The notes under the pieces were generated by a model, which did no database searches, had not been told where the DNA came from, and saw only the letters and a program-made list of their open reading frames with translations. A stretch of 46,070 nt of DNA, taken from a virus. Both the position numbers and the translations under genes were made by a program. Location: IMG/VR virus record IMGVR_UViG_3300021093_000126, positions 1-46,070 of that record; one strand, given 5' to 3'. Positions 1 to 46,070 of the stretch are shown piece after piece (position 1 is the stretch's first letter; the number at the start of each line of letters is the position of its first letter).

Positions 1-1799
1 GTGCTTGGCTCGTCTGTGGGATCGATTGGACGGTAGCGTCCTGCATAACTCATCTCCTTTTGTAATGCTTCTAAAGTGCGATACAGATATGGGGTCAAAT
101 CCAATCGCGGATCTGCAGCCATCGGTAAATCCGGTGATTGCGGATGAGGGGTCTGCATCATTCCCCCCACCAGGCGAGCGAACTGAGAGTATGCACCCTG
201 TAATTCATTCACCATCCTGAACGGGAACCCCGATAGCATCGCGGCCCGCTCCTCATCCGTTTTTGACGGGAAGAGGTATTTCAGTGCTTCAATGCTATCA
301 ACACCTAATTCTTGCAGATTTCGAACAACAATGGAGTTGTTCAAGATATCTTGAGTGGAATCTTCGTAAACAGGTCCAAGCCAGCGCCACTGGATAGTTA
401 CATCTCCATCGGGAATCAATCCCGTAATCCCAGGTGGCAATTGTTGTGTTTGTACAGCTGCCATCATCAGCCCTTTAACTTGTTCGTTAAATAGCTCCAT
501 GGCTTGTTCATAGGCAGCCACGTCTTCCGCCGGGGCTGTTTCCGGTAAATCCAGTGGCTTTTCTAATCCTGCGGCTGCGGCCAAACTTTCTCGGAACAAA
601 CGTTCTTCTTGAAAAATAATTAACTCTAAACAACGACAAATACCGTACGTATAAATAGCGTTTGCTTTTTTCTTAGACGTGGCCGCTACGCGACCAAACA
701 AAGACTTGTATTCTGTTGCAGTAACGCCAGCAGAAATAGAAAGTTCATCTACGCCGCCAAGTGCCGTGCGAATTTCTTCCCTGTAGACACGAGCAAAAGA
801 ATTTTGGTCGCCAGTAATTGCGTCCGGAACAATATAACCAACCCGATCATTTGGCTCTAGGTTGGCAATGACGCGTGGAACGCGAAGTTGACCATCAGTG
901 CCTCGATAAATAGGATCAGCTTTAAAACGAGATTGGCTTAATGCTCCCGCCCCGGTGAAGCCTGAGTTTGCAGCGATAGAGGGGCGCTGAACAACCGTTT
1001 CTCCACCAGACTCCATTAGGTCTGTCTTGGGACGAGAAGAAAGCAGGGTTGGATTACCAAAAAATTGAATATTTTTACGCATGGTTCGAACCATGTCGTC
1101 ATGCGTGCATATGTGGTTTGCTAACGCATCAAATTCACCGGTTCCTTCAGTAGAAAAACCACGAACATTATTGAAAATTTCAACACACGGAATAAAGCCA
1201 AGAGTATTTTTAACAGTTTTAGTTTTTCCAGGGACCGCCTGGTAATTTGTTTCAAAAGAAATTTCGCCTTCAGAATGCGTCTCTTCAATTGTTTTTCGTT
1301 TAATCGAAAGACGAATGTATCGCTTAGCGCCGCCTTGTCCCATGCCAAGTGGACCGCTGACATTGCTCATTTCAATGTCTTGTTGATAGCCAAAGCCATT
1401 GCGAACTTTATAGCTATAAATGATAATTACTTCTTCTAATTCACCATCAATGTTGTAATAGCTTCGATATTCGTGATTACGAAAATAATAAAGACGATAA
1501 TTAGATTTGGTTGGGCGAATATAAAAAAGCCCTTGGCCGTCACAAAGAAAATAATCCCAGATCGAATCCAGGCGAATATCCAAAGAGTTGTATTTGATTA
1601 CACGATCAATAAAATCTTTTCGTTGATTGCCAAAATTATCTTGTGCTGGAAAAAATTCAACACCCTGGCGAATGCCAAACATACGCATTTGAGCCAAGTG
1701 TGCGGCAACCACACCTGTGTCAATCATTGCCCCACCGTCTTTATTCAGGTAGGAATCAATAATTTCCTTCAGTCGAGCCTTGGCATCACCTGCAGCCAT
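1..1799 (-). CDS. Phage portal protein (partial, C-terminus off the left edge)
   Basis: An open frame of 599 codons runs without a stop from the ATG at 1799 to the window edge. Portal proteins form the dodecameric ring at the capsid vertex through which DNA enters and leaves. Support is family resemblance: large size, a Tyr/Arg-rich N-terminal half, a central stretch IQFFGNPTLLSSRP, and the segment TATEYKSLFGRVAATSKKK, which resembles the helical stem region of podovirus-like head-tail connectors. The C-terminal part is Pro/Gln-rich. The start overlaps the stop of the small basic gene upstream (TAATG), so the two are translationally coupled. No single motif proves the function, and another large head protein is possible. 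The terminase usually found nearby is not in the window. Confidence 0.7.
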   Translation of the reverse strand, partial: MAAGDAKARLKEIIDSYLNKDGGAMIDTGVVAAHLAQMRMFGIRQGVEFFPAQDNFGNQRKDFIDRVIKYNSLDIRLDSIWDYFLCDGQGLFYIRPTKSNYRLYYFRNHEYRSYYNIDGELEEVIIIYSYKVRNGFGYQQDIEMSNVSGPLGMGQGGAKRYIRLSIKRKTIEETHSEGEISFETNYQAVPGKTKTVKNTLGFIPCVEIFNNVRGFSTEGTGEFDALANHICTHDDMVRTMRKNIQFFGNPTLLSSRPKTDLMESGGETVVQRPSIAANSGFTGAGALSQSRFKADPIYRGTDGQLRVPRVIANLEPNDRVGYIVPDAITGDQNSFARVYREEIRTALGGVDELSISAGVTATEYKSLFGRVAATSKKKANAIYTYGICRCLELIIFQEERLFRESLAAAAGLEKPLDLPETAPAEDVAAYEQAMELFNEQVKGLMMAAVQTQQLPPGITGLIPDGDVTIQWRWLGPVYEDSTQDILNNSIVVRNLQELGVDSIEALKYLFPSKTDEERAAMLSGFPFRMVNELQGAYSQFARLVGGMMQTPHPQSPDLPMAADPRLDLTPYLYRTLEALQKEMSYAGRYRPIDPTDEPS

Positions 1800-2035
1800 T
1801 AACTATTTTCCCCTTTATCTTTATTGATCTTAGCAGTCTTATAGGCTTTGGAGGCCCTTGCGGCTTTACCTGCTTTTTTGGCAGTTTCTGTATTTGCAAC
1901 GAATTGTTTGCCCTCTTTGCTACCTTCTCTTTTTTTACGATCCGTCTTTTCCCTTTCTTCTTTCGACAAAGAGGCCCAGGCTTTTTCCGGCAAATAACGC
2001 TTTGTGTATCCCTTTTGTATTGCCTTGTCTGCCAT
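1799..2035 (-). CDS. Small lysine-rich basic protein (78 aa)
   Basis: A short, strongly basic protein rich in Lys, Ala and Glu, beginning MADKAIQKGYTKRYLPEKAW and ending in repeated KA/KK pairs. I do not recognise a named domain. It starts 3 bases after the stop of the ADP-ribosyltransferase-like gene, and its TAA overlaps the portal ATG by one base, so it is part of the same late transcript. The composition fits a DNA- or RNA-binding virion or packaging factor, but that is inference. The longer ORF in another frame over the same bases (1786-2049) lacks this coupling and is a shadow. Confidence 0.6.
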   Translation of the reverse strand: MADKAIQKGYTKRYLPEKAWASLSKEEREKTDRKKREGSKEGKQFVANTETAKKAGKAARASKAYKTAKINKDKGENS

Positions 2036-2038
2036 AAT

Positions 2039-3217
2039 TCACTCGCCAAGATAAGGAATCTTGCCTTTTAATAATCGGCCAAAAGCATAACTAGCTTCGT
2101 TTGTAAGCGCCCTTCCTGCTCTTGCGCCCAGGTCTGTTTTGGGGTTCGGCTTAACAGATGGAAGCCAAAGCACAGGATTAACCGCAGCTTTGCGAGTAAC
2201 TATGTCAGTCAACGAGCCTGGTTTCCCTTGCATAAATAGTGCAGTTCCGGCTGCAACAGGAGCCGCAATTTGTACTGCGGGTGCTACTACTCTACTAAGC
2301 ATTGGTGCATATCTACCTGCCATGCTTGTGACAGCCTCTGTGCCCGCTCCCAAAACAACATCTTTTGCTGTTGCCATTGTTGCTTTTCTGTAGTCATTTT
2401 GCTCAACTGCTTTTGCAACTTCAGGGGTTAAGGCTGAAAATGCTGCACCAATTGTTGCACCCGGAATATTTTCTTTTAAAAGATTTATTCCTCCTTGAAC
2501 AGCGGCGCCAACAGGATCTAAACCGTACAGTTGACGTAACCTTACAAGCTGAACATTGCCTCCCATTTCTCTTTGATTAAAAGGAAGCTTTAATTTATCT
2601 TCTACTAAGTATTCTGCTGAAGGACGAGATAAGACCTCAGGCTCTCCTGCGCCAGGTGTAATTAAATAATTAAATTTATCTGAAGGTTCTTGTTGTATTT
2701 GAAATAGTGTTTTAACTTTTCCTGGGTCTGTGTTTCTAAAAGAACTTGGATCGTTAAGGTCAAAAGGTTTTAAGCCTTTCGTAAAAGGCACAGCAGTAAG
2801 AATATCGGGAGTAAATGATTTAAACCGACCAAAAGAAAATGTTTCGCCTATTGATGGTATGGCTGAAGGATCAATTTTTGCTCCACGATATAAAGGGGAT
2901 TCTTTAGTGCTGTACGAATATACAGTTGAAGGATTTGATTGTGCAATCTCTGTTAATTGATTAATTGCTTCAATAGAATTTTGGGATTTCCAGTCAATAT
3001 CAAAACCAATATAATTCTGAAGCTGTTTTAATGCCTCGGGTTGTATGCCTTGTTTGGCAAACGCATTCTCATAATTGCCAGGTATATCAGCTAACCCTAA
3101 ACGAGCAACAAGGTTTCTTATATGCGTTTGTCGAATACTTGGATCTATTTGTTCAGGAGTAATTTTTAAAAACTTTTGTATTTCTGGAGAGCTTAAGTTA
3201 TATTTTTTTTCTTCCAT
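2039..3217 (-). CDS. Virion protein with ADP-ribosyltransferase-like domain (392 aa)
   Basis: Residues about 98-230 resemble R-S-E class mono-ADP-ribosyltransferases: LYRG (Arg111) on the first strand, FGRFKSFTPD (Ser134/Thr136) at the S-T-S-like position, and GEPEVL (E192-x-E194) at the ExE position. In this family the Arg binds NAD+, and the second Glu transfers ADP-ribose. The C-terminal 160 residues are Ala/Gly/Val-rich, with a hydrophobic stretch near VVAPAVQIAAPVAAGTALF, and may be an ejected or membrane-associated part. The ATG at 3217 overlaps the upstream stop (TGATG); the GTG one codon earlier is less likely. Phage ART domains fused to head proteins may modify host proteins on entry (known for T4 Alt). 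Activity here is inferred from motifs only. Confidence 0.6.
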   Translation of the reverse strand: MEEKKYNLSSPEIQKFLKITPEQIDPSIRQTHIRNLVARLGLADIPGNYENAFAKQGIQPEALKQLQNYIGFDIDWKSQNSIEAINQLTEIAQSNPSTVYSYSTKESPLYRGAKIDPSAIPSIGETFSFGRFKSFTPDILTAVPFTKGLKPFDLNDPSSFRNTDPGKVKTLFQIQQEPSDKFNYLITPGAGEPEVLSRPSAEYLVEDKLKLPFNQREMGGNVQLVRLRQLYGLDPVGAAVQGGINLLKENIPGATIGAAFSALTPEVAKAVEQNDYRKATMATAKDVVLGAGTEAVTSMAGRYAPMLSRVVAPAVQIAAPVAAGTALFMQGKPGSLTDIVTRKAAVNPVLWLPSVKPNPKTDLGARAGRALTNEASYAFGRLLKGKIPYLGE

Positions 3218-3501
3218 CACTTACTCTCTTTATATTTCTTGGCTGCGGCTTTAGCTTTACCGCGCTTCTCATATTCATCTTTGGTCATCCACTTTTCTTT
3301 CCCCCACTTCTCCAGAGATTTTTGTTTTTCTCCTTTGCCGCCTTTGTATCCACCGCCAGCTTTTTCATACTCTTGTGCGACAAGCTGAGCCTTACGCGCA
3401 GACCACTGCCCAGGCTTGCCACCTTTAGATCCAGCCATGATGCGGTCTTTAATCCGCTCACGTAATTCCGGCTTGGAATATTTGCTATCGTCTTGTGCCA
3501 T
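3217..3501 (-). CDS. DUF5872-like basic protein (94 aa)
   Basis: A basic protein containing KGGKPGQWSARKAQLVAQEY followed by QKSLEKWGKEKWMTKDEYEK. This pattern matches what I recall as the DUF5872 family, found in phages and large DNA viruses. The function of the family is unknown to me. The Lys/Gly-rich composition suggests nucleic-acid binding. It starts at an ATG 5 bases past the stop of the Gly/Pro-rich gene and overlaps the next gene by TGATG, so it belongs to the same late operon. Confidence 0.6.
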   Translation of the reverse strand: MAQDDSKYSKPELRERIKDRIMAGSKGGKPGQWSARKAQLVAQEYEKAGGGYKGGKGEKQKSLEKWGKEKWMTKDEYEKRGKAKAAAKKYKESK

Positions 3502-3505
3502 TACG

Positions 3506-3961
3506 TTATACCAGAGGAGGATTCTTTAAGCGCACATTGGTTGGACGGCCTGCACCAGGGTTGGGTACCAATTGCCGCATTTGTTCGTCATATTTAACCG
3601 GAGTGCTGGGTCCTTGGTTGGTTGCAACTACTTGCTCAGGGCCAACCTGTCCCATTTGAGGACCACCAAAGAACTGAGCATTGGCCATTCCTGCAAAATT
3701 GCCTGGCATCCCTGGCATCATGCCTTGGATCCCATAACCAAAAGCTTGTTGGAATGGCACGTTAATTGAACCTTCTCGTCCAGGTTCATTCTGTGGAAAT
3801 ACACGGATGGGTAAATTATCTTTAGGTGCGCCAGGTCGATATTGTTCTTGGAAAGTACGAGTGCGAGCGCCTGTCCCAAATGGAAGTTCTGGGCCTCCAG
3901 CAACCATCCCGCCAATGTTTCCAGCAGCACCTGGAACATTAATACCGCCGCCGTAAATCAT
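3506..3961 (-). CDS. Gly/Pro-rich probable virion protein (151 aa)
   Basis: An acidic-to-neutral protein rich in Gly, Pro, Met and Gln, with segments such as GIQGMMPGMPGNFAGM. No domain is recognised. Low-complexity proteins of this type, set between portal and internal virion genes, are often minor head or tail components, but this is inference from position. The ATG at 3961 overlaps the TGA of the upstream small gene (ATGA), which decides the start. Confidence 0.55.
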   Translation of the reverse strand: MIYGGGINVPGAAGNIGGMVAGGPELPFGTGARTRTFQEQYRPGAPKDNLPIRVFPQNEPGREGSINVPFQQAFGYGIQGMMPGMPGNFAGMANAQFFGGPQMGQVGPEQVVATNQGPSTPVKYDEQMRQLVPNPGAGRPTNVRLKNPPLV

Positions 3962-4113
3962 TTACTATTATTACGTTCTTTTAAGATTTTACTCCACTTA
4001 CACGGACGTACGTTCATCTCCCAGTCTTTTGGAGGATTTGGTATTGCTCGTTTTAATTCCTCAAAGTAATTCTCTAAACGTTCTTCGTCTGTAAATCGTT
4101 TAAACGTAGTCAA
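3958..4113 (-). CDS. Small protein with TTG start (51 aa)
   Basis: An open frame that begins with TTG immediately after the TAA of the upstream 33-aa gene and ends in an ATGA overlap with the gene downstream. It encodes MTTFKRFTDEERLENYFEEL and continues to NNSK. The tight coupling on both sides supports it despite its size and the lack of an ATG. It is probably a short helical, charged protein. No family is recognised. Confidence 0.5.
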   Translation of the reverse strand: MTTFKRFTDEERLENYFEELKRAIPNPPKDWEMNVRPCKWSKILKERNNSK

Positions 4114-4215
4114 TTACTTCTGCTTGCAAAACCAAAAACGACGTAATCCGTGGCGCCAAGTCATATTGATTCTTTTTTGGCGCCACTCAACGTAGTGATC
4201 TTGGAAGTGACTCAT
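4114..4215 (-). CDS. Small basic Trp/Arg-rich peptide (33 aa)
   Basis: MSHFQDHYVEWRQKRINMTW followed by RHGLRRFWFCKQK. It lies between two coupled genes: its stop directly abuts the TTG start of the next gene, and its ATG follows the 73-aa gene stop by 3 bases. Arg, Trp and His dominate. No family is recognised. It is called from operon spacing only. Confidence 0.4.
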   Translation of the reverse strand: MSHFQDHYVEWRQKRINMTWRHGLRRFWFCKQK

Positions 4216-4218
4216 TGA

Positions 4219-4440
4219 CTAACTAAAGTGTCCTTTGGTTTCGTCTTTGCTGGACTTCATGGAGCTTCCCATCCGTTGCATAATGTCTTCCATGGCCTCC
4301 AGGGATTCGAGCCGCATCAAGATGTCGGCAATCGTATGGATGGTGATGGGATGTTCGGCACGTGCGGCAAATGCCAACGCGTCACGCAGGCAATTGGTCG
4401 CTTGGTTGACCGATTCCTTGACTTGATTGGATAGAGTCAT
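4219..4440 (-). CDS. Small helical hypothetical protein (73 aa)
   Basis: Begins MTLSNQVKESVNQATNCLRD and is predicted to be mostly helical, with Met-rich amphipathic segments near its end (LMRLESLEAMEDIMQRMGSS). The ATG at 4440 lies inside the 3' end of the 65-aa gene upstream (59-base overlap). A longer version starting at 4584 would overlap that gene almost entirely and was not chosen. No function is recognised. Confidence 0.5.
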   Translation of the reverse strand: MTLSNQVKESVNQATNCLRDALAFAARAEHPITIHTIADILMRLESLEAMEDIMQRMGSSMKSSKDETKGHFS

Positions 4441-4579
4441 TTCCGACTTCTTGGGTTCCCTCAGTATAATTGTTCCCAGCATTTTGTTTAGACAGAGCGA
4501 GACTTTGGAGTAGCTGAAGGTGTTGGTCGAGGAATTGATTTCCGTCTGCCAACATCTGTTGATATTCTTGCATTTGCAT
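4382..4579 (-). CDS. Small Gln-rich hypothetical protein (65 aa)
   Basis: Starts MQMQEYQQMLADGNQFLDQH. It has a Gln/Leu-rich amphipathic N-terminal half, compatible with a coiled coil, and a polar Ser/Gln/Gly tail. It lies between the GDPD-like gene and the 73-aa gene, overlapping the latter. The ATG at 4579 was preferred to an extension to 4693 that would overlap the GDPD-like gene. The family is unknown. Confidence 0.45.
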   Translation of the reverse strand: MQMQEYQQMLADGNQFLDQHLQLLQSLALSKQNAGNNYTEGTQEVGNDSIQSSQGIGQPSDQLPA

Positions 4580-4611
4580 GACAACTTGCGGTTCGTAGAA
4601 ACCGAAACAAC

Positions 4612-5082
4612 TTAAACCATAATAGACGTAATAACCGAAGCTGTGATACTGGCATAATCCGTACACACGCCGGAAACTTTGGTCTTCTTCCAATGCTCCA
4701 TTGAATCTCTGGTGGGGTACAGCAGATCAACTAAGATGCAGCCAGGTCCTGGTTGAACGTCTGGATAAGTCCAGATGTATCCCCACGACGTTAAAGCGTA
4801 GTCATCTTCCTGGTGCCAAAACGCATTAAAGCCTTCTTTGAGAACGTAGAGAGCATCTCGGTTTTTACAATGCAGCCAGAGGTAATCTTTCCGTTCTTTA
4901 AGCCAAACCAAATTAACGTAATACTGGGGGTCGTCGTGCCCCAAGAAAAACTGACCATCGATGAGACGGATATCGATCTCCACATCGAATAGATGATCAA
5001 TTGCGGCGTCAATAGTCTCTGGCCGATTTTCTTCCAGGGGATCAGGGCCATGTAGATTTCCTCGGTGTGAAATGATTTTCAT
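4612..5082 (-). CDS. Glycerophosphodiester phosphodiesterase-like protein (156 aa)
   Basis: Contains the GDPD signature in order: SHRG near residue 4, ENRPE near residue 17, VEIDIR near residue 31 and LGHD near residue 44. These supply the catalytic His residues and the metal-binding acidic residues of the TIM-barrel phosphodiesterases. At 156 residues it is shorter than typical GDPDs (about 240), so it is a minimal or truncated barrel. An AAGGAG ribosome site sits 11 bases before the ATG at 5082, one base past the stop of the HAD-nucleotidyltransferase gene. The longer frame to 5241 overlaps that gene and is rejected. It probably acts with its neighbours in phosphodiester or sugar-phosphate metabolism of a surface glycan. 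The substrate is unknown. Confidence 0.65.
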   Translation of the reverse strand: MKIISHRGNLHGPDPLEENRPETIDAAIDHLFDVEIDIRLIDGQFFLGHDDPQYYVNLVWLKERKDYLWLHCKNRDALYVLKEGFNAFWHQEDDYALTSWGYIWTYPDVQPGPGCILVDLLYPTRDSMEHWKKTKVSGVCTDYASITASVITSIMV

Positions 5083-5083
5083 C

Positions 5084-6454
5084 TCAGCCAAACTCCTTAA
5101 GGAATAACTGCAGATCCTCTGGTGTACCGAGCCCATGCATGGCACGGACGGGGATTGCGCTAATTTTTTTGCCTTCGTTGATTGCGTAATTGTACGCAGG
5201 ACAGATGTAAAACTCACCAAGGGTGCGATCGTCAGTAGCAATCATCTGATCAACGTACTTAACAAAGTCGCTGCCATGTCTCCACCAATACACACCGCAG
5301 GTTGCATCATGGCTAATGGGTTTCTTCTCGGCTACTTCCACAATGTTTGTTGTGCCTGACTCGCGTTTGACATAACTCCACTTGGGATGGGTGCTGTAGA
5401 ACGTAAAGATTGCACCATCAGCATCGCTGTTTTGTAATTGGTACAGACTTTGGATCGGGTCCCATTCCAGGAACTGGTCGCTGTTAAGGATCAGCAAGGG
5501 TTGGTCATTGTCAATAATGTCACGTGCCAGAAGTGCAGTACATGCCGCACCGTCGGTGATGCCATTGACCGGAACGACATTGGAACCAGGGGCAATCAAG
5601 TTGAGTAGGCTGGGCAGGCTGTACTTTTCGATGTGCTCTTCTTGGGCAAGAAATGTGTAATTAGCTTTGATACCAACGTTCTCAACAACAAGTTGGATCA
5701 TCGGCTTACCCAATACGTCAATCAACGGCTTGGGGAACGTAAATCCAGCGGCGGCAAAACGTGAGCCACGGCCTGCCATGGGGATCAGGACATTGAGATC
5801 ATTCATGCGTGGTTGAGGTTTGGCTTTGAGTTTTTCATCTACTAAGGTAATAGCTTCTTGAATCTTTTGCTCGGTAAGATCTGCGCGATTCTTGACAGCA
5901 ATCACTTGAGCGCCAGACTGAAGGGCAGCTTGGATGCCAACGGCTGAGTCTTCAAAAATTACACAGTCTTTTGGTGTCACACCAAAGTGAATCATGCAGC
6001 GCCAATACAATTCGGGATGTGGTTTCTTGTGATGTACTTCTTCGGCACTGATGAAGTAGTCGACTAAGGAAAACAAGCCGAGGGAGTGGATGGCATTTTG
6101 AACTGACTTGCGAATGCAGTTGGATGCAACGGCGACCGCAATGTTCTCTGCTTTGATTTGCTCCAGAAGTTGGAACAGTTGTTTGTCTTTGGCGAGCTGG
6201 GAGAAATGATAAGTTGTGATCTTTTGTTTTAAGGCCCAGATTGTCTCATGAGTCTCGGGTGGAAGATTGCGTTCCTGGCTAAGGCGTTGCAACTTTTCGC
6301 TCGTTGGTAAACCATCGAAATAGGCAAGGTGATCTTCAGTGCTGATCACATACTTTTGGTCAATAGTTGTCAGGGCTTGATTGAGGGCTTCAAAGTGAAT
6401 GTCTTTGCTATCAACCAGGACACCGTCAAGGTCAAAACAGATGAGTTTGGTCAT
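5084..6454 (-). CDS. Fusion of HAD phosphatase and sugar-phosphate nucleotidyltransferase (456 aa)
   Basis: Two enzymes in one chain. Residues 1-210 form a HAD hydrolase of the beta-phosphoglucomutase type: FDLDGVLVDS (nucleophile and acid Asp), VASN (motif II), KKPHPE (motif III Lys) and FEDSAVGIQA (motif IV). Residues 218-456 form a nucleotidyltransferase: VLIPMAGRGSRFAAAG (NTP-binding GxGxRF loop), FPKPLIDVLGKPMI, and LILNSDQFLEWD (metal-binding Asp). Such enzymes phosphorolyse or activate sugars as nucleotide sugars. The ATG at 6454 lies 2 bases past the glycosyltransferase stop; a TTG at 6460 is the alternative. The position between GDPD-like and glycosyltransferase genes suggests a complete small module that makes and transfers an activated sugar. 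Confidence 0.8.
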   Translation of the reverse strand: MTKLICFDLDGVLVDSKDIHFEALNQALTTIDQKYVISTEDHLAYFDGLPTSEKLQRLSQERNLPPETHETIWALKQKITTYHFSQLAKDKQLFQLLEQIKAENIAVAVASNCIRKSVQNAIHSLGLFSLVDYFISAEEVHHKKPHPELYWRCMIHFGVTPKDCVIFEDSAVGIQAALQSGAQVIAVKNRADLTEQKIQEAITLVDEKLKAKPQPRMNDLNVLIPMAGRGSRFAAAGFTFPKPLIDVLGKPMIQLVVENVGIKANYTFLAQEEHIEKYSLPSLLNLIAPGSNVVPVNGITDGAACTALLARDIIDNDQPLLILNSDQFLEWDPIQSLYQLQNSDADGAIFTFYSTHPKWSYVKRESGTTNIVEVAEKKPISHDATCGVYWWRHGSDFVKYVDQMIATDDRTLGEFYICPAYNYAINEGKKISAIPVRAMHGLGTPEDLQLFLKEFG

Positions 6455-6456
6455 GG

Positions 6457-8013
6457 TCAAAGCCTCTGTCCTTTGTTGGCATCAACTTGGCTGAAGAACT
6501 TTTGATCCCTGTGCTCTTTCTGGTGATAAACCGTGCAGTTGTAAGCGCACTTGAAATGCACAAACGGACGTAAGCGATTCGTCCACTCCAGGTCTTCTTC
6601 CTGCATGTGACCCAGGGATTCATTGAAGGGTACTTCCAGGAGCAGGTCTCTGTGGACGCAGAAGATATTGCCTGAGATGTACACATCTCCTTGGTGTTGC
6701 CAGTCGCTGTAGTTGTAAAAGACACGTCGATCTAATTCCCGTGGACCATCGAAGCCACTCCAGTCGTACCAAAACCTTTTACCATCTACGCGTTGTTGCG
6801 GGAACGCAAGTACAGACCAGGGATATTCCAACTCGAAACGGTGGAGTGCTTGGTACCAGTGGGGGCTGAGTGTTAAGTAGTCATGTAGTAAACAAAGGCG
6901 TTCATATTGTGCTTCTTGGGCAAGCACATTCTTTTTCTTGGTAATCCACAGGCGACGTACTGATTCATCGAAAGGAATGAACCGAAGGTTTGGATGAGCC
7001 AGATCTGTAGCTAAATCTTCGGGGCATTCAGGACCAATCAAAAGAATTTCATATTCATCCAGGTCTTGGGCGTGGATTGAATTGACACATGTAATAAGGT
7101 GTTCTGGATTGTCGTACCCAGTGCAAATACCGAAGGTGATTGGTGTTTCGTGGTAGTAGTCCTGATTGGAAAATGTATATTTTTGTGACATCTCCAGGCG
7201 TTTGCGGTGATGCGCAACAACCTCAGCGGAGGGAACTACTTCAACGTCATGTTTGATTTCGGCATGGATGAGTGGGTCAACAATGACTTCATATCCATTG
7301 TCACGAAGGGAACGGCAAAAAGCCCAGTGCTCGCAACCTGCTTTTCCGTCCCATTGGACATTGAATTCCAGGGCGTCTGCTTTGATTAGTGCGACTGAAC
7401 CAAAGGCACTCGATACACTTACCGGTTCTTCTGCCTCCCAGGTTTCACGGTCAATTGGAGACAGGAATGGGTTGGAGGCGAAGGTCATCGCCTGGTTACC
7501 ATCGGCATCAATCAATGCCCAGCTGTCGTAATAAGACGGCAAGCCAGTCTCTTCAATAGCATCGGTAACGTCTTGAACAGTATTGGGTGTGATCATGCCC
7601 CAGCTGGGGTTGTCGTCCAGGGCGTCAACCATTCGTTGAATCTGGTCGGGACGGAAGGCCACATTGGTATCGGCCACCAGGAGATAATCGAAATCCCAGT
7701 AGTCAAGGAGTTGCAGGCACATGTTGCGGTACCGTGCCAACCACTGGGTTCGTTCGGTTGACTGGACACTTCCCCATTGTTTGGAATCATTGTGCTCACT
7801 GATGAGAAACCCTTTACGGGTGTCAAGCCAGGAACGCAGGACAAATGGGGTTGTATCTGTGGAGTCGTTCTCCAGAAATGCGTAGATGAATCGATATTTT
7901 TGGGGGATCAGCTCGTCTTCCAGCCACTCGTAGTTGGCAACGGTTTGTTCGGTTCCTTGTCCATTGTTGCGCCACAAAGTGAGAACGGCGATACGCTTGG
8001 CAACTGGCGGCAT
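6457..8013 (-). CDS. Two-domain glycosyltransferase (518 aa)
   Basis: Two GT-A-like halves. Residues 1-280 begin RIAVLTLWRNNGQGTEQTV and contain FLENDSTDTT and LLVADTNVAF, a pattern resembling Anp1/GT62-like mannosyltransferases (the DTN replaces the usual DxD). Residues 285-500 begin ITFGICTGYDNPEHLITCVN, typical of a GT2 N-terminal strand and helix, with LLHDYLTLSPHW and EEDLEWTNRL as the likely metal-binding and acceptor motifs. No signal peptide or membrane segment is seen, so a cytoplasmic enzyme is likely. It may glycosylate virion proteins or host surface glycan with the sugar supplied by the adjacent HAD-nucleotidyltransferase. The donor and acceptor cannot be read from sequence. Confidence 0.75.
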   Translation of the reverse strand: MPPVAKRIAVLTLWRNNGQGTEQTVANYEWLEDELIPQKYRFIYAFLENDSTDTTPFVLRSWLDTRKGFLISEHNDSKQWGSVQSTERTQWLARYRNMCLQLLDYWDFDYLLVADTNVAFRPDQIQRMVDALDDNPSWGMITPNTVQDVTDAIEETGLPSYYDSWALIDADGNQAMTFASNPFLSPIDRETWEAEEPVSVSSAFGSVALIKADALEFNVQWDGKAGCEHWAFCRSLRDNGYEVIVDPLIHAEIKHDVEVVPSAEVVAHHRKRLEMSQKYTFSNQDYYHETPITFGICTGYDNPEHLITCVNSIHAQDLDEYEILLIGPECPEDLATDLAHPNLRFIPFDESVRRLWITKKKNVLAQEAQYERLCLLHDYLTLSPHWYQALHRFELEYPWSVLAFPQQRVDGKRFWYDWSGFDGPRELDRRVFYNYSDWQHQGDVYISGNIFCVHRDLLLEVPFNESLGHMQEEDLEWTNRLRPFVHFKCAYNCTVYHQKEHRDQKFFSQVDANKGQRL

Positions 8014-8019
8014 GGTGAT

Positions 8020-8181
8020 CTACAAATCCACCCTAATGTACTCAATTTCCCGTTCTAAAAGTTTTTTTTCATAAAAATCTGCAAGCTCGGTGTCAATATC
8101 CTCGAAAATCTTGCCATCCAGGCTGAGGACTGGATACGCATCTACGTCTTCCAGGTAGAAGCGGGTCAGCTGACTAGCCAC
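8020..8181 (-). CDS. Small acidic protein with GTG start (53 aa)
   Basis: Starts at GTG 8181, inside the end of the 81-aa gene (8-base overlap), and ends 6 bases before the glycosyltransferase ATG. It encodes MASQLTRFYLEDVDAYPVLS, then an acidic helical stretch ending IRVDL. It was too short for routine ORF listing but fills an otherwise empty gap with tight spacing. No family is recognised. Confidence 0.5.
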   Translation of the reverse strand: MASQLTRFYLEDVDAYPVLSLDGKIFEDIDTELADFYEKKLLEREIEYIRVDL

Positions 8182-8419
8182 AGACCAACTCCCAAATCCC
8201 TTTGCCTGTAAGGAGTTCCAGCCAAAGGACCGATGAAAGAGTAATCATTGCCACACGCCCGTTGATTCGCTCGGCATACCAGAGAAAGTCGGCTGGATGG
8301 GTGGGAATATTCCAGAATTTCAGATCGGGGCACTCATCCCAGATGTATTTGATGGTCTCAAATAAGACCCAACTGAGACAATTGAGATAACCACGTATGG
8401 CAAGGATGAGTTTGTTCAT
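8174..8419 (-). CDS. Small Trp-rich, possibly membrane-associated protein (81 aa)
   Basis: Starts MNKLILAIRGYLNCLSWVLF, with a hydrophobic N-terminus, and has a second hydrophobic stretch, VAMITLSSVLWLELL. Many Trp, Leu and Ile residues suggest membrane contact. The start overlaps the stop of the 31-aa membrane peptide upstream (ATGA). No function is recognised. Pairing with the upstream membrane peptide raises the possibility of a lysis or superinfection role, which is speculative. Confidence 0.5.
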   Translation of the reverse strand: MNKLILAIRGYLNCLSWVLFETIKYIWDECPDLKFWNIPTHPADFLWYAERINGRVAMITLSSVLWLELLTGKGIWELVCG

Positions 8420-8511
8420 TTGAAGACTCCGTTGATGATCACAATGTCAATAAGGGCAACCGTAAACATGGACGAGAGGATAAGTAAGACCACTAATCTG
8501 AACTCACTCAT
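8416..8511 (-). CDS. Single-pass membrane peptide (31 aa)
   Basis: MSEFRLVVLLILSSMFTVAL followed by IDIVIINGVFK: a charged N-terminus, then about 20 hydrophobic residues, consistent with one transmembrane helix. It is the first gene of the minus-strand operon and couples to the next gene through ATGA. The reading is from hydrophobicity and spacing, and there is no family match. Confidence 0.5.
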   Translation of the reverse strand: MSEFRLVVLLILSSMFTVALIDIVIINGVFK

Positions 8512-8518
8512 TGTCTGC

Positions 8519-8538
8519 GACTCATTTGAGTCTCAAAT
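8519..8538. promoter_or_regulatory. Overlapping palindromes between divergent operons
   Basis: Two interlocked dyads lie between the divergent starts at 8511 (minus) and 8583 (plus): GACTCA-TT-TGAGTC at 8519-8532 and ATTTGAG-T-CTCAAAT at 8524-8538. Both are perfect apart from the centre. The same TTGAGAC/TGAGTCTCA core recurs in the non-coding region 14079-14310. Position and symmetry suggest an operator that controls both operons. No convincing sigma-70 promoter was found around it. Confidence 0.45.
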
Positions 8539-8582
8539 AACTTAAAGGATGTTTACAATATAACTAATAAATCAGGTTATGA

Positions 8583-9410
8583 ATGACCTGCAGAACTAAA
8601 GATCAGTGGCAAAGCAAGCTTTCGGACCTCAACAAAGGGCCGGCTCGCATCACTCTTAACGGTAAAAGGCACTACGTCACGCCACTGCCATGTGGTCCGG
8701 CACCGTCTGTAACCACAATCATTTCTGAAACCGCATCAGAAGCCAACAAGAAAAAGTTGGAGATGTGGTCCAAGGCAAACCCTGGTGTGAAGGAGGTTGC
8801 TGCTGAACGTGGCACGGCGGTACACTACGGGATGGAACAGTACTTAAAGGGGAACAAGGCCCCTGAAATCCCTGATGGCTACCAGGATTTTTGGTCGGGC
8901 ATGCCGCCAATTCTTGATCAATTTGAAGAAGTTCTTTGGGCGGAATCGCCTGTTGACGAACGTTTTAATTTCACTATTGGTGCCGATGACGTGGCTCGCG
9001 TCTGGGGTTGCGATGACGAAGGTCGCGCTTGGGCTGGTGCTCCTGACATTATTGGTGTGGTTAATAACAAGCTCACTCTTGCCGACTTAAAAACCAGCGT
9101 CAAACCGTATAGCCGCAAGTGGCCTAAGGACTTGGAGAAGGGATCGCCTGAATGGCGGGACTTGCTTGGTGGTCATATGAAATTCAAAAAGACTTGCAAG
9201 CAGCTGGCGGCATACGACCTGGCAATTGAACAAACTTTGGGTATGAAGGTCCAGCAGGCAGCCATCTTGGTTTCTACGCCAGTGCGTACTCAGATCTTTA
9301 AGATTTCCAGGAATTTTTTGAATTTGTTGCGGGAAGATTGGTTCAAAATCGTTGAGGAATACTACAAGCAGGTCGAAAAACATGGAAACTATGACCCGGA
9401 TTTGATCTGA
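8583..9410 (+). CDS. RecB/Cas4-like PD-(D/E)XK exonuclease (275 aa)
   Basis: The motif order matches phage exonucleases of the PD-(D/E)XK superfamily: ERGTAVHYGMEQYL (helix with the early His), WAGAPDIIGVVNNKLTLADL-KTS (Asp, then D-x-K, the metal-binding core), and KQLAAYDLAIEQ (the conserved Gln-x-x-x-Tyr). It would act in the cytoplasm, degrading host DNA or processing ends for recombination-dependent replication. It is the first gene of the plus-strand replication operon. The ATG at 8583 is flanked by a small inverted repeat CAGGT...ACCTG (8573-8590) that could be autoregulatory. One base separates its stop from the next ATG. Confidence 0.8.
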   Translation: MTCRTKDQWQSKLSDLNKGPARITLNGKRHYVTPLPCGPAPSVTTIISETASEANKKKLEMWSKANPGVKEVAAERGTAVHYGMEQYLKGNKAPEIPDGYQDFWSGMPPILDQFEEVLWAESPVDERFNFTIGADDVARVWGCDDEGRAWAGAPDIIGVVNNKLTLADLKTSVKPYSRKWPKDLEKGSPEWRDLLGGHMKFKKTCKQLAAYDLAIEQTLGMKVQQAAILVSTPVRTQIFKISRNFLNLLREDWFKIVEEYYKQVEKHGNYDPDLI

Positions 9411-9411
9411 G

Positions 9412-9765
9412 ATGTTGAAATTATTCCTTCAACAGAATATTGATGCCATCGTCAAGTGGCTAAAGAAGGTTTGGTTTGAGGCAAAGCTGGCGGCTCGTCT
9501 CAAAATGATCGAACTTGAGAACCAGGTTGAGTCGGAGTTGGAGAGGGAGGAACAAGCTAAGCCGAAATATACGGAACATCCGATCAATCCTGAGCTTCAG
9601 ACCGGTGAGTCTCGTTTGTTGGGTGGGGCGATGCAACTGAGTGCGCCATGGAGCACGTTGTCACAAAACGAAAAAGATCGACGCATTGATCTGGCTGTAT
9701 CAACGTCTTCTGCTATAGAAACCAGTGGTGACAAAGGATCTCAAAATGAGACAGATAAGTCTTAA
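9412..9765 (+). CDS. Hypothetical protein, coiled-coil N-terminus (117 aa)
   Basis: The N-terminal 55 residues are amphipathic and charged (IVKWLKKVWFEAKLAARLKM, then ELENQVESELEREEQ), likely one long helix or coiled coil. The C-terminal half is polar and probably disordered. Its ATG is one base after the exonuclease stop, so the two are probably co-translated. It could be an accessory factor of the exonuclease, but no family is recognised. Confidence 0.6.
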   Translation: MLKLFLQQNIDAIVKWLKKVWFEAKLAARLKMIELENQVESELEREEQAKPKYTEHPINPELQTGESRLLGGAMQLSAPWSTLSQNEKDRRIDLAVSTSSAIETSGDKGSQNETDKS

Positions 9766-9838
9766 AAGATTTTAGGAATGCATAACGGTCGGCTTGGATT
9801 GGTCACCGTAGGATGATTAAAGTTTCAATTCCCACCCG

Positions 9839-10024
9839 ATGGACGTTCACGTCGCAACGGGAGAGTGGATAAATACCCTCATTAACCGTATGGCACATGC
9901 GGCGGATGGGGACTGTTTTTATCTGCCTTCCCAAATGCATCTTCATGCATTTTTGTTGGCAAAAGAAAGCTCTTTCCCTGAGCGAAACTTTAGAGTGGAA
10001 GTTGAGGAGAAACAAGCAGCATGA
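9839..10024 (+). CDS. Small protein coupled to primase-helicase (61 aa)
   Basis: MDVHVATGEWINTLINRMAH continues with CFYLPSQMHLHAFLLAKE. Its stop overlaps the primase-helicase ATG (ATGA), which is the main support. The frame is closed upstream at 9818, so this is the first available start. A competing 19-codon frame from ATG 9813 runs into a stop at 9870-9872 and is not supported. The function is unknown. Confidence 0.55.
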   Translation: MDVHVATGEWINTLINRMAHAADGDCFYLPSQMHLHAFLLAKESSFPERNFRVEVEEKQAA

Positions 10025-12672
10025 CGAACAAGAACAAGCAAGCCCTTCGTCCAGGGGAAATCAAGCTCGGTTTGATTCCGAAAGATTGGCCCTTGACCCC
10101 ACTGGGGGGAAACAAGGATCCATACGTCAATGGCTGGCAAACCAAGCCATTTAGTGTCGTTGAAATAGAAGACGAAATTACTAAAGGTAAGTGCAAGGCT
10201 GTCGGACTGATCGGCGGTCCTGTTTATAACCATCCATATGGTTTTGTCTGGGTTGATGTCGATGGTCCTTCCGTCTATCAGCTCATTGAGCAAGTGTCGG
10301 ACCTGCCCCTCCAGGAGGCACTGCCGTCAACTTTGACGATTTGCAGCGGGAAGATTGGTCGTGAGCGGAAGCTGTACAAATTAAATCGAGAAAAACACAA
10401 GCATTTTGTCCGTAATAAGTACACGTGGCATGCAGAGGAAAATAAAGAAAAGCTTGAGATCCTTTGGCAAAAGCACCAGGGCGTTCTCATGGGGTTGCAC
10501 CCTGAGACGGACGGTTACTTTACGGCAGAGGATGGTGGGTTTGAGTGGATTGAAACTCTGCCTGAACTGCCGGACTGGATTCTGCAGGCCATCATCCAAA
10601 AGAACGTAAGGCAGGGGGTTCCGGCAGGGGAAACCACACGGATTGTTGGTCCGTCGTTCGCAGTACAGGCGTCAATCAACCTGGAACGCGACATGCAACT
10701 TGCCACCGAGGCAATGTGGGCTATGCCTCCAGAGGCAGCGGATGATTACGACATTTGGATTACGGTCGGTCAGTCGCTTCATGCACTGGATGAATCCTTG
10801 CTTGAAGTGTGGGAAGAGTGGTCGAAACAATCCGAGAAGTATCGGGATGGTGAATGCCACAAGCGGTGGCTTTCATTCTCGAAAGGTGGGGGACGCACCC
10901 TTGGCTCCCTCATTTACATGGCTAAGGAGCATGGCTGGCAGGAGTCGCAGGACTACCGGGCGATGAACGTCGATGATGACACGCTAGAGCACGTGTCCAA
11001 TCTGTTACCTCAAATTGAGCAGGATCTTGGTATGAGTCCAGAAGTGTTGGAGGCTGCGGCCCAGCCATCGGTAAAGAAAACGATGTTGCGGCCAGGGAAG
11101 CCGGAATACCCATCAAAGAAAGAAAAAGAGCAGCGGCCCAAGAACGCATCATCGGATGTCATCGTCGATTTGCTTCTGCAAATGTACCAGGGAAATCTGA
11201 AGTACAGCATTCAGCACGGGCAATTCTTTCTGTATGAGCATGACACCAAGGGTCTTTGGTCTCCATTGACCAAGGTTGAAATGCTGGGTGACATCCGCTC
11301 CAAGCTGAAGACGAAAGGTGTATCGGATCTGTTGCCTGGTGGGTTTAATACCCGGATGATGAACGATATGTATGACCACCTCCAGACCTTGTTGTATTTC
11401 AGGGAGTGGTACGACGGTACAGACCATTTGCTGTTTACGAATGGCGTCCTGGATATTCACACGAGGGAGCTGCTGCCGTTCAATCGTCAAATGCATATGA
11501 CGCAACAAATGCCATATGCGTATGATCCGGCTGCCACTTGTGAAGAAATTGTTAAGTGGCTGAAGCATATTCAGCACGACAGCTGGGAACGTGCTCAGGT
11601 GCTAAGGGCGTGGCTGCGGGCTACACTTCTTGGTCGTTATGAGATTCAGAAGTTTGTTGAGATTGTCGGACCAGGGAAATCAGGGAAGTCGACCTATGCA
11701 AACCTGGCGGTGGCACTGGTTGGCAAGAAAAATGTGTACTCAACTGACTTTGAAAATCTGGAGAAGAACCGATTTGAAGCGGCTGGTTACATGGGTAAGA
11801 AACTGCTGCTGTTCCAAGATGCGGATAGGTGGGGTGGTTCGGTATCTCGATTGAAGGCGATTACCGGTAATGACTGGATCCGTAGTGAACGCAAGTATCA
11901 GAACGAGAATCAGGAACCGTTTCAGTTCAAGGGTGTTGTAATCATTACGGCTAATGAAGCTATTCAGTCAACCGATTACACGTCCGGGCTTTCCAGGAGG
12001 AGACTCACTGTTCCATTCGATCGTCCGTTCAAGGGTGGTCCTCATGAACAAAAGGAACTGATCAAGTTTAATTCGCAGGGTGAACCGCAAGGTGAATTTG
12101 CACCCTTGTTGCCTGGTTTGGTGAACTGGCTCCTCGATATGACGGAGGAGGAAATGCGGGAGTACTTAATGGAAACCGCCAAGAAGGTGAAGTTCTTCCA
12201 GAAGTATGAGAAGATGCAGAACCTTCGTTCCAATCCGTTACTGGATTGGATGGAACACCGACTGGTCTTTGATTTGAATGTGAGTACGGCGGTTGGATTC
12301 ACCAAGAATGCACCGATGGGATCCAGTCACATTTATGCGAATCATGATAAGTGGTTGTATGCCAGCTATGCAGAGTTCTGTCGGCAGTGCAACGTGGGCG
12401 TTATGTCCAGGAATAGGTTTGAGCCATTGTTCTTAGACATCTGTACACACCAGTTAGGTGTCAACGTGTATGCCAAGAGGAGCAAGCGGGGCATGCGGAT
12501 CATTAACGTTGCGGTAAGGGAGTCGAACCCGAAGTATGAAAATTACCCCAGCATTGTTGAGGTTGCTGCTGACAAGAATAAATTCCAAGAGCATTACGGT
12601 GTTGATCTGTATGCACAGCCAAATGCCACTACGGATGCAGATCCTGAGGAAGATGAAATGGAAGTGTTTTGA
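10021..12672 (+). CDS. Primase-helicase, prim-pol plus D5/P4-type SF3 helicase (883 aa)
   Basis: The N-terminal 190 residues resemble the archaeo-eukaryotic primase-polymerase fold: VWVDVDG near residue 80 (metal-binding Asp pair), SGKIGRERKLYKL, and the strand HQGVLMG. Residues about 225-310 look like the PriCT linker (DDYDIWITVGQSLHALDE, then KRWLSFS). Residues 400-540 match D5_N. The SF3 helicase follows: Walker A GPGKSGKST near residue 548, Walker B KKLLLFQDAD, and motif C VVIITANE with a downstream arginine-rich RRRLTVPF. It would unwind and prime phage DNA at the replication fork. The length is usual for such fusions. No phage DNA polymerase gene is visible in the window. Confidence 0.88.
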   Translation: MTNKNKQALRPGEIKLGLIPKDWPLTPLGGNKDPYVNGWQTKPFSVVEIEDEITKGKCKAVGLIGGPVYNHPYGFVWVDVDGPSVYQLIEQVSDLPLQEALPSTLTICSGKIGRERKLYKLNREKHKHFVRNKYTWHAEENKEKLEILWQKHQGVLMGLHPETDGYFTAEDGGFEWIETLPELPDWILQAIIQKNVRQGVPAGETTRIVGPSFAVQASINLERDMQLATEAMWAMPPEAADDYDIWITVGQSLHALDESLLEVWEEWSKQSEKYRDGECHKRWLSFSKGGGRTLGSLIYMAKEHGWQESQDYRAMNVDDDTLEHVSNLLPQIEQDLGMSPEVLEAAAQPSVKKTMLRPGKPEYPSKKEKEQRPKNASSDVIVDLLLQMYQGNLKYSIQHGQFFLYEHDTKGLWSPLTKVEMLGDIRSKLKTKGVSDLLPGGFNTRMMNDMYDHLQTLLYFREWYDGTDHLLFTNGVLDIHTRELLPFNRQMHMTQQMPYAYDPAATCEEIVKWLKHIQHDSWERAQVLRAWLRATLLGRYEIQKFVEIVGPGKSGKSTYANLAVALVGKKNVYSTDFENLEKNRFEAAGYMGKKLLLFQDADRWGGSVSRLKAITGNDWIRSERKYQNENQEPFQFKGVVIITANEAIQSTDYTSGLSRRRLTVPFDRPFKGGPHEQKELIKFNSQGEPQGEFAPLLPGLVNWLLDMTEEEMREYLMETAKKVKFFQKYEKMQNLRSNPLLDWMEHRLVFDLNVSTAVGFTKNAPMGSSHIYANHDKWLYASYAEFCRQCNVGVMSRNRFEPLFLDICTHQLGVNVYAKRSKRGMRIINVAVRESNPKYENYPSIVEVAADKNKFQEHYGVDLYAQPNATTDADPEEDEMEVF

Positions 12673-12707
12673 TTAGCTGCTGCAGAAACTTATTTGTTTT
12701 TGTATAG

Positions 12708-12730
12708 TTAATCGAGATATTTCCGATTAA
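12708..12730 (+). promoter_or_regulatory. Hairpin abutting the GT-B start codon
   Basis: TTAATCG-AGATATTTC-CGATTAA forms a perfect 7-bp inverted repeat ending one base before the ATG at 12731. No clear Shine-Dalgarno sequence is free, so the stem may control ribosome access. Alternatively it is an operator for an independent promoter (TATAGT at 12703-12708 looks like a -10 box, but no good -35 is seen). Confidence 0.4.
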
Positions 12731-13999
12731 ATGACAAAAAAACCGAAGCTACTTTGGGTTGGTGACATTGTCGCCATGACGGGCTTCGCTCGTGTAACCC
12801 ATAACGTACTGGAGCGCATTAAGGACAAGTACGAGATTGTGGTCCTTGGGTGTAACTGGCATGGTGACCCGGATCCAATGCAGGAGCAGTATCGGATGTA
12901 CCCTGCATCCAACAGATTCCAGCAGGCTCCTTTCGGTGAAGAACGTATTCGTGAACTGGTGGATCGCGAGAAGCCAGACATCGTATTCACGATTAACGAC
13001 ATGTGGATCGTCAATACGCAATACAACCAAATTAAAGATCTGCATAAGGAGCGCGGCTTCAAGTTTGTGGGGTATGTCCCAATGGACTCCTACAACTGGA
13101 TCGGGTGCCTCGCAGATACTGCTAATGAATGGGACGCAATCGTTTCGTATACCGAATTCGGGGCTTACGAATTCATTAACGGTGGTGTCCAGAAGGCAAT
13201 CTCGGTTATCCCTCATGGAGTGACGCCCGGTCAGTTCTATCCCAAGGACAGGGATGAGTGCCGTAAGGAGTTGAGTTTGAGCCCGGAAGACTTCATTGTC
13301 TTCAATGGAAACCGCAATCAATTCCGCAAAAGGATCGACATCACGATCGCTGGCTTTGCTGAGTTCGCCAAAGACAAGCCGAATGCCAAGCTCTACCTCC
13401 ACATGGGGACCAAGGATCAGGGCTGGGATGTGATGCCGATGTTCCACAGGGAAATGCACAAGCGTGGCCTCGATCCGAATGGACGCATCATCATGACTAG
13501 CCCAACGGATGGCCCTCCGAACGTTTCCGTTGAACTACTTAACACCATCTATAACGCCGTTGACGTGGGCGTGAACACATGCAAAGGAGAAGGGTGGGGA
13601 CTGGTTAACTTTGAACACGCAGCCTGCCGTGTGGCCCAGGTAGTGCCCGATCACACGTCTTGTAAGGAGATCTTCCAGGGGTATGGCCGCCTCATCCGCT
13701 GCGACCACGTAGACGTGGATACCAACTTCGGTAGGGAGATGCCCTGCCCTTCCCACCAGCACCTCGCAGAGATCCTCACCGAACTGTACGAGGACCGCGA
13801 AAAGCTGGGTGCGGTTGCCGAACTCTGCTACACCCGCGCCACCGACGAAAAGTTCAACTGGGACTATGTGGCAGAGCAGTTCCACGGGGTATTTACTGAG
13901 GTGCTGAACCCAACGCTGGAGGTTGAGGCACTGGTGGAACCCAAGAGCAAAGGCAAAAAGAAAGGGAAGAACCGCGAGAAGGAACTGGTTACGGCGTAA
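12731..13999 (+). CDS. GT-B glycosyltransferase (422 aa)
   Basis: The Rossmann start KLLWVGDIVAMTGFARVTHN is typical of GT-B enzymes of the GT4 kind. The C-terminal nucleotide-sugar domain contains FNGNRNQFRKRIDITIAGFA, a linker with Lys/Arg contacts for the donor phosphate, and GEGWGLVNFEHAAC, the EX7E donor-binding motif. The last 25 residues are Lys-rich. A retaining transfer from a nucleotide sugar is expected. The acceptor is unknown; phage DNA, virion protein or host glycan are all possible. It sits directly after the primase-helicase and before a strong terminator, far from the other sugar genes, so its role may be tied to early functions such as DNA modification. That last point is inference. 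Confidence 0.8.
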   Translation: MTKKPKLLWVGDIVAMTGFARVTHNVLERIKDKYEIVVLGCNWHGDPDPMQEQYRMYPASNRFQQAPFGEERIRELVDREKPDIVFTINDMWIVNTQYNQIKDLHKERGFKFVGYVPMDSYNWIGCLADTANEWDAIVSYTEFGAYEFINGGVQKAISVIPHGVTPGQFYPKDRDECRKELSLSPEDFIVFNGNRNQFRKRIDITIAGFAEFAKDKPNAKLYLHMGTKDQGWDVMPMFHREMHKRGLDPNGRIIMTSPTDGPPNVSVELLNTIYNAVDVGVNTCKGEGWGLVNFEHAACRVAQVVPDHTSCKEIFQGYGRLIRCDHVDVDTNFGREMPCPSHQHLAEILTELYEDREKLGAVAELCYTRATDEKFNWDYVAEQFHGVFTEVLNPTLEVEALVEPKSKGKKKGKNREKELVTA

Positions 14000-14010
14000 G
14001 GTGGCCTGGG

Positions 14011-14033
14011 CGTGGACGGGATTTCCGGCCACG
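14011..14033 (+). other. Strong hairpin just after the GT-B gene
   Basis: CGTGG-A-CGG-GATTT-CCG-G-CCACG folds into an eight-pair stem with one mismatch, 12 bases after the stop codon. No U-tract follows. It may stabilise the mRNA end ahead of the terminator at 14049. Confidence 0.45.
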
Positions 14034-14048
14034 GTCGCAAGGGGAAAT

Positions 14049-14075
14049 GGCTCTCGCGGAGGCGGGGGCCTTTTT
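14049..14075 (+). terminator. Rho-independent terminator after the replication operon
   Basis: The stem GGCTCTC pairs with GGGGGCC (two G-T wobbles) around an 8-base loop and is followed directly by TTTTT. It ends the plus-strand transcript of exonuclease, primase-helicase and GT-B. Confidence 0.75.
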
Positions 14076-14257
14076 ATTTGAGAACCAAGTCTTATGTTGA
14101 GACTCGTGTGTCGTGCAGACTCTCAACAACGTATCTTTATTGAGAATGGGTTTTGTTGCTGAAATGCCTTGGTATGACTGGTGTCTTGTTTTGAGACTTA
14201 TTTGTTGGTGCAGAGAATGCAGACTTTGGGGGTGGTTTTAACCTTTTACTAGGTCAA

Positions 14258-14282
14258 ATTACAAATCCAAGATCTTTGTCAT
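14258..14282. repeat. 25-base dyad, copy A
   Basis: ATTACAAA, nine bases, then TTTGTCAT. The arms are complementary except for one position. It is the first of three such sites. Confidence 0.55.
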
Positions 14283-14319
14283 TTTTTTGAGAATCATGAG
14301 ACTCACCTAGGAGCAACAA

Positions 14320-14344
14320 ATTACAAAGATCTGAACTTTGTCAT
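14320..14344. repeat. 25-base dyad, copy B
   Basis: ATTACAAAG, seven bases, CTTTGTCAT. Same length and arms as copies A and C, 62 bases downstream of copy A. Confidence 0.55.
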
Positions 14345-14399
14345 TTAGCTATAGATAAGATTAAAAAGACCCCAAAGTCTGCAAAGTCTGCACTCAACC

Positions 14400-14424
14400 A
14401 TTACAATCTTCGTAACTTTGTAAT
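14400..14424. repeat. 25-base dyad, copy C
   Basis: ATTACAA and TTGTAAT arms, perfectly complementary, ending 21 bases before the HNH gene ATG. That position would cover the promoter or leader of the HNH operon. Confidence 0.55.
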
Positions 14425-14445
14425 TGTTTTACGTACTTTTGTACT

Positions 14446-15150
14446 ATGGCAAACGTCTGGAAACCCCTGGAGCTAACGAACAACCATGCCAACTTCAGGC
14501 ATGTCGATCTCATTGACGCTCTCACTGAGTCTCAACTGAGAGAAAAGGGGTACTATCGCGGGCACCCTTGTCCCCATGGCCACACCATTAGGGATCAAGA
14601 CCACCACTGGTGTTACGAGTGTGTTCGGAAGATCATGAGCAACGTCTGTGGGTTCGATGTCAACTACTTGCATCCCGAATACAAGGTCAAATACGCCTCC
14701 ATATGGAAGCGAGTACCGGTTGGTTTCCCCCAGGACTGCTGGCTGATGAACGTGGATGGAAACCGGACGCCATCAAGGGTCTGCCTGCCGTCCTACAGGT
14801 CTGGTTACAGCAAGCAGAAGTCTGAGAATGTGAATATCCATAAGGCGATCTACCAGTGTGCCTGGGGGGATGTGGGGTCGCTGCAGGTAACGAGACTGTG
14901 TGGAGACAAGCGGTGTTGCAACCCTCTCCACTTGGTCTCAAGTTGGAATCGCAACCTGCCGCCAAAGTCCATTTCTCCGCTCGAGATTGAGTTCAAAGCT
15001 GAGAAGCTGATGCTCTACGGCAAGAGAAACAGAGAGCAACAACCCATGGAACCGGTCTTAAAGAAAGATTACAAAATGTCTATTACCGATCCACAATTTG
15101 TTAAGGAACCTCCCGAGTACAATGAGGATACGAATATTTATGATTTTTGA
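14446..15150 (+). CDS. HNH (His-Me finger) endonuclease with N-terminal zinc ribbon (234 aa)
   Basis: The N-terminus has a likely zinc knuckle, CPHGHTIRDQDHHWCYEC, around residues 42-59. The C-terminal half carries VTRLCGDKRCCNPLHLV (near residues 148-164), the Cys/His zinc-bound core seen in His-Me finger homing endonucleases, preceded by HKAIYQ and followed by the SWNRN that supplies the late polar residue. Such enzymes nick or cut DNA and often move as selfish elements. The ATG at 14446 follows the repeat-rich region, and the stop overlaps the next start (TGATG). It could be the mobility enzyme that acts on intron-lacking capsid alleles, or an unrelated free-standing nuclease. Confidence 0.7.
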   Translation: MANVWKPLELTNNHANFRHVDLIDALTESQLREKGYYRGHPCPHGHTIRDQDHHWCYECVRKIMSNVCGFDVNYLHPEYKVKYASIWKRVPVGFPQDCWLMNVDGNRTPSRVCLPSYRSGYSKQKSENVNIHKAIYQCAWGDVGSLQVTRLCGDKRCCNPLHLVSSWNRNLPPKSISPLEIEFKAEKLMLYGKRNREQQPMEPVLKKDYKMSITDPQFVKEPPEYNEDTNIYDF

Positions 15151-15893
15151 TGTCCACACGGTCATCGTTAAATCAGCGGCAGCGAACTAGAGACAATCCC
15201 CTGGTACTTGGTACGTTTAGTACCACATCGTTGCGTTATCTGACGGGAAGGTTGGGTCCTGAAAATAAGGTTGTTGGTCGCGCTGATACCAATCAATTTT
15301 CCAATGGTGGTTTTGGTGGTGGCACCATGAACCACTGGTTTCAAGTCAATATCAGTACGACTGTTTGGCTTATTGTTGCCAAGGGTCCGCCGAGGCCTCA
15401 ATACATTCAAGTGTCTGCGTATGACTTGAATTTCAATCCAATTCAAGCGCGGATGATATTCGATGAGGACAGTATCGCCACGGTTTCAGACGGAGCGATT
15501 GTTCATCCGTACTTAGGCCACGTAATGGCCGCTGGTTCATATTTCTATAATGATTTCAACACGTTTCGTTTAGACAAAGGGAATAATCTTTATTACACCC
15601 TGGAGCCAGGAAGCTATTTGCTTTGTGTTTCCAGTACACGTAATGAGCTTCTGGATTATGCAGTTGGTCTTGTAATTGAAGTTTCTGATCGCAACCCATT
15701 CTTGTTGCTAGAAGATTTCTTTAATTTTGAATTTGAAAATTTTGATCAGATACTGTGTGATGTAACGCCTGACTTTACGGGTTCCGAAGAACATCAACAT
15801 TCACTTGCTGAATGGACATTGTCCTGGAATCGAGAGCATCAAGATACAGACAAGCTACCTGCTGTATTTCCACCACTGACAACAGTTCCGTAA
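15150..15893 (+). CDS. Beta-rich protein, pre-peptidase-C-like fold (247 aa)
   Basis: No clear family. The central 130 residues look like a beta-sandwich of the bacterial pre-peptidase C-terminal type: HWFQVNISTTVWLIVA, then LYYTLEPGSYLLCVSS near residue 155 and YAVGLVIEVSD. The first 30 residues are Ser/Arg-rich and the C-terminus is acidic and probably flexible. A virion or adhesin-like accessory role is plausible. The ATG at 15150 overlaps the HNH stop; the TTG at 15147 is rejected because TGATG coupling explains the start. Confidence 0.55.
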   Translation: MSTRSSLNQRQRTRDNPLVLGTFSTTSLRYLTGRLGPENKVVGRADTNQFSNGGFGGGTMNHWFQVNISTTVWLIVAKGPPRPQYIQVSAYDLNFNPIQARMIFDEDSIATVSDGAIVHPYLGHVMAAGSYFYNDFNTFRLDKGNNLYYTLEPGSYLLCVSSTRNELLDYAVGLVIEVSDRNPFLLLEDFFNFEFENFDQILCDVTPDFTGSEEHQHSLAEWTLSWNREHQDTDKLPAVFPPLTTVP

Positions 15894-16024
15894 TGCGGTT
15901 TTATAACTGGTTGATCTGCAAATTATTTAAACGATGTGAGATTTATGTGCCGCCACATGAGGCTTTTCGTCGTTATTGTAAGGAAAATCCGTGGCATAAA
16001 AGCTGCAAAATTTTCGATCTGTGA
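15893..16024 (+). CDS. Small basic protein (43 aa)
   Basis: MRFYNWLICKLFKRCEIYVP, then PPHEAFRRYCKENPWHKSCK. It is coupled at both ends (TAATG upstream, TGATG downstream), which supports it. Cys and basic residues are frequent. No family is recognised. Confidence 0.5.
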   Translation: MRFYNWLICKLFKRCEIYVPPHEAFRRYCKENPWHKSCKIFDL

Positions 16025-16245
16025 TGGATGACGCGTATCAAAAGAAAGAAAAAACTATTTACAAAATACCTGAAGCAAAAGTATTACATGAAGCTGCGGT
16101 TGGTTCCGTGGATGAAAAGTTCTTGCGGTACGATATGGCTCGCTTCTTTAGCGGTTGGCAAAAGCGTCAGGCAGATAAACGATTGGATGAACAAACGGTC
16201 AAGAAGACCCAGGGTTCAAAACATGAGTTCGACTTTGACCGGTAA
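16024..16245 (+). CDS. Small charged hypothetical protein (73 aa)
   Basis: Highly charged: MDDAYQKKEKTIYKIPEAKV, ending GSKHEFDFDR. The ATG at 16024 overlaps the previous stop; a GTG one codon upstream is the alternative. The 3' end overlaps the next gene by 23 bases. No domain is recognised. Confidence 0.5.
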   Translation: MDDAYQKKEKTIYKIPEAKVLHEAAVGSVDEKFLRYDMARFFSGWQKRQADKRLDEQTVKKTQGSKHEFDFDR

Positions 16246-16468
16246 GTTGACGCTTGCTGATCAAAAATATCTAATCGAAAAGTTGCGTCAATGGTGTGAA
16301 GAACTTCCGATTCAAGATATGATTGCTTTACGTTGTGAATCTGTTGTTGCGGAAAAGCAATATCGTATCTGGAAAAGATGGTTGCTTACAAAAGAATCAC
16401 CATATGGTTGGTCATTTAGCGATGAACATCTTGCGTTGTATTTTTATAAACACACCCCGATAGAATAA
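16223..16468 (+). CDS. Small hypothetical protein (81 aa)
   Basis: Starts MSSTLTGKLTLADQKYLIEK and continues with QWCEELPIQDMIALRCESVV; predicted helical. The ATG at 16223 lies in the end of the previous gene. A longer frame reading from 16028 would run entirely over that gene and is rejected. The function is unknown. Confidence 0.5.
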   Translation: MSSTLTGKLTLADQKYLIEKLRQWCEELPIQDMIALRCESVVAEKQYRIWKRWLLTKESPYGWSFSDEHLALYFYKHTPIE

Positions 16469-16487
16469 CGATAGGTGCCTAAAAATC

Positions 16488-16652
16488 ATGCACAAGCTCA
16501 ATGAATACCTGGAAGTTGCTCTTGCCATTCATGCGGCATGTTCTGCAATTACCGCTCTGACCCCCACCCCGAAAGATGATGCGATTGTTCGCAAGTTGTA
16601 TCGATTAATTGAAATCGGTGCTCTTGCTATTGGTCGTGCAAAACAACGTTGA
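16488..16652 (+). CDS. Small Ala-rich helical protein (54 aa)
   Basis: MHKLNEYLEVALAIHAACSA continues to the basic end GRAKQR. It is one amphipathic, moderately hydrophobic helix pair. It is the last gene of the plus-strand run; its stop abuts the stop of the convergent minus-strand gene at 16653. Confidence 0.45.
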   Translation: MHKLNEYLEVALAIHAACSAITALTPTPKDDAIVRKLYRLIEIGALAIGRAKQR

Positions 16653-16811
16653 TTATTCAACGGCAGAGAACCAAAAAACAACGCCATCATTTTGCTCAAC
16701 CCATTTACGTGTGGCGTATGCTTCCTCTTTGGACATCGTCACACATTTTTTTTCTTCACCAACTTCCCAACAAATATTTACACGAATGTGAGGATCTCTT
16801 TTTGCTTTCAT
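16653..16811 (-). CDS. Small hypothetical protein downstream of endolysin (52 aa)
   Basis: MKAKRDPHIRVNICWEVGEE, then EEAYATRKWVEQNDGVVFWF. A compact alpha/beta protein is suggested by alternating hydrophobic strands and one charged helix. The ATG at 16811 is 3 bases after the endolysin stop, so it is probably co-translated with it. No family is recognised. Confidence 0.5.
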   Translation of the reverse strand: MKAKRDPHIRVNICWEVGEEKKCVTMSKEEAYATRKWVEQNDGVVFWFSAVE

Positions 16812-16814
16812 GCA

Positions 16815-17834
16815 TTAATAATCCCATCTAATACGTTGCTTAGAACTTCTAATTCCCAAATGCACGAATCCTTTTTTGGCGCCGTATCCTACTGAGTAAG
16901 GCCAATTTTTATCGCAATATTTTTCTACCGCATAAATATCTGCTCCGTTGACATAGAAATCAATTGCTCCTTCGTTAGCAACACTATATAAATGTTCTGA
17001 CGCACTTGCGCCGCCAACAGCTTTATTCACGGCTGGTGGACGATGGCCACTTGTGATAATAAGAGGTTTGTTACCAAAAGCAGCTCTTACTTTTTCCAGG
17101 AAGCGACACAGTTCAATTGCTGTTTCGCATTGATGTTGTTTTGTGAAACGCCGTGTTTCTTGCCCTAAGCAAAGTTCGCCGTAAGTGATGTTGGGTGTGA
17201 TTTTATAGGTGAATGGGCTCCAAGGATTAAATGGTTTTGCTGCTGGGACCGGATCCTTGGGATTTGCTACTCCAGTAGTCGTGCCAATTTCTCGATCCAT
17301 AATCTGGATCAACTTGGTTGCGTAGTCAGGATCAGTTGCGTAATTTTCTTTTACCAGCAGCTTGGCACATTCATTCCTATTTGTAGCTCGATTAACTCCT
17401 TTGTATACGCCAAAGTCTTTGTACCAGCGTTCAACTAGGTATTCAACACAGGTAAGTAAATCGGGAAAGTCAATGAATCCTGCTTTGATGGTGACCCATT
17501 GACCATTGATAAATTCTTGTGTATTTACGTTGGATCCAGCACCTTTCAGTCCAAAGTAGTTGTGCTTACCGGATGTGTGTTTGCCCCAGGAACTTTCGAG
17601 TGCCCATTGTGCAGCAACAACTTCCGGATACTTGGCACCGCAATGCTTTCCAGCCGCAAGCACACCCTCCCAGTTGTTTTCGAATGCGTGTTTTGTCGGC
17701 GGTTTAATGCGGTATTTGGCGGCAAATTCTTCCAGGAGTTCTGGAGAAAGTTGCTCTTGTAACCACTTCCAGGCTGCAGTTTGATGTGGCTCTTCTTTGT
17801 AGTATTTAACTGCAGATATTAATTCAATTGGCAT
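16815..17834 (-). CDS. Two-domain endolysin: glucosaminidase (GH73-like) plus M15 peptidase (339 aa)
   Basis: Residues 50-180 match the glucosaminidase fold: EVVAAQWALESSWGKHTSGK with Glu80 as the expected acid catalyst, then HNYFGLKG. Residues 220-339 match peptidase M15 (D-Ala-D-Ala-type): SGHRPPAVNKAVGGASASEH with the zinc ligand His281, AIDFYV with Asp292, and GFVHLGIR with His325. The enzyme would cleave both the glycan strand and the peptide stem of peptidoglycan. No signal peptide is visible, so release through a holin is expected. A hairpin lies directly before the start codon. The C-terminal 115 residues resemble cyanophage M15 enzymes I recall. Confidence 0.82.
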   Translation of the reverse strand: MPIELISAVKYYKEEPHQTAAWKWLQEQLSPELLEEFAAKYRIKPPTKHAFENNWEGVLAAGKHCGAKYPEVVAAQWALESSWGKHTSGKHNYFGLKGAGSNVNTQEFINGQWVTIKAGFIDFPDLLTCVEYLVERWYKDFGVYKGVNRATNRNECAKLLVKENYATDPDYATKLIQIMDREIGTTTGVANPKDPVPAAKPFNPWSPFTYKITPNITYGELCLGQETRRFTKQHQCETAIELCRFLEKVRAAFGNKPLIITSGHRPPAVNKAVGGASASEHLYSVANEGAIDFYVNGADIYAVEKYCDKNWPYSVGYGAKKGFVHLGIRSSKQRIRWDY

Positions 17835-17837
17835 ATT

Positions 17838-17864
17838 ACCTAAAGCTTTTCTCTAACTTTAGGT
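17838..17864 (-). promoter_or_regulatory. Hairpin before the endolysin start codon
   Basis: On the minus strand ACCTAAAG and CTTTAGGT pair over 8 bp around an 11-base purine-rich loop, ending 3 bases before the ATG at 17834. The purine-rich loop (AGAGAAAAG) may include the ribosome site, so folding could restrict translation. Confidence 0.5.
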
Positions 17865-17899
17865 CAGGTGTATTGATTGAACTATCCGGAAATGCCAGA

Positions 17900-18247
17900 T
17901 TATTCAACAGTTGCTTCTGTGCCAGGGAATGCGGGCCAGTTGCTGTAAGCTTGGTCGCGGATCAAGGCCGCTAATTCGTCTGTGGTGCTGGTTGCCTGAA
18001 TTCCTGTAACCTTGGAAGCACATGTTTCACGGATTGACTGCCTCCAGGTTTTGATGTCAGCCGGGCAAGCAGTTCCGTTATCAGCTTCTCGCACTACATA
18101 CCAATCGTTTGGAGCGAGGAGAGTGTAAGCAGTTTGCTTGGTATTACCGGTCCAACGCTCTACGAGGTCGCCGTGATCTTGGGGGATGAGATTGCCGTTC
18201 TCATCGTATCCCCAATAAAACCATTGATCGTACGTCTGATCAGACAT
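17900..18247 (-). CDS. Tail-fibre assembly chaperone-like protein, copy 1 (115 aa)
   Basis: Contains APNDWYVVREADNGTACP followed by IKTWRQSIRE, the (D)WxVxR...W-R-x-x-(V/I)-R pattern of the phage tail-fibre assembly chaperones (Phage_tail_APC / Tfa-like). Such proteins help fold and attach the fibre encoded beside them. It follows fibre gene 1 at 38 bases and has a paralogue at 20826-21284 behind fibre gene 2, aligning over the C-terminal 70 residues. An AAAGG ribosome site and a TTAAAATA motif lie upstream. Confidence 0.6.
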   Translation of the reverse strand: MSDQTYDQWFYWGYDENGNLIPQDHGDLVERWTGNTKQTAYTLLAPNDWYVVREADNGTACPADIKTWRQSIRETCASKVTGIQATSTTDELAALIRDQAYSNWPAFPGTEATVE

Positions 18248-18286
18248 GTTATTGCACCTTTTATACTATTTTAAATCTTGCAATCT

Positions 18287-20788
18287 TTACCGTGCACGTG
18301 CGTATTTGAAGGGCGATTCGGCGTAGGCGGCGAAGATGTAGGTGCCGCCGGAAGCGTTGCCTGCTGTATGAGAATCTCGGAGCTTGAATCCGTTGGAAAG
18401 GGCATCAATACCAACGCCGATGTTAAGGCTAACCGAGTTTTCTTCAGCCGATGAGTTTGGCACCAGCTCTAGGAACATTTTGTTCCCAGTATCTCTAGCG
18501 GTGTCATAGATCTGCCAGTTTGCTGAGCTGTCTGTGCGCTTAATCATGATCCAACGAGGGCGGAAGCCCAGGAACACGAACGGACCATCGCTGCTGCCGT
18601 TGCCGGTGTAGGAGCCGAACTTGCTGAAGCCCGCGACTTCGGACCACAGGTAGGCGACTTGCGTCACACCATTTGCATTTAATCCAGACGCAGCCCCAAC
18701 CGTAAAAACACTAGAAGTTGGGGCTGTATTGTTCCAAGCGGCGGTAAAAGTTAGGGCTGCGTCCGTAAGGCTTAGGAACAAGGTTTTTGTTGCTCCGATA
18801 CTTTCGTGATAAACCCACCAATCTCCAGTAGCTCCTCTTGATTTCACAAGCACCATTTTTGGCGCTACACCAAGTGAATGTGAAACGTTTTGCGTTGCAC
18901 CAGTGCCGTTAAAGGTCACGATGTCGAAGCCCGGCGTGGCGCTTTCGTCCCAGCACCAGGCGACGTAGGAATCCCCGGTAAGGTTGACACCCTCCATTGT
19001 GGATGTCCCGGCCAATGTAAATCCGTCCGAGGTAAAAGCTGAGATTGTGCCAGCACTTTCCGAAGAAGTTTCGGCGTCAATGGTGTTGCTTTTAAGTGTT
19101 TTATTTCCGCCACGCAGGGTATCAACAAATCGATGGTTGGTAGCTTGCGTTCGATCCTTCAGCCACACCAAATCAGGAGAAAAATTAAGCCCGCTGATGG
19201 TGCGCGGATTTGCATTATCTCCTGCCCACAGCACCGTATCCATATAACTATTGCCTTTAACAATAGTGGGTTCTGGAAGATTGGTACCAACTAAAGCTTT
19301 AAACCCAGTAGGTGCGGTGTATGCGAAGGGACGTTGACCGAAGTTTACGGTAAGAGTTGTAAGAGCTCCTCCAGTATTAATTCCAAAATACAAACCACTG
19401 ATTTCTGCAATATTGCTTACTGTTAATACAGGATTTGTCCCAGTATTTGGAACACCTATACCTACACTATTACTCCCCCATGTTCCATTGCGTCCAAACC
19501 AAACATTTCTTGCTCCACCTGTAAAATCAAAAGCAACTTGTATTACATCACCAACGGAAAACGCTGACGTACACCCGGCTTTAATTGTGGTTGCTCCGTT
19601 TAAGACATCGCCGCCCTGACTTATGTAAAAAGTTCCTGCTGAGTTATATTGAAGATTACTTCGTGCAATACTTTCATATGCAAAACCTACTCCACCATTA
19701 GCGGTGCCTGCATATACGCATTCAAAATAACCCTTAAGATTTTCCGGGCTAAAAGTTGCACGTACATTACGATAACCGCTGTTATTGCTAACGTTTAAAT
19801 CTAAATTACCGTTAGATAAGTAAAAATTTGCCGTTAAACCAGTGCCATCTAAAGGATTTAATGTGCAGTAATTCCCCCTTACTTCTCCACCAACACCAGT
19901 ATCAGTGTTAAAGCTAGTGGGAGAATCAACTAAGGAGTCGTTACCTGCACCAGCTGTGACACTGAAGTTATTAGGTGTCCAGTTATTACTATTGCCACTG
20001 TTATCTTTGCCAAGAGTAGTGGAAGTAGTTCCGGAGTTATCAGAGAAGTTCAGGTAGAAACCATTGGTACCATAAGTACCTGTGTATTTTTTAGGAATCC
20101 ATTGTCCAGTTGTCCCATCAGTTTCCGCAAAGTCAGACGGTGTTAATGCTTGACCGTCAACAAAGTGTGTTTCGGCTAAGTAACTGTCAAGGTAATGGGG
20201 CGTGCCTCCTGTCTTACCAAAATGATGAACTGAGGCTGCGTTGACCCCAGTATTATCATTTTGATTCATGTTGCTTGTTGTGCTAAAAGCAGTTATTTCC
20301 GTTCCATTTACATAAAGTTTTATTCTATTATTAGCTGTGGCTTGCGTTGTATCTACGCTTACCACGACATGATACCAGCCTGATACATCTCTAAATACTT
20401 GAGAAGTTATTCGCCAGTAAGTGCTATACCCAGCAAGTAGTAACCTATCAGATTCAAAGCCTAAATCAAGCCAAGTTGTATCACTTGTCCCGTTGGGGGT
20501 ACTAAATATCGCTTGGAATCCGCCCAACTTAGAACGTTTAACCCAAGCACTCAACGTCCACGTTTTTCTGTTCCCTGAACTTCCAGGAGTCCGGCTTAAA
20601 TCCGCACTATCTGCTGAATTAAAGCGAAGGCTGCGAAAAACGTTATATCCTTCTGGGGGTGGGCCAGGCCATACGTCATCTTTGTTCAGTTTGAATTGCT
20701 GAGCACTATCCCATTCTCCGGTACGAGAAGTTGCACTCCATGCAGAAGGAGTTGCTCCACGGAAACCACCTAAAGGACGAGTGCCCAT
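18287..20788 (-). CDS. Receptor-binding tail fibre, LamG/SPRY type, copy 1 (833 aa)
   Basis: Three parts are visible. The first 45 residues (MGTRPLGGFRGATPSAWSAT) are conserved in copy 2 and probably attach to the virion. Residues 50-260 form a concanavalin-A/LamG-like lectin: RSLRFNSADSADLSRTP, TLSAWVKRS, then GWYHVVVSVDTTQ and the strand NNRIKLYVNGTEI. Residues 310-500 are SPRY-like: GYFECVYAG, SVGDVIQVAFDF, NVWFGRNGTW and VNFGQRPF. The remainder carries FSPDLVWLKDR and ends SPFKYARAR. It would bind cell-surface glycan. The size and layout match fibres of aquatic phages. The gene shares a 54-base identical block with copy 2. Confidence 0.75.
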   Translation of the reverse strand: MGTRPLGGFRGATPSAWSATSRTGEWDSAQQFKLNKDDVWPGPPPEGYNVFRSLRFNSADSADLSRTPGSSGNRKTWTLSAWVKRSKLGGFQAIFSTPNGTSDTTWLDLGFESDRLLLAGYSTYWRITSQVFRDVSGWYHVVVSVDTTQATANNRIKLYVNGTEITAFSTTSNMNQNDNTGVNAASVHHFGKTGGTPHYLDSYLAETHFVDGQALTPSDFAETDGTTGQWIPKKYTGTYGTNGFYLNFSDNSGTTSTTLGKDNSGNSNNWTPNNFSVTAGAGNDSLVDSPTSFNTDTGVGGEVRGNYCTLNPLDGTGLTANFYLSNGNLDLNVSNNSGYRNVRATFSPENLKGYFECVYAGTANGGVGFAYESIARSNLQYNSAGTFYISQGGDVLNGATTIKAGCTSAFSVGDVIQVAFDFTGGARNVWFGRNGTWGSNSVGIGVPNTGTNPVLTVSNIAEISGLYFGINTGGALTTLTVNFGQRPFAYTAPTGFKALVGTNLPEPTIVKGNSYMDTVLWAGDNANPRTISGLNFSPDLVWLKDRTQATNHRFVDTLRGGNKTLKSNTIDAETSSESAGTISAFTSDGFTLAGTSTMEGVNLTGDSYVAWCWDESATPGFDIVTFNGTGATQNVSHSLGVAPKMVLVKSRGATGDWWVYHESIGATKTLFLSLTDAALTFTAAWNNTAPTSSVFTVGAASGLNANGVTQVAYLWSEVAGFSKFGSYTGNGSSDGPFVFLGFRPRWIMIKRTDSSANWQIYDTARDTGNKMFLELVPNSSAEENSVSLNIGVGIDALSNGFKLRDSHTAGNASGGTYIFAAYAESPFKYARAR
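19854..19907 (-). repeat. 54-base block identical to 22874-22927
   Basis: Uninterrupted identity between the two fibre genes at the boundary between the lectin and SPRY-like parts (encodes VGGEVRGNYCTLNP). The flanking DNA diverges quickly, which suggests recent recombination or gene conversion at this junction. Confidence 0.8.
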
Positions 20789-20825
20789 TACTTATACTGC
20801 AACAGTTTTTTTAATTATAAATTAC

Positions 20826-21284
20826 TTAGGCTGGCTTCTCGGGCCAGGTGTTGTAATCACTTCCGGTCACGTAGATTTGCAAGCCGTAAGTATCTTCGGT
20901 TTCTTGAAGTTTGGTGCATTTTTCTGCAACAGCTTCACGCACCGCTTGGCGCCATGCCTTGATTGCAGGGTCTACAGAGGCGTTCTCATCGAGTGACTGA
21001 ATTACCACCCAATCTGTATCAGCAAGCTTACTGTTGGCGGTGTTGTGCGTTGCTTGCGTCCATTCTTTTACAAGCTGCGAACGCTTTTTGGGAATGCAGT
21101 AATTGCCTCCATCTACACCCCAATAGAAACGTGTATCACAAACCGGCGGGTCAGGGCTTACTGTAATGCCCAGATGACGCAATTGATCGTGGGTAGCTTC
21201 CAGGAGCCATTTACCAGGGTATGTGATTTCGTTAATGGTGAATGACTCGGTTGGGTCAAGTACCTGCCCGTTTTTTACAAACAT
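20826..21284 (-). CDS. Tail-fibre assembly chaperone-like protein, copy 2 (152 aa)
   Basis: The C-terminal half carries ADTDWVVIQSLDENASVDPA then IKAWRQAVREAV, the same chaperone signature as the 115-aa protein at 17900. The N-terminal 55 residues (MFVKNGQVLDPTESFTINEI, TYPGKWLLEATHDQLRHLGI) are extra and resemble the N-terminal half of tail accessory proteins. It ends 37 bases before fibre 1 starts and begins 37 bases after fibre 2 ends, so it belongs to fibre 2. It is preceded by an AAAGG ribosome site and a TTAAAATA motif. Confidence 0.6.
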   Translation of the reverse strand: MFVKNGQVLDPTESFTINEITYPGKWLLEATHDQLRHLGITVSPDPPVCDTRFYWGVDGGNYCIPKKRSQLVKEWTQATHNTANSKLADTDWVVIQSLDENASVDPAIKAWRQAVREAVAEKCTKLQETEDTYGLQIYVTGSDYNTWPEKPA

Positions 21285-21321
21285 GTTTCTACCTTTTTTT
21301 CTATTTTAAATCGTGGGTTAT

Positions 21322-23814
21322 TTACCTTGCACGTGCGTATTTAAACGGGTTTTCAGCGAAGGCTGCGTAGATGTAAGTGTTACTACTGGCGTTATAGTCG
21401 CCATAGTTAATTCGGAGTTTGAATCCGTTAGAGAGAATATCAAAAGGATCGTTTGTGCTTTCGGCGATGGTTAAGTTGGCCCAAAGTCTTTTTTCGGTTG
21501 GGTTATAGGGATCTCTGGATGTATCGCGGATTATCCAGCTCCATCCTCCAGCATTAGAGGAGTTTTTAATTAATAGCCACCTTGGTCTAAATCCTGTATA
21601 AATAAACACGCCATCCGTGCTGCCGTTACCGATGTAACTACCAAATGCAGAGTACCCAGCCACTGGGGCGAAGCAGTAGGCGATCATTGAGTCCCCAGAT
21701 GCGTTCGGCGTGAATACTGAAGCTGTTGGTGCGGCTACAACAGCATCTGCTTTTACATCTGTTGTATTCAAGCGCAAATAATCATATGAACCGTCTATAA
21801 CCGTTGTGCCCACAAGCCAGTCAGAAGTTGTATCACGTTTCTTTTCAATAATCAGTTTTGGTGCAACGCCAAGACCATGACCAACTGTGCCTGAAGGATT
21901 AGAATCGTAACTAACAATTGAGAATCCTGCACTTGCGTTTGCCCGAACAGTAGAAGCAATAGTTCCGTCGCTATTTGTGGAATTAGCTGACGCTGAATTC
22001 CAGGCCCAAGCAACGTAAGTGCTTGTGTTTAGATTGACATAATTACCACTATCTGTATTATCACCAAGGCTAAATCCGTCTGCATTAAACGAAGTTAATT
22101 GTTTGGTATATGTAACTTCTGCTGCTGTATTGTTTGTTGACAGTATTTTTGTGTTTCCTCTTACGGCATCCATTACTGCGTTAAAGTAACCAGATGTGCT
22201 GCTCCGGTTTTGGATCCACACTAAATCAGGTGAAAAATTTAATCCGGTAATATCTCTTGCACTTGCATTACCTGTATATAGTGCTATATCAAATTGAGTA
22301 TTGCCTTTAACAATAGTAGGTTCTGGAAGGTTGGTGTCAACTAAAGCTTTAAACCCACTAGGCGCTGTGTATGCGAAGGGACGTTGACCAAAGTTGCAAG
22401 TAATTGTTACGCCTGTTGAATAATGATATGTGGCTGGAACCATTGGGTTTGTTAGACCAGTCGCACTAGGATTTGATCCTGTTGCCGGATTTCCAGACGC
22501 AAACCAAGTCCCATTTTTTCCAAACCAAATTCTGTTGTTATCAGCGTCAAATGCAACCATTAAAACGTCGCCAGAAGAAAGCGCGGTTCCGTAGGAACTA
22601 GAAGAGGCGTTTTGGCGCAATGTTGCGGCATCCATCCAACGCACTGTATCTGCTAATTCCCCTGGGACAGACGTGCTGGCAACACGCATAACACCAATGC
22701 CACCGTTATTGCCGCCTACATTGCCGCCTCCGGTAAAAGTGTATTCCGCATACCATTTACCAGACGAAAGAGCAAAAGTAGAAGTCCAGCCACTATCACT
22801 GTTTGTAACAGTTTTATTTGAAACAAGGTTTCCGTCAGTAGATGCAAGTGTTCCAGTTCCATAAGACTGAAGTGGATTTAATGTGCAGTAATTCCCCCTT
22901 ACTTCTCCACCAACACCAGTATCAGTGCCATAAGAGGTAGGTGTATCTACCAGGGAATCATTACCGGCACCTGCTGTGACACTGAAATTATTAGGAGTCC
23001 AATCGTTACTACCAACACGGTCTTTACCAAGCGTGGTGGAAGTAGTTCCAGAGTTATCAGAGAAATCTAAATAGAAACCATTGGTACCATAAGTACCTAT
23101 GTAATTAATAGGAGTCCACAAGCCAGTGGTTTGATCCGTTGCTCCAAACGAAGAAGGTGTTAATGCCTGGCCGTCAACAAAGTGTGTTTCTGCAAGGTAG
23201 CCATTTAAATGATAAAAAGCTGACGGAGAGTATCGTCCAATTGTATGCGCAGCTGCTTGATTTACACCTAAATCTGCATTTTGAGATGGATTTGTTCTTG
23301 TGCTAAATGCTGTAACTTGAGAGCCATTAACGTATAACCTTACTCTATTATCTGCAGTTGCTTGTGTTGTGTCTACTGTTAGTACTAAATGATACCAGGC
23401 ATTAGTATCTTTAAATACTTGTGATGTGACTAACCAAGTTGACGTGTATCCAACAATAGTTAGTGTTTCTGTGGGTGAAAAGTATACAGAAAATGCCCCA
23501 GCATCGGTGCTAGCAGAATAAACGTCAAAAAGCATTTGTGATCCCACGCCAAGCTCAGATCTTTTTAACCATCCACTCCATGTCCAAGTTTTCCTATTGC
23601 CCGCACCACTTGGCGTCCTGCTTAAATACGCACTATCTGCTGAGTTAAATCTCAGACTTCTTGAGATTGTTACAGGTTCCGCTGGAGGAGTGGGCCACAG
23701 GTTATCTTTTTCTAAAGCAAACTGACTCCGCATGTTCCACATGCCGGAACGTACGGAGGAACTCCATGTAGTAGGAGTTGTGCCGAGATAACCACCTTCC
23801 CGCTTCTTACCCAT
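21322..23814 (-). CDS. Receptor-binding tail fibre, LamG/SPRY type, copy 2 (830 aa)
   Basis: Same layout as copy 1: attachment N-terminus (MGKKREGGYLGTTPTTWSSS), LamG-like lectin (RSLRFNSADSAYLSRTPS, WSGWLKRSELGVG, WYHLVLTVDTTQ, NRVRLYVNGSQV), SPRY-like centre (KWYAEYTFTGGG, GDVLMVAFDADNNRIWFGKN, CNFGQRPFAYTAP) and a C-terminal region ending NPFKYARAR. The lectin and SPRY surfaces differ strongly from copy 1 while the junctions are nearly identical, so the two probably recognise different sugars. It is the first gene of the duplicated fibre-plus-chaperone module in transcription order. Confidence 0.75.
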   Translation of the reverse strand: MGKKREGGYLGTTPTTWSSSVRSGMWNMRSQFALEKDNLWPTPPAEPVTISRSLRFNSADSAYLSRTPSGAGNRKTWTWSGWLKRSELGVGSQMLFDVYSASTDAGAFSVYFSPTETLTIVGYTSTWLVTSQVFKDTNAWYHLVLTVDTTQATADNRVRLYVNGSQVTAFSTRTNPSQNADLGVNQAAAHTIGRYSPSAFYHLNGYLAETHFVDGQALTPSSFGATDQTTGLWTPINYIGTYGTNGFYLDFSDNSGTTSTTLGKDRVGSNDWTPNNFSVTAGAGNDSLVDTPTSYGTDTGVGGEVRGNYCTLNPLQSYGTGTLASTDGNLVSNKTVTNSDSGWTSTFALSSGKWYAEYTFTGGGNVGGNNGGIGVMRVASTSVPGELADTVRWMDAATLRQNASSSSYGTALSSGDVLMVAFDADNNRIWFGKNGTWFASGNPATGSNPSATGLTNPMVPATYHYSTGVTITCNFGQRPFAYTAPSGFKALVDTNLPEPTIVKGNTQFDIALYTGNASARDITGLNFSPDLVWIQNRSSTSGYFNAVMDAVRGNTKILSTNNTAAEVTYTKQLTSFNADGFSLGDNTDSGNYVNLNTSTYVAWAWNSASANSTNSDGTIASTVRANASAGFSIVSYDSNPSGTVGHGLGVAPKLIIEKKRDTTSDWLVGTTVIDGSYDYLRLNTTDVKADAVVAAPTASVFTPNASGDSMIAYCFAPVAGYSAFGSYIGNGSTDGVFIYTGFRPRWLLIKNSSNAGGWSWIIRDTSRDPYNPTEKRLWANLTIAESTNDPFDILSNGFKLRINYGDYNASSNTYIYAAFAENPFKYARAR
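22874..22927 (-). repeat. 54-base block identical to 19854-19907
   Basis: Second copy of the junction block in fibre 2. Confidence 0.8.
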
Positions 23815-23848
23815 CGGAGACTCTTTCTATATTTATTTAGTCTATCAA

Positions 23849-24238
23849 TTAAGGCTGAATATCAAGCGCTGAAACGGTAAAAACAACACCAGAAGCAACC
23901 GAGGAACGTGCCCTTAATTTACTGCCGTAAGGAACGTTGGCTTTATTGACGATAAATTCCAGGGAGGAGTTGGCGGGTACCACAATGGTTTTACCCATTA
24001 AGAAACTCCCGGACTCAGTATCAACTGTACCCGTGGCAGTGCTAGTAGAGCCGGTCAGCGTGGTGTAAAGGCTTACGTTTACATCACCGGTGCTGGTGTT
24101 AGAAGCAAGCGCCGACAGCACAATGGAAACACCACTGGAGTTCGTTAAGGCACCGTCTTGGCCACTGGTGGGGTTATAAACATCAGCGATACCAGTGGTT
24201 GTTAACTGGGTACCTTTGAACTTAAAATACTCGGCCAT
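23849..24238 (-). CDS. Small beta-rich virion protein (129 aa)
   Basis: Ser/Thr/Gly/Val-rich with alternating hydrophobic strands (GDVNVSLYTTLTGSTSTATG, LRARSSVASGVVFTVSALDI). No family is recognised. Its position between the repeat proteins and fibre 2 suggests a tail or fibre accessory component, perhaps a trimeric connector, which is inference. Confidence 0.55.
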   Translation of the reverse strand: MAEYFKFKGTQLTTTGIADVYNPTSGQDGALTNSSGVSIVLSALASNTSTGDVNVSLYTTLTGSTSTATGTVDTESGSFLMGKTIVVPANSSLEFIVNKANVPYGSKLRARSSVASGVVFTVSALDIQP

Positions 24239-24276
24239 TGCTAAGACTCTTTTCTACTGATTATAAGATCAAGAAA

Positions 24277-24876
24277 TTAACCAGCAAGGGCAATTACAAG
24301 CCCTAGGCTAACTCCTCCAGCGGTTGCTGCAGTTGTTTGCGTGGTGCCATCAGGGAACTTAAAGCCACCTGAGGTTGACTGAACAATACCTGACGTAACC
24401 ACACCAGAGGCAAAGTTACCGCTGTTAAACAGGCTTAAGTTACCCCTGGTTGTAGCACCAGAGATTTGAGTAGTGAATACACCGGAAACAAAGTTGGCAG
24501 TCGTACCAGTTGTCGTTGTTCCCGTAAGAGTTGTGAAGTTCCCACCAAGGGCAGAAATATTAGTGAAGTTACCAGTATTACCAGTGACGGTGGCACCGGA
24601 AATTTGAGTGGTAAATACTCCGGAAACAAAATTGGCAGTCGTACCGGTAACAGTAGTACCAGTAAGCGTTGTAAAGCTGCCTCCAATGCCTGCAACATTG
24701 GTGAAGTTACCAGTATTACCAGTTACTGTTGCGCCACTTACTTGGGAGGTAAATACGCCTGATGCTCCGGAAATCTGAGTAAAGCCATTTTGAACGGCTT
24801 GTGTAAAATCAAAAGTAGTATCACCGCTACCCGGATCGTAAATAAGGGTATTAACTTTTAAAGTGCCGTATGCCAT
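24277..24876 (-). CDS. Short repetitive beta-structure fibre protein (199 aa)
   Basis: The N-terminus MAYGTLKVNTLIYDPGSGDT is followed by 14-16-residue repeats of the form SGATVTGNTGNFTN. It ends with FPDGTTQTTA, a motif common at the ends of phage fibre proteins, then a short hydrophobic tail. The repeat unit is the same as in the 877-aa protein upstream, so one probably arose from the other. It likely forms a trimeric beta-helical or shaft structure. Confidence 0.6.
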   Translation of the reverse strand: MAYGTLKVNTLIYDPGSGDTTFDFTQAVQNGFTQISGASGVFTSQVSGATVTGNTGNFTNVAGIGGSFTTLTGTTVTGTTANFVSGVFTTQISGATVTGNTGNFTNISALGGNFTTLTGTTTTGTTANFVSGVFTTQISGATTRGNLSLFNSGNFASGVVTSGIVQSTSGGFKFPDGTTQTTAATAGGVSLGLVIALAG

Positions 24877-27360
24877 TGCGGTCTTTTCTTTTTATTTTAA
24901 TTCAAGATTCTCCAGACACTTCCGGAGGGTATTGTAACCGTAAAGCCGGATGCCACAGATGCTGTTTCAATAGAAGCAGCGTTGTAACCACTGGTAATAG
25001 TATAGTTCTGGTCAATGATTAATTTACTTTCTAATACTGGTTTATCAATAACAATTCCACTACTGGTGCTGATAGCCCAAACTGTGCTTCCATTGCCAAG
25101 AGTTGTCAGTACGTAGCCTGAAAGCCCAACACTGTTTGGGAAAGAAAATTGACCAAAAGGTCGAACATCCCCTGCACCAGAAACAAACGTTGTTCCACCA
25201 GCAATAAAAGTAGAGCCAGAAACACGGCTGAACTGACCAGATGTAACAGTTAAGGTGTCACCAGTAATTAAGGCGCCGGAAAGTTGGGAGGTAAATACTC
25301 CGCTGATCCCAGTAATTTGAGTGAATTGGCCATTAATTCCGGTGATCGTAGTCCCCTGGATCGTATTACCGGTAATAGTTGTGCCTGAGATTTGGCTTGT
25401 GAATACACCACTAATTCCAGTAATAGTTGTGTATTGACCGGTGTCTCCGGTAATTACGGCACCAGATAATTGACTCGTGAAAACACCAGAGCTGAAGTTG
25501 GCGTTTGTACCGGTAACGGTTGCGCCTGTGACGGTGGTGAATCCAGCGGTATTACCCGTTAATGTTCCAAATTGACCTGCATTTCCGGTAATTGTGGTAC
25601 CAGAAATTTGTCCGGTGAAGACTCCACTAATGCCTGTGATTTGCGTAAATTGACCATTGATTCCAGTGAATGTGGTTCCCTGGATCGTATTGCCGGTAAT
25701 CGTTGCACCGGAAATCTGGTTTGTGAATACACCGCTGGCAAAGTTAGCGTTGGTACCAGTGACAGTTGCACCGGTGACTGTTGTGAATCCAGCAGTATTA
25801 CCAGTAAGAGTATTAAATTGCCCTGCATCGCCTGTGATTACAGCTCCGGAAATATTAGTGGTTCCAACTAAGTAAGTTCCAGTAATATTTGTGGCTTGGA
25901 TGTTTGTACCGGTAATTGTGGTACCACTTAAAGTTCCAGTGACATTGACACCAGAACTAAAAAATCCAGATCCTTGAACAACTAAATCACCGGTAACAGT
26001 TAGTGTTCCGGAAACCGTTTGTGAATACGCAGTTAAATTTTGAAATGTACCGGAGGTGAAATGAGCAATATTACCGGTAACCGTTGCACCAGAAATTTGA
26101 GTGGTGAAAACACCCGAAGAAAAGTTTGCAGTAGTACCAGTGATTGTGGCGCCGGTCAGCGTAGTGAAACCACCGCCTATTCCGGTAATACTTGTGAATT
26201 GACCGTTGGTACCGGTAATTGTTGTTCCGGTAATAGTCGTAAAGCCCGCTGTATTACCAGTCAGTGTGGTGAATTGGCCAAGATTACCGGTGACCGTGGC
26301 ACCAGACAAAGTATTTGTAAAGGTTCCGCTACTGAAGTTAGCGTTAGTGCCGGTGACTGTGGCCCCTGTAAGCGTTGTAAACCCACCGCCAATACCAGTG
26401 ATGGACGTAAACTGACCCGTTGTACCAGTAATGGTTACACCAGAAATACTGCCAGAGTTTACTGTTAAGCCTGAGGCAATTGTTGCTGTTTGACCAACGG
26501 TGAGTGTTCCGCTAGTAAGAATATTGCCAGTGACGGTAATGTTTTGTTTGACAACACCGGTTTCAAACGTTGCCGTAATAGCATTTAATGTTGTGAAATT
26601 TCCAGTATTTCCAGTGATTGTGGCGCCGGAGATCTGTGAGTTAAAAACTCCGCTATTACCTGTAAGAGTTGTAAAATTAGCAGTGTTTCCGGTAATCGAA
26701 GCACCGGAAATTTGACTTGTGAAAACACCTGATCCGCCAGTGATTGTGGTGAATTGTGCGTTAGTGCCAGTAACTGTTACGCCACTGACTGTTCCACTGA
26801 TATTGACACCAGAACTAAAGAAGCCAGAGCCCAGTACACGCAGATTTCCGGTAACCGCAAGGTCTCCGCTAATGTTCTGAGAAGCAACGTTTAACGTTTG
26901 GAACGTACCACTGGTGGCATTGATGTTATTGCCAGTGATTGTTGCGCCAGAAATCTGAGTGGTGAATACGCCACTGCTTGCATTGACCGTCGTACCTGTA
27001 ATGGTTACGCCGCTGACGGTATTAGCAGTAACAATGTTTGAAAAATTACCGGTCAGTGTATTGACCGTCGTACCGGTAATTGTTGTACCAGAGAGCTGTG
27101 ATGTGAATACACCACTGCTAGCGTTAACAACATTTCCGGTAACGGTAGTGAATTGACCGGAGGTACCAGCAACAAGATTTCCTTGGATCGTATTACCGGT
27201 AATTGTGTTGCCGGTCAGCGTTCCCGTAATACTCGCGCCGTTTTGTACGACTAAGCTGGCGAGGGTTGTGGTCCCAGTGACCGTAATGCTATTTAGTGTT
27301 GTGCTTCCAGAGACAGTAATGTTGTTGGCAAAAATTACCGCACCGCTAACGGTACCGCCT
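24430..27360 (-). repeat. Degenerate tandem repeat tract in two adjacent fibre genes
   Basis: Units of about 42-48 bases encode (S)G-x-(T/V)-I/V-T-G-N/T-x-G-x-F-T. Several longer stretches recur almost word for word, for example CTGGATCGTATTACCGGTAA near 25357 and 27183 and a one-base variant near 25680. The tract spans both genes, so length change or exchange by recombination is likely. Confidence 0.7.
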
Positions 27361-27530
27361 GTAAGAGGTAAATAATAAAGATCTAAATATGCACGAACGC
27401 CGGAAACAGTTAGTTTTTTATTTTTAATTGTGGGGTCGACTTCTGCGACCTGTACAACGGTAAATAGGTCACCGTCCGCCAGATTGATCCCGGCGATTTC
27501 CTGTAGATCAGAGATCCTACGGTTTGCCAC
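24897..27530 (-). CDS. Long repetitive beta-helical fibre/shaft protein (877 aa, GTG start)
   Basis: The N-terminus (MANRRISDLQEIAGINLADG) resembles virion-anchor segments of phage tail proteins. Residues 60-780 are dozens of degenerate repeats like SGVFTSQISGATITGNTGQF with regular Thr/Ile/Gly spacing, as expected for a beta-helix or triple-stranded shaft. Residues 790-877 form a non-repetitive tip, with FGQFSFPNSVGLSGYVLTTL and a hydrophobic end. The start is GTG 27530, with AATAGG just upstream; no ATG fits the conserved N-terminus. The plus-strand ORFs inside the repeats are mirror artefacts. Confidence 0.6.
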   Translation of the reverse strand: MANRRISDLQEIAGINLADGDLFTVVQVAEVDPTIKNKKLTVSGVRAYLDLYYLPLTGGTVSGAVIFANNITVSGSTTLNSITVTGTTTLASLVVQNGASITGTLTGNTITGNTIQGNLVAGTSGQFTTVTGNVVNASSGVFTSQLSGTTITGTTVNTLTGNFSNIVTANTVSGVTITGTTVNASSGVFTTQISGATITGNNINATSGTFQTLNVASQNISGDLAVTGNLRVLGSGFFSSGVNISGTVSGVTVTGTNAQFTTITGGSGVFTSQISGASITGNTANFTTLTGNSGVFNSQISGATITGNTGNFTTLNAITATFETGVVKQNITVTGNILTSGTLTVGQTATIASGLTVNSGSISGVTITGTTGQFTSITGIGGGFTTLTGATVTGTNANFSSGTFTNTLSGATVTGNLGQFTTLTGNTAGFTTITGTTITGTNGQFTSITGIGGGFTTLTGATITGTTANFSSGVFTTQISGATVTGNIAHFTSGTFQNLTAYSQTVSGTLTVTGDLVVQGSGFFSSGVNVTGTLSGTTITGTNIQATNITGTYLVGTTNISGAVITGDAGQFNTLTGNTAGFTTVTGATVTGTNANFASGVFTNQISGATITGNTIQGTTFTGINGQFTQITGISGVFTGQISGTTITGNAGQFGTLTGNTAGFTTVTGATVTGTNANFSSGVFTSQLSGAVITGDTGQYTTITGISGVFTSQISGTTITGNTIQGTTITGINGQFTQITGISGVFTSQLSGALITGDTLTVTSGQFSRVSGSTFIAGGTTFVSGAGDVRPFGQFSFPNSVGLSGYVLTTLGNGSTVWAISTSSGIVIDKPVLESKLIIDQNYTITSGYNAASIETASVASGFTVTIPSGSVWRILN

Positions 27531-27580
27531 CTATTAAATCACATAGTCTCGTTATATGAATTATACTTTCACCAACTCCG

Positions 27581-27907
27581 TTATTTGAGCTTGATTTCAA
27601 TGCGCGGAAGCGTGTTCATCAAAAAGGTTCCGGCCATTTGAACACCAAAGACAACCCCACAGGAAACGACCAGTACAAGCAAAAGCTCTGCCACCGTCAA
27701 ATTTCGACGCACATAAACGACTTGTTGCTGCGGCGGAACAAATGAAGGCACCGGAGGTTGCGATGCAAAAGCTTGTTGAATAGCTAACTCACGCGCTTTG
27801 GCCTTCATTTCTTCCAGCTGTTCAGGCGTGATGTTTCCAGGGATACTCACCGATCCTTGAACAGAAGCAAAAGGAGGAAGCTGGCTGTTGGGGATTTGTT
27901 CAGACAT
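27581..27907 (-). CDS. Single-pass membrane protein with Pro-rich N-terminus (108 aa)
   Basis: Polar, Pro/Gln-rich first 65 residues (SIPGNITPEQLEEMKAKARE and PPVPSFVPPQQQ), then RRNLTVAELLLVLVVSCGVV, which begins a hydrophobic segment of about 25 residues, then a short basic tail ending EIKLK. The topology suggests one transmembrane helix near the C-terminus. It might be a holin- or spanin-like lysis factor or a membrane-anchored virion part. The ATG at 27907 was chosen; an in-frame GTG at 27931 gives 8 more residues and neither has a clear ribosome site. Confidence 0.5.
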   Translation of the reverse strand: MSEQIPNSQLPPFASVQGSVSIPGNITPEQLEEMKAKARELAIQQAFASQPPVPSFVPPQQQVVYVRRNLTVAELLLVLVVSCGVVFGVQMAGTFLMNTLPRIEIKLK

Positions 27908-27962
27908 TGGAAAGGCAAAATCTTTTCCCACACACTAGCATTTAAACAAATCTTGTGGTGTT

Positions 27963-28391
27963 ATGACCTACGGCATCAGGAAAGGACTTGAAGACATTGC
28001 GTTTGAGCTGAAAGGAATCAGGGCTGCTCTCAGCGCAATGTGGAGAGTTCGCTACGAATATGACGAAACGGACGTATTGCATCCAGAGGTTTACGCAGAT
28101 GAGTTTATCTCAACAGAAGAGTGCGCTCGTAGGCTTGGCGTCTCAGATCAAACGATTCGCAACTGGATTTCCATTGGGAGAAAAGATAAGAAAAACGGCT
28201 GGAAAGAAGGTTTGCATTACGTCAACATCTCCCCAGATGGCCACAAGAAAGCAGTCATTCGAATTCCCTGGAACGAACTGGTGCGTTCAGTAGTTAAGAA
28301 CCGTAAAACTACCTTCCAAGATTTTACGGAAGGCTCTCGGCCTATTTACCAGAAAGCTGCAGCGAAGAAAGATGTTGATAACAAGATTTGA
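27963..28391 (+). CDS. Helix-turn-helix DNA-binding protein (142 aa)
   Basis: Residues about 50-105 form a MerR/excisionase-type winged helix: FISTEECARRLGVSDQTIRN, WISIGRKDKKNGWKEGLHYV, then a wing ISPDGHKKAVIRIPWNELV. The first 45 residues may mediate dimerisation. It is the first gene of a plus-strand operon and starts only 31 bases from a divergent minus-strand gene, fitting a local regulator that binds between them. It could act as repressor or recombination directionality factor. Confidence 0.65.
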   Translation: MTYGIRKGLEDIAFELKGIRAALSAMWRVRYEYDETDVLHPEVYADEFISTEECARRLGVSDQTIRNWISIGRKDKKNGWKEGLHYVNISPDGHKKAVIRIPWNELVRSVVKNRKTTFQDFTEGSRPIYQKAAAKKDVDNKI

Positions 28392-28884
28392 CAATTTTTC
28401 AATAGATGCGGTCACTGTTGAGAACTGTTCTCAATTACTGCCCAACTCTTTGTATCTGCAGTTGGTGGATTTTCTTCCGCCCAGCGGCTCATTTGACGAT
28501 GGCTGCCTCCAAAGATATTTGGAAAACCTTAAAAAGTACGAAGAAGAAGACGCCAATTCCGGAATGACTTTGGCAAATAGATTGCGGCTGGCATTCAAAG
28601 ATATGCAACCTGACACAATCTGTGGTAAGTTTCCCCAAGCAGAACTGCCGCTTAAAAGACGGTTGCGCTGTGTAGCAGAGTATCTCATCCGTTCTGGTGA
28701 GTTTGATAAGCTGCGCGATGACAATGGCAAGCTAATGAAAAAACGTGGAGTTTTAGGAAAGCTTGTCGTTATTTACAAACCGCTCCCGAAACTTTTAGAA
28801 TCGCTTCAAAAGCAAGAGTTGATTAAAAATGAATCGAAGGGAAAAGCTGCTTCTTCAACTGTTGGGCAAGGATCTAGAGGATGA
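28372..28884 (+). CDS. Hypothetical protein (170 aa)
   Basis: Starts MLITRFDNFSIDAVTVENCS in the last codons of the HTH gene (20-base overlap). The middle is charged and helical (LANRLRLAFKDMQPDTICGK, FPQAELPLKRRLRCVAEYLI), and the C-terminus is Lys/Ser-rich and overlaps the next gene by 56 bases. No domain is recognised; co-transcription with the HTH gene is clear. Confidence 0.55.
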   Translation: MLITRFDNFSIDAVTVENCSQLLPNSLYLQLVDFLPPSGSFDDGCLQRYLENLKKYEEEDANSGMTLANRLRLAFKDMQPDTICGKFPQAELPLKRRLRCVAEYLIRSGEFDKLRDDNGKLMKKRGVLGKLVVIYKPLPKLLESLQKQELIKNESKGKAASSTVGQGSRG

Positions 28885-29218
28885 AACTAAAGCAAAAATG
28901 CTGGAAACCACAGTTGCTCTTATCTTGGGCGACATGGGTAGCATGTATACAAAATTCTGGGAAGCCGAAGGACCGGGAATCTTGTGCTTCCAGCCAGCAA
29001 ATAAAGAAAGGCAGGTTTTTTTCCTGACACTTAAAGAGTTGCACTCGGCACAAGAACAGTGCGAACGAGAGAATGATGGAGATATGGCAGAAACTTTTCG
29101 ACGCATTCTTCAGGCTGCCCAAAAAATTAACCCACAAGAAAAAGCTGGTTACATCATTAATGATGAAGAGGGCATTCGCTATTTGGAAATAGACTATAAC
29201 GTCGTTGCAGGTGACTGA
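28829..29218 (+). CDS. Hypothetical protein (129 aa)
   Basis: A mainly helical N-terminus (MNRREKLLLQLLGKDLEDET) with alternating strands later (GPGILCFQPANKERQVFFLT). The 56-base overlap upstream and TGATG overlap downstream show tight coupling in this operon. No family is recognised. It might be a small nucleic-acid-binding adaptor for the following methyltransferase-like protein, but nothing in the sequence proves that. Confidence 0.5.
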   Translation: MNRREKLLLQLLGKDLEDETKAKMLETTVALILGDMGSMYTKFWEAEGPGILCFQPANKERQVFFLTLKELHSAQEQCERENDGDMAETFRRILQAAQKINPQEKAGYIINDEEGIRYLEIDYNVVAGD

Positions 29219-29802
29219 TGGGCGGTAAATTTCGTCAAAAAGTTGAAGATCTTGAGCTTATTACAAGCTTCGATTTAATTGGGGCTGCTCATGAACTACT
29301 GGGCAATATTGACTTAGATCCAGCCAGTTCAAAAGTTGCCAACTCCTATGTGCAAGCTGACAATTTTTTTACGCCTCAAGACGACGGGTTGAATAGCCAG
29401 CTTTGGTTTGGCAAAGTTTATTTGTTTCCTCCAAGTGGATCTTACTTTTGGGAAGAAAAGAATCAAAGATGGAAAATGACACGAGCAAGTTCAGTGTCTT
29501 TGATCTCGGGGCATGCCTTGTGGTTTAGAAAACTTTACAAAGCCTGGATGAATGGAGAAGTTGAGCAAGGTCTTTATTTTAGTAACTGTCCAGACATGGT
29601 CAGATACGATCAAACAATCTTTGATTTCCCCATGTGTTTTCTCAGGACTGCTCCTGTTTTGATAAAAAACACCAGTGAAGGTATTGGGAGACATCGAACG
29701 TCTACCAGTTTTCTAGTTTATTTGCAACCGAAAGATCGCTCAGGTGAGGCAACTCAGAAATTCATTGACATTTATTCAGATAGGGGACGAGTACTCGCTT
29801 GA
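29218..29802 (+). CDS. Dam-type N6-adenine methyltransferase-like protein, altered catalytic motif (194 aa)
   Basis: The N-terminal region matches the phage Dam family: IDLDPASSKVANSYVQADNF then FTPQDDGL and WFGKVYLFPPSG. In active members the last motif reads NPPY(G). Here it is FPPS, so the catalytic Asn/Asp and the aromatic residue are both absent. The later segment GLYFSNCPDMVRYDQTIFDF with PMCFLRTAPVLIKN is shared with aquatic-phage relatives I recall. The protein could bind the same DNA or SAM without methylating, or use a divergent active site. It overlaps the preceding gene by one base. Confidence 0.55.
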   Translation: MGGKFRQKVEDLELITSFDLIGAAHELLGNIDLDPASSKVANSYVQADNFFTPQDDGLNSQLWFGKVYLFPPSGSYFWEEKNQRWKMTRASSVSLISGHALWFRKLYKAWMNGEVEQGLYFSNCPDMVRYDQTIFDFPMCFLRTAPVLIKNTSEGIGRHRTSTSFLVYLQPKDRSGEATQKFIDIYSDRGRVLA

Positions 29803-29835
29803 GTTCGGTATACTGAAAAACGAATTGAAGGTCTT

Positions 29836-30423
29836 ATGAGCGTTCTTGCAGATTGGGAAATTAAATACCTGGCCGAAAAAGAGGGGATGATTAGTCCGTT
29901 CCAGGATCATCTCGTCAGCGAAGAAAACGGACAACGCATTTTGAGCTATGGGCTTAGCTCTTATGGCTACGACATTCGCCTGTCAACAAAGCAGTGTTTA
30001 ATTTTCGGTCGTACCCAGTCTGGCGATTGCGATCCTAAAGAATTTAATAAAGATATTCTTCATCCAGCCGAGTTACTGGAAGATGAAAAAGGTCAGTATT
30101 TCTTGTTGCCTCCTTTTGGTTACTGCCTAGGGGTTGCAGAAGAACATCTCAAACTTCCCAGGGACATAACTGTCGTCGCAGTTGGTAAATCAACCTATGC
30201 ACGTTCTGGAATTTTGGTAAACATTACTCCAGCAGAAGCAGGATGGAAGGGTCATCTTACTTTGGAAATCAGTAATTGCACTGGACTTTTTAATCGCATC
30301 TATGCCAACGAAGGTATTACGCAACTGCTATTCCATCGTGGTAGTTCGTGTGAAACCAGTTACCAAGATCGAAAAGGCAAGTACCAAAACCAAACTCACA
30401 AAGTTGTGCTCGCCAAGGTATGA
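29836..30423 (+). CDS. dcd: dCTP deaminase (195 aa)
   Basis: Dcd converts dCTP to dUTP and ammonia (or to dUMP in bifunctional forms), supplying dTTP precursors. Visible signatures: LSSYGYDIRLS near residues 40-50, VVAVGKSTYARSGILVNITP near 115-135, and EAGWKGHLTLEISNCTGL, which contains the general-base Glu. The length of 195 matches bacterial Dcd (about 193). TATACT, a possible -10 box, lies 27 bases upstream. It couples to a small downstream gene by ATGA. It forms a nucleotide-metabolism step in the middle operon. Confidence 0.9.
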   Translation: MSVLADWEIKYLAEKEGMISPFQDHLVSEENGQRILSYGLSSYGYDIRLSTKQCLIFGRTQSGDCDPKEFNKDILHPAELLEDEKGQYFLLPPFGYCLGVAEEHLKLPRDITVVAVGKSTYARSGILVNITPAEAGWKGHLTLEISNCTGLFNRIYANEGITQLLFHRGSSCETSYQDRKGKYQNQTHKVVLAKV

Positions 30424-30620
30424 ACCCAACTACATGCTTAGATATTCTTGAGATTCTTTACGACGACGTTATCTGTTTAGAAGACGATACCCTGGCAACA
30501 AAACTTGCTAGGTTTCGATCTGAAGAAGTGCAATGGGTTTTAAATATGATTAAACCCAGGCTTGAAGAATTAAGAGATAGTTTAGAACTAGAAGAAATGA
30601 ATCAACTTACGTTCGATTAA
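30420..30620 (+). CDS. Small acidic protein downstream of dcd (66 aa)
   Basis: MNPTTCLDILEILYDDVICL then EEVQWVLNMIKPRLEELRDS. It is acidic and helical. The ATGA overlap with dcd supports it. Its stop coincides with the stop of the convergent minus-strand gene. No function is recognised. Confidence 0.5.
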   Translation: MNPTTCLDILEILYDDVICLEDDTLATKLARFRSEEVQWVLNMIKPRLEELRDSLELEEMNQLTFD

Positions 30621-31006
30621 TAATTGTAGGGACGGCCAAAGCTTGGTTGGGGTTTATTGGCATAGTTAGTGCTGCCCGCAGTGCCAATTGTATCTCCCAT
30701 ACTTGGCAACGTTGTTCCGTCGATCACGGCTTCGCTGCGCGGTGTTTTGCCACGAATCATCGGCTCGTCAATCCCAGCCTTTTGACGAAACTTGCCCGCA
30801 CTTTTTGCGGCACGGAAATATTTAGCAACCCGATCTTGCTGGCGGGCATTTTCAGTATCTGCCCTGGAAGCAGTAAGTTTTTCTTCTGTATCTAAACGGC
30901 GTAAATCCGTGTCATACGCTTGTTCCGGATTGAGGTCCGAAAGTTCTGCTCCAGACGTTCCAGAGTCTTTCTGGGGATCGTAAGTAGGATCGAAGAAGTT
31001 AAGCAT
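30617..31006 (-). CDS. Hypothetical virion-like protein (129 aa)
   Basis: Polar, Gly/Pro/Asp-rich ends (MLNFFDPTYDPQKDSGTSGA and GSTNYANKPQPSFGRPYNY) around a charged helix (LDTEEKLTASRADTENARQQ). It is set on the minus strand inside a plus-strand cluster and preceded by the TTAAAATA motif seen before structural genes, which hints that it is a late protein. No domain is recognised. Confidence 0.5.
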   Translation of the reverse strand: MLNFFDPTYDPQKDSGTSGAELSDLNPEQAYDTDLRRLDTEEKLTASRADTENARQQDRVAKYFRAAKSAGKFRQKAGIDEPMIRGKTPRSEAVIDGTTLPSMGDTIGTAGSTNYANKPQPSFGRPYNY

Positions 31007-31042
31007 GATAGTATTTTAAAAGAGGTAATTCCGGCTTATAAG

Positions 31043-31390
31043 ATGATGCACGGAGACGCAACAGGTTTCTTAGATAGCTTCGTAAAAGACGAAGTGTTGT
31101 GTCGTTGTTTGTCTGAAGAAGATTTTGGACAACCTCTCGCTACGGCAAAAAGTGATGTACCATTACAGGACATGTACAACCGTGGTTTAGTCGCATGTCA
31201 GGACGGAAGGGAGAGGACAAATTTGTCGATCGAGGGGGGACGGCCCGGAATGACGGGTTACATTCCGTCGATGGAGCAGGGACTTCAGATGGGAGCAGCA
31301 CCCAAGCCCAAAGCATTGGTGATGGAGCTGGAAGAGCCGACCGAGGAGATGCGCGAGATGTCACGAAAGCGCCGTGGTTTAACCCGGTAG
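31043..31390 (+). CDS. Hypothetical protein overlapping DUF3310 gene (115 aa)
   Basis: Starts MMHGDATGFLDSFVKDEVLC. It has balanced amino-acid composition along its length, including the C-terminal LVMELEEPTEEMREMSRKRR, so this frame looks like the main coding frame over 31195-31390. It overlaps the start of the DUF3310 frame by 196 bases. Either two proteins share DNA or a ribosomal frameshift joins them. The function is unknown. Confidence 0.5.
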   Translation: MMHGDATGFLDSFVKDEVLCRCLSEEDFGQPLATAKSDVPLQDMYNRGLVACQDGRERTNLSIEGGRPGMTGYIPSMEQGLQMGAAPKPKALVMELEEPTEEMREMSRKRRGLTR

Positions 31391-31725
31391 ATTCTTACAG
31401 TACGTCTGTAAATACTGTTCTTCCAGGATTGTTGTCTAATGATTGCGTGGATGGTGTGTGCCCAGTTCCCTGGGCCGTAGTTCCAACGCGACCGGAAATT
31501 AAAGAAGATGTAGTCAATCATCCCAGTCACTACACCGATGGTGGGATCGAATGTATTGAAGCAATTGAAGCTCAATTAACTCTTGAAGAGTATCGCGGTT
31601 ACCTCAAGGGCAACATTGCAAAATATGTATGGCGTGAGCGTCACAAAGGAGGAAGTGAGTCCCTCAAGAAAGCCCAGTGGTACTTAACACGTCTTGTTGA
31701 GCTAGGCGACGTTCAGAAGGGCTGA
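31195..31725 (+). CDS. DUF3310 protein (up to 176 aa; start uncertain)
   Basis: The C-terminal 75 residues match DUF3310, a small domain common in phages: VNHPSHYTDGGIECIEAIEA, GYLKGNIAKYVWRERHKGGS, and KKAQWYLTRLVEL. Its biochemical role is not settled. The first 65 codons from ATG 31195 are low-complexity Gly/Asp/Ala-rich and overlap the 115-aa gene in another frame, so the true start may be later (TTG near 31429 or GTG near 31447) or the domain may be reached by frameshifting. The end overlaps the convergent NblA-like gene by 13 bases. Confidence 0.7.
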   Translation: MSGRKGEDKFVDRGGTARNDGLHSVDGAGTSDGSSTQAQSIGDGAGRADRGDARDVTKAPWFNPVDSYSTSVNTVLPGLLSNDCVDGVCPVPWAVVPTRPEIKEDVVNHPSHYTDGGIECIEAIEAQLTLEEYRGYLKGNIAKYVWRERHKGGSESLKKAQWYLTRLVELGDVQKG

Positions 31726-32015
31726 AGCTCGTCTTCATCATCGTCATCGTCATAGACCATACAGGCCTGGGCTAGTTCAGCTAGTTCCAGGTCCGTTGGA
31801 ATATCAAAATCAAGTTCAATGTGTTCTCCGGCCATTATTTCTTTTACCGCTTGCCACTCCATTAACCGCTGGTAGTAAAGGTTCAGGAGTGCGCTATGGA
31901 GTTGATCCCATGTCATTTCTTGCGCAGCAAGCTCAGCCTTACGCATGGAAAATTGAAGCTCTAATGGAAGTTCAAATTCGCGTGGTTCGACTGACCTCTC
32001 CATTGCGTTCTTCAT
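31713..32015 (-). CDS. NblA-like phycobilisome-degradation protein candidate (100 aa)
   Basis: Residues 14-62 align without gaps to cyanobacterial NblA as I remember it: FELPLELQFSMRK matches the IELSLEQQFSIR start, then M-T-x-x-Q and ALLNLYYQRLMEWQAVKEIM matches the FLVKLYEQM helix. About 17 of 48 positions are identical. NblA is a small two-helix protein that targets phycobilisomes for Clp proteolysis. Here an acidic C-terminal extension (about 35 residues, ending in a run of Asp/Glu) follows, which normal NblA (about 60 aa) lacks. Some freshwater cyanophages carry nblA. The call depends on a remembered alignment and needs a profile search. Confidence 0.5.
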   Translation of the reverse strand: MKNAMERSVEPREFELPLELQFSMRKAELAAQEMTWDQLHSALLNLYYQRLMEWQAVKEIMAGEHIELDFDIPTDLELAELAQACMVYDDDDDEDELQPF

Positions 32016-32039
32016 GATTCTTTTGAAAGTATTCTAAGA

Positions 32040-32702
32040 CTAGCTTGCAAATATAGCGTCAAGGTCTTCTTCGGTGAATGGGTGCCAGGGGTTTTGCTTA
32101 ATGTTGAATTCATTTGCAAATTCCGCCAGGAGATAGGGGTTGGTTACTTCTTCTAGTTTGCGGATTGCACGGACCTGGTGAGGTGCGGCACTGTAGTTTC
32201 GGAATGCAGTAAGAAGAATTTCAGTAGACGCCCAGGGACTGGCATTTACTTCTCGCAAGAACAAATCAACTTCTTCTCTCCGTCGTTCCAGCAAGCCACC
32301 AATGACTTTGTGTTCTTGGTCAAAGATCCAATGACTGATCTCATCTGTGGCAGCACCCCAGTCTTCTTGGTCGATGAAGTCGACGATGGCGCTGTAAAGA
32401 AAGGGTTCCCATCCAACAGAATGAACAAAAGAAATCAAAGCCTGTCGCATGGAGTCGTCCATATGGACATTTAACTCTTTCAACTGTTTATCAATTAGTT
32501 TGATTTCGTGAAACAGATATTCCAGGGCTTTTTCTTTGGTGCAGCAATGGCCTTGGCGCACAGCAGAACCATCGGGATAAAATTGAGTTCCATAACCAAA
32601 TGTGTATGGGTCTTTGCCGGTTTGTTGATCCGGGTACGCTTTTTCGTTAAAACCTTCGTATTTACGAATAATTTTTATGGCGTCGCCAAAGTAGCTACCC
32701 AT
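32040..32702 (-). CDS. T4-type lysozyme, GH24 muramidase (220 aa)
   Basis: Residues 1-140 match phage GH24 lysozymes: IIRKYEGFNEKAYPD with catalytic Glu16 and Asp25 at the T4-lysozyme spacing of nine, then YTFGYGTQF. It cleaves the MurNAc-GlcNAc bond. The C-terminal 80 residues are an extra helical region of unknown use (possibly wall binding or virion anchoring). A perfect 10-bp hairpin contains the start codon. The neighbours are small basic genes. It is a second, separate lytic enzyme besides the 16815-17834 endolysin. Confidence 0.8.
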   Translation of the reverse strand: MGSYFGDAIKIIRKYEGFNEKAYPDQQTGKDPYTFGYGTQFYPDGSAVRQGHCCTKEKALEYLFHEIKLIDKQLKELNVHMDDSMRQALISFVHSVGWEPFLYSAIVDFIDQEDWGAATDEISHWIFDQEHKVIGGLLERRREEVDLFLREVNASPWASTEILLTAFRNYSAAPHQVRAIRKLEEVTNPYLLAEFANEFNIKQNPWHPFTEEDLDAIFAS

Positions 32703-32726
32703 GGATTTAGATCAATTAAATCCATG
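32700..32726 (-). promoter_or_regulatory. 10-bp hairpin containing the lysozyme start codon
   Basis: CATGGATTTA and TAAATCCATG are perfectly complementary around a 7-base loop. On the minus-strand mRNA the lysozyme AUG lies in the 3' arm of the stem, so full-length transcripts would hide the start. T4 gene e uses a comparable device (established knowledge). Confidence 0.6.
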
Positions 32727-32748
32727 ATACACAAATAATAATTAAGTG

Positions 32749-32874
32749 TTAGCCCTTTCCCTGGCCACGGGATTTTTTACGTCCGTGATTTGGCTTGGAA
32801 TGTTGACCGTCACCTTGTTTGGTGCGCTTTGGCTTCGATTCTTTTTTTAAAGAAGTAGTTTTTGCTTTTCCCAT
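32749..32874 (-). CDS. Very basic small protein (41 aa)
   Basis: MGKAKTTSLKKESKPKRTKQ then GQHSKPNHGRKKSRGQGKG. Nearly half of the residues are Lys, Arg or His, with no hydrophobic core, so it is probably disordered until bound to nucleic acid. It starts 5 bases before the 101-aa gene's stop codon region and ends before the lysozyme leader. Likely DNA- or RNA-binding; no family is certain. Confidence 0.55.
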   Translation of the reverse strand: MGKAKTTSLKKESKPKRTKQGDGQHSKPNHGRKKSRGQGKG

Positions 32875-32879
32875 TTAAG

Positions 32880-33185
32880 TCACCATTTAACTTTATCTGC
32901 CCAGTAAGCAGCCGACATCCTGCCTTTTGCAATGTTTTTTGCATGACGTGCTTTAAAGCTGGCACGTTTTTGTTTCATGCGTTCAGATTCACCAGCTTTG
33001 GGTTTACCAGCGGTCTCTGCTCCTTGCTCACCAAACCTAATGATTTTTTCCTTCCCTCCTTCACACGCTTTGACAATGTGACTTTTCTTAGGATGCCCTG
33101 AAGTTTTTTGAGGTTTATTGCATGCCATTTCACTCTTCTTATACCGATGAGCGGCACTAGCTGCTTTTTTCGCCTTCTCAGACAT
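32880..33185 (-). CDS. DUF6321-like basic protein (101 aa)
   Basis: Contains KIIRFGEQGAETAGKPKAGE followed by KQKRASFKARHAKNIAKGRM and SAAYWADKVKW. I recall this block as a DUF6321-type module of viral proteins. It also has a CNKPQKTSGHPKKSHIVKAC segment with two Cys. Function unknown; basic character suggests nucleic-acid binding. The ATG lies 8 bases inside the end of the 915-aa gene. Confidence 0.55.
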   Translation of the reverse strand: MSEKAKKAASAAHRYKKSEMACNKPQKTSGHPKKSHIVKACEGGKEKIIRFGEQGAETAGKPKAGESERMKQKRASFKARHAKNIAKGRMSAAYWADKVKW

Positions 33186-35925
33186 TTAAACCTTTAAACA
33201 ACGAAGTAAATTCACCCAGGATTTGAGATCCGGTTTTGGATTTGTAATCCGAATCATCATCTTCTAATCCTAACTTAAAGTAATTATCCACAGTACCTGC
33301 TTTTTCTTCTTTATCAAAAGTATCTTTATCTTCCCCAAAGAAACTTTCAATCGTACCGAGGGATGCAAAGGGATCACTTAAATCAAGCCCAGAAGTTTTC
33401 AGTGCGGTATCTCTTCCAGACTTAGTAAGCAATACCTGTTCGCCACGATCTAAGTCTGGGAAAAAGTTTGTGTAAAACTCATCTTCAGTTCCTTGATACC
33501 CAGAAGATTGAAATACTCTATAAAGTTCGGTCTGGGGTTTGGCCATTTCATCTTTATAATCTTCTGGCCTTTCAATGTAAGTAACACCAAGCACTTCTTG
33601 AGTAGGGCGTTGGCGTTTCTCATTTAAGTATTTAATTTCTTCTCGAATTTGTTGAGCAGAACCAGTGCGCAACGTTTCGATTACATACTGCTTTAACTCT
33701 TCAATATCTCCTTTAAATTCAGATAAACCATAACGTTCTAAAATCTCTTGCCAAGTATTTTTATCAGTAGGATCCAAGCCACGCAGCATCTCATCCGCAA
33801 ATTCTTCTGGGGTTAAAAACTGCCCAAAAACCGACCCTTGCTTTAACGCTTCCTCTTTTAATGCCGGTAGTATTTGACTGTAAATATAATCGCTGACTTT
33901 GCTTGCATTAAGAATGTCATCAGCTGGGTCATAACCACGTCCTTGTCCTTTTACCTGGAAGTGAACACGAGCAAATTGATCTTTATCGTTAACATCAATG
34001 CCAAAACGATAAGCTTGCTGAGCCCAGTACGGATCACCGTTCTTTGCTGCTTCCCAATCAGCTTCCACGGTTGACTTTTGAGTAGCGTAATCAGCTTCTC
34101 TTGCTTTGTTTCCAGTGGGATTAAAGTAAAAATCAGCATCAAAATATCGACCAGGCGTGGACTTTAGCTGGTCAATATATTGTTTTGACCTAATATCTGC
34201 CACTAATTTGGCAGCATTCATAATGTCTTGCGTCTGAAAAGGATTTTGTTCTTCTTGTCGAATATCAAGATACTCAACAAATTCATCCATGGAACGAGAT
34301 GTGTCAAAACGAGGAATCAAATACTTATCAATAAACTCTCTTGCAAATTCGGCTTCTACTTTGATTTGTTGTTGTGCTTCTCCATCGGACAAGCCAAGCT
34401 CAATAGCTTCGTCATACTTAGTTTTTAACTCATTATCAAACCATTGTTGCCAGTTGTAAGAAACATTGTTACGTACACCGCTAATTCCCTGGAGCTGTTT
34501 AAGCAAGGATTCTTCTGCTTTTCCTGCCGAAGTAAAGGAAAGCAGACCACCAACTCCTGAATCCCCCAGGATTGAATTAGATAGTTCTTTATTGATGTCG
34601 TAGATTTCAGAAAAACCACCAAAGCCCTGGAAGATTGCCAACTCTTGTTCTCTTGCTTTGGCTTTCTTCATTTCGCTAATGGTATCTTTTAAAACATTCT
34701 GTGCCAGGGCACCAAACTTTTTGACATCAACTTGGGCTTTTTCTCCTACTGCTTCGTTGATGGCGTCTTCTAATTCTGTAATTCCATAACCAGCATTAGC
34801 GTTGTAATTTAAACGAATTTGTTGATCCTCTGGACGATCAGACAAACGGAATAACGCTGCAAAATCATCAGCTTTTGTTACATCTAAATAATTCTTTTTC
34901 GCCAGAGAATCCCAGTACGGATCATCGCGCTTAGCTTTTTCCCACTCAGCGGCAACTTCCGGAATGTTTAACAAACGTTGCGTTTGTGTATCTGTGTCAA
35001 TACCTAACTGCAGGGTACGTGCCGCTTGAAGGTCTGCATCCGTGGGGGTTTCTTCAATGTATTTGTTAGCTGCTGTCGTTATTTCAGCAGCGTTACCGCG
35101 CCTTCCTGCTGCTTTACCTGTGTTTGTGTAATGTTGTAGGTAATATCCATTTTCGCCATACCTCTGGGTAATATCAATATCGTCATTGGCGACTGCAGCT
35201 TGCCAGGATTGGGAAACTTCGGGATTTTGGTTTTTGTAGTACGAAGGATCAAACTCACCATATGGCGGTTTAGCCCCAAGAGATGCATCCCATACTTGTA
35301 ATTTTTCAGTCGAGTAAAAAGACTTGTAATAGTCTTCCAGGGTTTTCTTTAGTCTTGAGTCAATGTTCTGTATGTTACGAATTGTTTCCCGACGGTTAAC
35401 ATAATCACCGCCCTGCGTGTTGTTTGCCGTTCCAACCGTTGTATCATATGCAGAGTTTTTTGCTGCATTTGCCTGGTTGGTACTGGTATTTGTAGCATTT
35501 AACTGCGAATTAGATTGATTGGTCGCTGCATTGATCTTATTTGCATTGCGATTTTGCTCGTTTAATTGAATATTGGTGTTGTTATATCGACTTCTTGTTT
35601 CGTAATCTGTGTAAGATTCTTGTTCCCAGTAACCTTGCTGAATTGGAACACTTTCAGTCCTTGTTACAGGAACCGCTGTCATTTGGGAACGACCCTGTGA
35701 ATCGTATGTAGTTCTATATTCGTAAGTCGTGTATGTCCGCGTTTCCCAAACTGTTCGATATTTATAAACAGACCTGTATTTTGTTACCGGAACTCGATAG
35801 TAGTCAATCTCCGGGTAATCTGTTTTTAAATTCGTAGGAAAGTTAGTCGGATAATCAGTTTTATAATCTGTTTTTTCGTAACTTAAGTTCCATTTACGAG
35901 CAGCTGGATCATACGAAAGTCCCAT
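33178..35925 (-). CDS. Large internal virion or tail protein (915 aa)
   Basis: The N-terminal 110 residues are Tyr/Thr/Arg-rich with repeating YRTVWETRTYTTYEYRTTY-like strands. Residues 115-165 are Asn/Gln-rich and low-complexity (NRNANKINAATNQSNSQLNA). The remaining 750 residues are mainly helical and charged, with short repeats around DPYWxxxAxxxxxDVxxxD (near residues 340 and 655). No enzyme motif is seen. Size, helicity and its place among virion genes fit an internal ejection or tail-tip protein. It ends overlapping the DUF6321-like gene. Confidence 0.6.
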   Translation of the reverse strand: MGLSYDPAARKWNLSYEKTDYKTDYPTNFPTNLKTDYPEIDYYRVPVTKYRSVYKYRTVWETRTYTTYEYRTTYDSQGRSQMTAVPVTRTESVPIQQGYWEQESYTDYETRSRYNNTNIQLNEQNRNANKINAATNQSNSQLNATNTSTNQANAAKNSAYDTTVGTANNTQGGDYVNRRETIRNIQNIDSRLKKTLEDYYKSFYSTEKLQVWDASLGAKPPYGEFDPSYYKNQNPEVSQSWQAAVANDDIDITQRYGENGYYLQHYTNTGKAAGRRGNAAEITTAANKYIEETPTDADLQAARTLQLGIDTDTQTQRLLNIPEVAAEWEKAKRDDPYWDSLAKKNYLDVTKADDFAALFRLSDRPEDQQIRLNYNANAGYGITELEDAINEAVGEKAQVDVKKFGALAQNVLKDTISEMKKAKAREQELAIFQGFGGFSEIYDINKELSNSILGDSGVGGLLSFTSAGKAEESLLKQLQGISGVRNNVSYNWQQWFDNELKTKYDEAIELGLSDGEAQQQIKVEAEFAREFIDKYLIPRFDTSRSMDEFVEYLDIRQEEQNPFQTQDIMNAAKLVADIRSKQYIDQLKSTPGRYFDADFYFNPTGNKAREADYATQKSTVEADWEAAKNGDPYWAQQAYRFGIDVNDKDQFARVHFQVKGQGRGYDPADDILNASKVSDYIYSQILPALKEEALKQGSVFGQFLTPEEFADEMLRGLDPTDKNTWQEILERYGLSEFKGDIEELKQYVIETLRTGSAQQIREEIKYLNEKRQRPTQEVLGVTYIERPEDYKDEMAKPQTELYRVFQSSGYQGTEDEFYTNFFPDLDRGEQVLLTKSGRDTALKTSGLDLSDPFASLGTIESFFGEDKDTFDKEEKAGTVDNYFKLGLEDDDSDYKSKTGSQILGEFTSLFKGLNV

Positions 35926-35926
35926 G

Positions 35927-36289
35927 TCACACCGCCAAGGTCAAGCTGCTGTCGTAATGTAAAAAAATGTCGATTACATCTTGCGACATCCAAGCTTTAA
36001 TTCTATCCAGCCTAGCTTCGCTAAAGAATTCTTGATTTTGATACCACTGTTCCATGGGTGTACTGGACTTGGACGCATTGCAACGTCGACAGCATGGAAT
36101 TAAATTATATCGATTGCTGGAACCAGAACGAAAACGGGGTATGATGTGATCCAAGCTTGTTGCATCTGCATCACAATATCCACACTTATGTTCCCAGTCT
36201 TTGTAAATCTCCTCTCTAAAACGTTTTTTAGCAAGTTTGGGGGTTATCTCAACGAGTAAAGCAAGTGGTTCATGCTCGCTCGCAAACAT
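35927..36289 (-). CDS. HNH endonuclease (120 aa)
   Basis: Typical compact HNH core: CGYCDADATSLDHIIPRFRS with DHI as the catalytic pair, GSSNRYNLIPCCRRCNASKS with the N and the two CxxC zinc ligands. HNH enzymes of this size serve as homing nucleases or as packaging-associated nickases. It sits one base upstream of the large virion gene on the same strand. Candidate mobility enzyme for the capsid intron or an independent inserted gene. Confidence 0.85.
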   Translation of the reverse strand: MFASEHEPLALLVEITPKLAKKRFREEIYKDWEHKCGYCDADATSLDHIIPRFRSGSSNRYNLIPCCRRCNASKSSTPMEQWYQNQEFFSEARLDRIKAWMSQDVIDIFLHYDSSLTLAV

Positions 36290-36425
36290 ACTTTTCAGTA
36301 GTCGTTACCTTATTCTAAGTTTGATCATCCGTATAGAACTGTTACAAAACCATTAAAGCTTTCTTAAAAACCATGTCGTTTTTTTCATAATCGGTAAGGT
36401 GTTTTTGTACGCGTTTCTTTGCGCC

Positions 36426-36650
36426 ATGACCAAAGTCCGAGGTTGGGTTCCTGTCAGCAGAGCTGTTGAGCTGCTCGGTATTGACCGCAAGACTCTCTTT
36501 AAGCTCCGCGACAACGGCACCTTGAAACTGGGGCCGCACTTCGCAGCTTTTCCTGAGACCCGTTCCCGTGATAGCTATCGGTGGAATACCGAAAACATCA
36601 GGAAGCATCTGCGGAAACAAGCTCCGGAATTGCTGACTGTTTCAAATTAA
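36426..36650 (+). CDS. Helix-turn-helix protein (74 aa)
   Basis: MTKVRGWVPVSRAVELLGID then RKTLFKLRDNGTLKLGPHF: a helix-turn-helix of the excisionase/MerR type, followed by a short wing with SYRWN. It stands alone on the plus strand, divergent from the HNH gene, and its 3' end overlaps the recombinase-like gene by 53 bases. Pairing with a recombinase-like neighbour suggests a recombination directionality factor or small regulator. An upstream extension to 36399 adds a hydrophobic segment and is not used. Confidence 0.6.
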   Translation: MTKVRGWVPVSRAVELLGIDRKTLFKLRDNGTLKLGPHFAAFPETRSRDSYRWNTENIRKHLRKQAPELLTVSN

Positions 36651-37032
36651 TTTGCTTATAGAATTTTTTGCGAAATTGATAACTAAGAACCAGATCAGTA
36701 ATGTTGTACGACACCTGACCTGACGCAATAGTTTTATAGATCAAAAAGCAAAGTTCTTCCCAACAGCTTTCCACATTGGAAGGCTGTTTTTCTTTAAGTT
36801 GAAATAAAAGAACCCATTGTGGATGCAATGGGCGAAGAGGTCTTTTTTTATTTTTAATTGATATTGTGTTATCAACATTCCAACGGAAACCTTTTAGTTC
36901 TTCTGGCTTAACACCAAAGGTTGCCATCATGCCATAAAACCAACTTATCTTTCGACCGTTGCGGAATGAAAGACTATGGAAAAAATCATCCACTATCCGC
37001 TGGTCAAGCGGCGGAGGCTGAAAAGGAATCAT
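36598..37032 (-). CDS. Tyrosine-recombinase-like protein lacking catalytic residues (144 aa)
   Basis: The segment WFYGMMATFGVKPEELKGFR-W followed by ISIKNKKRPLRPLHPQW looks like box I and the following beta-sheet of tyrosine integrases (normally TGLRxxEL...W). The box I Arg is replaced by Lys42, and no HxxR or Tyr box is visible, so it is probably not an active recombinase. It could be a degenerate integrase, or a DNA-binding derivative. A good sigma-70-like promoter (37125-37153) lies in front of it. The ATG at 37032 was chosen over an upstream TTG. Confidence 0.5.
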   Translation of the reverse strand: MIPFQPPPLDQRIVDDFFHSLSFRNGRKISWFYGMMATFGVKPEELKGFRWNVDNTISIKNKKRPLRPLHPQWVLLFQLKEKQPSNVESCWEELCFLIYKTIASGQVSYNITDLVLSYQFRKKFYKQINLKQSAIPELVSADAS

Positions 37033-37109
37033 GGCGTGTACTGCGGCGGTAGAACCCAACCGTATGCATGGTACCTAACAGAGCGTCAGCTCTAAAGCAA
37101 TTCTTAATG

Positions 37110-37123
37110 AGTCCCGTGGGACT
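37110..37123. promoter_or_regulatory. Palindrome at the predicted transcription start
   Basis: AGTCCC-GT-GGGACT, perfect, overlapping the expected start of the minus-strand promoter at 37125-37153. A second perfect hairpin AGAGC-GTCA-GCTCT follows at 37080-37093. Candidate operator and leader hairpin. Confidence 0.45.
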
Positions 37124-37124
37124 T

Positions 37125-37153
37125 AGTATAAGTATACATTATGCATTAAGCAA
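37125..37153 (-). promoter_or_regulatory. Sigma-70-like promoter for the recombinase-like gene
   Basis: Minus strand: TTGCTT (37148-37153), 17-base spacer, TATACT (37125-37130). The boxes are close to consensus and spacing is ideal. It lies about 95 bases upstream of the ATG at 37032. Confidence 0.55.
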
Positions 37154-37159
37154 TATTAC

Positions 37160-37387
37160 TTAGTCAGGTCCTATGCCACTTGCATATGCAGCCCAGGCTA
37201 AACCAATTGCACTCATGGTAGACGTTTCACCAGATACGTAAGGAAGGTGTACAACATCACCCACGTGATAAACAGTGGGAATACCGCTGTAAGATACTTT
37301 ACTATTGCCATAAATACGGCCATCTAATTGGTCAGAAGAATAAATAAAATTAGTGTCAACAACGTCACCAAAAATTGGTCCGCTCAT
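37160..37387 (-). CDS. Small hypothetical virion protein (75 aa)
   Basis: MSGPIFGDVVDTNFIYSSDQ then KVSYSGIPTVYHVGDVVHLP, a small beta-rich protein with a Gly/Ala end. It overlaps the 517-aa gene by ATGA and is the last gene of that structural operon. No family is recognised. Confidence 0.55.
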   Translation of the reverse strand: MSGPIFGDVVDTNFIYSSDQLDGRIYGNSKVSYSGIPTVYHVGDVVHLPYVSGETSTMSAIGLAWAAYASGIGPD

Positions 37388-38937
37388 AATCCTGGTCTTT
37401 GATTAAGTGCCGGAGTATAGAAATCTCCATTTTTATCAATCATTTTAAAACCTGCCATGCGCACAAATGTCGATGGTACGTTAAATAATTTTTGCATCAT
37501 CGGCATCATCATTGGTGCTTGGCAATTGTAAGGAGGCACATCCATTCTTGCCAGCGACATTCTTTGTAAATCAGCTGCCCTTGCTTCTGTTTGGTCTTTT
37601 TCTGTATCTTCTACCAGCTTTTGTTCCCATGCTGTCATGCTCTCAATGCCAACAGGAAAATCAGAAGGCTCGGGAGGAAACACACCTTCTTCATACTTCA
37701 TGGCATAAATATGTTTGCAATAGCGAATTTCATCAAGCAACGGAGTCCATGTATCTGTAATCGCAGTAATTACATTTCCTGTAGCAGCATAATCATTGTA
37801 AGTAGGCATGCCTTCCGACCTTGATCCAGGTAATGAAGGATTGCTGGTGCTTCTTAAATACATTGAACCAAAATCTCGAAAAACGCCTGGATTATCTCTA
37901 TTTGCACCAGGGACTGTAGATGAGCTTGGCGTAACAGTTGGAGGAACATTAAATTGAGGTGCCGGAGAAATAATTTTCATTTCCCTATTTTCTTGCGCAG
38001 AAGTCATCGCAGAGTTATCCACTACTCCACGCTTAGTCATGATTTCATATCGACCGGGCTTTAATACTGCAATATTCGTACGGGGAAATGCACGTTTATT
38101 CGTATCGCTTAACGTTTTCATATATTGATAATCACGCCGAGTAAAGTCTTGACAAGAACAACAGTACCTTGTTCCGGTCATCAAAAACCTACCAACATTC
38201 GGTGGTCTGCTTGCAGGAGTAATTAGTTGCCGATCAGGTGTTGCTTCAACCGAACCTTCTTTGCGTAATTTAAGAATGCCTGTAAATGGATCCGTATCAA
38301 CTAAAACAGCTTGTACATAACCATATCTTTTTTGTGTTGTAGGATCAATCGTGTCCCTGGTTATAGGAACACCATTTGCAGTAATAATACGATCTTCTAA
38401 AATTTCGCCATTAATTGCTTTTAGTCCACCAGGTACTCCTGGGATCGCAACATAAAGGGGAGGTGGAAGCGGATTTGTAGTGCTCCAGGATCCTGCTAAT
38501 TGTATATACCAATATGTATCATCTTCTGTGATTGAAGCAATAGAAGTCTTAACTCCTGTGCTGTCTTCAACGTTATCAAAACGCAAGCTGCCAGCAACTC
38601 GGATACCAGCCCAATGCATTCCAAATTCTTTGTTCTTAGTGGGAAAGCCTTTAAAAATACCTGGAATTAAAGGCGGATTCCCTGTATTGGACGGCGTTCC
38701 AGAAGGTACTGGAATTGTGTATTGAAATGGATATTCGTAAGAATTGTCATAAAAACAAGCCGTGGCAATTTCATAGCCACGCCTCCAGCGAGTCCAAGCA
38801 GATTCTCTATTTACAGCATATAAAGAATCTGGAACAGAACCTTTGGAGAATTCTGTTGTAATTGGTTTTACCGGTCTAGGGTCAAACGTTTTTACTTTTC
38901 CAAAGGTTCCGAAAGAGCTTCCACTCTTTTTTGCCAT
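37384..38937 (-). CDS. Structural protein with a Cys cluster (517 aa)
   Basis: Mixed beta-rich N-terminal half and Pro-rich linkers. A conserved-looking block, RYCCSCQDFTRRDYQYMKTL near residue 258, holds three Cys in C-C-x-C and may bind a metal. The C-terminus is Met/Pro-rich and helical. I recall similar proteins in aquatic metagenome phages as virion structural proteins without an assigned role. Its position between head and tail genes fits a tail or neck component. Confidence 0.6.
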   Translation of the reverse strand: MAKKSGSSFGTFGKVKTFDPRPVKPITTEFSKGSVPDSLYAVNRESAWTRWRRGYEIATACFYDNSYEYPFQYTIPVPSGTPSNTGNPPLIPGIFKGFPTKNKEFGMHWAGIRVAGSLRFDNVEDSTGVKTSIASITEDDTYWYIQLAGSWSTTNPLPPPLYVAIPGVPGGLKAINGEILEDRIITANGVPITRDTIDPTTQKRYGYVQAVLVDTDPFTGILKLRKEGSVEATPDRQLITPASRPPNVGRFLMTGTRYCCSCQDFTRRDYQYMKTLSDTNKRAFPRTNIAVLKPGRYEIMTKRGVVDNSAMTSAQENREMKIISPAPQFNVPPTVTPSSSTVPGANRDNPGVFRDFGSMYLRSTSNPSLPGSRSEGMPTYNDYAATGNVITAITDTWTPLLDEIRYCKHIYAMKYEEGVFPPEPSDFPVGIESMTAWEQKLVEDTEKDQTEARAADLQRMSLARMDVPPYNCQAPMMMPMMQKLFNVPSTFVRMAGFKMIDKNGDFYTPALNQRPGL

Positions 38938-38940
38938 GAC

Positions 38941-39720
38941 TTAGAAGAATCCGCCTTGAGCACTAATGTGAGCACCTGGAGTATAACCAGAGATATTGGG
39001 ACCGTCAGGGAAAACGCCAACGTAAATACGGTCGCCGCGTTCTAAATAAACACCTTTATTCCGAAGAGGAGAACCGTTACCAAGTCCAGTAGTGTTACCA
39101 GCGGAAACCACAGGAACGGCAAGTTCAGGCATTACATCAGTACAGTCAACACGCTGTGTATTGGCTGGGACTTGTTTAATAAATAAAACTTTGTAATCAC
39201 CTGACGCGGGAATCGGGGTCGTTGTACCACGGGTGTGGTAGAACACAAAAGTTACTTCTGGTTGATAACCATAGTTAACACCGTTGTAATTAAACCCGGA
39301 AGAAGTACCACCTGAATAAAGAAGATTGGTATTAACACCTGTAAGTGTTGTAGCTCCGGTATAAGTGTAATAACCAAAACCATTTGAGGCGGCACTAGTT
39401 AAGACGCCAGTTTCAAAAACAAGAACAACTTGCCCACTTACCAACGAGACAACAGCGCCTGAGGTAGCAGCACTTACAACGTAATCAGCATCGCGGTAAT
39501 AATCGTTTCTAACAATTTCAATTGAGTCAACAACACCGCCATTATTGTTGTCTTCGCTAAGGGCAGCATCCATGTCCACCAAAATAGATGGAGCTTGGCC
39601 GCCTTGAACAAACACAGTATTTGAAGAAGCGCTGCCAACGGTTTGAGTCGTGACACGCACCGAATCAAACAGCGGCCTATCAATAAAAAGGGGTTGCTTG
39701 TTCGTGCTAGTACTTGACAT
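38941..39720 (-). CDS. Beta-rich structural protein (259 aa)
   Basis: Ser/Thr/Gly/Val-rich with alternating strands (GAVVSLVSGQVVLVFETGVL, then DYKVLFIKQVPANTQRVDCT). It has the look of a head-decoration or tail-tube subunit but lacks a diagnostic motif. An AGGAG site 9 bases before the ATG at 39720 decides the start. Separated by 3 bases from the 517-aa gene. Confidence 0.55.
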   Translation of the reverse strand: MSSTSTNKQPLFIDRPLFDSVRVTTQTVGSASSNTVFVQGGQAPSILVDMDAALSEDNNNGGVVDSIEIVRNDYYRDADYVVSAATSGAVVSLVSGQVVLVFETGVLTSAASNGFGYYTYTGATTLTGVNTNLLYSGGTSSGFNYNGVNYGYQPEVTFVFYHTRGTTTPIPASGDYKVLFIKQVPANTQRVDCTDVMPELAVPVVSAGNTTGLGNGSPLRNKGVYLERGDRIYVGVFPDGPNISGYTPGAHISAQGGFF

Positions 39721-39800
39721 TCACTTTCTCCTGCTTAGCTTTTGCGCAGCACCGCTTAGGGTTATAGCTTTTATTTTAGTAGACAATACTTCTATTTGCT

Positions 39801-40061
39801 TCAGGTCATGAAATCTTGAAAGCTGCCAAAAGGAGTCTCTGGCAAAGGCATGGAAAGCCTGGCCATGATCTCTGGATCATTTTGCATTGCTAAAAATCTT
39901 TGAAAATATTGACCTTCGTCAGTACCTGGTTGAAATTTAAATTTCTTTTTTGCCATGTATGCTGTTTTTAATTGAGGATACGCACCGTAATCCTCTAAAC
40001 CAGCAGAATAAACTTCCCCTGGAAGATAAGAAGAATCTACATAATCAGAAAATTTGGCCAT
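39801..40061 (-). CDS. Small hypothetical protein (86 aa)
   Basis: MAKFSDYVDSSYLPGEVYSA, then a Lys/Phe-rich stretch KKKFKFQPGTDEGQYFQRFL. The ATG overlaps the stop of the lytic-enzyme gene upstream (TAATG). The family is unknown; probably a virion or assembly protein. Confidence 0.5.
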   Translation of the reverse strand: MAKFSDYVDSSYLPGEVYSAGLEDYGAYPQLKTAYMAKKKFKFQPGTDEGQYFQRFLAMQNDPEIMARLSMPLPETPFGSFQDFMT

Positions 40062-40819
40062 TACGCTTCTTCTCCCACGAAAAATTTTAAGAAATCTTGA
40101 GGTGTTGGTAAGTTCATCCCTGTGTCCAAAGATAATAAATTACCAACTGCTGGTGCACTCATCAACGAACTCCGTTGTTGACGAAGAAAAGGAATCGCGC
40201 CCATAACTTTTTGGAGTAAGCCGGAACCTAATAAATCACCACGTTGAACTTGTTGCGCGGTAACTGATGGTTGTGCCTCCACAGCGGCAAGAGAATCAGA
40301 TCCCTGGGGCGCACGTGCTTTTCCTTGTTCAAAAAACTTTTGAATCTGAGAAGAAGATTTAACGGGTTGTCCGTAATAGCTTTTACCAGACATAGTGGGG
40401 AAAGAAGCCCACTCAGGAGAAAGAGCTGCCTGAATCTGCGGAGTTAATGTGCCCGCCTTACTAATTGCCGCTAATCCGCCCAAGGGCATAAGACGTTCCC
40501 GTACTTTTGCAAGCATGGCAATGTCTTGAGATTGAGGACCAAAATCCTTTAGCCCCAAACGTTTTTGAACAGCTGCATAAGTTCCGGGCATAAATTGATA
40601 CGCACCAGCAGCCGCACTGGAATAACCGCCAGGAGAACTGATTACACGATCTGGATGGCGCGAAAAGTCCTTAAAACGACCGCCGCCAAACATGACATTG
40701 TAACCAGGGCCACCACCAAGGATTGTTCCTTCTGCACCAGCGATAGCTTGTTTTAAGCCAGAGAATGCGCCGGGATTTTGCCTGGCCCACTGCTCTAATA
40801 ACTGACGCTCCTTGGACAT
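40061..40819 (-). CDS. GH104-like lytic transglycosylase/lysozyme (252 aa)
   Basis: Residues 15-110 have the lysozyme-like signature AIAGAEGTILGGGPGYNVMF, then FKDFSRHP and SSAAAGAYQFMPGTYAAVQK, matching phage muramidases of the GH104/transglycosylase type; Glu30 in AEGT is the likely catalyst. The C-terminal 110 residues are Ser/Gln-rich. Lying within virion genes, it is more likely a virion-associated wall-penetrating enzyme for DNA entry than a lysin. Overlaps the next gene (TAATG). Confidence 0.75.
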   Translation of the reverse strand: MSKERQLLEQWARQNPGAFSGLKQAIAGAEGTILGGGPGYNVMFGGGRFKDFSRHPDRVISSPGGYSSAAAGAYQFMPGTYAAVQKRLGLKDFGPQSQDIAMLAKVRERLMPLGGLAAISKAGTLTPQIQAALSPEWASFPTMSGKSYYGQPVKSSSQIQKFFEQGKARAPQGSDSLAAVEAQPSVTAQQVQRGDLLGSGLLQKVMGAIPFLRQQRSSLMSAPAVGNLLSLDTGMNLPTPQDFLKFFVGEEA

Positions 40820-40832
40820 TGGTGCTTCCGGT

Positions 40833-40949
40833 TCAATCTCCTACCCAATTTGATTCTGCCTTAAGACCGGGGATGAATACTGCTTGGAGTGCCAAAACAA
40901 GACTCAGTTTGGCAGTAAGTCGACGGACAAAATTACGGCAGAGAATCAT
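40833..40949 (-). CDS. Small signal-peptide- or membrane-like peptide (38 aa)
   Basis: MILCRNFVRRLTAKLSLVLA then LQAVFIPGLKAESNWVGD. A basic N-terminus, about 14 hydrophobic residues and a possible small-residue cleavage site (AE) recall a secretion signal. It lies 13 bases ahead of the lytic enzyme. No clear ribosome site; the remaining bases to 41052 hold nothing recognisable. Confidence 0.3.
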   Translation of the reverse strand: MILCRNFVRRLTAKLSLVLALQAVFIPGLKAESNWVGD

Positions 40950-41052
40950 TTGGTTAATGCAACAACACTGGCCTCCGTAGATCAAAGATCTGTTATCCAG
41001 CTGGTGGACTTACGCACAAAGTACTGCCAAGTAAATTTAGTTTACCAGGAAG

Positions 41053-42159
41053 TTATTTTAAACCCCGTTCAAACATGCCTTTCGTGCGAGCAGCTTCTTG
41101 CATGTTCATAAAACCACTTAAAAACTTAAGAGGATTGGCATAGGCTTCCATGGAGTTGGGTTGGAAGTCACTAAATTTTTCAGAAATACCAACTTGACTC
41201 GGAGCTTGAAAATTAATTCCGGTCAAAGGAGTTTCGAGCTGATAAGGATTAACACCTTGAGCACTTAATGCTTGAAGTCCGGTATTAAATTTGTCTGTAA
41301 ACTCCATATTGCCAGCAGCTTTTTGCAATCCCGCAAAAGGAGTTTGTGCAGTGAATGCACTTACCGCTTCTTCGTAACCAATCTGACCAGGTTTTAATTT
41401 CTGTGCAAGTTGAGGATTGGTTGTCGCCCAGATTTGCAAACCAATCTTTTCTTTTTCTTCTGGACTACCAGCGGCATTATACGCTTTGGTTAAGTCTGCG
41501 ACTTGGTATTTTTTAGCCAGAGGATCTTGAGCTGCCATTTGAGCAACCCTTTGCTTTTCGGCTTCGTATGTACGGTCAGAAGGAGCGGCAGTCATGTTAT
41601 TTAAAATAGAAGGTGGAGGAAGGTCTGGGGCAGGAGGGGGTGTTGAATCAACAGGCAAAGTCCAACGTTTTTGTTGCAATCCTGGAACGTCACGACCGGT
41701 AACATCTCCCCTGGAAGAAGCACCGGTAGCAGCTGCTGCAGATGTATTTGGAATAAAAGGTGCTGCTAAAAAACCAAGTGGTGATGCGAACTCCAATACT
41801 CCACCAAGACCTTTTTTCTCTTGTTCGCGAGCAAAGTTCATTAAAGGACGTTCAATTGGATCAGGTACAATTGAACTTACAAAACGATCAAGAGCGTTTC
41901 CTGGAGCTGCCGGAGACTGTTGATTAAGTGCTTGCCTGACTGCCTCGGTCGACCCAACAGCCGTTAATGCTCCGGCTGCTTGCATGGGCCTGGTTCTAGC
42001 AATAATATTCAATCTTGCCGGAAGACTTCCTGCAACAACTGCTTTTCTTACTTGAGGGCCAGCGGCGCGGGAAGCTCGAATTAAATCACGAGTTATGAAA
42101 TCATCGACCACTCCGACTGCACGGCGCCCTTGATTAAACAAAAAAGAAAGTGGGTTCAT
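41053..42159 (-). CDS. Internal virion protein, Ala/Pro-rich (368 aa)
   Basis: N-terminal 120 residues basic and Ala-rich (RRAVGVVDDFITRDLIRASR), then a Gly/Ala segment and a Pro-rich linker (PPPAPDLPPPSILNN), then a helical C-terminal half (LAKKYQVADLTKAYNAAGSP). No enzyme motif is seen. Composition and location between the lytic enzyme and a tail-like protein fit an ejected internal virion protein. TAATG overlap with the upstream gene. Confidence 0.55.
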   Translation of the reverse strand: MNPLSFLFNQGRRAVGVVDDFITRDLIRASRAAGPQVRKAVVAGSLPARLNIIARTRPMQAAGALTAVGSTEAVRQALNQQSPAAPGNALDRFVSSIVPDPIERPLMNFAREQEKKGLGGVLEFASPLGFLAAPFIPNTSAAAATGASSRGDVTGRDVPGLQQKRWTLPVDSTPPPAPDLPPPSILNNMTAAPSDRTYEAEKQRVAQMAAQDPLAKKYQVADLTKAYNAAGSPEEKEKIGLQIWATTNPQLAQKLKPGQIGYEEAVSAFTAQTPFAGLQKAAGNMEFTDKFNTGLQALSAQGVNPYQLETPLTGINFQAPSQVGISEKFSDFQPNSMEAYANPLKFLSGFMNMQEAARTKGMFERGLK

Positions 42160-42620
42160 TACCGCCAGCTCACTTGAAGATAAAGACGAGAACCCACTGC
42201 AGTGTCAGCAGGACCAGGTAAAGATTGAATAAATTCCGCACCTGAGCGCTCATAACGATAACGAGCCTGGAAAGGATCTTTGTAGTTAGGAACGTAAAGA
42301 ATATTGGCAAGACGATTTGTTTCGTAAAGATAAATTTCGTCCCATACTTTTAACGCTTCTTTGGCATTGCTGGAGCGGATCGTACGATCTACGTCACCTG
42401 CAATACTTTCAAGACGCGTAGAAGGAGAAGTCGCAACTTCTGTTTTCTTTTCAGCAGTATCACAACGACCGATTTGAATAGTAATCTTGTCGTAAAAGTA
42501 TGAATCCGGAATGGTATTCATACTTTCTTCAAGACGAGCATAGTCACCTGCGGGCACTGAAACAGTGAAATACCCCAGGTGATACCTGACTCTACTTTTG
42601 TCAAAGTCAGATAACTGCAC
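42159..42620 (-). CDS. Probable head-tail or tail adaptor protein (153 aa, GTG start)
   Basis: MQLSDFDKSRVRYHLGYFTV, later YKDPFQARYRYERSGAEFIQ and a C-terminal strand YLQVSWR. The helical N-terminus with the DxxRVRxHLGY pattern resembles small connector proteins of tailed phages, though assignment is tentative. The start is GTG 42620; TATAATTA lies 30 bases upstream. Confidence 0.5.
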   Translation of the reverse strand: MQLSDFDKSRVRYHLGYFTVSVPAGDYARLEESMNTIPDSYFYDKITIQIGRCDTAEKKTEVATSPSTRLESIAGDVDRTIRSSNAKEALKVWDEIYLYETNRLANILYVPNYKDPFQARYRYERSGAEFIQSLPGPADTAVGSRLYLQVSWR

Positions 42621-42660
42621 TTTGTTCTCTCGGTATGTTTTTAATTATAAAACTAAGTAA

Positions 42661-43374
42661 TCAGGCAAATTGATTCATAACACTTGGATCTAAAACCATG
42701 CCTTCATACGGATTGCTTGCCATTAATTGATCAAAAACAGAAAGCCGACGTTGAGTAGCTTGTTGCAAGGCCCGTGACAATAAAGAATCTCTCAAAGAAC
42801 GTTCTGCATCTTGTTTGAATAAATCTTTGAGTAATGTAGCAATGGCACCTTCATTGTCACGTTCGCCAGTACCTTCTGGTGCAGGTAGTGCAGGAGCTGC
42901 TGGAACTTCCATGGAACCAACTGCTTGTTCTTTTGGTAATTGAGAAAGATGTAACGTATCAAGACGGTACCGACCACTTGGATCTAACAAGCTGCTCATG
43001 TTGCCTGCTGCCCCAGCATTGGCCATGGGTGTGACTTTACCACCTCCCTTAAACGCAAGTTGGGTGCCAGCAGGAAGTCCATAATCTTCGCCCTCATGCA
43101 TTCTTTGGCCTCCAAGGACTGGATGCTCGCGCATGCCATGGGGGCTAGTCATTGGAGCATTTTTATTTAATACGAACTGACCACCGGACTGTCCGTATAA
43201 CTGCTGCCAATTTTTTTGACCTGGTAATTGAAAATAAATATTTTGCCCAAGATCACTCCTTGCCCATGACAAAGGAATTCTTTTTTTCTGCTGAGTGTCA
43301 TAAACACGAAAATCAACATGGGCGCCAGTAGATCTGCCAGTACTACCAACTACACCAATGGGAATCCAGGCCAT
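42661..43374 (-). CDS. Circularly permuted M23-type peptidase-like protein (237 aa)
   Basis: M23 metallopeptidases cut peptidoglycan cross-links and normally read HxxxD first, then YxHL, then STGxHLHF at the end. Here GSTGRSTGAHVDFRVYD (residues 10-26, with His19 and Asp21) comes first, followed by SPHGMREHPVLGGQRMHEGE-D (His93, Asp97) and LDTLHLS (His142). The order is thus rotated and the second His of HxH is Asp. All metal and catalytic positions are still occupied. The C-terminal 80 residues are Ala/Leu-rich and helical. A terminator lies just upstream and a TTAAAATA motif before the ATG, so it starts its own transcript. Confidence 0.65.
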   Translation of the reverse strand: MAWIPIGVVGSTGRSTGAHVDFRVYDTQQKKRIPLSWARSDLGQNIYFQLPGQKNWQQLYGQSGGQFVLNKNAPMTSPHGMREHPVLGGQRMHEGEDYGLPAGTQLAFKGGGKVTPMANAGAAGNMSSLLDPSGRYRLDTLHLSQLPKEQAVGSMEVPAAPALPAPEGTGERDNEGAIATLLKDLFKQDAERSLRDSLLSRALQQATQRRLSVFDQLMASNPYEGMVLDPSVMNQFA

Positions 43375-43387
43375 GTCTTTTTCTTTT

Positions 43388-43395
43388 TATTTTAA
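43388..43395 (-). promoter_or_regulatory. TTAAAATA motif, possible late promoter element
   Basis: Minus-strand TTAAAATA 13 bases before the M23-like gene start. The same octamer precedes minus-strand genes at 18267-18274, 21302-21309, 24893-24900 and 31012-31019. It resembles the T4-type late -10 box TATAAATA or a sigma-70 -10. Confidence 0.4.
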
Positions 43396-43399
43396 AACT

Positions 43400-43423
43400 A
43401 AAAAACCCCCGGTTTCCCAGGGG
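43400..43423 (-). terminator. Rho-independent terminator after the HhH gene
   Basis: On the minus strand CCCCTGG pairs with CCGGGGG (one G-T wobble) around a GAAA tetraloop, followed by six T. It ends the capsid transcript. Confidence 0.85.
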
Positions 43424-43442
43424 CTTTAGCAGAGAGATGAAA

Positions 43443-43868
43443 TCAGACTCGAATTAGATTGTCTGCAAGAATTGCATCCCAATCAACTCGTTTAATCTGT
43501 TTTAACTGCTCAAGATTATTAAAACGTTCACCCGATAAGGACATCTGAAGGTCTTTAATGTCTCGAGCAGTTTTGAGGCCAATACCTTTGATATGATCAG
43601 CAATCATTTGAGCAGTGGCACTGTTGATATTCAAACGAGTATCAGGAGGAAAAGAACGAGGTTCTTCTTTCGAAGCCTTGTCCTTTACCTGTAGCGCCTT
43701 TACTTTTTTGGTTGCTTCTTCATCAGGAACAAGCTCGGTTTTGTAGGCGGTGTAGACACGCTCGTCCTGGTCTTGAACCATGAACCATTCGCCGTCATCC
43801 CACTCGCCTACAATTTTTACCCGAGCACCTGTCTTTTTGTGTTGATAAAGAAGCGCTTGATTGGACAT
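43443..43868 (-). CDS. Helix-hairpin-helix protein (141 aa)
   Basis: Residues 75-135 match a ComEA-type double helix-hairpin-helix: LNINSATAQMIADHIKGIGL with KTARDIKDL, then NNLEQLKQIKRVDWDAI. The N-terminal 50 residues look like a small SH3-like barrel (TGARVKIVGEWDDGEWFMVQ). The HhH binds DNA backbone non-specifically. Position between decoration protein and M23-like gene suggests a head or connector protein contacting packaged DNA. A hairpin abuts its start codon. Confidence 0.7.
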   Translation of the reverse strand: MSNQALLYQHKKTGARVKIVGEWDDGEWFMVQDQDERVYTAYKTELVPDEEATKKVKALQVKDKASKEEPRSFPPDTRLNINSATAQMIADHIKGIGLKTARDIKDLQMSLSGERFNNLEQLKQIKRVDWDAILADNLIRV

Positions 43869-43891
43869 AGGACCAGGTTTTATCTGGTCCT
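43869..43891 (-). promoter_or_regulatory. Hairpin abutting the HhH start codon
   Basis: AGGACCAG-N7-CTGGTCCT, a perfect 8-bp stem ending directly before the ATG at 43868. The only purine-rich ribosome-site candidate (AGGA) lies in the stem. Confidence 0.55.
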
Positions 43892-43903
43892 AGTTTAACT
43901 CAA

Positions 43904-44710
43904 TCAGCTGACAGTGCGACCAAGAAGGTAACCGTCGATGTCTTCGTAACCAGGAGCCACATCAGGCTGGATGTAGCACACTTCCGTAACCAGGTAACCG
44001 GTACGGCCAGCAGCTGAATCAGCGTTAGAGATGTACACACCACCGGAGACGGAGGTAGCAGTAGTCGACTCGCGAGCAAACACCTTGAAGGTGGTGGCGG
44101 AATCAACTTTCTTATAGATGCCGGAAGCATCCACACCAGCAGCGCCGGTAGCAGTCAGGAACGGGGTCGAACCATAAGCAGCCGAACCACCAGCGAAGTA
44201 AATCTTGGTGGCAGCATCACCAGAGGTGGTGGAAGTCAGGTTGGCCTGAGCAATGGGTTCGCCAGCGCCGGTTTCGGCAACAGGGCCACTGGAATCACGG
44301 CAGAAGGTGATGACGTTACCGGTGGAAGCATACACACCCGAAGCGGCACGGCCATCGCCCCAGCCCGAAGCAACGCTCAGGGTGGCACGATAAACGAACG
44401 CAGGGAGGGCAGAGCTACCAGAGATCACCATGCCGGTGATGTCGGGGCGGGTGTCGTCCTGGCGGTAAGGCGAAGGAACGATCACGTTCATGGTTTGACC
44501 CTTGGCGGCAGCATCGCCAGAAGCCCAGGTCACAGGAACGTAACCACGCTGCTGAAAATAGCGATAACCAGGGACAGCAAGGACGGAAGTAGGGCCGCCC
44601 TTGGAACCATCATTGCTACCGCTGTCGTCGGTATCAATGTTTTTATACCAGCCATTCAGGGGTTCAGCCCAGTTGCCGGGATAAATTTTCTTAGCAGACA
44701 AATAAGTCAT
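43904..44710 (-). CDS. Probable capsid decoration protein (268 aa)
   Basis: Ala/Gly/Ser/Thr-rich and beta-rich (PAFVYRATLSVASGWGDGRA, then TKIYFAGGSAAYGSTPFLTA), with a C-terminal strand TGYLVTEVCYIQPDV. It follows the capsid gene by 32 bases with an AAAGGAAA ribosome site, the usual place for a decoration or head-stabilising protein. No diagnostic motif; role inferred from position. Confidence 0.55.
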   Translation of the reverse strand: MTYLSAKKIYPGNWAEPLNGWYKNIDTDDSGSNDGSKGGPTSVLAVPGYRYFQQRGYVPVTWASGDAAAKGQTMNVIVPSPYRQDDTRPDITGMVISGSSALPAFVYRATLSVASGWGDGRAASGVYASTGNVITFCRDSSGPVAETGAGEPIAQANLTSTTSGDAATKIYFAGGSAAYGSTPFLTATGAAGVDASGIYKKVDSATTFKVFARESTTATSVSGGVYISNADSAAGRTGYLVTEVCYIQPDVAPGYEDIDGYLLGRTVS

Positions 44711-44742
44711 TTATTTTTCCTTTGTTGTGTTTATGTTATTTA

Positions 44743-45903
44743 TCAGACGCTACCGTCATCAGACACAAAGCTGTAGGCGGTGGTCACGAAGTCCTTGTTC
44801 AGGATCTCGAAGCCAGCGTACAGTTGCCAGATGAGGATGATGAAACGGCTGAAGTCGTCGTTGTTGTTGATCAGCACCTGAGCGTTCGGACCGCCGATAC
44901 CAACGCCAATGGCTTGAGGACCGAAGAAGAAACCTTGGGCAACTTCTTGGTTGGCATAAGGGGCAGCGCCGGTGAAAGAAGCCGAAACGTTCTTGGTCGG
45001 GAAGTTGGTCGACTCGAAGAACTTAACGCCTTCAAACTGAACACCAGTCGGCATGACGGGTTCACCAGCCAGGAAATAAGCCTGACCAGCTTGGGGACCC
45101 ATGTAGAAGCTGGCGTTGTTAGGCATCATGGGGTTGCCCATGTACATGCCTTGGCCAGGATTGCCAGCGTAACGAGCAATTTCACGGAAGTCGGGATCAC
45201 GACGCAGGTGCATCATGAAGGTGGGATCGCAGATGCAACGATACAGACCATCAGCGAAGGTAGGAACGTTACGCTTGCGCAGATCCTTGACAACAGTCAG
45301 AAGGTCGGTACGCACCGAGAACTGCTGCACATCAGCGGTGTACTCAGCGGAGCTGTAAGTAACTTGGCTGGAAGAGTTCTTGGCTTTGTTACCAGGGAAG
45401 TAGTAACCACCTTGGGTGCTGGAAGCTTGACCATTGGCATCAGCTTTGGCCAGTTCGTCAATGAAGACGCGGTCACGCCAACGGCGATAGTCATCAAGCA
45501 GCGTCAGGCTACCGATCGACTGGTGGAACATATTCAGGTTGCCGGTGTCCAGCAGCAGACGCTGGGCGGTAACCAGGGTTTCACGAGCAATCTTGAAGGT
45601 GCTGGGCTGGGTCGGATCGCCCGGATCAGCAGGGCCGGTGTACTCTTTCAGCACAACAAGCACCTTCTCTTTGGTGATGTTGCGGCTGTTAGCGGTACCG
45701 ATGGTTTGGTCAGCCACGCGCTCACGGCTGTCCTTGGTACCAGGAGTACCCCAGAACTTATAGCGGTCGAGCTGAACGGTTTGACCAGGCTGACGAGTGA
45801 AGTCGTGAACAACCACGGGCTCCACAGCCATCTCGGCAATATATGCAGGGTGCGGACGATAGAGTTCCGCGCCTAAAATCTTTGGAAAATCGTTCTCCTG
45901 GTC
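44743..45903 (-). CDS. Major capsid protein, 3' exon (386 codons plus stop; gene split by group I intron)
   Basis: Encodes DQENDFPKILGAELYRPHPA and continues through AVEPVVVHDFTRQPGQTVQL, a helical P-domain-like region (DDYRRWRDRVFIDELAKADA), and a C-terminal SRFIILIWQLYAGFEILNKD. It has the composition, length and operon position (followed by a decoration protein) of a tailed-phage major capsid protein, of the N4-like/uncultured aquatic phage type I recall. The frame is open through the plausible exon start at 45903 and meets a TAA at 45913-45915, inside the intron. The ATG at 45831 is internal: the 24 codons before it read as good protein. The N-terminus must come from a 5' exon off the right edge. 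Confidence 0.75.
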   Translation of the reverse strand, partial: DQENDFPKILGAELYRPHPAYIAEMAVEPVVVHDFTRQPGQTVQLDRYKFWGTPGTKDSRERVADQTIGTANSRNITKEKVLVVLKEYTGPADPGDPTQPSTFKIARETLVTAQRLLLDTGNLNMFHQSIGSLTLLDDYRRWRDRVFIDELAKADANGQASSTQGGYYFPGNKAKNSSSQVTYSSAEYTADVQQFSVRTDLLTVVKDLRKRNVPTFADGLYRCICDPTFMMHLRRDPDFREIARYAGNPGQGMYMGNPMMPNNASFYMGPQAGQAYFLAGEPVMPTGVQFEGVKFFESTNFPTKNVSASFTGAAPYANQEVAQGFFFGPQAIGVGIGGPNAQVLINNNDDFSRFIILIWQLYAGFEILNKDFVTTAYSFVSDDGSV

Positions 45904-46070
45904 CCTAATTTCTTAGAGGGGTGGACTATCTCTTCATCCCTGTGGGATGCCGGACGCTAAATCTGGTATTACGTAACAAGATCGTGTTACCCCCAGTAGT
46001 CTCTGCACCTTCCAATCACGGGCTTGATTGGCTTGGCTCAGGATTACCCTCGTCTTTACGTTAGGGCTTC
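45904..46070 (-). other. Group I self-splicing intron, 3' part (continues off the right edge)
   Basis: Minus strand, 5' to 3': Q element AATCCTGAGCCAAGC (46031-46045); P6a hairpin CCAATCA/TGATTGG (46012-46031); R element GTGCAGAGACTA (45997-46008); P8 hairpin CTGG/CCAG enclosing GTAACA/TGTTAC (45963-45996); extra hairpin CATCCC/GGGATG (45935-45949); S element AAGAGATAGTCC (45923-45934). GACTA of R and TAGTC of S form P7, the guanosine-binding helix. CTAA-GAAA-TTAG (45905-45916) is P9 with a GNRA tetraloop, and the intron should end with G near 45904. The P element, P1 and internal guide sequence lie outside the window. Confidence 0.85.

Follow-up and report, generated by a model that had tools for sequence, protein, structure and literature searches.

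The closest described counterparts of the region reported here are stem-loops that lie beside genes for replication proteins. In pRN1 a 100-base stem-loop located 3′ of the Prim-Pol-type replication gene is required for replication, and it is the structure of this element, not its sequence, that is conserved; in phage BIP-1 a similar stem-loop is found 3′ of the gene for its replication protein, which has a PriCT_2 domain, and the same role has been proposed for it (both as given in the part of PMC4234260 drawn on here). The authors of that work describe the pRN1 origin as putative and say that direct evidence of origin function is lacking (PMC4234260). The origins of SaPIs lie directly 3′ of the rep helicase gene, and the SCCmec helicase requires direct repeats and not inverted ones, according to the sections of PMC7581432 that deal with these elements.

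The DNA analysed, referred to as the window, is a stretch of 46,070 bases from the IMG/VR virus record IMGVR_UViG_3300021093_000126, and the nearest named relative that we found is the Synechococcus cyanophage S-EIV1 (KJ410740). We propose that positions 14199-14424 are the replication origin of an S-EIV1-like cyanophage, and we put the probability of this reading at roughly 0.7. The region is an imperfect inverted repeat, as are the origins suggested for pRN1 and for phages whose replication protein is of the Prim-Pol/SF3 type. No origin of the S-EIV1 lineage is named in the titles and abstract openings among the papers listed by literature searches, a scope outside which the S-EIV1 genome paper falls. 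Such an origin is ordinary in kind, since the type has already been proposed; it is newly located as far as we searched, and it is kept in most of the lineage sampled.

Gene block, inverted repeat and dyads of the window

The primase-helicase gene (10021..12672, + strand) encodes Prim-Pol, PriCT_2, D5_N and DUF5906 domains, and its product is the proposed origin-binding replication protein. The Prim-Pol domain matches PF09250 with 32.1 bits (cut-off 22.8), and PriCT_2 and the SF3/D5-type helicase part are represented by matches above cut-off to PF08707, PF08706 and PF19263. The protein has one PDB match, to the DNA primase 7ola over profile positions 386-681, and beyond residue 660, in the C-terminal part where the pRN1/BIP-1 type has a winged-helix DNA-binding domain, there is no Pfam hit; residues 1-335 match BPP-1/BIP-1 with 25 % identity (E-value about 1e-5). 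A glycosyltransferase gene follows (12731..13999, + strand), then a noncoding gap, the gene for an HNH-like (His-Me finger) protein (14446..15150, + strand), and in the same block genes for conserved proteins of 248 and 146 amino acids. The last of these (16028..16468, + strand; phrog_38455) has distant matches in cyanophages S-RIP2, KBS-P-1A and S-SBP1, and its confident model (pLDDT 86) found no convincing PDB match. The order exonuclease, primase, glycosyltransferase, gap, HNH-like protein, 248-aa and 146-aa proteins is largely kept in relatives. We count against the origin reading that the glycosyltransferase gene stands between the primase gene and the repeat, both in the window and in most of its relatives. 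Elsewhere in the window, two large neighbouring genes (18287-20788 and 21322-23814) have by eye similar N-terminal parts and a small gene beside each, and are perhaps a duplicated pair of tail fibre and assembly factor genes.

When the intergenic sequence 14000-14445 was aligned with its own reverse complement, a large inverted repeat was found at 14199-14403 that the first-pass annotation had missed. The left arm (14199..14287) and the right arm (14315..14403) are each 89 bases long, are identical at 68 of 87 aligned positions and are separated by a loop of 27 bases (14288..14314). The repeat scores 37, as compared with a maximum of 13 in 30 shuffles, and is the best in the window, where the runner-up scores 15; as a single DNA strand, 14199-14403 folds with a z-score of −7.05 (DNA parameters). 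Two iteron-like AAAGTCTGCA repeats 9 bases apart (14374..14392, + strand) lie towards the outer end of the right arm. Their inverted counterpart in the left arm (14209..14227, − strand) has one exact AAAGTCTGCA (14218-14227) and, by eye, a degenerate second unit 9 bases on; the tandem units agree at 9/9 positions in the right arm and at 6/9 in the left. The right arm also contains an A+T-rich block (14345..14368, + strand) that could be an unwinding element or a −10 region.

Upstream of the repeat, after the glycosyltransferase gene, a consensus scan found an intrinsic-terminator-like hairpin with a T tract (14049..14078, + strand), which is not in itself evidence of function. We note that TGAGACTC and GTCTCA words recur by eye beside the repeat, at 14080-14200 and in the equivalent place in several relatives. 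Their paired form, TCTCA-N-TGAGA, was considered as a motif specific to the region and rejected, being scattered and not unique there.

The inner ends of the arms carry the features that had first drawn attention to this region, which were described as three equal 25-base dyads set 62 and 80 bases apart, of a kind that usually binds a dimeric protein. Dyad 1 (14258..14282, + strand) at the inner end of the left arm and dyad 2 (14320..14344, + strand) at the inner end of the right arm are indeed exact copies of ATTACAAA-N9-TTTGTCAT, and the spacings are as claimed when counted from start to start, but dyad 3 (14400..14424, + strand; ATTACAATCTTCGTAACTTTGTAAT) departs from the pattern at two positions, one in each half. 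Despite these mismatches dyad 3 has the highest symmetry of the three; it shares 4 bases with the end of the right arm, and 21 bases separate it from the start codon of the HNH-like gene. The statement that the window has no other copy holds to within 3 mismatches of the literal pattern, the six matches being the three sites read on both strands, against 0.90 expected, and six is a number reached in none of 100 shuffles. For the symmetric form of the dyad the next best + strand site is at 19387, with 3 mismatches. A looser core, TNACA-N13-TGTNA, is present four times in the 46 kb, against an expectation of 1.07 and with at least as many copies in 2 of 100 shuffles; three of the four occurrences fall in the 165 bases of the dyads.

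The inverted repeat in related loci

Relatives were gathered in two ways. A search with the primase yielded 29 loci (28 with an identity of at least 60 %), and the best 80 of 276 matches to a profile of the HNH-like protein, partly on the same contigs as the primase loci, were added. All 276 come from a viral collection, as against a single match, S-EIV1, among 50,697 phage records. The 108 loci with the HNH-like gene assembled in this way (window and S-EIV1 included) were reduced to 59 distinct loci by removal of 46 near-duplicates and of three with short upstream sequence; L213, which has no sequence upstream of its HNH-like gene, is outside this count.

Within the 1.1 kb preceding the HNH-like gene, 49 of the 59 distinct loci (from the best 80 of the 276 profile matches and the primase search) have an inverted repeat that scores at least 19, with a median arm of 74 bases, a median identity of 75 % and loops of 9 to 210 bases. 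The ten loci in which no repeat of at least 19 was found are L003 (17), L005, L024, L194, L195, L196 (16), L198, L215, L217 and L233, of which L198 and L215 have less than 500 bases upstream. End-to-end scans of 22 loci rank this repeat first in 19 of them, with a shared top score in one (L003, 15); the scan of L005 found no such repeat, and the top-scoring pair of L024 (17), located in the same gap, has a 430-base loop and was left uncounted. In four relatives of 82-85 kb, scanned piece by piece, it is the best of the entire record.

The dependence on sequence is loose: among distant relatives the arms share little sequence and yet each repeat is still symmetric. In an alignment of ten loci picked for similar form and excluding the window (A6), 15 of 56 pairs are changed on both sides, which 5 of 500 shuffles reach, and the covariation is 0.206, as against 0.107 in shuffles (0 of 500 reach it) and at most 0.086 in slid structures. 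Two smaller alignments, A7 (4 loci) and A8 (6 loci), show no excess of compensatory change over slid controls. Conservation of structure and not of sequence, as in an origin of the pRN1/BIP-1 type, is thus indicated by the 49 of 59 loci and by A6, with A7 and A8 lending no support.

An element whose arms pair would also be expected if the transcript formed a long hairpin, as in an attenuator or a processed RNA, and the strong folding potential and the several A6 pairs that vary through G-U both fit such an RNA. The mismatches between arms, however, are without bias towards G-U on the + strand (140 of the + RNA type, 217 of the − RNA type and 547 transversions, counted over 49 related loci and so not independent), and therefore a + strand RNA hairpin is unlikely as the selected feature; a − strand RNA is conceivable. 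The terminator-like site upstream of the repeat also speaks against an RNA element, as does the fact that Rfam returned only microRNA-precursor families at 20-33 bits, far under the gathering scores of 139-195, which we take to be hairpin look-alikes and rejected as candidates. We regard this explanation as very unlikely.

The two arms are not equivalent. Of the 49 right arms 19 carry an A+T-rich motif, of the AAAGATAAAA type, that no left arm has, and the more A+T-rich 16-base stretch is in the right arm in 34 loci and in the left in 3, with 12 ties. Tandem repeats of at least 8/9 at a lag of 8 or 9 are found in 16 of 49 right arms and in 3 of 49 left arms (0-0.7 % in shuffles). In 38 of the 49 loci the left arm is nearer to an arm of another locus than to its own right arm, and the nearest is a relative's left arm. 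Closeness of the two arms of one repeat was set aside as a measure: the right arm of the same locus is the closest arm to the left one in just 11 of the 49, since near relatives are more alike.

This asymmetry bears on whether the region could be an invertible segment or recombination site, with the internal dyads as the crossover sites of a recombinase between inverted arms. Recombinase sites resemble spacer-bearing dyads within inverted repeats, and the dyads of the window, lying within its inverted repeat, have that look. Against this are the loops, which are as short as 9 bases, and the arms themselves, which are not freely exchanged because they are side-specific, both in their nearest neighbours (38/49) and in their A+T-rich motif (19 right, 0 left). 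A PHROGs scan of 20 window proteins named no recombinase, with a weak excisionase-type match at 27963-28388, and we consider recombination an extremely improbable function of the repeat. The gene at 27963-28391 encodes an HTH protein with weak MerR/excisionase-type matches.

The position of the repeat is more open to a second reading. Every one of the 49 loci with the repeat has it at the head of the HNH-like gene block. In three near-identical records (L006, L007 and L029) the glycosyltransferase gene follows the HNH-like gene, and the repeat is again found in front of the latter. In 14 of the 49 loci no more than 130 bases separate the end of the repeat from the HNH-like start codon, and no ORF of 80 amino acids or longer intervenes; these 14 form the comparable set used below, and the other 35 have such an ORF. 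We note that in L009 a small ORF of 118 amino acids (12821-13177; MPRTYRPMPPLWY...HRLMYYLKTGDDPGSSDV...), with counterparts in other relatives and none in the window, lies between the repeat and the HNH-like gene, and that by eye it resembles another reduced HNH-type protein.

A place at the head of the gene block would be expected of an operator-promoter alone, in which dyads and arms let the HNH-like protein or a host regulator control the downstream operon with no part in replication, and the A+T-rich block in the right arm and the further dyad before the start codon in 7 of the 14 comparable loci are also in its favour. Such control does not account, however, for arms that are symmetric over about 45-125 bases, the left one being a mirror image that faces the end of the upstream gene, or for the repeats described below for phages BPP-1, Acinetobacter 4316 and Sfi21. 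We judge it unlikely that regulation of the operon is the only role, and prefer an origin at this place.

The literal dyad sequence was of little help among relatives. The symmetric form has no match with 2 mismatches or fewer in 29 relative loci, and therefore symmetry and not sequence was searched for; a literal scan of viral contigs, which returned at least 120 scattered stretches, was discarded as the pattern is too A+T-rich to inform. A symmetric NNACA-N12..16-TGTNN is present within the repeat in 40 of the 49 loci, with two or more copies in 26, as compared with 11 % of shuffled repeats that have one, a comparison that is generous because the regions were picked for their symmetry. In 7 of the 14 comparable loci, window included, an extra dyad lies past the right arm and ahead of the HNH-like start codon, against 1.9 % of shuffled regions. 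Binding by a dimeric protein, as first suggested, fits these palindromic half-sites and the dyad before the start codon; what does not stand is the picture of a free-standing operator array, because two of the dyads are the inner part of the 205-base inverted repeat, which is the conserved unit. The automatic count found no inner dyad in the repeats of L167 and L189, in both of which the start-codon dyad carries CGACA, a half-site variant that by eye is also in their own repeats. This shared CGACA is the best sign that one protein may read both places.

The HNH-like protein and a possible mechanism

The protein encoded at 14446..15150 is the candidate binder of the dyads. It matches HNH families weakly, and a profile match to I-PpoI is also weak (E-value 0.8-1.5) but falls on a C-x4-C-x-NPLHL motif common to the two proteins. 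In this weak alignment the catalytic histidine of an HNH endonuclease, His98 of I-PpoI, is missing and is replaced by arginine, Arg150 in the window; the same is true of all 108 sequences (window and near-duplicates included, from the best 80 of 276 matches). The N-terminal part has a stretch rich in cysteine and histidine (CxHGH...HWCYxC...CGF). A structural model (pLDDT 65) returned E-values above 2 in Foldseek, and among the 20 alignments listed by VIA-align the top 19 are to NFI, I-PpoI and Smad MH1, with Z-scores of 3.8-5.4, where values below 8 may reflect only a shared arrangement. The likeness to the DNA-binding domain of NFI and to Smad MH1 should be read with both the Z of at most 5.4 and the pLDDT of only 65 in mind. 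The full HNH-like frame is conserved in S-EIV1 (KJ410740, 7027-7704, − strand). We note that it is annotated there as a shorter hypothetical ORF (7027-7467) and two tiny ORFs on the opposite strand.

From these features we infer that the protein binds DNA without cleaving it, and we propose that the dyads are its sites. If it does bind them, a nuclease fold would have been turned into a DNA-binding regulator in a phage. A more specific history, that of a homing-endonuclease fold that lost catalysis and now both binds the origin and regulates itself throughout a phage family, is tentative and in our opinion rather doubtful; if true, protein and site would have drifted together, and the lineage-specific dyads would be a record of this. 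It would have a parallel in NFI, a transcription and replication factor with a role in adenovirus DNA replication (as stated in the portion of PMC1277823 used here). NFIX, however, binds palindromic DNA as a monomer and differs from MH1 (PMC12854730, in the part cited), and this counts against the NFI analogy where dimers are concerned.

The pairing of proteins with elements, the unwinding and the initiation might proceed as follows. The primase-helicase encoded upstream would recognize the outer AAAGTCTGCA units, two of them 9 bases apart and inverted between the arms, and would assemble on the arms with twofold symmetry; it could then unwind the right arm at its A+T-rich stretch and prime the two strands. 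A dimeric protein would occupy the inner dyads (TNACA-N12..16-TGTNA); the HNH-like protein encoded downstream is the candidate, and by also binding dyad 3 it may control its own gene.

GC skew was considered as evidence for an origin at the repeat and is unsupportive in S-EIV1 and in four long relatives. In S-EIV1, whose repeat is at 7.8-8.0 kb, the cumulative skew reaches its minimum near 34 kb, so that the skew does not mark the repeat as a bidirectional origin, and no common pattern is seen at the repeat in the four relatives of 82-85 kb. The mean third-position skew falls from the glycosyltransferase gene (−0.02) to the HNH-like gene (−0.14) and varies gene by gene. The skew minimum at about 34 kb in S-EIV1 lies near polymerase and thymidylate synthase genes with no switch of the gene strand, and is possibly a second replication landmark.

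Comparison with known origins and other phages

Thirteen phages, hand-picked from homology hits plus Sfi21, were scored for inverted repeats within 1.3 kb 3′ of their primase genes; DSL-LC05, whose downstream side lies outside its stretch, is not among them. Six of the 13 score at least 19 (BPP-1 33, Sfi21 30, Acinetobacter 4316 25, RcMcDreamy 22, AH2 21 and S-LBS1 19), whereas among 87 other stretches taken from these loci 4 reach that score, and these four include a near-equal repeat elsewhere in BPP-1 (32) and an equal one in AH2 (21). The remaining seven score below 19 in the same interval (Suzuki 17, Clavibacter 33 17, Aster 17, 9NA 15, LR797314 13, LIET2 12 and ZP6 10). We count these seven against the origin reading, together with the ten loci of the lineage that have no repeat of at least 19 and with the small share of arms that have clear tandem units. 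Long arms with short loops, as in the window, are found only in BPP-1, Sfi21 and Acinetobacter 4316 (arms 57-78, loops 2-14), and by eye these three also have tandem units 8-9 bases apart in the arms and an A+T-rich inner part. The repeats of RcMcDreamy, AH2 and S-LBS1 are unlike that of the window, with short arms and loops of 232-346 bases.

A search rule is suggested by these comparisons, namely to look 3′ of genes for Prim-Pol or D5-type primase-helicases for an inverted repeat that contains tandem units, and it recovers the annotated origin of an unrelated phage, Sfi21, a chosen control. Sfi21 was selected because it has a known origin, whose experimental basis we take from the record annotation, and is for this reason a positive control and not a blind test. 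For a cyanophage lineage with many uncultivated records, the repeat described here provides a concrete and testable candidate origin.

Streptococcus phage Sfi21 (NC_000872) offers a close likeness in form. Its repeat lies inside the annotated origin of replication, a noncoding region of 302 bp, directly 3′ of the putative primase gene, and is the best inverted repeat of a 14.7-kb stretch (32; next 17); by eye, tandem TTAGTTAC units 8 bases apart are inverted between the arms and the middle is A+T-rich. The sequence is unrelated to that of the window. S-EIV1 shares with the window the same gene block and, in the equivalent position, an inverted repeat that scores 25 and has arms of about 60 bases, but its inner sequence is of the TTACATATCC type and no dyad was found between the repeat and the start codon.

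With pRN1 and BIP-1 the window has in common a protein that combines Prim-Pol with an SF3-type helicase (and, in BIP-1, PriCT_2) and, 3′ of the gene for this protein, a large noncoding stem-loop, in the window with one gene between. It differs from both in the glycosyltransferase gene that usually intervenes, in the dyads at the inner ends of the arms and in the HNH-like gene that follows, and it has at the outer ends of the arms iteron-like repeats that pRN1, in the part of the account cited, is without (PMC4234260).
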